Virus record (IMG/VR): IMGVR_UViG_3300024518_001358
Coordinates: 1-26,206 of that record
DNA length: 26,206 nt
Direction: 5' to 3' (one strand)
From: a virus
Part shown: piece by piece, positions 1 through 26,206 of the stretch
Layout: each line of letters begins with the position of its first letter
Numbering within the stretch: the first letter of the stretch is position 1
Position numbers and translations under genes: made by a program
The notes under the pieces: generated by a model
Told to the model about the DNA's origin: nothing
Seen by the model: the letters and a program-made list of their open reading frames with translations, nothing else
Database searches by the model: none

Positions 1-2849
1 TATATTATTATGAAGCTGGAAGTGCAAAAAGTGGTATAATTCATTATGGTGATAGTACCAATGGAGTTGAAGGTGGTTTACAATTTTTAACAGGAGGAGT
101 AAGTGCTTCAAGTAATACGCAAATGGTAATTGACTCATCTGGTAATGTAGGTATAGGTACTGCGGCACCAAATGAGTTGTTACAAATTAGTGGAGCTACA
201 AATGCTACACCTATACTTGCAATGTTTGCACATGGAAGTGACGCTAATGCTGATTTTCCCATGCTTCGACTTGTTAGGTCAAAAGGAACTTCAGGTTCTC
301 CAAGTATAGTTGCAAGTGGTGATTATCTTGGTGGAATAGAATTTATGGGTTTTCTTGGAAGTAATGGAGATAATTATACTAATTATGATATTGGGGCATC
401 AATATATGCAAAAGTAACTACTACTCCAAGTAATGCAGATGAAGACATACCAACGGAATTACAGTTTTTCACTACTCCAGATGGTGCTACTGGTCAAACA
501 CAAAGAATGGTGATTGACTCCGCTGGTAATGTAGGTATAGGTACAGCAAGTCCACTCGGAGATTTAACCATTTCAAACGGTGGGGCAAGTGGGGTTGAGA
601 TTCAACCAGAAATAACAACCAATACAAATCGTATTACTAATTACAATCGTGATACCAGCGCATATAACAATTTTAGACTTGATGCCGCACGGCATGAATT
701 TTTGATTTCAGGAACGGAACGCATGAGACTCGATGACAACTCTCGCATCAGCCTATCCAATAATGATGGTGGTGCTACAAGTGGAGTAGATTCAACTACT
801 GGTAATACAATATTTGGATATTTAGCTGGAGCGGCTGTTGATTCTGATGTTATAAACAATACTATTTTTGGACATAGGGCTGGAAATGCTTTAAATGCTG
901 GAGATGGAAATGTCATAATAGGTTCGCAAACTGGAGATGCATTAACAACTGGATTAAATAATACTTTTATTGGTAGAGAAGCTGGTTCTACTACAACAGA
1001 TGTAGATTTGGCTGTAATTGTTGGATATGGTGCTGGTAATGCTAATATGACATCCACAGCAGACGGAACAGTTTGTATTGGGTCAGTTGCTGGTAATGCT
1101 ATTACAAGCGGAGCTGGTAATGTTCTTGTAGGAAAAGATGCTGGTAAACTTGTTACAACTGGTTCTGGAAATACAGCAGTAGGAAATGCCGCATTAGACG
1201 CTGTTGTAGCAGGTTCACATAATACAGCTGTAGGTTATGAGGCTTTGACAACTGCCGCTGGAAACGCAGCTCATAATACTGCCGTAGGTAGAAGTGCTTT
1301 AAAAACTTGGAATGTTAGTGGCGATGGTAATAATACCGCAGTAGGTAGTGAAGCTGGAACAGCATTAACTACTGGTGTAAGCAATGTTCTTATAGGTGCT
1401 GAAGCTGGAAAAACGGCACAAGACGTAGATGGTCTTGTTTTGGTAGGAGATAATGCTGGTAAGACTCTTAATCATTCAAATTGCGATGGTACAGTTGCCG
1501 TAGGTAAAGATGCATTAACAGCCCTTACTACTGGTGCTGGCAATATAGCTATTGGAAATGAAGCTGGAGATGCTCTGACAACAGAATCAAGTAACACCTT
1601 AATAGGCTATATGGCTGGTACGACTTTAACTGCTTCCGACAACACAGCTATTGGTGCAAATGCGATGGATGCTTCTGTTGATTCTACAGGTTGTGTTGCA
1701 GTTGGTCACGATGCTATGGGAAATAATAGTACTGGTGTGGATAACTGTGTTGCTATTGGAAAAGAAGCATTGCTTGGAGTTAATCATGCAGATGCTGATG
1801 GTTGTGTTGCTATTGGTTATCAAACACTAAAGACTTTAGATAGTGGTCATGGAAATATAGCAGTAGGATATCAAGCTATGTCAACTCATGTAGATGGCGA
1901 TAGAAATATAGCTATTGGTTTTCAAGCTATGTCAGATACCAATGCAGATTCAACCGTTGATGGTTCAGTTGATAATATATTTATGGGTTATCGGGCAGGT
2001 AATGGTACTTGGGTAACTGCGGCTTCAAATTATAATGTAGCTATTGGCAACTATAGTATGGATGCCGCTATGAATGGAGCTTTATATAATACTGCTGTTG
2101 GGTATGATGCATTAACTTCTTTAACTACTGGAGATGGGAATACCTGTGTAGGATTTCAAGCAGGTGATGCAATTGATGATGGTGGCAATTGCACAGCTAT
2201 AGGTTATTTAGCACTCAGTGCCGACTGTGGGGGTGATAACACTGCTTGTGGGGCTTATTCACTTAGTGCTACTACTGGTGTTGATAATACAGGGATTGGT
2301 GCAGTTGCTGGATATGAAGTTACTTCGGGTGACAATAACACATTTCTTGGACATGATGCAGGGCGTTCAGGAAGTCCCGGTGGTGCTGTTTCGACTGGAG
2401 ATAATCAGGTTTGTATTGGCGATGAGAATATTACACACGCACATATCCAAGTAGATTGGACTATAGCTTCCGACCAAAGAGATAAAACAGATTTTACTGC
2501 TTTAGACCTTGGTTTGGACTTTGTTAAAGAACTATCGCCTGTCACTTACAGGTGGGACAAGCGTTCAAAGTATGGCGATAAGACTGCTGATGATTATGAT
2601 TTAGCAGACCAGACTCCAGACGGAACTCACAAAGAAGATTGGTTAGACATAGGTTTTAAAGCCCAAGAAGTAGAAGCCTTAGAGAAATCGGCAGGATACA
2701 AAATAGCTGATAAAACAAATCTAACAACTTCAATTACTGGTGACGGCAAACAATATGGCATCCAATATTCTAAATTTGTACCAATATTAGTCAAAGCAGT
2801 ACAAGAACTCTCCGCAAAAGTGGAAGAGTTAGAAGCAAAACTAAAATAA
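1..2849 (+). CDS. Tail fibre/appendage protein with C-terminal S74 self-cleaving chaperone (5' end outside window)
   Basis: The frame is open from base 3 with no stop, so the gene begins before the window; the ATG at 123 is internal. The visible part is 948 residues. It has two copies of a fibre motif of the type MVIDSxGNVGIGTAxP (near bases 123 and 508), then about 31 imperfect repeats around a core NTAVGxxAG between about 800 and 2440. These probably form a trimeric beta-rich shaft. The C-terminus carries the intramolecular chaperone (peptidase S74) signature SDQRDK, with the presumed catalytic Ser at codon 2469 and Lys at codon 2484, the Ser-x4-Lys spacing known from endosialidase tailspikes. 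In that family the chaperone (here about 126 residues) drives trimer folding and cuts itself off just before the Ser. A heptad-like helix ends the protein. Role: host recognition at the virion surface. Host receptor unknown. Confidence 0.93.
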   Translation, partial: YYYEAGSAKSGIIHYGDSTNGVEGGLQFLTGGVSASSNTQMVIDSSGNVGIGTAAPNELLQISGATNATPILAMFAHGSDANADFPMLRLVRSKGTSGSPSIVASGDYLGGIEFMGFLGSNGDNYTNYDIGASIYAKVTTTPSNADEDIPTELQFFTTPDGATGQTQRMVIDSAGNVGIGTASPLGDLTISNGGASGVEIQPEITTNTNRITNYNRDTSAYNNFRLDAARHEFLISGTERMRLDDNSRISLSNNDGGATSGVDSTTGNTIFGYLAGAAVDSDVINNTIFGHRAGNALNAGDGNVIIGSQTGDALTTGLNNTFIGREAGSTTTDVDLAVIVGYGAGNANMTSTADGTVCIGSVAGNAITSGAGNVLVGKDAGKLVTTGSGNTAVGNAALDAVVAGSHNTAVGYEALTTAAGNAAHNTAVGRSALKTWNVSGDGNNTAVGSEAGTALTTGVSNVLIGAEAGKTAQDVDGLVLVGDNAGKTLNHSNCDGTVAVGKDALTALTTGAGNIAIGNEAGDALTTESSNTLIGYMAGTTLTASDNTAIGANAMDASVDSTGCVAVGHDAMGNNSTGVDNCVAIGKEALLGVNHADADGCVAIGYQTLKTLDSGHGNIAVGYQAMSTHVDGDRNIAIGFQAMSDTNADSTVDGSVDNIFMGYRAGNGTWVTAASNYNVAIGNYSMDAAMNGALYNTAVGYDALTSLTTGDGNTCVGFQAGDAIDDGGNCTAIGYLALSADCGGDNTACGAYSLSATTGVDNTGIGAVAGYEVTSGDNNTFLGHDAGRSGSPGGAVSTGDNQVCIGDENITHAHIQVDWTIASDQRDKTDFTALDLGLDFVKELSPVTYRWDKRSKYGDKTADDYDLADQTPDGTHKEDWLDIGFKAQEVEALEKSAGYKIADKTNLTTSITGDGKQYGIQYSKFVPILVKAVQELSAKVEELEAKLK

Positions 2850-2861
2850 CAGGAGAATATA

Positions 2862-3191
2862 ATGGATTGGAGTAAATACAGTTCGTTGAAATCTAGCAAA
2901 CTAGCCTCTTTGGGAAAAGAGAAGCAAGTTACAAAAGAAGCAGTTTCAGAAGTGAAAGATTCAGATGGCAAGCTCGTGAGAGCGGCACAAGCCAAAGAGG
3001 AACGTGAATACGTTGCTTTGAGTCAGAAACGATGGAATGCTGAGTCTGGTGAAGCTATGGATGATAGTAAGAGTGAATATTCACTTTCTGAATTAGAGAG
3101 TGAAAAAGCACGTTACGATAGAGACATGGCAAGAGCTAAAGCTCAAAGTGACGGAATTGCACTAGCTATCGAAGATTTTAAGAAATTATAA
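2862..3191 (+). CDS. Small charged helical protein, function unknown
   Basis: This 109-residue protein starts 12 bases after the fibre gene, behind a clear AGGAG ribosome site (2851-2855). It is rich in Lys, Glu and Ser, has no membrane segment, and looks alpha-helical, with a probable coiled coil in its last 40 residues (LSELESEKARYDRDMARAK). I recognise no family. Its position directly after the fibre and before small virion accessory genes suggests a structural or assembly role, but this is only context. Its stop shares one base with the next start (TAATG). Confidence 0.8.
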   Translation: MDWSKYSSLKSSKLASLGKEKQVTKEAVSEVKDSDGKLVRAAQAKEEREYVALSQKRWNAESGEAMDDSKSEYSLSELESEKARYDRDMARAKAQSDGIALAIEDFKKL

Positions 3192-3292
3192 TGGAAAACA
3201 TAGCACTTCTGATAATGTGTCTCATTTGTTTTGGAATGGGATGGTTTAGCAGATGTGTTATTAACAATAACAAAAAAGACAAGGAGTCATAA
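3191..3292 (+). CDS. 33-residue single-pass membrane peptide
   Basis: A very short gene fitted exactly between its neighbours, with one-base TAATG overlaps at both ends. The product has a hydrophobic segment at about residues 4-20 (IALLIMCLICFGMGWF), followed by a short tail ending in Lys/Asp/Glu residues. This suggests one membrane helix with a charged, probably cytoplasmic, tail. The AAGGAG ribosome site of the next gene lies inside its last codons. The double overlap and clear membrane helix support a real gene. Function is unknown; a lysis or superinfection role would be a guess. Confidence 0.65.
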   Translation: MENIALLIMCLICFGMGWFSRCVINNNKKDKES

Positions 3293-3564
3293 TGGCTAAA
3301 AAAGAAAAAGAAAAAAAGCCTGTTTTGAATCTTGATGGCAAAGAGTATGTTATCGAAGATATGACAGATACACAAAAAGAGATGGCTGGGCAAGTTATGA
3401 GACATCAAGACCACGTTAATGATGTCAGGAATAAGCTCGCTACAAATAGGTTTATAGCAGAACAGTTAGCAGAGAATGAGAAGTCTTTCTCTGAAAAACA
3501 CCAGAAAGGTGTCGTTGAATTGAAAAAGTCTCTTGAACCAGAAGAGGTAGAAGCGGAAGCATGA
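3292..3564 (+). CDS. DUF6447-like small protein
   Basis: A 90-residue protein with AAGGAG (3281-3286) at good spacing. After a Lys-rich start comes the stretch VLNLDGKEYVIEDMTDTQKE, then an amphipathic helical segment and an acidic end. From memory this layout (LNxDGKEY, then D/E-x-x-T/S-D-x-x-K, then a helix with Q and L) matches small phage proteins labelled DUF6447, which occur beside tail genes in marine phages. Function is unknown. It overlaps the next gene by four bases (ATGA), implying coupled translation. The gene is certain; the family name is moderate. Confidence 0.82.
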   Translation: MAKKEKEKKPVLNLDGKEYVIEDMTDTQKEMAGQVMRHQDHVNDVRNKLATNRFIAEQLAENEKSFSEKHQKGVVELKKSLEPEEVEAEA

Positions 3565-4001
3565 TTGTAAGAAGGTGCAGTCAGGGTCATCGAGTACGCA
3601 TTCATAAGAATGTGACACCGGGTCTTAAAAGAGTGAAAACTTACAGGGATGGTTCTACCGAAACCCTGACTTACCCTTCGTCTTATGGTTATTTTGTTGA
3701 TGTAGATGGTAGTGTAGAAAAGAAAACAAACAGCTTTAAAGTGGCGGAAGAATTTTACAATGTTGAGTGTGGTAAAAAACATAGTGGTGGACATGGAAGA
3801 TTAATGTTAGGTACTCATCATTTAATAAACGGTATTGCCACAGCTCAATCTGAGTATCCAACATCCGACAATACAAAATCTGAGATACAGGCTTTTTACG
3901 ATAGGCGGGATATTGGTTATAATAATAGTGATACTAAGGCGGTACTATTAAATAAGATAAAGGTAAATGATTTTACTGGTGCAAAAACTTTGGAGAAGTA
4001 A
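3561..4001 (+). CDS. Hypothetical protein, basic N-terminus
   Basis: 146 residues, no recognised family. The N-terminus carries a cluster of basic residues (VRRCSQGHRVRIHKNVTPG), the middle has several Tyr/Gly-rich short strands, and the C-terminal half has His and Asn clusters (HHLINGIATAQSEYP). No signal peptide or membrane helix is visible. The start overlaps the previous stop (ATGA) and its TAA shares one base with the next ATG. It lies in the run of small genes between fibre and lysis candidates. A virion-associated or adapter role is possible but not shown. Confidence 0.8.
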   Translation: MIVRRCSQGHRVRIHKNVTPGLKRVKTYRDGSTETLTYPSSYGYFVDVDGSVEKKTNSFKVAEEFYNVECGKKHSGGHGRLMLGTHHLINGIATAQSEYPTSDNTKSEIQAFYDRRDIGYNNSDTKAVLLNKIKVNDFTGAKTLEK

Positions 4002-4294
4002 TGAAACTTAATGTTCATCATAAATTAATTGAATATTTAAAAGTACATGGTTGGCTTGATCATTGGACATCTGTTCACATGGCGGCAGGGGCTTTTATAT
4101 GTAAAGCATCTTTATGGTGTGGAGCAAACAGTTATGAAGCGGTAATGACTGTACTTATAATAGGGTTACTGTGGGAGATTGCTGAATATTATATTGAAAA
4201 TTGGGAACCTTATGGTTCAAAACAAAAATGGATAAATAATACACTATCTGATTTAATCGTAGAGGTTGGATTAGCGATATGGATGGTTATATAG
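4001..4294 (+). CDS. Small membrane protein with conserved WEIxEYY motif
   Basis: A 97-residue protein with three likely membrane segments: about residues 25-40 (HMAAGAFICKASLWCG), 46-60 (VMTVLIIGLLWEIAE) and 83-97. The pattern His...Gly in the first segment, WEIxEYY at the end of the second, then NxxxDLIxExG, recalls small VanZ/DUF2238-like membrane proteins common in phages. The start follows GGAG (3991-3994) and overlaps the previous stop (TAATG). Function unknown; it sits in a cluster of membrane proteins ahead of the lysin, so a part in lysis timing is possible. Confidence 0.78.
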   Translation: MKLNVHHKLIEYLKVHGWLDHWTSVHMAAGAFICKASLWCGANSYEAVMTVLIIGLLWEIAEYYIENWEPYGSKQKWINNTLSDLIVEVGLAIWMVI

Positions 4295-4581
4295 TGTCAA
4301 AGAGTTCATTTATTAATTGGGAAAACGCACCAATAGGTAAAGAAGCATTTATTGCTTTGTTCATATTTATGAGTGGTTTAGTTGGTGAAGGATTTTATTT
4401 TTATAATAGATTTCTTGAATTAGAAAATAATATGTTAGAAGCAAATAATAAGATTGAAGAATTACTATCAAAGCACATTGAGAATGAAGAAGAAGAATTT
4501 GCAAAGTTGGAAGAGCGAGTAAAGTTTTATGAAAAAGAATTTAATATCAATCCATTAAGCTGGAGAAAGAAAAAGAAGTGA
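4279..4581 (+). CDS. Membrane-anchored coiled-coil protein
   Basis: 100 residues, overlapping the previous gene by 16 bases. One membrane helix is visible at about residues 22-42 (EAFIALFIFMSGLVGEGFYF), then a long acidic coiled coil (about 45-90, Glu/Leu/Asn-rich) and a short basic tail (WRKKKK). A membrane anchor followed by a coiled coil is the layout of some inner-membrane spanin or holin-accessory proteins, but it is not specific. Its stop overlaps the next gene's GTG start (GTGA). Confidence 0.75.
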   Translation: MDGYIVSKSSFINWENAPIGKEAFIALFIFMSGLVGEGFYFYNRFLELENNMLEANNKIEELLSKHIENEEEEFAKLEERVKFYEKEFNINPLSWRKKKK

Positions 4582-4985
4582 AAAAGGTTTGGGATATAAT
4601 AGAGTTTATATTAGTCCTTCTAGTATTTAGCTGTATTGGATTAGCTTTTATGGCATGTGAAGATAGATATTTAACTGTTGAAAAAAGAATAATAGATTCG
4701 GAAAACAAAGTACCAGTATATTTTTATGCAGAGGCAGAACAAGCAGATATCGACACATGGCGACCAGTATTCACCTATTATATATATTTAATAGAGGAAG
4801 GGAATTATGATGCTTATTTCCATGCATATTGCATGCAGGGTGATTCTATCATATGGTCTGGAATACAACCGATAGAAATAGAAGGTGGAAAAAAAGTATG
4901 GGGAGAGTATGTAAGCGATGCAAGCTTTGCTCCTCAGAATATAGCTAATGTTACTCCAATGGCTTATGTGAGTGTGGAGTATTAA
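4578..4985 (+). CDS. Membrane or lipid-anchored exported protein, unknown
   Basis: 135 residues from a GTG start overlapping the previous TGA (GTGA). The N-terminus has two Lys, then a hydrophobic stretch (about 7-26) ending in Cys27 within FMAC, a weak lipobox-like site; Cys19 is an alternative. The rest is a soluble, Tyr-rich, acidic, probably beta-rich domain lying outside the inner membrane. A lipoprotein next to a membrane coiled-coil protein recalls an i-spanin/o-spanin pair, but 108 exported residues are long for a classic outer-membrane spanin. Function not recognised. Confidence 0.75.
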   Translation: MKKVWDIIEFILVLLVFSCIGLAFMACEDRYLTVEKRIIDSENKVPVYFYAEAEQADIDTWRPVFTYYIYLIEEGNYDAYFHAYCMQGDSIIWSGIQPIEIEGGKKVWGEYVSDASFAPQNIANVTPMAYVSVEY

Positions 4986-5006
4986 TAATATAAATGGGAA
5001 CAATAT

Positions 5007-5354
5007 ATGGCAGAAATGTATGCAGAATATGGCGTAATAGGCGTTATGGTCATACTATTTTCTGGAATGCTTTATTGGTTTAGGGGTTTCTTTGACACGC
5101 TTATTAACAATAAAATGGAAGACCTTGAAACTGAAATAAAACAAGTTCGAGAAACAGTACAAGATGAAGTACAACAAAATAGAAAAATTGTAGTGAAGTT
5201 AATAGACCGCATTAATTCACATGAAAAGGTTCTGGATAATTCTTTTGATAGAATTGCAGATAGCGGTGAAAGAAGAACGGAAAAACTTATGTTTAAAATC
5301 GAAGAAAATGGCAGTGGAATTAACTGGTTAAAAGGAAAGTTGGATAACAAATGA
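5007..5354 (+). CDS. Holin-like or BhlA-like protein: one membrane helix plus coiled coil
   Basis: 115 residues. An N-terminal membrane helix (about 9-26, VIGVMVILFSGMLYWFRGFF) is followed by a long charged helix (about 35-95) with heptad-like spacing. This resembles BhlA/UviB-type small phage membrane proteins by layout only. The ribosome site is weak (GGGA near 4996). The stop overlaps the 51-residue membrane peptide gene that follows (ATGA), placing the two in one translation unit just before the lysin. Confidence 0.75.
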   Translation: MAEMYAEYGVIGVMVILFSGMLYWFRGFFDTLINNKMEDLETEIKQVRETVQDEVQQNRKIVVKLIDRINSHEKVLDNSFDRIADSGERRTEKLMFKIEENGSGINWLKGKLDNK

Positions 5355-5506
5355 TAGGGCAAGATTCTATACGCGTGGTGTCGGCGAATTTAGTAGGCAC
5401 TGGAATATTTTTAATTGACACGATACCGTATGTGTTACAGGTTGTAATTGGATTATTAACAATATGGTATTTAATACTTAAAATAAAAAATATAAGGAGT
5501 AAGTAA
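5351..5506 (+). CDS. 51-residue putative holin, two membrane segments
   Basis: A short gene joined to both neighbours: ATGA overlap upstream and TAATG overlap downstream. The product has a hydrophobic stretch at about residues 9-22 (VVSANLVGTGIFLI), a turn with Asp-Thr-Ile-Pro, a second segment at about 27-43 (YVLQVVIGLLTIWYLIL), and a basic tail (KIKNIRSK). Two membrane segments with a basic C-terminus in about 50 residues, one gene before the lysozyme-like gene, fits a small class II type holin. Sequence family not recognised, so the call rests on topology and position. Confidence 0.65.
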   Translation: MIGQDSIRVVSANLVGTGIFLIDTIPYVLQVVIGLLTIWYLILKIKNIRSK

Positions 5507-5733
5507 TGGATATTAAAAAAATGCTAGTTGAACTGGCAGAATCTCAAGCTGATAAGGTTAAAGATGACATGATGAGTCAATTGAATTCCAAAGAAATGGA
5601 AGAGAAGATTGCCTCAGCTATTAATGCTAAAATAGACATTCCATTTGTATCGGAAGAAAAGGAACAGGTGTTTTTTGAAAAAGTCGTTGATGTTGTTACT
5701 GATCTGTTGCATGGTCTTTTTGAGGGGAAGTAG
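5506..5733 (+). CDS. Small acidic helical protein upstream of the lysin
   Basis: 75 residues, with AAGGAG (5493-5498) ahead of the ATG. It appears fully helical, charged in the first half (ELAESQADKVKDDMMSQL) and amphipathic in the last 25 residues (FFEKVVDVVTDLLHGLF). No family recognised. The C-terminal amphipathic helix could lie on a membrane or serve oligomerisation. The GAGGGGAAG at the end of its frame is the ribosome site for the next gene. Confidence 0.75.
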   Translation: MDIKKMLVELAESQADKVKDDMMSQLNSKEMEEKIASAINAKIDIPFVSEEKEQVFFEKVVDVVTDLLHGLFEGK

Positions 5734-5734
5734 T

Positions 5735-6202
5735 TTGTTAAACGAACCCCAAGTAAAGGATTTGATTAAAAGGGTTATGGAGAGTATGGATTTATATTCT
5801 CCAGAAGCTCTAGATTTAGTCTATAAGACTGGAAAAGTAGAAAGTGGATACAAGTATCTACGCCAGATAAAAGGCCCCGCTAGAGGTCTTTTTCAATGCG
5901 AATCATGGGTAGCGGTAGATATATGTAAAAACTATTTAGCTTATAGAAAAAAGCTAATGAAAAGGGTTGCGGAAGCTACCAATGTTAAGCTGTCTTATTT
6001 TGTAGACCCAAAAGAAGAAGATTGGGATTTTATATTAGAAACTAATATAGCCGCTCAGATAGCTATGTGTCGCTTACATTATAGAAGAATACCTAAACCT
6101 TTACCATCTAGCGTTGAAGGGCAGGCTAATTATTGGAAGAAGTATTATAACAGTATGGCAGGACGCGGTACTGTTGAGGATTTCTTAGTGAGGTCAGCCT
6201 AG
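5735..6202 (+). CDS. Lysozyme/transglycosylase-like endolysin or virion lysin
   Basis: I start it at TTG 5735 (155 residues), because AGGGGA (5724-5729) is well spaced for it and it lies one base after the previous stop. The open frame reaches back to an ATG at 5645, but that stretch would overlap the previous gene by 89 bases. Residues 32-56 hold TGKVESGYKYLRQ and KGPARGLFQCE. From memory this Glu-Ser-Gly ... Gly-Pro-Ala-x-Gly-x-Phe-Gln pattern marks a phage family with a lysozyme-like fold; Glu36 is the candidate catalytic acid. The expected reaction is cleavage of peptidoglycan. Adjacent small membrane proteins favour an endolysin, while the virion gene that follows leaves a tail lysin possible. 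Confidence 0.75.
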   Translation: MLNEPQVKDLIKRVMESMDLYSPEALDLVYKTGKVESGYKYLRQIKGPARGLFQCESWVAVDICKNYLAYRKKLMKRVAEATNVKLSYFVDPKEEDWDFILETNIAAQIAMCRLHYRRIPKPLPSSVEGQANYWKKYYNSMAGRGTVEDFLVRSA

Positions 6203-8847
6203 TGCCAAAGCAAATGTATACATTAAATAACTTTTCAGGTGGTGTTAATAATTTACAAGACCCACGCGACTTAGCTGACAATCAGTTAGTGGTGGCTCAG
6301 AATGTAATGTTAGACCATAATGGAATGATACGTAGTCGTGGTTCCTTTGCAACACATGGTGATGCTGGTGACCAGACAGAAGGTTCTATAGAAAAAGGCT
6401 ATGGTTTTAAATCATTTGAAATAGATTATGCAGTTGGAGTTACAACTTCTGGAGCTCGAACAGATATTGCTTTCAATTCGGCTAGTGCTGGTAGTCATTA
6501 TGTATGGGCTTCTGGAGTTGATTTAAGAGACACCTTTCCAGTTGGTTCTGAAATATTTATTTCTGGAAGTACAAGTAATGATGGTTTTCACACTATTAAA
6601 GCTCATGGGCCCGGTGCAGGTAAATATTTAATTACTGGCGATACAATGACAGGAGAAGCCGCTGGAGATACAGTAACTATTACTGCCCATAAGCTAGGAG
6701 AATCTTTATTTTTATATGGAGATGCTGGAGAATCTAGCGTTAGTCATTATTTAAAATCTTCTGATGCTACCACACATGAAGTAGCTACTTTATTTAGTGG
6801 TTCAATACCTGTAGCTCCTGCAAGAATAATGTATTATATAGTTGATAATGCAGTGAGAATATCTGATACCCGCATGAGAGATTCAGCTATAGGTATTAAT
6901 AACAATAAAATACAATGGTGGGGTTTTGTAAAAAGAACACATTTTAGTGGAAGTACTGGAGAAAATAATTATTTAGGTTTTTATGCTAACGATAATACAT
7001 TAGCTCCCCCTACAGAAGCTGTTGTTGGAAGTGGTTATTTATCTTCTGCTGGTGCAGGTTTCAATATTAATACTACAATGGCTTCTGATGGAGTAAGTAC
7101 TTGGGTTGCAGACACATATCAAATAGCTATTAGTTTTATATATGATGATAATCAAGAATCGTTATTGTATGTACCTTCATCATCTAATACGTTTGCAGTC
7201 ACAGCAGGGCAAAAAGTCCAAGTAAAAATAAGAGCGGAAGGGCCTTACGATGAAAGAATTAGTGGTGGTAGAGCTTATTGTAGACCAGATGGTTCCGATG
7301 AGCCTTGGGTGTTATTAGCCGATATAAGTTTAAAGGAGGGTGTAAGAACAAGCCTAGTCTCTGACTTTGAAAATTCTTGGACTGTAGATACAGCTCCTAA
7401 TCATTATAGCGGTAATGTTGATTCGCTATCTCAAAATTTAGATACATATGAATCAATTAATGGGTATTCAAGTTCTGTTGATAGTAATAGCATTGGAGCT
7501 ATAGGTGAAGGATGGGGTAGTGCAGTTGTATGTAATAGGAGAACTTTTATAGCTAATGTTAAAATAATACCTCAAGGAAGCGACCAACCTGCTACTTTTG
7601 GTGATAGAATAATGTATAGTATGCCTAATAGATTTGATACATTTCCTTCAACTAACTATATTGATGTAGTTCGCGGAGACAATGAAACATATGTGCAATT
7701 AATGGAGTTTGCTGATCGAATATTAGCTTTTAAACAAAAATCTGTACAAATAATAAATGTATCATCTCCTTCAGATACTAGTTGGTTCTTAGAAGAAAAT
7801 GTAAAACATAATGGCTTAGCTCATCCAGCCGCTGTATTTAGAACTGATTTTGGTATATGCTGGGTAAATAGCAATGGTTGTTATCAATATGATGGAAGTA
7901 GAATAAGAAATTTAATAGAAGGTAAAATATTAGAAAATGGTACCACTGTTGAAGTTAAATCTCTAAATGCTGGCTCTCCTTCTTGGGAAAACTTTATTAC
8001 AGATGATTCTGTTATAGGTTATGATAAAATTAGAAAACAGTTGATAGTTATGAGAGATTCGTCTGGAGAATTTGATGGCGGTTCTAATAGTGGAGATGGT
8101 TATATATATGATTTTAAATTTAAAAGCTGGGTATTTGCTACTGATTTACTTACAGATTCAACAAGTACATTAAAATATCAATATAGTAATTTTGATATAG
8201 ACTACAATGGTGATTTATGTATATTAGAGCATAATCCGGCAACAGCTAGTGCTTTAAACGATGGTGATGGAATTGATGATGATGATACGGCAGTTGTGGT
8301 TGATGATGGCTCTGCATATGATGTTGGAGATATAGCTCACATAGGTTCAGAACAAATAAAAGTTTTATCCATTAGTAGTAATACATTAACAGTTAGAAGA
8401 GGTTGGAATGGAACAACTGCGGATGACCATGCTGATGATATTACTTTATATATGCATAAATATTTAGTTAAAAAGTATTCTGGTATTACGTTGTATAATG
8501 GAGGTGCAGGTACGTTTTTAGTAAAAACAAAAGATATAGATTTTGGGCAACCCGGTAGATTAAAAAAGATATACGCTGTATATATAACATATAAAAGCGA
8601 TAATTCTCAAACAACGCCAATATCATATGAAATAGATGGTACTACAAATTCCTATACAAATTTAACTGGTAATTTTGTGGCTACAAGTAATCAATGGGAT
8701 GTATTAAAAGCATACCCGGGAAGTCCGTTTACCTGTCAAAGTTTACAATTAAAAATTACTAATTCAGCTTCTGCTGGTACTTCATCTGGCATACAGATAA
8801 ATGATATAACTATTGAATATAGAGTATTACATACAAGAGTATCATAA
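6202..8847 (+). CDS. Large virion protein (stabilisation/tail-associated), beta-rich
   Basis: 881 residues from a GTG start sharing one base with the previous stop (TAGTG). The N-terminus (NNFSGGVNNLQDPRDLADNQ, then DHNGMIRSRGSF) is typical of a virion protein family near the tail genes of marine podoviruses and related phages, often labelled stabilisation protein. A central part around residues 460-570 has short Trp/Tyr/Phe-containing strands and the motif MEFADRILAFKQKSVQI, suggesting a beta-propeller-like body. Near residues 690-745 is a small domain ending in TLTVRRGWNGTTADDHADD, a module found in many phage tail proteins. Likely role: tail hub or stabiliser of packaged DNA. Equivalence to P22 gp10 is a hypothesis. 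Confidence 0.82.
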   Translation: MPKQMYTLNNFSGGVNNLQDPRDLADNQLVVAQNVMLDHNGMIRSRGSFATHGDAGDQTEGSIEKGYGFKSFEIDYAVGVTTSGARTDIAFNSASAGSHYVWASGVDLRDTFPVGSEIFISGSTSNDGFHTIKAHGPGAGKYLITGDTMTGEAAGDTVTITAHKLGESLFLYGDAGESSVSHYLKSSDATTHEVATLFSGSIPVAPARIMYYIVDNAVRISDTRMRDSAIGINNNKIQWWGFVKRTHFSGSTGENNYLGFYANDNTLAPPTEAVVGSGYLSSAGAGFNINTTMASDGVSTWVADTYQIAISFIYDDNQESLLYVPSSSNTFAVTAGQKVQVKIRAEGPYDERISGGRAYCRPDGSDEPWVLLADISLKEGVRTSLVSDFENSWTVDTAPNHYSGNVDSLSQNLDTYESINGYSSSVDSNSIGAIGEGWGSAVVCNRRTFIANVKIIPQGSDQPATFGDRIMYSMPNRFDTFPSTNYIDVVRGDNETYVQLMEFADRILAFKQKSVQIINVSSPSDTSWFLEENVKHNGLAHPAAVFRTDFGICWVNSNGCYQYDGSRIRNLIEGKILENGTTVEVKSLNAGSPSWENFITDDSVIGYDKIRKQLIVMRDSSGEFDGGSNSGDGYIYDFKFKSWVFATDLLTDSTSTLKYQYSNFDIDYNGDLCILEHNPATASALNDGDGIDDDDTAVVVDDGSAYDVGDIAHIGSEQIKVLSISSNTLTVRRGWNGTTADDHADDITLYMHKYLVKKYSGITLYNGGAGTFLVKTKDIDFGQPGRLKKIYAVYITYKSDNSQTTPISYEIDGTTNSYTNLTGNFVATSNQWDVLKAYPGSPFTCQSLQLKITNSASAGTSSGIQINDITIEYRVLHTRVS

Positions 8848-9563
8848 TGGATAGAGATATAAGAAGACTACAAAATATAAAAGAAGCGAGTGTTGCTTCT
8901 GGCGATACAAAAGGTGTGGCTAGTCATGCTCCTTCTTCTCAAAGTATGAAAGAGGGGGAACAGGTATTTGCTCAAGAAGGTAATAAACCTTTAGCATTAT
9001 ATAAAAAGAACAAAGGCTCTTTGTGGAAAGTTGGATTATCTAATGACGGCAATCAATATATTGAAAGAGATTTAAATATAAATGGTAATTTAATAATTGG
9101 CAAAAATAGAGAAGAAAAACATCAGCCTTCTTTTTTAGCTTATAACAGTTCTAGTGATGCTAATGTGTCTACGGGATCATATGCAGATGTTGAATTTGAC
9201 AGTGAGGTGTTTGATGTTGGTGATAACTTTGCTAGTAATATTTTTACAGCGCCCGTTACTGGTAAATATTTTTTACATACAAGTGTAGGTTTACTTACAA
9301 TAGATACAGCGGCTACTTACTATGCTATACAATTAGTTACATCTAACAGGAACTATCATTCAGTGCTTGACCCAAATTTTGCGTCTGATACTGCGGCTGG
9401 AAATCCCAGTCATTTGTTTCAAATAACATGTGTAGCTGATATGGAGGCGGAAGATACCGCTAAAGTACAACTGATACAAAGTGGGGGAACGGCTCAAACT
9501 GATATAATGGGGGGCGGTAGTAGTGATATGTACACTTGGTTTAATGGATATTTATTAGGATAA
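8847..9563 (+). CDS. Virion protein with C1q/TNF-like jelly-roll domain
   Basis: 238 residues, TAATG-coupled to the gene before. Residues about 36-62 have a conserved-looking EGEQVFAQ...LYKKNKGSLWKV stretch seen in phage structural proteins. From about residue 95 the sequence reads like a C1q fold: FLAYNSSSDANVSTG, then FTAPVTGKYFLH (133-144), then a long central part and a closing strand YTWFNGYLLG. C1q-like domains form compact trimers and in phages act as decoration or receptor-binding heads. The placement among virion genes supports this. Ligand unknown. Confidence 0.78.
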   Translation: MDRDIRRLQNIKEASVASGDTKGVASHAPSSQSMKEGEQVFAQEGNKPLALYKKNKGSLWKVGLSNDGNQYIERDLNINGNLIIGKNREEKHQPSFLAYNSSSDANVSTGSYADVEFDSEVFDVGDNFASNIFTAPVTGKYFLHTSVGLLTIDTAATYYAIQLVTSNRNYHSVLDPNFASDTAAGNPSHLFQITCVADMEAEDTAKVQLIQSGGTAQTDIMGGGSSDMYTWFNGYLLG

Positions 9564-9573
9564 AGGAAAAATT

Positions 9574-11295
9574 ATGGCATATAAAAGTTTAATAGATTAT
9601 TACGGTGGCGGAATGGTGAAACCATCAAAAGGTTATGCGCTAGGCGGTCTTGTGGCGGGAGCTAGAAGACAGAGAGATTATTCTGGTGAACTGAGAAATA
9701 TACAGAAACTTGCAGAACAATCAGCCGCTAGAAAAGCTAAAGCACAACGTAAAGGCGGTTTGTTGAAAACGGCTTTGGGTTTTGGTGGAACGTTATTAGG
9801 CGGCCCAATGGGCTCCGCTATAGGCTCTGCTTTAGGTCAACATATAGGAGAAAAGTCTTATACGAGTACTGATTTTGGTGGTGGTAAGTATGCTCAAGAT
9901 GTTCGCGGTATGCTTGGTAAGCAAGAGAAGGCATATGAAGATCAAGGTTTAGCAAGGGTTGGTTTAGCTGGTCTTTCTGGATATGGGGCTGGAAAAGCTG
10001 GTGGAATGTTTGGTAAGGCGGCTGGTGGAATAAAAGGTTTTGGTAGTGACGTTGGTATGATAAAAGAAGCTATGAAAGGTGAGGGTGGAGCTTCATTTTT
10101 AGAGGCCGCTAAGGGCGTTGGTTGGGATATACCATCAGTATTTGGAGGAGAAGCTTCAGAAGTAGGTAAGTCCTTAATGGCGGCTACAGCACCAAAGGTT
10201 GCTTCGGCGGCACAAGCCGCACCTACTATTGGTAAAAAGATTGTAACGAGTGTTACTGATAAAGCCGCTTCGGAAGAACCAGTTGGAGTACCATATTTTG
10301 GAGGAGATCGGAATGTTGTAACAGAAGAATCTGTTCCAATGTCAAACATATATCAGCCAGCTGGATACCCACATCATAATGTTGGTGATATAGTTGAGGA
10401 ATCTGCCTATCAAGGGCCACCAAGTCCTTCAGGTTTTATGGCGGCAGTACCACCATACGAAACAATGGAGGGTTCAGAATATTTACCAGCAGGAATACCA
10501 GATCAACCACAAATAGCTGGTGGTGCAGGTGGTGGCGGATATTTTGATAATTTATTTGGTGGTAGATCGTTTGGAGATATAATGGGTCAAGGTGCTAGTA
10601 ACATGCTTCAAGGTTTATACACAACAGGTTCTCTTTTAGGTGGAGCCTCTAATCCATATAATAAAAAAGGTGGTGGATTAATAGAAGGGTTGATGCCTAG
10701 AGGATATCAAAGTGGAGGTCAAGTTGGTTATGGAACTGCTACAAGCCCAGAAGAAGCATTAAGACAAATGGGTATGGGAGACGTTGCTGATGATCCGCGA
10801 TTGGGAAAATATATGGAAGATTTACCACAGTTTACTATGGGATATAAACAACAATTAGGAGATATAACATCTGGTGCTCGCTCTAGTTTAATGGATATCT
10901 CACAACAAGGTAGGATGCAACAGGCTGGTAGTGGATTTGCAGGTGGTGGAGCTGGTGCAATGGGGCAATCAAGGGCGAGAGAAGGTTTACAAAGACAATT
11001 TGGAACACAAAAAAGAGGTTTAGTCGAAGGATATCAAGCTGATTTATTAAGCGCTATTGCCGATATAGAGGGTAAGGGTGGTTTTGAATTTGGCAATGAT
11101 ACCACGAGAGCTGAGTGGCAACAAAATGCACCAGTTAATGATGCGGGTTGGAACCCACCATCAGGCACAGAAGGTGCAACGTACAATTACAATGGTGCAA
11201 ACTGGGTTTTCAGCGGAGGTAGCTGGATAACAGAAGAAGAACAAGAACAAGAAGCATTGTATGCACAGCAATCAGACTCGGATTACGGGCCATAA
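9574..11295 (+). CDS. Gly-rich internal virion (ejection-type) protein, 573 residues
   Basis: AAGGA sits 10 bases before the ATG. The N-terminal quarter has a Gly/Ala hydrophobic stretch (about 61-93, LLKTALGFGGTLLGGPMGSA), and Gly/Ala segments recur (about 130-155). Gly-Gly motifs of the kind GYQSGGQVGYG occur mid-protein (about 378) and a helical Gln/Arg-rich part covers about 420-510. The tail has a small WNPPSG...YNYNGANWVFSGGSW module. Gly-rich, membrane-prone proteins before other helical proteins match the internal or ejection proteins of podoviruses, which leave the capsid with the DNA and form a channel. No clear homology, so the role is from composition and order. Confidence 0.72.
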   Translation: MAYKSLIDYYGGGMVKPSKGYALGGLVAGARRQRDYSGELRNIQKLAEQSAARKAKAQRKGGLLKTALGFGGTLLGGPMGSAIGSALGQHIGEKSYTSTDFGGGKYAQDVRGMLGKQEKAYEDQGLARVGLAGLSGYGAGKAGGMFGKAAGGIKGFGSDVGMIKEAMKGEGGASFLEAAKGVGWDIPSVFGGEASEVGKSLMAATAPKVASAAQAAPTIGKKIVTSVTDKAASEEPVGVPYFGGDRNVVTEESVPMSNIYQPAGYPHHNVGDIVEESAYQGPPSPSGFMAAVPPYETMEGSEYLPAGIPDQPQIAGGAGGGGYFDNLFGGRSFGDIMGQGASNMLQGLYTTGSLLGGASNPYNKKGGGLIEGLMPRGYQSGGQVGYGTATSPEEALRQMGMGDVADDPRLGKYMEDLPQFTMGYKQQLGDITSGARSSLMDISQQGRMQQAGSGFAGGGAGAMGQSRAREGLQRQFGTQKRGLVEGYQADLLSAIADIEGKGGFEFGNDTTRAEWQQNAPVNDAGWNPPSGTEGATYNYNGANWVFSGGSWITEEEQEQEALYAQQSDSDYGP

Positions 11296-11306
11296 AGGAG
11301 AATAAA

Positions 11307-12512
11307 ATGCCAAGTGAATATGATATATATAGAGCCTACGCAGGAATGAACAGATCAAAGTCGGGATTTGATACATTCATGGAGGGCTTGAAAGAAATAC
11401 AAGCAGGAGCAAGAGCTGATAGACAATTAGATATTCAGGAAAGAGGTCAAGAACGTCAAGATCAAACATTGAAATTTAATCAAGATCAGATTATTGAAAA
11501 TAGAGCCAGACAAAAAGAAACGGATAAAATGGATGAGATGAAAATGTTGTTAGGTATAGTAGATAAACCCTATCAACAATCTCAAATTTTATCAAAGTAT
11601 GGCTATTCCGATCTAGCAAAAACAAAAATGGATGAGTATGAACGTGGTGTAGATTTAGAATCGGTATACAGTCAGTCTTGGGAGGGCTCTCCCACCGATC
11701 AATTAGGGGTTATTGGTGAATATTTAGCAAATGCAAACCCGACAGATAAGTTTTATCAAGATGCAAAATCACGTAGAGGTGATTTATTAGAAGAGATAAA
11801 AACCACTGATAAAGAAATATTAGCTGATATAGAATTTGGTGGGCAATATCAAAATGCTTTTAACTTATTAACAAGTCCCGCTTCTAATGCGAAAGAAAGG
11901 CAAGCAGGTAAAGATGAGTTAATACGACTGGAAGATGCGTTTAGCAAAAAAACTGGCGAATCTTATGAGAAGGCCACTCAGAGAAAATCTATATTACCTA
12001 AAGAAGCTGAAGACTTAAATGAATCAAATGCAACTTCTATACTTGAGGGCGGTACAGATGATAGATTATTTAGAGGGTATGATGATTTTGACATAACTGA
12101 GATGTCTGAAGATGAATGGGCTCAACTGGGAGATAAGAAAACGGTTCAAGATAAGGTAGAAGATAAAGTTACGACTGTAGATAAATCAAAAGAACCTGAT
12201 ACTAAAGTAGTATCCGCAGGTATGAGTCGTGTAAAACCCGAAGATGTTGGTACACAATTTAGTGGATTCCTTGCTGGTTTGAGTGTCGGAGGTCTGAGTA
12301 AAGGAGCTCAAAAACTAGTAGGCTCTAAAAAATATGATATATCTAAAATTGGAGATTTAAGCAAAAGACAGAGAATAAATATGGTAAGTAATATTTTAGG
12401 AAGAAAAGTATCACCAACTGAAGAAACTAGATTATTTACAGAGATAAGAAACTCTGGAATTGGAAAAGATATAAAGTCCGGTATAAAATTAGCATCTAAA
12501 TATAGATTATAA
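11307..12512 (+). CDS. Helical internal virion (ejection-type) protein, 401 residues
   Basis: AAGGAG lies just before the ATG. Residues about 25-85 are strongly charged and helical (RADRQLDIQERGQERQDQTL), typical of a coiled coil; the centre is polar and helical. The last 90 residues contain a short hydrophobic stretch (FSGFLAGLSVGGLSKG) and a basic end. This middle member of three consecutive large proteins probably joins the other two in the internal core or ejection apparatus. No enzyme motif was found. Confidence 0.7.
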   Translation: MPSEYDIYRAYAGMNRSKSGFDTFMEGLKEIQAGARADRQLDIQERGQERQDQTLKFNQDQIIENRARQKETDKMDEMKMLLGIVDKPYQQSQILSKYGYSDLAKTKMDEYERGVDLESVYSQSWEGSPTDQLGVIGEYLANANPTDKFYQDAKSRRGDLLEEIKTTDKEILADIEFGGQYQNAFNLLTSPASNAKERQAGKDELIRLEDAFSKKTGESYEKATQRKSILPKEAEDLNESNATSILEGGTDDRLFRGYDDFDITEMSEDEWAQLGDKKTVQDKVEDKVTTVDKSKEPDTKVVSAGMSRVKPEDVGTQFSGFLAGLSVGGLSKGAQKLVGSKKYDISKIGDLSKRQRINMVSNILGRKVSPTEETRLFTEIRNSGIGKDIKSGIKLASKYRL

Positions 12513-12518
12513 TATTAA

Positions 12519-15500
12519 ATGCCAGACACGAGAACACCAGAATCTACTAAAGATTTTTTACAGATATTAAGCGAATCTAATAACGAATCTTTTTTTGATG
12601 AAAAGCTATATGGTTTTATACCCGGTGGTTGGCTACCAGACTGGGTAAAGCAAGGGTATAATCAAAGTATAGAGGGGATGGCTCGCGAAGTTTTACGCGG
12701 TAAGTCTGTGTTTAATGTAGATCAAGAATACGATCCTAATATGTTAGAGGACATTGGTGCCACTGTAATGAGCTTCTTAACACCTACAGATGTTGGGGCG
12801 ATGTTCTTAGGTGGTGGGGTAGGTGGTCTAGCTGTAAAAAAAATGGCTACAAAAAAACTTGTACAAGCTGGAATAAGCGACAAGGTGGCAAATGTTGCAG
12901 TTGGTACTGGTTTTAAACGCATTCAAAATCATAAAGAAAGAGCGGCGAAACTTGCTGTTAAATTTAATCGTGGTAAAATTATGGAACAAGCTGGTGCTAA
13001 AGCGGTTACTGGAGCTTCTGGTTTAGGTTTTTATTCTGGATTGCAATCTATGTTAGGTCAGGAAATAACAAACGATGATGTAAACTTAGTGCAAACAGTA
13101 AAAGATGCCGCTATTGGTGCTACGTTAGGTGCGGCTACTGGAGGGTTAGGAACAAAAGCTGGGCAACTTGCGAAGGCAAGAGGGTTAGGTGAAAAGAAAT
13201 TTACACTTCCATTAGGCGGTGAAGTAACTGGCGTTAAAGCTGTAGAAAAAGGTACGGAGGTAGGTATCTTTGGCACTGGTGGCCCACTATTAGAAGGAGA
13301 GTTACCATCCGCTGAATCGTACATCCATGCCGCTGGAGTTATAGGTGGGCTTGCGGCTAACAGAGCCATATCAAAAAGAATAATACAACCACCAAAAAAG
13401 TTTTTAGAAGGAGAGCTTCAGAAACATAAGTTAAATACTTTTGCAACTGCGAAAGCAGAACAAAGCGCTAAAATGCAACGGAAGGAAGAAACGTGGGTAA
13501 ACAGAGAAGGTAAAGAAGTAAAAATATTAACAGACTGGTATAACGAATATAGAAACCAAGAAATTTTAAAAATAAAAAATGTAAAAACTGGAGAGACAGA
13601 AAAAATACCAAAAGCAGAATTCTTTTCTAAGGGCGGTAATTGGAGGAGAAAGAAGGATACGTTAGGTCGCGATGTATTAGCTGGATTGCAAAAAAGGTCT
13701 TTTGATTACAAGAGAAAAGGCGGAATAGCGGACTTAGAATTTAAAAACATGGTTGACAGAGCAGAGTTTGGAGATAGTGGTAAGACTTTTGGTAAAGCGA
13801 GAAAGTATAAAGGAAAACAAAAGGGAAGAGAGTTTCACACAGACTACGAAAAATTATCTTATGAAGGTAAACAGAGACTGTTAAATGATTTAGAGGTGAG
13901 AAAAGATTTAAAAAGAGATTTAAAAAACTGGGAATCTTTAGGGTTTAAAATTCCAAACGCTTCTTATCAATCGGTACTACAAGAACACTTACCCTCTGTC
14001 TATAATATGATTAATGGGTTAAAACCAAAATGGATGAGGATAACAGACAATCCTTTATCTCGAGCTGTTGTTAAAAAATTCTACGATCTAGATGCTAGGC
14101 AATCACAATTAAATCGTTCTCAATTTTATTTATTAAACAAATTAGCATATTATACTAAAGATGGTAAAACTATAAAAGGCTTATCCAACTTAAATGAAAA
14201 ACAAGCTACAGAGCTTGGTGCAGATTTACGTAGTTCTGATCCAGTTGCCAGATCAAGGTCTAGAAACTATAAACGTATGTTAAATGCACAGTATAAAATA
14301 GCTGAAAAAGCAGGCATTCCATTAGCGGAAAAACTAGAAGATTATTTTCCCAGATTCCTTAATAAAAAAATTGCCAATATTTTACGCAAAGATATAAGTA
14401 AAATAGTAGAAAACGATAAAGATTTAAATATGTTTGGTTCGAAGCTTGCTGATAATACAGCTGTGGCAAGTAAAATTCTTGCCGCTAAAAAAGCTGGTGA
14501 TTTTTCACCAGAAACAATGAAAGCTTTAGACGGTATAGTAAAACAATTTGAAGCAAAAGATTTAGCAAATGAAAAAAGAGCATATGCAAAAGCGTTTCAA
14601 ATAATGCGTGATGAGGTATTTGGTGAATATATATCTGTAAATCATAATTTAGAGGTAAAAAGAAAGAAACACAGTTTACCAGATGAGCTTTTTGAAACAG
14701 ATGCAAGATATGTATTACCTAATTATGCTAGCCAACTTTCTAAAAGGGCGGCTTACGTTGAAATAGCTGGGAAAAAAGGAGATAAAGTATATAAAGATAT
14801 AAAAGCTTTAGAGCATAAAGACGTTAAAATGTATGAAGAAGCAGAGTTATTGCGGAAAGCATTTGATGCATATACAGGAAAAATAGAATTAGATAAAGCT
14901 TATAACTGGAAACCTAAATCTCAAAAGCTTTTAAATGATATGGTAAATTTTCAAGTTGCTACAAAGATTGGTTTGGGTTTTGCTACCATACCAAATATAA
15001 CACAGGTGTTTATTTCTAGCACTCTTCGCGCTGGGTATGCTCCATTTATAAGAGGTTCTTATAATTATTTAACCAGTAAAAAATATAGAAACCAAATGGA
15101 AAAACATGTTGGTGCAGGTTCACTAGAATTACATCAAATGTTATCAGACTTTCACGCGGCAGATACAAGTTGGTGGGGTAAGAGAGCAGATCAGTTCACC
15201 ACATATTCAGGATTTAAACATATTAACAGGGCAAATATGCTTGTATCTGCATATACAGGATATGAAGCGGCGTTACGATGGCAGAAGATTGCGAAGACAT
15301 CTAAGTATAAAGCAAGAAGGAATTGGGCTAAGGAAAATTTAAAAGATATGGGAGTGACAGATATAAATCAAAAACTAAATCAAAAAGTAATGTCGCGAGC
15401 AATGTATGAGTTTGCTAGAGATACACAGCTACAGAAAAATGTTATGAGAGAACCAGATTTTGCTAATGACCCTAGATTTAGACCATTCTTCTTATTTAAA

Positions 15501-16193
15501 CGATTTGGGTATAGGCAATTTGAATATCTTACTAGAGAATTAAATAAAGAAGTGAAACGTGGAAATGCGGCTATTATATTAAGACTTGCCGCAGGCGGTA
15601 TGGCTGGCGGTATGTTTGTAAATGCGGCGAAAAGATTTTTACAGGATTTGATATCAGGTGAAGATATATTTGATGAACAATATAAAGTGGGTGAAGATGA
15701 ATTTGGTTTTAATGATATATTAGATAATTTTGGTGCGGTAGGTGCTTTTGGTTTAGTAACAGATATTGTAGCATCGGAAAGTAAGTGGAGAGCATTAGAG
15801 TTTGCGGCTAAACCAGCTGTTGTACAGGATGCTATGAAAGCATATACAACTATGCAAAAACTAGTGGAGGACACAGAAGATTTTGGTCTAGGGTTTCACA
15901 CTATGCAACGATCTCTAAAAAACATTGCTCCTATATTTGGTACAGTACCAAGAAGAGCGGCTCAGAGATTACAAACTAAAGGTCAACGAGAATCTTATGT
16001 TAAATATAGATACAGTAAGATACACCCTAGAATATTAGACTATATGATTGATGGCAATGATAGGATGGCAAGAAGATTGATACGAGAGTGGAATAGATCA
16101 TTCCCCGAAAGACCTATTATGTATGATGATATTGGCCCGAAGGCGATTAATCGTAGATTAGAAAATAAATATGAAAAGGAAATAAATCCTTAA
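12519..16193 (+). CDS. Large internal virion / DNA-ejection protein, 1224 residues
   Basis: The last rightward gene, six bases after its neighbour, without a strong ribosome site. A Gly-rich hydrophobic stretch lies near residues 90-115 (TDVGAMFLGGGVGGLAVKK), with further Gly/Ala segments near 160-230 and 265-285. The middle (about 400-900) is long, charged and helical. The C-terminal third includes FFLFKRFGYRQFEYLTREL (about 989) and a GGMAGGMFVNAAKRF segment (about 1024), resembling the C-terminal module of very large phage internal or polyvalent proteins. This matches the large member of a podovirus ejectosome (position of T7 gp16). I saw no lysozyme motif and no RNA polymerase motifs. Function inferred from size, order and composition. 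Confidence 0.75.
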   Translation: MPDTRTPESTKDFLQILSESNNESFFDEKLYGFIPGGWLPDWVKQGYNQSIEGMAREVLRGKSVFNVDQEYDPNMLEDIGATVMSFLTPTDVGAMFLGGGVGGLAVKKMATKKLVQAGISDKVANVAVGTGFKRIQNHKERAAKLAVKFNRGKIMEQAGAKAVTGASGLGFYSGLQSMLGQEITNDDVNLVQTVKDAAIGATLGAATGGLGTKAGQLAKARGLGEKKFTLPLGGEVTGVKAVEKGTEVGIFGTGGPLLEGELPSAESYIHAAGVIGGLAANRAISKRIIQPPKKFLEGELQKHKLNTFATAKAEQSAKMQRKEETWVNREGKEVKILTDWYNEYRNQEILKIKNVKTGETEKIPKAEFFSKGGNWRRKKDTLGRDVLAGLQKRSFDYKRKGGIADLEFKNMVDRAEFGDSGKTFGKARKYKGKQKGREFHTDYEKLSYEGKQRLLNDLEVRKDLKRDLKNWESLGFKIPNASYQSVLQEHLPSVYNMINGLKPKWMRITDNPLSRAVVKKFYDLDARQSQLNRSQFYLLNKLAYYTKDGKTIKGLSNLNEKQATELGADLRSSDPVARSRSRNYKRMLNAQYKIAEKAGIPLAEKLEDYFPRFLNKKIANILRKDISKIVENDKDLNMFGSKLADNTAVASKILAAKKAGDFSPETMKALDGIVKQFEAKDLANEKRAYAKAFQIMRDEVFGEYISVNHNLEVKRKKHSLPDELFETDARYVLPNYASQLSKRAAYVEIAGKKGDKVYKDIKALEHKDVKMYEEAELLRKAFDAYTGKIELDKAYNWKPKSQKLLNDMVNFQVATKIGLGFATIPNITQVFISSTLRAGYAPFIRGSYNYLTSKKYRNQMEKHVGAGSLELHQMLSDFHAADTSWWGKRADQFTTYSGFKHINRANMLVSAYTGYEAALRWQKIAKTSKYKARRNWAKENLKDMGVTDINQKLNQKVMSRAMYEFARDTQLQKNVMREPDFANDPRFRPFFLFKRFGYRQFEYLTRELNKEVKRGNAAIILRLAAGGMAGGMFVNAAKRFLQDLISGEDIFDEQYKVGEDEFGFNDILDNFGAVGAFGLVTDIVASESKWRALEFAAKPAVVQDAMKAYTTMQKLVEDTEDFGLGFHTMQRSLKNIAPIFGTVPRRAAQRLQTKGQRESYVKYRYSKIHPRILDYMIDGNDRMARRLIREWNRSFPERPIMYDDIGPKAINRRLENKYEKEINP

Positions 16194-16194
16194 A

Positions 16195-16220
16195 TAAAAA
16201 GGGGCGAGTTTCCCCGCCCC
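16195..16220 (-). terminator. Intrinsic terminator of the leftward transcript at the convergence point
   Basis: On the minus strand a GC stem GGGGCG/CGCCCC (16201-16206 with 16215-16220, 8-base loop) is followed directly by TTTTTATTTAA. The U-tract exists only on this strand, so it ends transcription coming from the right, just after the 16234 gene. It lies at the 3' ends of both convergent blocks; no U-tract is present for the rightward transcript. Confidence 0.75.
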
Positions 16221-16233
16221 CATTATCGGTCAA

Positions 16234-16551
16234 CTATCGGTAATCTCTTACAATCTCATCAACATTGAACATTACAGAATTTGGAAAACAAAAAGTCCCC
16301 GCCAAGTCTGAATAATCATTTAATGATTTCCAATAATCCCAATACCCTTCTTTCATTTCAATCATATCTTCTACTAAATCATCTAGCTTCCAAAAGTCCC
16401 TACTGTTGTATGTATGATTAGCGAGATCACCATCCTCAGCGATTTCATATAGTTGATATTCCATAATATATCCACGCCTTTGGACGTCATGTTTGTTTAA
16501 GGTATCAGCTATATATTTACGTATTATTTTTTTAAGCTGTGTTTTACTCAT
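16234..16551 (-). CDS. Acidic, Tyr/Trp-rich hypothetical protein
   Basis: Last gene of the leftward block. I start it at the ATG at 16551 because a perfect AAAGGAGG (16558-16565) lies seven bases upstream; the open frame extends ten codons further without such a site. The 105-residue product has a basic helical N-terminus (SKTQLKKIIRKYIADTLNKH) and then a strongly acidic part with many Tyr, Trp and Asp. The strong ribosome site and own intergenic region suggest high expression. An acidic DNA-mimic role is conceivable but not supported by any motif. Confidence 0.78.
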   Translation of the reverse strand: MSKTQLKKIIRKYIADTLNKHDVQRRGYIMEYQLYEIAEDGDLANHTYNSRDFWKLDDLVEDMIEMKEGYWDYWKSLNDYSDLAGTFCFPNSVMFNVDEIVRDYR

Positions 16552-16631
16552 TTTTAACCTCCTTTCATTTTTTTGTTTCATACTACTTATACTAGTAGAA
16601 CAAAAAAAAGTTCCAAAAAAGTTTTTTGTCG
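16552..16631 (-). promoter_or_regulatory. Intergenic leader with weak promoter-like elements
   Basis: This 80-base gap holds the strong ribosome site of the 16234 gene, A/T tracts, and on the minus strand TTGGAA (16611-16616) followed after 16 bases by TAGTAT or after 19 by TATAAG. This is loosely sigma-70-like but inside very AT-rich DNA, so weak evidence. A near-palindrome TACTA/TAGTA overlaps the -10 candidate. Confidence 0.3.
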
Positions 16632-17105
16632 TCAGAAACTGCGGAGTTCAGAAATTGGTAGATTGTAGCAATCGGCACGCACTCTGAAATTATTACTTGG
16701 GTCTATTTCACCTTTAACCATAAAGGTAGCTCTATTTAAATATTCATCTTTGTCCATCCATCCCAGTATCCACCCTTTAGACATATCATTTAATACACGG
16801 ACAAATACATATTCATCACAGAGCTGGTGTGTATTATAATTAGCAATGGAACATTCATAGAATGGTTTAGGTTTTACTTTAGTTCTTTTTGTTTTAACAT
16901 CGGCTTTCACATTATCTTTATATATAATATCATAATCATATGTATCGCACATAGTACCGCCGACTGTATCTAGTACAATTAATTCTCCAACAAAGCCAGC
17001 TAAGTTGCCAGCACCTTTTGTAATACTGTTTTTAATGGCACCCATCTCTATAGCGCGTTGTTCCGCTTGATATATTTGATCATCTGTTATATACACCTCA
17101 ATCAT
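16632..17105 (-). CDS. PD-(D/E)XK nuclease-like protein
   Basis: 157 residues. A conserved-looking helix with Glu41 (AGFVGELIVLD) is followed by YDYDIIYK (Asp57/Asp59) and DVKTKRTK (Asp69-x-Lys71), then YECSIANYNTHQLCDEYVFV with Gln94. This order (Glu, Asp, Asp-x-Lys, Gln) fits the PD-(D/E)XK nuclease fold, and similar proteins occur widely in phages. Expected activity is metal-dependent DNA cleavage, perhaps in host DNA breakdown or recombination. The start overlaps the preceding small gene by eight bases and lacks a good ribosome site, so translation is probably coupled. Confidence 0.78.
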   Translation of the reverse strand: MIEVYITDDQIYQAEQRAIEMGAIKNSITKGAGNLAGFVGELIVLDTVGGTMCDTYDYDIIYKDNVKADVKTKRTKVKPKPFYECSIANYNTHQLCDEYVFVRVLNDMSKGWILGWMDKDEYLNRATFMVKGEIDPSNNFRVRADCYNLPISELRSF

Positions 17106-17244
17106 TAAATAATTTTAGTAATGGGTTTTTATTAGCGGGTACTGCTATTGTAAACAGTGTAATATTATAATCAAGAAAAGTTAGTATATCCATTATCCTA
17201 TCTAACATATAATCTATAAATGGTATATCTAAAATAAATTCCAT
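17098..17244 (-). CDS. 48-residue hydrophobic small protein
   Basis: Its ATG shares one base with the stop of the 17244 gene (TAATG) and its TGA lies eight bases inside the nuclease gene that follows. The product is rich in Ile, Leu, Phe and Asp (EFILDIPFIDYMLDRIMDIL), with a second hydrophobic part and a Lys-containing end. It may be amphipathic or membrane-associated. No family recognised. The tight coupling on both sides is the main argument that it is translated. Confidence 0.55.
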   Translation of the reverse strand: MEFILDIPFIDYMLDRIMDILTFLDYNITLFTIAVPANKNPLLKLFND

Positions 17245-17447
17245 TATTTTAATATTAGTGTTTCGTATTCTGTTTTTTTCATTTTAGCATATTTACTTTT
17301 TTCATGCTTTGTCATTTTAGCCCAACACTTTGGAAGTGGTTCAACTCTGGTATCATAACCAGTAGCCAACCCGCAAAATAATTTATCTTCATCATCTTTT
17401 TCCTGTAATCTAGGGTTCCATTTAGATTTTCCACAGAAAGCACACAT
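17244..17447 (-). CDS. Small Cys-rich, probably zinc-binding protein
   Basis: I start at the ATG at 17447 (67 residues, MCAFCGKSKWNP). The open frame reaches 17543, but the longer version would run through the terminator hairpin at 17475-17521. Cysteines occur as CAFC near the start, then one each near residues 25 and 41, giving four possible metal ligands. The rest is basic (KMTKHEKSKYAKMKK). No ribosome site is clear. Function unknown; a small zinc-binding regulator is plausible. Confidence 0.6.
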   Translation of the reverse strand: MCAFCGKSKWNPRLQEKDDEDKLFCGLATGYDTRVEPLPKCWAKMTKHEKSKYAKMKKTEYETLILK

Positions 17448-17590
17448 TGCATCAATTTTTGGACAATGTAAAATAAAAACCCCCTCTAGAATCTTGTTCA
17501 AAGCTCTAAAAGGGGTTTTTTGGTATAACTGTCCATTAAACAACTATCGCTTGTTATTAGGGCGATTAGGTGTCCTATTTAAGGTTAGGC
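17448..17590. other. Gap between leftward genes holding a terminator and short inverted repeats
   Basis: The 143-base gap contains the terminator at 17475-17521 and, near 17567-17589, interleaved inverted repeats TAGG/CCTA/TAGG that could form alternative small hairpins on the leftward transcript. An open frame covers part of it as an upstream extension of the 17244 gene, which I reject. No confident promoter seen, though a new leftward start would be expected after the terminator. Confidence 0.45.
17475..17521. terminator. Bidirectional intrinsic terminator
   Basis: AAAAACCCC (17475-17483) pairs with GGGGTTTTT (17512-17520), and inside it TAGA (17487-17490) pairs with TCTA (17505-17508) around a 14-base loop. 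Each strand ends the stem in a run of five or more T, so it can stop transcription both ways. It would end the leftward transcript after the 17591 gene, separating it from the last four leftward genes. Confidence 0.75.
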
Positions 17591-17827
17591 TTAAAATGGG
17601 TCTGATTCAGACTGTTTAGGTTTATTTGACTGGAATTTATCCTGTGGATCAGTCCATTTAACAAAAAGCATAGCTTTGCCTTTTTTTGTTTCACGTTTCC
17701 ACAAAGCGAAATCCTTTAAGTCTCCGCCAACTTTACCTTTTCCAGTATAGTCTGGTTTATTATCACCATCTTCTTTGTAATCGTTCTGGAACATGCTAGC
17801 TGTTCCTTCTTCGTGTTCGTAAGCCAT
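17591..17827 (-). CDS. DUF736-like small protein
   Basis: 78 residues behind AAGGAG. The sequence has an acidic start, then MFQNDYKEDGDNKPDYTGKG, FALWKRETKKGKAMLFVKW and a polar end with SESDPF. The pattern G-x-(L/M)F-xN, PDYTGK, W-K-x-x-x-K-G-K-x-x-(L/F) resembles small proteins related to DUF736, often found near phage and plasmid DNA metabolism genes. Function is not known. It is preceded by a structured leader (17860-17921). Confidence 0.72.
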   Translation of the reverse strand: MAYEHEEGTASMFQNDYKEDGDNKPDYTGKGKVGGDLKDFALWKRETKKGKAMLFVKWTDPQDKFQSNKPKQSESDPF

Positions 17828-17859
17828 TTACTTACTCCTTTTCTTTTTTTCAATTATAT

Positions 17860-17921
17860 GATGATTCACTTATTGACCCTTTAGAACCAACCAAGCGGGT
17901 AAATAACTTATAGGAATCATC
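17860..17921 (-). promoter_or_regulatory. Structured leader ahead of the DUF736-like gene
   Basis: GATGATTC (17860-17867) and GAATCATC (17914-17921) are perfect complements. Inside them TTATT-G-ACCC (17870-17879) pairs with GGGT-A-AATAA (17897-17906) around a 17-base loop. The element fills the gap between two leftward genes and ends about 20 bases before the ribosome site. A 17-codon open frame overlaps it. Its role (stability, processing or control) is unknown. Confidence 0.45.
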
Positions 17922-18246
17922 ATAATGTTTTCTTTACTAATGACAGTAACAATAAATATTGTTCGAGCGGTACAACCATAAATGGTTCATCCCTGTCGCC
18001 TCTTATTACTACACCGCTTTCTTGCTTTTCTGGTTTTACCCAGATAGCAATACTTTTACGACGCTTACACCCATAGTATTTACCTTCAATCTCTACGTCA
18101 CCCTTTTCATGTTGGGCGCCACCGCGATCTCGGTTATAGGCACTAAGTTTATAATCTTTTGCGGATCGTACAACTTGACGTTGCAATTCAGCACCGCGTT
18201 GACGATTTCGCCTACCCCTCTTTACGTTCTTTGGATTCTTTTTCAT
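17920..18246 (-). CDS. Resolvase-type PD-(D/E)XK-like protein with altered active site
   Basis: 108 basic residues. Order of features: RNRQRGAELQRQVVRSAK (Glu20), NRDRGGAQHEKGDVEIEG (Asp50), then YYGCKRRKS, where the usual Glu-x-Lys strand reads Gly59-Cys60-Lys61, and a C-terminal hydrophobic helix. Size, spacing and composition match phage Holliday-junction-resolvase-like proteins (Hjc/PDDEXK type), which cut branched DNA. The missing Glu means either a variant or inactive site, or a structural match only. The ribosome site is weak (AGGA about 13 bases upstream). Confidence 0.65.
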   Translation of the reverse strand: MKKNPKNVKRGRRNRQRGAELQRQVVRSAKDYKLSAYNRDRGGAQHEKGDVEIEGKYYGCKRRKSIAIWVKPEKQESGVVIRGDRDEPFMVVPLEQYLLLLSLVKKTL

Positions 18247-18265
18247 TGTAGTCGTTCCTAATACG

Positions 18266-18556
18266 TTAATTAAAATCTAATAAACAGAAATTTAAATAGT
18301 CCCGCAGGGTCACCATCTGTTGTTTGTTCACAGGGAATAATTCCAAGCTGTTTAAGGTTTCCATATTACCATCCTTTGTATCTATCCATATTACACCTTG
18401 AACCCAGCTAATATTAATGACAGACACTGGAAGCGGCTTAGTTTTAAACTTATCTTCTGTAATTATTATTCCCATGTCATCTGCTGAGATCGATACTTCT
18501 TTCCCGGAATGAGCCGTGTCCTTCATATTGTCTAAATATGTTTTTGCCTTACTCAT
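18266..18556 (-). CDS. Hypothetical protein, mixed alpha/beta
   Basis: I prefer the ATG at 18556 (96 residues, MSKAKTYLDNMK), which overlaps the preceding stop by eight bases; the longer frame start at 18583 adds only a Lys run inside the upstream gene. The centre has alternating hydrophobic strands (VSISADDMGIIITEDKF, VSVINISWVQGVIWIDTKDG) and the end is a helix (QQMVTLRDYLNFCLL). It looks like a small single-domain protein. No family recognised. It sits between nuclease-like and coiled-coil genes. Confidence 0.75.
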   Translation of the reverse strand: MSKAKTYLDNMKDTAHSGKEVSISADDMGIIITEDKFKTKPLPVSVINISWVQGVIWIDTKDGNMETLNSLELFPVNKQQMVTLRDYLNFCLLDFN

Positions 18557-18788
18557 TATTGTCTTCTGCTTTTTCTTTTTCATTCTTTGCTTCTTCTATC
18601 TTTTTTTCAAAGTGAGTAAGAAATTCTTCTACCTCATCTTTCATTACTAAGTATTCTTCAAAGTATCGTTGACTTGCTTTTATATTTTTATCTAAATACA
18701 TCAATCCATTCCATATGTTTTCCATATCGCCAGCAAGTTGTTTTATGGTAGGTTTCTTTCTTTGTTTTGTTGCAGATGGTTTCTTCAT
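18549..18788 (-). CDS. Small coiled-coil protein
   Basis: 79 residues, almost all helix: a basic start (KKPSATKQRKKPTIKQ), a middle with Trp and Tyr, then a long Glu/Lys helix to the end (EEFLTHFEKKIEEAKNEKEK). The start overlaps the previous gene by four bases (ATGA). No family recognised; likely oligomeric. Confidence 0.75.
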   Translation of the reverse strand: MKKPSATKQRKKPTIKQLAGDMENIWNGLMYLDKNIKASQRYFEEYLVMKDEVEEFLTHFEKKIEEAKNEKEKAEDNNE

Positions 18789-18988
18789 GATATAGTCTCT
18801 TTTTCTTTTTCTATGCTTTCTTTTATAAAAATTAAATCTCTTATCAACTTAGAAAAAGGTTTTTTCCATTTAGGGTTTATTCTTGGGATGTTTAATTTTT
18901 CTGTATTATATAAAGCGGTTAACAATAAATCAATTTCTGATTCACTAAATTTTATTAATGCTCGCCCTAACATTTTCTGTTTTTCCAT
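18785..18988 (-). CDS. Small helical hypothetical protein
   Basis: 67 residues, ATG sharing one base with the stop of the DUF669-like gene (TAATG). Predominantly helical and basic (FSESEIDLLLTALYNTEKLN, then KWKKPFSKLIRDLIFIKES). No recognised motif. Its place directly after the DUF669-like gene suggests involvement in the same DNA replication or recombination group, by context only. Confidence 0.75.
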   Translation of the reverse strand: MEKQKMLGRALIKFSESEIDLLLTALYNTEKLNIPRINPKWKKPFSKLIRDLIFIKESIEKEKETIS

Positions 18989-19446
18989 TAGAATGGTACC
19001 TCACTTATTAATTCCACAACTCTAGCAACTGGATAATATACCTCATCATTTTTTTCATTTGTAAAGCTTTTATTCCATGCCATAATCTTTACTTTTTTAC
19101 CATAAAGATCATCACTCTTAAGGTAGGGTAATTCAATACGACCATCTTTTTCTTTGGTCATATTCATCAACTGCATAAACTTAGCAATCCCCCAATTCTT
19201 ATTCGGCTTATAGTCATAACCATCAACCTGTTTATATCTAAAGATTCCATTATCGGTTACTTCTGTATCCTTATAATCTCCAGACGTTACCCTATAAACA
19301 GGTTTAAATACATCAGCTATAAATGATCCACATTTTATATCGGTAACGGTAGTCATATCTATTATTATTGCTCTATAGTTTCCAGACGGTAGTTTTTCTT
19401 TACCCGAGTTACCAATAAGGTCAAAGTAGGCTGTAGAGTCAGACAA
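18988..19446 (-). CDS. DUF669-like, possible single-stranded DNA-binding protein
   Basis: 152 residues from a TTG start placed right after the previous TAA, with AAAGGA about eight bases upstream. The sequence runs LPSGNYRAIIIDM, FIADVFKPVYRVTSGDYKDTE, FRYKQVDGYDYKPNKNWGI, then VKIMAWNKSFTNEKNDEVYY. A start such as PxGxYxAxI, followed by F.I..G.YK...., resembles the phage DUF669 family, thought to include single-strand DNA-binding OB-fold proteins. Position near the Cas4-like nuclease is consistent with a recombination or replication cluster. Moderate confidence. Confidence 0.7.
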   Translation of the reverse strand: MSDSTAYFDLIGNSGKEKLPSGNYRAIIIDMTTVTDIKCGSFIADVFKPVYRVTSGDYKDTEVTDNGIFRYKQVDGYDYKPNKNWGIAKFMQLMNMTKEKDGRIELPYLKSDDLYGKKVKIMAWNKSFTNEKNDEVYYPVARVVELISEVPF

Positions 19447-19662
19447 TTAATAATCCTTTCCAATAAGAACTTTTGTGTTCATCTGTTTTTTTAATTCCTT
19501 CATTCTTAATATCTCTCCCGCAAGATATACGCACATATCTAATGCTTCTTCGAGAGCCTCATGAAGAAAATCTCTTTCGTCTTCTTTTGGTATTATATCT
19601 GGGTATGTTTCCTTACCCTTCTCAATCCTTTCCGCTACCAGTTCTACTATTTCTTTGTTCAC
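19447..19662 (-). CDS. Short MazG-like nucleotide pyrophosphohydrolase-type protein
   Basis: 71 residues from a GTG start overlapping the previous TAG (TAGTG). The key segment DFLHEALEEALDMCVYLAGE (about residues 31-50) fits the metal-binding helix of all-alpha NTP pyrophosphatases (E-x-x-E-E ... D), preceded by KGKETYPDIIP. These enzymes hydrolyse (d)NTPs to (d)NMPs and pyrophosphate. The protein is shorter than typical MazG domains, so it may act as a dimer or tetramer, or only resemble the family. Confidence 0.62.
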   Translation of the reverse strand: MNKEIVELVAERIEKGKETYPDIIPKEDERDFLHEALEEALDMCVYLAGEILRMKELKKQMNTKVLIGKDY

Positions 19663-20123
19663 TACTTACGACCCCTGCTAAAAAAACTATCTAGTAAGCT
19701 ATCTACTTTATCTTTCTTTTCTTCTTTTTCTATTCGCCTTACTTCGGGTTTCTTTACAGGTTTCGCTTTGGGTGGTGCTTTAGGTATTGTCACCTTTGTC
19801 TGTCTAGGTTCTTCTTCTTCAACCTTTTTTACTGCCTTCTTTTTAGGTGCAGGTTTCTTTTTTGCTACCTTTTTTACAGGTTTAGGCTCTTCCTCTTCTT
19901 CTTCTTCAACTTCTTCTTCTTCAACTTCTTCTTCGACCTCTTCCACTACTTCTTCTTCTTCATGTTCATCTTCAACTGGCTCTTCTACTTCTTCTACTAC
20001 TGGTATATTACCAACTTCATTTGTAATGACAGCAATTGCAAGTATACGAACCTTTTCTTCTAGCTCGTCAACCCTATAGGTTAACGCGTCTATTTTTTTA
20101 TCATGTTCTAATGCTATTCCCAT
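19662..20123 (-). CDS. Low-complexity protein: acidic block then Lys/Pro/Ala-rich basic tail
   Basis: 153 residues, with AAGGAG before the ATG. A helical N-terminus (about 5-32, heptad-like) is followed by a block almost wholly of Glu and Val (about 44-79) encoded by GAA/GAG-type repeats, then KKVAKKKPAPKKKAVKK (about 84-100), more Lys/Pro, and a short C-terminal helix (VDSLLDSFFSRGRK). The basic part resembles histone H1-like or HU-tail sequences; the acidic block could mimic DNA or bind partners. The opposite strand has a Ser-rich open frame that is only its shadow. Specific function unknown. Confidence 0.8.
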   Translation of the reverse strand: MGIALEHDKKIDALTYRVDELEEKVRILAIAVITNEVGNIPVVEEVEEPVEDEHEEEEVVEEVEEEVEEEEVEEEEEEEPKPVKKVAKKKPAPKKKAVKKVEEEEPRQTKVTIPKAPPKAKPVKKPEVRRIEKEEKKDKVDSLLDSFFSRGRK

Positions 20124-20125
20124 TG

Positions 20126-20554
20126 TTACTCCTTGTTATAGTTACTTTTTATTTCACGTATTTTATCTACAGATGCAGTAAGATTATCTTGTTTTATCTT
20201 ACCGTCATCTAACGCATCCAAGACCTTATTTAAGTCTGAATCTTTTAAACCGCGAGCTTCTAAATGTATTACGGCACGCGTATGCTCTTCGGCGGTTATC
20301 TTTTTACCAGAATCACCAATTATTATAGCTCCACATTCTTCCTCAGACATCAACCGCACTGATATGCTTTCATCTTTTTCTTCATCGCCATTCATTACAT
20401 AATCAACAAACACTTCTATTATCCCTTTCTCTGAGGGTTTTAGACTTATCTTTTCGTTATGTTTTAGCTTATGTTTGTATAACTCTAGCGCAAAAAAGTG
20501 TCTTACTTTTCCGCGATTTATGTTATCCCAATCGGGTTCACTATTTTGATTCAT
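20126..20554 (-). CDS. Conserved-looking phage protein beside the Cas4-like nuclease
   Basis: 142 residues, overlapping the nuclease gene by four bases (ATGA). The N-terminus has PDWDNINRGKVRHFFALELY, a pattern (W-D-x-I-x-x-G-K-x-R-H) I recall from phage proteins next to recombination genes. A beta-containing middle follows and a helical C-terminus with Asp/Glu/Lys. No catalytic motif. It may act with the nuclease or bind DNA; this is context only. Confidence 0.75.
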   Translation of the reverse strand: MNQNSEPDWDNINRGKVRHFFALELYKHKLKHNEKISLKPSEKGIIEVFVDYVMNGDEEKDESISVRLMSEEECGAIIIGDSGKKITAEEHTRAVIHLEARGLKDSDLNKVLDALDDGKIKQDNLTASVDKIREIKSNYNKE

Positions 20555-21291
20555 AGTTCAGTTCCTTTTTTATTTTTCTCTCTACCACTTATTCCACCAC
20601 CGCAAGGTTCAAAGAATGAACAATACTTTGCATTGCATTCCCATTCCTCTACTGGTGATGTTCCGAAATCAACAGGTGGTGCTCCTTCTTCTATATAATC
20701 AGCTAACATATTCCAATATTGTTCAGCACTGTCTATATATTCTAAAGGTACTTCCACCTCTTTCATTCGAGAATTATTTTTATTATAAAATAGTAATGCC
20801 ATACTATCTACATCTTGACCCATTTCTCTGAAATACAATCCATATGTTCCCATTTGATAACAGTAATTCTCCTTTGGTTTACCGCTACCATACTTACCAA
20901 ACATACTCTTCCATGACCAGTCATTGCATGTTTTTATATCATACAATCTATTATCATCGATCATCATAAGGTCAATCCAACTACGAACATTTAATCTGGG
21001 AATCTCTATTTCCTTTTCAACATAAATAGCGGTACCATTTTTGCGGGCGAATTCCTGACAGGCGTATTGTATGTCCTCATGTACGAGGTCACCAAGACGA
21101 AATAAACGCATAGTACCGCTATCTTTTTCAGTGGGTTCTAACTTTTCTACACTTTGAAAGTAGTGTTTCCTCATGCATAATCCCGCACCAGATGCATGAT
21201 ACCAACTTTCCTTACCTTCATATCTTTTACCGAAATGCTTATCGCGTAAGTCTAATATGTAATTATCGTATAAGTCTGCTACATCAATCAT
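20551..21291 (-). CDS. Cas4/RecB-like iron-sulphur PD-(D/E)XK exonuclease
   Basis: 246 residues. Conserved elements in order: Cys39 in GAGLCMRKHYF, His71 in GDLVHEDIQY, Asp107 in RSWIDLMMI, Asp118-Ile-Lys120 in LYDIKTC, Gln146 in YQMGTYGLYF, and Cys219, Cys224 and Cys230 (CNAKYCSFFEPC). One early plus three late Cys around a PD-(D/E)XK core is the layout of Cas4-type and AddB-like nucleases holding a 4Fe-4S cluster. Expected role: processing DNA ends for phage recombination or degrading host DNA. Phage Cas4-like genes are usual outside CRISPR loci, and no CRISPR array is present here. The start overlaps the upstream gene by eight bases. Confidence 0.88.
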   Translation of the reverse strand: MIDVADLYDNYILDLRDKHFGKRYEGKESWYHASGAGLCMRKHYFQSVEKLEPTEKDSGTMRLFRLGDLVHEDIQYACQEFARKNGTAIYVEKEIEIPRLNVRSWIDLMMIDDNRLYDIKTCNDWSWKSMFGKYGSGKPKENYCYQMGTYGLYFREMGQDVDSMALLFYNKNNSRMKEVEVPLEYIDSAEQYWNMLADYIEEGAPPVDFGTSPVEEWECNAKYCSFFEPCGGGISGREKNKKGTEL

Positions 21292-21520
21292 TGTTTTCCG
21301 AACTGGTTGTGTTGAAATCCACTATCTGATCTATGTCTTTTAATGCAATTAAATTATTTAAATTATCTTTTGTAATTCGCTTGACATTATTATCTATAGC
21401 TTTTTGAATGGTGAACTCAACTAGTTTATAAATGAAATCGTTTATAGATTTTACTGTAGTTCTGCTAATTTGAATTCCATAATTATGGAACTCTTCTTGC
21501 ACTTTACTCTTATTTAACAT
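21284..21520 (-). CDS. Small helical protein, candidate histone fold
   Basis: I start at the ATG at 21520 (78 residues), with GGAG five bases upstream; the frame also opens at a TTG five codons earlier. The protein reads as a short helix (KSKVQEEFHNYG, 4-15), loop with Ser19, a long helix (about 22-45), loop, and a third helix (RITKDNLNNLI, 48-58). That short-long-short arrangement, and the ending AIDNNVKRITKDNL compared from memory with the H2A segment ARDNKKTRIIPRHL, suggest a histone fold. The long helix is about one turn shorter than in H2A. A generic three-helix protein remains possible. It precedes the Cas4-like gene. Confidence 0.7.
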   Translation of the reverse strand: MLNKSKVQEEFHNYGIQISRTTVKSINDFIYKLVEFTIQKAIDNNVKRITKDNLNNLIALKDIDQIVDFNTTSSENND

Positions 21521-21621
21521 CGTCTCTCCAGTCAATTTTAATTTAAAGTGCGGGGTAGGAAACCAAAAAACCTACCCAACACTTGACCAATGTACAAGAT
21601 GGTCTATGTTTTCTACAATAT
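21521..21621. other. Gap holding a long hairpin before the histone-fold-like gene
   Basis: This 101-base gap between leftward genes contains the hairpin at 21546-21584 and AT-rich flanks. The ribosome site for the gene at 21520 lies at its left end. I see no convincing promoter. Confidence 0.4.
21546..21584 (-). terminator. Long hairpin, possible terminator or processing site
   Basis: AAGTG (21546-21550) pairs with CACTT (21580-21584); inside, after a 2x2 internal loop, GGGTAGG (21553-21559) pairs with CCTACCC (21571-21577). The loop contains six T on the minus strand, but after the stem come only AT-rich bases without a strict U-run, so termination is uncertain. RNA processing or 3'-end protection is another option. 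Confidence 0.5.
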
Positions 21622-21840
21622 TTAGTTAGAAACTAACCCTTTATGTTCATTATTCCAATCTATTAATTTCTCCATCTCTTGATTTCGCAACTCCTGTACT
21701 ATCTCAATAGACCTTAATAGACCTACCATCACCATTGTATTCTCCGCATAGGGATGGTTCTTTAGTTTTCTATTTTTATCTCGTATTTTCTGAACTTCTT
21801 TACGAAGATTCTTCAACACAACTTCTGCTTTTATATCCAT
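21622..21840 (-). CDS. Small coiled-coil hypothetical protein
   Basis: 72 residues behind GAGAGG, overlapping the zinc-ribbon gene before it by 41 bases. Basic helical N-terminus (DIKAEVVLKNLRKEVQKIRD) and a second helix (MVMVGLLRSIEIVQELRNQE); no motif recognised. The good ribosome site supports this start despite the overlap. Confidence 0.68.
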   Translation of the reverse strand: MDIKAEVVLKNLRKEVQKIRDKNRKLKNHPYAENTMVMVGLLRSIEIVQELRNQEMEKLIDWNNEHKGLVSN

Positions 21841-22054
21841 TATTCCTCTCTACATAAAGATCACCACCGTCAAATAATTGTTCACACCTCGGACATTTCA
21901 TGAACCAGTCCATCTTAACGGTGGATGACATTATCTCTTTATATTCTTCCCCATATGTTTTTAGATAGATAGGATCATCTTTACTGGTGGTACATGTTGG
22001 ACAATAGTCTATGTACACATCAAGCTCCACTATCTCTTTTTTGTCGTTTAACAT
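21800..22054 (-). CDS. Small zinc-ribbon protein
   Basis: 84 residues from the ATG at 22054. Two Cys pairs, CPTC (about 18-21) and CPRC (about 54-57), make a zinc ribbon or rubredoxin-like knuckle pair; a further Cys is near the end. A GTG at 22018 has a better ribosome site (GGAG six bases upstream) and would avoid a 35-base overlap, so the true product may start twelve residues later; both keep the Cys pairs. Function unknown. Confidence 0.65.
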   Translation of the reverse strand: MLNDKKEIVELDVYIDYCPTCTTSKDDPIYLKTYGEEYKEIMSSTVKMDWFMKCPRCEQLFDGGDLYVERNNGYKSRSCVEESS

Positions 22055-22217
22055 AATTCTTACTTAATAGCTCTCGATGTAGTTCTCGAGCTATTTCCCT
22101 TCTTGCTGACGGCGATGAAAGATTTCCACCTTCATACCTAGATAGAACTAAAATAATATCCACTTCTATCTCAGGAATATCTTCTTTTTGCTCTTCGTAA
22201 TATACATCCATTGACAT
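22020..22217 (-). CDS. Small hypothetical protein with basic C-terminus
   Basis: I choose the ATG at 22217 (65 residues, MSMDVYYEEQKED) because GAGGA lies seven bases upstream; the open frame continues ten codons further. The N-terminal half is acidic with a hydrophobic strand (VDIILVLSRYE), the second half basic and helical (SARREIARELHRELL, then KRQKRD). No family recognised. Its ribosome site may be masked by the hairpin at 22226-22265. Confidence 0.65.
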   Translation of the reverse strand: MSMDVYYEEQKEDIPEIEVDIILVLSRYEGGNLSSPSARREIARELHRELLSKNYVKRQKRDSGA

Positions 22218-22225
22218 ATTCAATT

Positions 22226-22265
22226 CCTCAAGTTTATGCGGGAGCATCCATATTATGACTTAAGG
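22226..22265 (-). promoter_or_regulatory. Possible ribosome-site-masking hairpin
   Basis: On the leftward RNA CCUUAAG (22259-22265) can pair with CUUGAGG (22226-22232), which contains the ribosome site of the 22020 gene; the loop is 26 bases. The 5' arm lies inside a 28-codon frame whose stop is at 22234-22236, so a translating ribosome would open the pairing. Confidence 0.35.
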
Positions 22266-22320
22266 AGGTACTTCTATTACCGTTGTGGGTATAGAAAGTG
22301 TATAGTAGACACTCCCGCAT
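22234..22320 (-). CDS. 28-residue ORF, possible leader peptide
   Basis: An ATG three bases after the stop of the zinc-ribbon gene 22323-22487 opens a 28-codon frame (MRECLLYTFYTHNGNRSTSL...), ending 16 bases before the ATG of the 22020 gene. The ribosome site is weak. It has no recognisable domain. It fits the gap well and might act as a leader controlling the next gene, but a chance frame of this length is quite possible. Confidence 0.35.
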   Translation of the reverse strand: MRECLLYTFYTHNGNRSTSLSHNMDAPA

Positions 22321-22322
22321 GT

Positions 22323-22487
22323 TTATAACTCTTGGGGCATGAGTTCATACCCATCACATTTTTCAGAGTTCTCACACATTAATCCATATTCAACAATATC
22401 ATCTTTGCCATACTCTTGCCACACTAATTGCTCTTCACAATTAGGGCATTGTTTTTCTGATACTTCTCCACCAATTACATAATTCAT
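22323..22487 (-). CDS. 54-residue zinc-ribbon protein
   Basis: ATG overlapping the preceding stop by four bases (ATGA). The sequence carries CPNC (14-17) and C38 with C44 (CENSEKC), four ligands spaced like a zinc ribbon, in an acidic protein with VWQEYGKDDIVEYG between. Such tiny zinc-binding proteins are common in phage early regions and may bind nucleic acid or host enzymes. No specific target can be named. Confidence 0.65.
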   Translation of the reverse strand: MNYVIGGEVSEKQCPNCEEQLVWQEYGKDDIVEYGLMCENSEKCDGYELMPQEL

Positions 22488-22642
22488 TTCTTCTTCTCCT
22501 GTACTCTGAATTTATCACCAACAGTTATTACTGTTACCCAAACCTCGTCATGGTAGTAGCATAAGTACATACCAAGTGGATATATAGTAATAAGACTAGC
22601 CATTAACATAAGTATAAAAATAATAAAACCATTATCATCCAT
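22484..22642 (-). CDS. Small single-pass membrane protein
   Basis: I start at the ATG at 22642 (52 residues, MDDNGFIIFIL), four bases after AGGAGAG; the frame is open for 11 more codons without a ribosome site. A membrane helix covers about residues 5-28 (GFIIFILMLMASLITIYPLG), followed by a short polar domain (WVTVITVGDKFRVQEKKK). Function unknown. Confidence 0.65.
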   Translation of the reverse strand: MDDNGFIIFILMLMASLITIYPLGMYLCYYHDEVWVTVITVGDKFRVQEKKK

Positions 22643-22675
22643 ATTATCTCTCCTCGTTTTTTTTATATAAAACAA

Positions 22676-22987
22676 TCATATGAGCCTCGGGTTTTGCGTT
22701 AGGGTGGAGTCTAGAATCTCGCCCAAATCTCGGTTCTCTCCGAGAGGAGGCTCATATGCATAGGGAATGTGCGCGGTGTTTCTGCCAGTTCCGCACCAAG
22801 ATGGACTCTGCATTGACATGGACTGCATCTCCATTCCCCAAAATTTAAAAGGACTCAGCATTGGTGTTAATTCACTATCTACTATAAGGATAAAAATGAA
22901 TAAAACGAAAACATAGTAGATCGACCAAGTCCCTTTATTAATTCTTTTCATACTATTACAACGCTGATTCATTATAAATGTTCCCAT
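22676..22987 (-). CDS. Hypothetical membrane protein ending inside a structured element
   Basis: The ATG at 22987 follows the previous stop directly (TAAATG); MKRINK at 22951 is another start. Neither has a good ribosome site. The product has one membrane helix (about 22-36, SIYYVFVLFIFILIV), then a Met/Ser-rich part (WGMEMQSMSMQSPSWCG) and a tail encoded within the inverted-repeat element at 22677-22758. The second half is clearly more GC-rich than the flanking genes. Either the gene runs into an RNA element or the open frame there is accidental. Confidence 0.5.
   Translation of the reverse strand: MGTFIMNQRCNSMKRINKGTWSIYYVFVLFIFILIVDSELTPMLSPFKFWGMEMQSMSMQSPSWCGTGRNTAHIPYAYEPPLGENRDLGEILDSTLTQNPRLI
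22677..22758. repeat. Perfect 12-bp inverted repeat enclosing two inner stem-loops
   Basis: CATATGAGCCTC (22677-22688) and GAGGCTCATATG (22747-22758) are exact reverse complements 58 bases apart. On the leftward RNA the inside can form CTCGG/CCGAG with a 6-base loop, and a GGGCGAG/CTC..CCC arm with an internal bulge. The whole would be a branched three-arm structure, GC-rich within AT-rich DNA. A run TTGTTTTAT follows on the leftward strand. It was tested as a tRNA and does not fit. Confidence 0.6.
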
Positions 22988-23485
22988 TTATTTTATAATA
23001 TTTGTTACGGTCATTAATGGTTTATGTTCACACCGACGACAAACCATGCGTGTATCTTTCCGCTCTGTCTTTGATGCAAAGCCACATTCTAGGCATTCCA
23101 GTTTAAACATTGTTATTTTACTTACCTGCTCTGCCTGTACATCGTCCTTATTTTTAAAATCCCAGTTCTTTAGACACATCTTCCAGTTCTTGATCTTTGA
23201 CCTCCCGCGAAACCAACCCACCGATTCATAGTGAGCATAGAATAATTCTGCATTTGCTTTCGGGTCAACAATCTTCTTTTCTTTAAAATAATCCTCTACC
23301 ATCTTAATATCTTTAGGTTTTGCTCTGTATTTCCTTAGATTCTTAGGTTTTTTACCAAAATACTCGGGTGCTACTTTATATAATTCATCCTCCTCATCTC
23401 CAGAACGAATGAACCAAGTAGTCCATTGCGATTCATCTATATCTGGAAAGCTAATCATATATGGATATTTAATTACCTTATGCAT
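22988..23485 (-). CDS. Replication-type protein with C-terminal zinc ribbon
   Basis: 165 basic residues. A conserved-looking stretch FYAHYESVGWFRGRSKIKNW (82-101) followed by KNWDF resembles the C-terminal motif of phage replication-initiation and DnaD/O-like proteins (Y-x-x-x-G-W ... K-x-W-K). Near the end are Cys131, Cys134, Cys149 and Cys152 (CLEC ... CRRC), a zinc ribbon. Together they suggest a DNA-binding protein for replication or transcription control. It has no ATPase motif, so it is not a helicase. ATG lies two bases after the previous stop. Confidence 0.72.
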   Translation of the reverse strand: MHKVIKYPYMISFPDIDESQWTTWFIRSGDEEDELYKVAPEYFGKKPKNLRKYRAKPKDIKMVEDYFKEKKIVDPKANAELFYAHYESVGWFRGRSKIKNWKMCLKNWDFKNKDDVQAEQVSKITMFKLECLECGFASKTERKDTRMVCRRCEHKPLMTVTNIIK

Positions 23486-23486
23486 T

Positions 23487-23663
23487 TTATTTTTTATCCT
23501 TCTTTAATTGATCGCGACTCCATTCACACCACCATCCATTACCATTTTCAGCAAAAAACTTTGTTCTATCTTTTACATATTGGATGTCTCTGCATGGGTT
23601 ATTACCACCCTTATATTTCCATTCTGTTTTATTTTGCCAATCGTATATTTTATAACGCTCCAT
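23487..23663 (-). CDS. 58-residue Trp-rich small protein
   Basis: ATG shares one base with the preceding stop (TGATG). The product has five Trp and two Cys (DWQNKTEWKYKGGNNPC, NGNGWWCEWSRD) and a Lys-rich end. Alternating aromatic residues suggest a small beta-rich fold. No family recognised. The start-stop coupling and in-frame composition support a real gene. Confidence 0.6.
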   Translation of the reverse strand: MERYKIYDWQNKTEWKYKGGNNPCRDIQYVKDRTKFFAENGNGWWCEWSRDQLKKDKK

Positions 23664-23830
23664 CACTTTACCTCTTTTGTTTTTTTTATTTGCCTTCTTA
23701 TCAGTTTGTATTTTTCCTGTAACGCCATCTTTTTATCTTTATTCTCTTCCCTTGTTTCTAGGTGCGAATACATTTCAATACCGTTTAAACTTTTTCTATT
23801 TATAAAATCAATAAATTCAGTTGCTCTCAT
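23663..23830 (-). CDS. 55-residue basic helical small protein
   Basis: ATGA overlap with the preceding gene, TGATG link to the next. The sequence is a mostly helical, Lys/Glu/Arg-rich protein (MYSHLETREENKDKKMALQE, then KYKLIRRQIKKTKE). No motif recognised. Translation is probably coupled to its neighbours. Confidence 0.6.
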   Translation of the reverse strand: MRATEFIDFINRKSLNGIEMYSHLETREENKDKKMALQEKYKLIRRQIKKTKEVK

Positions 23831-24000
23831 TTGTGTCCTTTATTTTCATTAAAATGTCTCATCATATATTCATAAACGTCTAATGTTTTATTTGTATCTA
23901 GAGGGACTAATCTTCTTTTCTTTTTTTTAACTTTTCCGTACTCCACATTATAATAAGTACCATCCTTTATTTTCTGATGTATATTTCCTTTAGTCCTCAT
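23827..24000 (-). CDS. 57-residue basic small protein
   Basis: Overlaps its upstream neighbour by 11 bases and the downstream one by four (ATGA). It has a short beta-like start (GTYYNVEYGKV), then a strong basic cluster (KKKKRRLVPLD), and a helical C-terminus with His residues (YMMRHFNENKGHK). The basic cluster may contact nucleic acid. Function unknown. Confidence 0.58.
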   Translation of the reverse strand: MRTKGNIHQKIKDGTYYNVEYGKVKKKKRRLVPLDTNKTLDVYEYMMRHFNENKGHK

Positions 24001-24148
24001 TATTAATTATATCTTCCAATATTTCATCTGCTTTTTGTAAGTATTCCCTTACCACTGCTAACATTTTTCTATCTAATGACCTGTCTGTATTAATAGCCAG
24101 TATCTTATCTGCTAATGATACCAATACATCTTTTTTATCTTTATTCAT
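23990..24148 (-). CDS. 52-residue acidic/helical small protein
   Basis: ATG within the stop of the previous membrane peptide (ATGA). Entirely helical by composition (KDVLVSLADKILAINTDRSL, then VVREYLQKADEILEDI). No motif. Part of the chained small-gene run. Confidence 0.58.
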   Translation of the reverse strand: MNKDKKDVLVSLADKILAINTDRSLDRKMLAVVREYLQKADEILEDIINNED

Positions 24149-24261
24149 TTGCGAAATATAGTAGTAATTAAAAGATATAGTACAAATACTGCCACTGCTA
24201 GAAATAGCAATGATACAGAAAGAATCATTAGATTGCTTATCCAGTTAGCTATGGTAATCAC
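24145..24261 (-). CDS. 38-residue membrane peptide
   Basis: GTG start overlapping the stop of the WYL_2-like gene (GTGA) and ATGA overlap downstream. The product is nearly one long hydrophobic helix (ILSVSLLFLAVAVFVLYLLI) with Arg-Lys at its end, so a single-pass membrane peptide. Function unknown. The coupled ends argue for translation. Confidence 0.58.
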   Translation of the reverse strand: MITIANWISNLMILSVSLLFLAVAVFVLYLLITTIFRK

Positions 24262-24539
24262 GAGATTGCGTACTCCCTACCGTTCATTTTGATATACTTC
24301 AGAGTCTCTAGATTTACCATCCTGTATTCTCTTTTTTGCATATCAAATACCAGTACATAACTGTTGTCTAACTTATGGGCAAAGCTCTTTCTGTTGGTTG
24401 TTTTCCTTTTGGAATATACACCCAAACGAGCGACCATTGCGCGAAAAGACTTATCTTTCTTATAGAATCCGACGGAAAATATTCTTCCATTCGTATCCTT
24501 TATAAGTTCAATCGCTTTTGTTCTGTTTACTTTTATCAT
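24258..24539 (-). CDS. WYL_2/DUF2693-like small SH3-barrel protein
   Basis: 93 residues behind GGGAGAG. After a helix (NRTKAIELIKDTNG) comes FSVGFYKKDKSFRAMVARLG, then YVLVFDMQKREYRMVNLETL, and a closing KYIKMNG. F-x-K-x-D-x-x-x-R-x-M, then V-x-D-x-x-x-x-x-R-x-x-N/R-x-x-x-L, matches the small beta-barrel family WYL_2 (DUF2693) frequent in phages. Members are thought to bind ligands or nucleic acid, but no precise role is known. Confidence 0.75.
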   Translation of the reverse strand: MIKVNRTKAIELIKDTNGRIFSVGFYKKDKSFRAMVARLGVYSKRKTTNRKSFAHKLDNSYVLVFDMQKREYRMVNLETLKYIKMNGREYAIS

Positions 24540-24663
24540 TATCTCTCTCCCTTTTTTTCTTTTTATAATGCTTCTCTACCTGCTCATCTTCATAATGTTT
24601 ATCTGCATCATCCCAGTTGTTTAATTCTTTTAATTCTTGATAGTAATCCCCAGTTTTACTCAT
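24508..24663 (-). CDS. 51-residue charged small protein
   Basis: ATG shares one base with the preceding stop (TAATG). It extends 32 bases into the WYL_2-like gene. The product is very polar, with Asp/Glu/Tyr/Lys clusters (NWDDADKHYEDEQVEKHYKK) and a Lys/Arg-rich end. The long overlap weakens it, but without it 123 bases would be uncoded in a gapless region. Confidence 0.5.
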   Translation of the reverse strand: MSKTGDYYQELKELNNWDDADKHYEDEQVEKHYKKKKRERDNDKSKQNKSD

Positions 24664-24947
24664 TATCTAGCACCTCCATTAAAAGCATCAACTGCATACA
24701 TAATTGTATTTCTATCAATACTGTTATTACGTTCCAGTTCCTCATTTACATAACTAGCTATATATCTTGCTAATTCTATATCCATTTCTTCTCCTTCCAT
24801 TAATTGTTCTGCTAAGTCTGTTACTCCGCTTAGACAGAATGGACAGAAAGCAACTGGTAGCATACCTAGATCGCCAGTGATACCACCTTCTCCATCTAAG
24901 TCGAAGTCACCTTCACATATACTACAAATTTCTTTCTGCTCTTTCAT
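24663..24947 (-). CDS. Small Cys-pair (zinc-binding) protein
   Basis: 94 residues with AGGAG just before the ATG. CSIC (8-11) and CPFC (35-38) form two Cys pairs separated by a Gly/Asp-rich loop (DFDLDGEGGITGDLG), typical of a small zinc ribbon. The rest is an acidic helical domain (DIELARYIASYVNEELER). Function unknown; a nucleic-acid or partner-binding adaptor is plausible. Confidence 0.75.
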   Translation of the reverse strand: MKEQKEICSICEGDFDLDGEGGITGDLGMLPVAFCPFCLSGVTDLAEQLMEGEEMDIELARYIASYVNEELERNNSIDRNTIMYAVDAFNGGAR

Positions 24948-24948
24948 T

Positions 24949-25107
24949 TTATTCTCCTTTTACTTTTTTTATGTGGTTTTTGTATTTTTGAGCCTCTTTA
25001 TGATTAGTAGCCCAAAATGTTGTTCCATCTTCTAGTTCATATTTATTCATACCCTTATAGAATTTGAAACCAGTATCTACCATTGATTTCTTTTTATTCT
25101 CTTTCAT
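24949..25107 (-). CDS. 52-residue basic small protein
   Basis: AGGAG (25113-25117) lies five bases before the ATG, immediately after the hairpin at 25124-25144. The protein has a Lys-rich start, a beta-like centre (FYKGMNKYELEDGTTFWATN) and a Lys-rich helical end. No family recognised. Good ribosome site and fit in the gap support it. Confidence 0.65.
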   Translation of the reverse strand: MKENKKKSMVDTGFKFYKGMNKYELEDGTTFWATNHKEAQKYKNHIKKVKGE

Positions 25108-25123
25108 TTATTTCTCCTATATA

Positions 25124-25144
25124 GGGGGCGGAATAACCGCCCCC
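25124..25144. other. GC-rich perfect hairpin between leftward genes
   Basis: GGGGGCGG (25124-25131) and CCGCCCCC (25137-25144) form an 8-bp stem with loop AATAA. No U-run follows on either strand, so it is not a standard terminator. It shares one arm and flank with the terminator at 16201-16220, and lies just before a ribosome site, where it may protect or separate mRNA ends. Confidence 0.6.
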
Positions 25145-25156
25145 ATTATGGTTTAA

Positions 25157-25381
25157 CTATGCAACCTCATTTGGGTCTTCTAACCATTCAATCATTTCAC
25201 TATATCTATTTCGTATTACGTGATCTGTATATACTTTCACCATCTTACCACTAAAGTCTGCTCTTTCGCATTCATCTTCACATAGACCTTGCATTTTTAA
25301 CATTCTTTTTAACCACAGTATGACATCGTCTTTATTTTCAAAAACTACTTTATCATCTTTGTTTGTTTTTAGATTTATCAT
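25157..25381 (-). CDS. Hypothetical acidic small protein
   Basis: 74 residues with AGAAAGGA upstream. The start (INLKTNKDDKVVFENKDDVI) is followed by a helix with Cys-rich part (MQGLCEDECERADFSG) and a C-terminal helix. No family recognised. TAG stop lies 13 bases from the hairpin at 25124. Confidence 0.75.
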   Translation of the reverse strand: MINLKTNKDDKVVFENKDDVILWLKRMLKMQGLCEDECERADFSGKMVKVYTDHVIRNRYSEMIEWLEDPNEVA

Positions 25382-25475
25382 TTTATATCCTTTCTAAAAT
25401 TTCAAGGTTTCAAGCGCCATGCTTGTAATGGTTTAATGTTTTCAAATCGAAAAAGTTCCATTACCGACGAGAAAT
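25382..25475 (-). promoter_or_regulatory. 94-base gap with inverted repeats, possible leader
   Basis: It contains a small hairpin CAAGC/GCTTG (25411-25425) and a 7-bp pair GTAATGG/CCATTAC (25425-25431 with 25458-25464) 26 bases apart. No clear promoter or U-run was found. It may hold a transcription start for the downstream genes, since such gaps are rare here. Confidence 0.35.
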
Positions 25476-25748
25476 TTATTTTTCATTTTTTTTCATTATC
25501 TGTTTTTTTTTCATTTGTTTAAGTCCTTCGTTAAAACCATTACCCATCAACCGATTATGCATCCTGCTTTGAAACATACGATTTAAATCTGATTTTACAG
25601 ATCCCATTTTTAGTATATCACTGGCTATTTCTTTTGTTACGGCATCAAACACATTTCGTGTATTAACAGTAATGCACGTAAAACCATTTTTACTACTAAC
25701 ATTAACATCATCATCAGTCATTATTTCTATTGTATTATTATGATCCAT
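25476..25748 (-). CDS. Hypothetical small protein with basic C-terminus
   Basis: 90 residues behind AAGGAG. The first part is acidic and beta-like (TIEIMTDDDVNVSSKNG, FTCITVNTRNV), the second helical (FDAVTKEIASDILKMG), and the end a Met/Lys/Arg/Asn-rich tail (MKKKQIMKKNEK). No family recognised. The basic tail could contact nucleic acid. Confidence 0.75.
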   Translation of the reverse strand: MDHNNTIEIMTDDDVNVSSKNGFTCITVNTRNVFDAVTKEIASDILKMGSVKSDLNRMFQSRMHNRLMGNGFNEGLKQMKKKQIMKKNEK

Positions 25749-25759
25749 GTTTACTCTCC

Positions 25760-25969
25760 TTATTTATTTTCTATTACTCTTCTTATTTTCTCTCTGACTT
25801 CGTCAAAATCAGTACAAGAACAGTATGTATTTGTATTTATTGATATTTTCTTACCTTCATCTTCCATCTGCTGAGATAATTCATAATTACATATATGAAA
25901 TTCACTATCACGCAGTATTGCAATATCTTGCTCAATTTCCTCTAAGAATTCTTTTGTTACTTCTATCAT
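25760..25969 (-). CDS. Hypothetical small acidic protein
   Basis: 69 residues with AGGAGAG before the ATG. Helix at the start (KEFLEEIEQDIAILRDSE), then three Cys (HICNYE, TYCSCTDF) and a C-terminal helix (DEVREKIRRVIENK). The three Cys do not make a full zinc site in one chain. No family recognised. Confidence 0.75.
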   Translation of the reverse strand: MIEVTKEFLEEIEQDIAILRDSEFHICNYELSQQMEDEGKKISINTNTYCSCTDFDEVREKIRRVIENK

Positions 25970-25978
25970 TTTACTCTC

Positions 25979-26206
25979 CTATCTTAATGTTGGCATTACA
26001 CCTTCTTTATTTGACATAAATAATGCACCACCATCGTTACCTTCATCATCTCTAGACGGATACACCCAAAATGTTTTGTTGCCCTTTTTTAGAAGTAAAC
26101 AAACTGGTTGTTCATACCAACCCATTTCTTCAGTTTCTTTTTTGGACATATATTCCACGTTAACAATTTGTGCGCCTAATAATATATCTCTTCCTTTTTC
26201 GTTCCA
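25979..26206 (-). CDS. Conserved small phage protein (5' end outside window)
   Basis: The frame is open to the right edge, so the start is missing; 75 residues are visible. It reads GRDILLGAQIVNVEYMSKKE, GWYEQPVCLLLKKGNKTFWV, then SRDDEGNDGGALFMSNKEG and MPTLR. From memory, small phage and bacterial proteins with V-x-Y-M-x-x-x-E, GW-x-x-x-P and D-D/E-G-N-D-G-G-A-L belong to a widespread conserved family of unknown function. The two in-frame ATG codons visible are internal because the upstream sequence also matches the family. Confidence 0.72.
   Translation of the reverse strand, partial: WNEKGRDILLGAQIVNVEYMSKKETEEMGWYEQPVCLLLKKGNKTFWVYPSRDDEGNDGGALFMSNKEGVMPTLR

Follow-up and report, generated by a model that had tools for sequence, protein, structure and literature searches.

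A conserved branched RNA element at a viral gene junction, a candidate for translational coupling

Introduction

The operons in which masked ribosome sites couple neighboring genes form, to our knowledge, a limited set. Coupling of translation through RNA unfolding is an established mechanism (PMC12548453, PMC6728339), and PMC6728339 describes a frequent basis for it, in which the initiation region of the downstream gene pairs with the upstream reading frame. The systems treated there combine a downstream ribosome-binding site paired with the upstream frame and an ATGA overlap of stop and start (PMC6728339). In the MS2 coat-lysis pair a structure-masked phage start is likewise opened by upstream translation, with a spacing of −50 nt and a coat protein as the upstream gene (PMC12548453).

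Here, we analyze an IMG/VR virus record of 26,206 bases (the window) and describe within it a branched structure, element 1, a genuine and conserved RNA element that Rfam does not contain. We consider it probable that element 1 is a cis-acting translational-coupling element controlling a downstream small membrane-protein gene. The locus has the pairing and the stop-start overlap of the systems described in PMC6728339, and differs from them in having a conserved branched fold of 82 nt as the pairing partner and an upstream frame that seemingly stays open without amino-acid constraint. It likewise has a structure-masked start, as in MS2, and departs from that pair in spacing and in the nature of the upstream gene. 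The mechanism is established; the RNA fold is undescribed in Rfam and in the literature searched.

Results

A preliminary description of the window had singled out a GC-rich branched element with a perfect 12-bp closing repeat as unlikely to arise by chance, and simulations and shuffles agree in bearing this out; the strand, which that description left unstated, can now be added. The two arms, CATATGAGCCTC (22677–22688) and GAGGCTCATATG (22747–22758), are complementary at 12/12 positions across a 58-nt spacer. Forty simulations of the window under a first-order Markov model produced no inverted repeat that was 12 bp or longer, had six or more G+C and was similarly spaced (mean 0.0); in 200 simulations, repeats of that length and any composition averaged 0.295 per simulated window. 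Compared with dinucleotide shuffles, the fold reached z = −3.25 on the plus strand and −4.18 on the minus strand, with 0/200 shuffles equally stable in each case, and the element's 83 nt by themselves gave −5.26 on the minus strand. Folding of either strand predicts the two inner stems, and element 1 was assigned to the minus strand because its flanking genes and its relatives place it there. Its parts are:

22677–22758, minus strand: element 1, branched, with the 12-bp closing stem P1 (fold and homolog alignment)
22747–22758, minus strand: 5' arm of P1, CATATGAGCCTC on this strand (inverted repeat; P1 pair probability 1.0 in all five homologs)
22728–22745, minus strand: inner hairpin SL1, UCUCGG AGAGAA CCGAGA (predicted fold)
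22702–22724, minus strand: inner hairpin SL2, GGGCGAG ... CUCCACCC (predicted fold)
22710–22715, minus strand: palindromic hexamer UCUAGA in the SL2 loop (sequence alignment)
22677–22688, minus strand: 3' arm of P1, with a Shine-Dalgarno-like GAGG (22685–22688), an AUG (22677–22679) and an overlapping UGA (22676–22678)

Protein searches around element 1 yielded 24 related IMG/VR records beyond the window, and 5 of these 25 records, the window included, carry the element. The other carriers are 3300030109_004096 (L002), 3300009104_000128 (L003), 3300025264_000107 (L030) and 3300009104_000137 (L034). Place and strand are kept in all five, and the copies align without gaps over 83 columns; large insertions and deletions distinguish the stretches that neighbor them. 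Neither pattern searches nor two further protein searches returned additional IMG/VR carriers. Used together as a pattern, the two 12-base arms had no match in IMG/VR, a search that possibly left out the window's own record and in which the relatives differ at the outermost base. Cultured phages and plasmids gave only chance matches of 24–25 nt (in two and one records, respectively). Among bacterial and archaeal genomes a 27-letter pattern gave no match, and a relaxed one gave 14 stretches, of which our model R1 matched 0/14 at E ≤ 10.

Rfam 15 returned no match for the whole window at the gathering score and none for 22500–22900 at E ≤ 5, and in the L030 and L034 stretches it gave weak hits elsewhere only, none over element 1. 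ARAGORN reported no tRNA or tmRNA genes in the window, and none in 7/7 loci scanned. We found nothing comparable to the fold in Rfam or in the literature searched. Across the homologs P1 is predicted throughout, and SL1 has a pair probability of about 1 in four of the five (0.28 in L034). SL2 reaches 0.65–0.82 in three homologs, 0.08–0.32 in L030 and 0.01 in L034; in these last two it is unfavored, the consensus fold lying 1.0 and 2.9 kcal/mol above the minimum, respectively. No pseudoknot joining the SL2 loop to the A-rich 3' strand was apparent on inspection by eye.

Variation within element 1 follows its stems, with 4 of 48 paired columns variable versus 16 of 35 unpaired ones (Fisher p = 1.6e-4). 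Standard pairs occupy 98.3% of 120 pair cells, and 22–55% once the partners are slid. Three of the four changed pairs are still standard, and the outermost SL1 pair breaks in L030 and L034. Compensatory changes, which the preliminary description had proposed to seek in relatives and whose absence it had counted against a structured element, did not appear: P1, SL1 and SL2 contain no two-sided changes in the five homologs because the stems hardly vary, and the RNAalifold covariation term is merely −0.08. Judged from the alignment, stem conservation is mostly at the level of sequence, and a protein- or DNA-binding site would give the same pattern.

Conservation at the codon level of the overlapping frame, the other outcome that would have spoken against the element, is not what we see. 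Variable columns of element 1 fall on the three codon positions as 7/6/7 over 83 columns (7/5/7 over 26 whole codons), versus 19/7/32 and 18/9/36 in the two downstream genes and 61/56/109 in the upstream gene (four sequences). Summed over pairs, synonymous and nonsynonymous codon differences number 19:55 in element 1, and 118:114 and 128:147 in the downstream genes; the synonymous share differs between element 1 and these genes with p = 2.5e-4, from pairwise counts that are not independent. Third positions vary in 7/26 codons of element 1 versus 68/100 in the downstream genes (p = 2.4e-4), and the codon-position shares compared directly do not differ significantly (p = 0.14). Because the changes spread evenly over codon positions, the overlapping frame does not appear to be conserved as protein.

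The doubtful open frame that had been noted to overlap the structure runs through the whole of element 1:

22676–22987, minus strand: upstream open frame, whose UGA overlaps the AUG in the 3' arm of P1 (frame kept, amino acids not)

It is open in all five carriers (103, 69, 101, 70 and 170 codons) and begins in each at the preceding gene's stop or close to it, and the two other forward frames contain 5–20 stops each. The part that precedes the element stays open under shuffling at frequencies of 0.0067 in the window, 0.041 in L002, 0.001 in L003, 0.065 in L030 and 0.0003 in L034, values that are not independent as the five frames share homologous parts. In the parts just upstream of the element, changes are distributed over codon positions as 6/7/8 (window, L002 and L003) and 7/7/5 (L030 versus L034), with no excess at third positions. 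The middle parts of the frame differ from lineage to lineage, and a hydrophobic stretch in its predicted product is found in three of the five carriers and missing in L030 and L034. Our reading of these sequences is that the frame is kept and its peptide is not.

At its downstream end the frame meets the next gene. The minus-strand sequence of P1's 3' arm, GAGGCUCAUAUG, includes an AUG at which, in L002, L003, L030 and L034, the next gene begins; this small membrane-protein gene encodes 46–60 residues with a hydrophobic start. The Shine-Dalgarno-like GAGG (GGGG in L034) lies five bases 5' of this AUG, and the UGA of the upstream frame overlaps it as AUGA in all five carriers. For 102 Shine-Dalgarno starts in the window's minus-strand block and the four relatives, GGGG being accepted as a motif in order to count L034, we averaged the unpaired probability over the bases from −10 through the AUG. 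The four starts embedded in the arm are the least accessible of all (0.058, 0.080, 0.105 and 0.109), the next lowest being 0.197 and the median 0.55. The ranking depends on the interval: from −16 to +5, which takes in the unpaired AAAACCC, the same starts (among 69 in the four relatives) score 0.336–0.387, low yet not lowest. It also largely restates the fold, because P1 alone explains the low accessibility.

The window departs from this arrangement through 52 extra bases after the arm (about 22625–22676) that are absent from L002 and L003 and provide the downstream gene with a new Shine-Dalgarno and start:

22644–22679, minus strand: 11-codon frame found only in the window, MIVLYKKNEER followed by UAA, which runs from the arm's AUG into the 52-nt insertion
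22484–22642, minus strand: downstream small membrane-protein gene with its own GAGGAG (22650–22655) and AUG (sequence)

The gene starts at 22642, about 34–35 nt past the upstream stop, at a start with an accessibility of 0.34. Because the insertion gives the gene its own ribosome site, coupling has probably been loosened in the window. That element 1 is intact there despite this site is a reason for caution.

Two further structures flank element 1 in the same operon:

22846–22942, minus strand: element 0, a three-way junction just upstream, with closing stem GGGACUUGG/CUGAGUCCU (fold and alignment)
22236–22320, minus strand: element 2, a stem-closed junction two genes downstream (two-sided stem changes, invariant ACCUCCUU)

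Element 0 recurs at 4013–4112 in L030 and 1442–1538 in L034, its closing stem in the latter being GGGGCUC/GAGCCCC. An interior unlike that of the other three carriers is common to L030 and L034, which fold with z = −3.73 and −6.67. The closing stem is kept, and the interior is entirely different from one lineage to the other, resembling the exchange of a module. Element 2 recurs in L002 (7070–7158), L003 (7148–7237), L030 (4493–4565) and L034 (1917–1993). Two pairs of its stem have changed on both sides, 43/43 cells are paired, and its covariation score was equalled by 11 of 500 shuffles. The anti-Shine-Dalgarno ACCUCCUU in element 2 is identical in all five copies and may pair with the next gene's Shine-Dalgarno. 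Elements 0 and 2 support the view that the gene junctions of this operon are structured.

We recorded several other features along the way. In more distant phages, junction elements of similar plan occur immediately 5' of a Shine-Dalgarno and AUG (L011, 1925–1990; L013, 1940–2009; L015, 1968–2033; L017, 1752–1823); they consist of GGGAGUGAG ... a hairpin ending CUCUGCUAC, CCUCCUUG ... CUCACUCCC, and none matches Rfam. L034 carries a tRNA-like 3' half, GGCGGGTTCGAATCCCCCTCTCGAC, at about 1405–1440 and a matching 5' part, GTCGGGAG, some 165 nt upstream (about 1270) within the open frame; neither ARAGORN nor Rfam calls a tRNA from these halves. The strongest fold in our scan of the window (z = −7.0) is a minus-strand hairpin at 17475–17520, AAAAACCCC...GGGGUUUUU, which looks like a bidirectional terminator. 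A second perfect 12-bp inverted repeat, AACCTGTTTATA, lies at 19225–19304 of the window with 56 nt between its arms and is shared with L030 (7421–7500), a diverged relative. The minus strand of the window also encodes, at 20551–21291, a Cas4-like PD-(D/E)XK nuclease that is 98% identical in three relatives.

Discussion

The coupling reading of element 1 builds on the computed fold and the conservation of its stems, on the lack of codon-level conservation, and on a frame open in all five carriers that overlaps the next start with its stop, a start masked in all four relatives. P1 pairs the end part of the upstream frame with both the Shine-Dalgarno and the AUG of the gene that follows, and this pairing would keep new ribosomes from starting at the arm's AUG. 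A ribosome translating the upstream frame would pass through the entire element, open P1 in transit and end at the UGA that overlaps the AUG, upon which initiation or re-initiation of the next gene would follow. Under this model the upstream frame need only stay open, and its peptide would therefore be free to change. The arrangement agrees with described coupling systems in two respects: the start region is paired with the upstream frame in L002, L003, L030 and L034 (in the window the masked AUG opens 11 codons), and stop and start overlap in every carrier. Of the identities offered by the preliminary description, a small structured RNA or a regulated mRNA end, what stands is a conserved structured mRNA element, and its place is now specified as the junction of two reading frames. 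The recombination or packaging site that it also offered gained no support from these sequences.

The phi29 prohead RNA is a branched phage RNA closed by its ends, as is element 1. Element 1 might act in trans as a small RNA, pRNA-like or regulatory, that is excised or transcribed here and closed by P1. We regard this as unlikely. Sequence conservation does peak within the limits of P1 and fall off upstream, and the palindromic loop suggests multimers, but the same genes neighbor the element in all five carriers, P1 holds the next gene's Shine-Dalgarno and AUG in four of them, promoter-like sites around it are not in excess (10 versus 11.6 expected), and the sole terminator-like site is on the opposite strand. 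Unlike the prohead RNA, element 1 has no Rfam match, gives no sign of a separate RNA and sits within an open frame. We therefore rejected the idea that a small RNA of its own is made here from a sigma-70 promoter or ended by a terminator, such sites showing no excess over shuffles. A ligand- or temperature-sensing riboswitch masking the same start is a poorer candidate still: the conserved unpaired AGAGAA loop, the AAAC before the 3' arm and the masked start codon would suit one, yet no Rfam family appears at E ≤ 5. SL2 has some resemblance to preQ1-I, a candidate that we rejected since the likeness does not persist in L030 and L034, whose loop letters change, and Rfam gives nothing.

An equally slim chance attaches to a real small protein with a conserved C-terminal peptide, YEPLLGENRDVGEILDSTLTQNPRLI, over which the RNA fold would be incidental. 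That the frame is open in all five carriers, starts beside the upstream gene's stop and encodes a hydrophobic stretch in three agrees with a protein; the evenly spread and mostly nonsynonymous changes, unlike those of the flanking genes, together with the lineage-specific middle parts and the lack of the hydrophobic stretch in L030 and L034, do not. Most improbable, to our minds, is an element acting at the DNA level as a recombination, packaging or protein-binding site. High sequence identity, a perfect inverted repeat and the insertions and deletions beside its borders in relatives would be expected of such a site, but its ties to the reading frame and the start codon are specific to one strand, and the variation tracks the RNA stems. 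Two other ideas were rejected on sequence grounds: ribosomal bypassing, as the arms share ATATGA but the matching codons fall in different frames, and a mobile element, as model R1 finds one copy of element 1 per record.

The loop of SL2 adds a feature that may bear on how a coupling element is tuned. Its hexamer reads UCUAGA in three homologs, UCCGGA in L030 and GUCGAC in L034. In a five-way alignment of about 3 kb with 2387 ungapped hexamer windows, it is the sole one of the 2158 variable windows that is palindromic in every sequence, a pattern spotted post hoc that comprises three variants and includes two deviating homologs in which SL2 is poorly predicted; four more windows are palindromic in all five, but invariant. 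Since adjacent bases cannot pair within one strand, the switching of one palindrome for another points to pairing between two copies, and the SL2 palindromes hint at kissing-loop dimers. For the loop self-duplexes the energies come to −5.6, −9.1 and −7.5 kcal/mol, and 5.4, 0.8 and 2.1% of random loops, respectively, are at least as stable. In HIV-1, according to PMC5874298, palindromes with more than one A-U pair performed poorly; self-pairing of UCUAGA would make four. The symmetric kissing loops of OLE and GOLLD described in PMC12286853 are alike in that the palindrome switches between homologs, which there supports homo-oligomers. They belong to large RNAs with cryo-EM structures (PMC12286853), whereas element 1 has 82 nt and three loop variants. 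One could imagine a self-sensing switch in which mRNA copies dimerize through the SL2 loop, more so as their concentration rises, and so tighten or loosen the masking of the membrane-protein gene's start codon, the upstream frame serving as a ribosome-driven reset, though we give this rather little credence.

If the palindromic loop mediates dimers, the signal could be the concentration of the messenger itself. Annotators would otherwise call the upstream frame a hypothetical protein, and this frame-only reading frame and the palindromic loop are features that specialists might find worth testing. Taken with the sister elements, a conserved branched RNA combined with an open frame free of visible peptide constraint suggests that small phage operons can be organized around such junctions.
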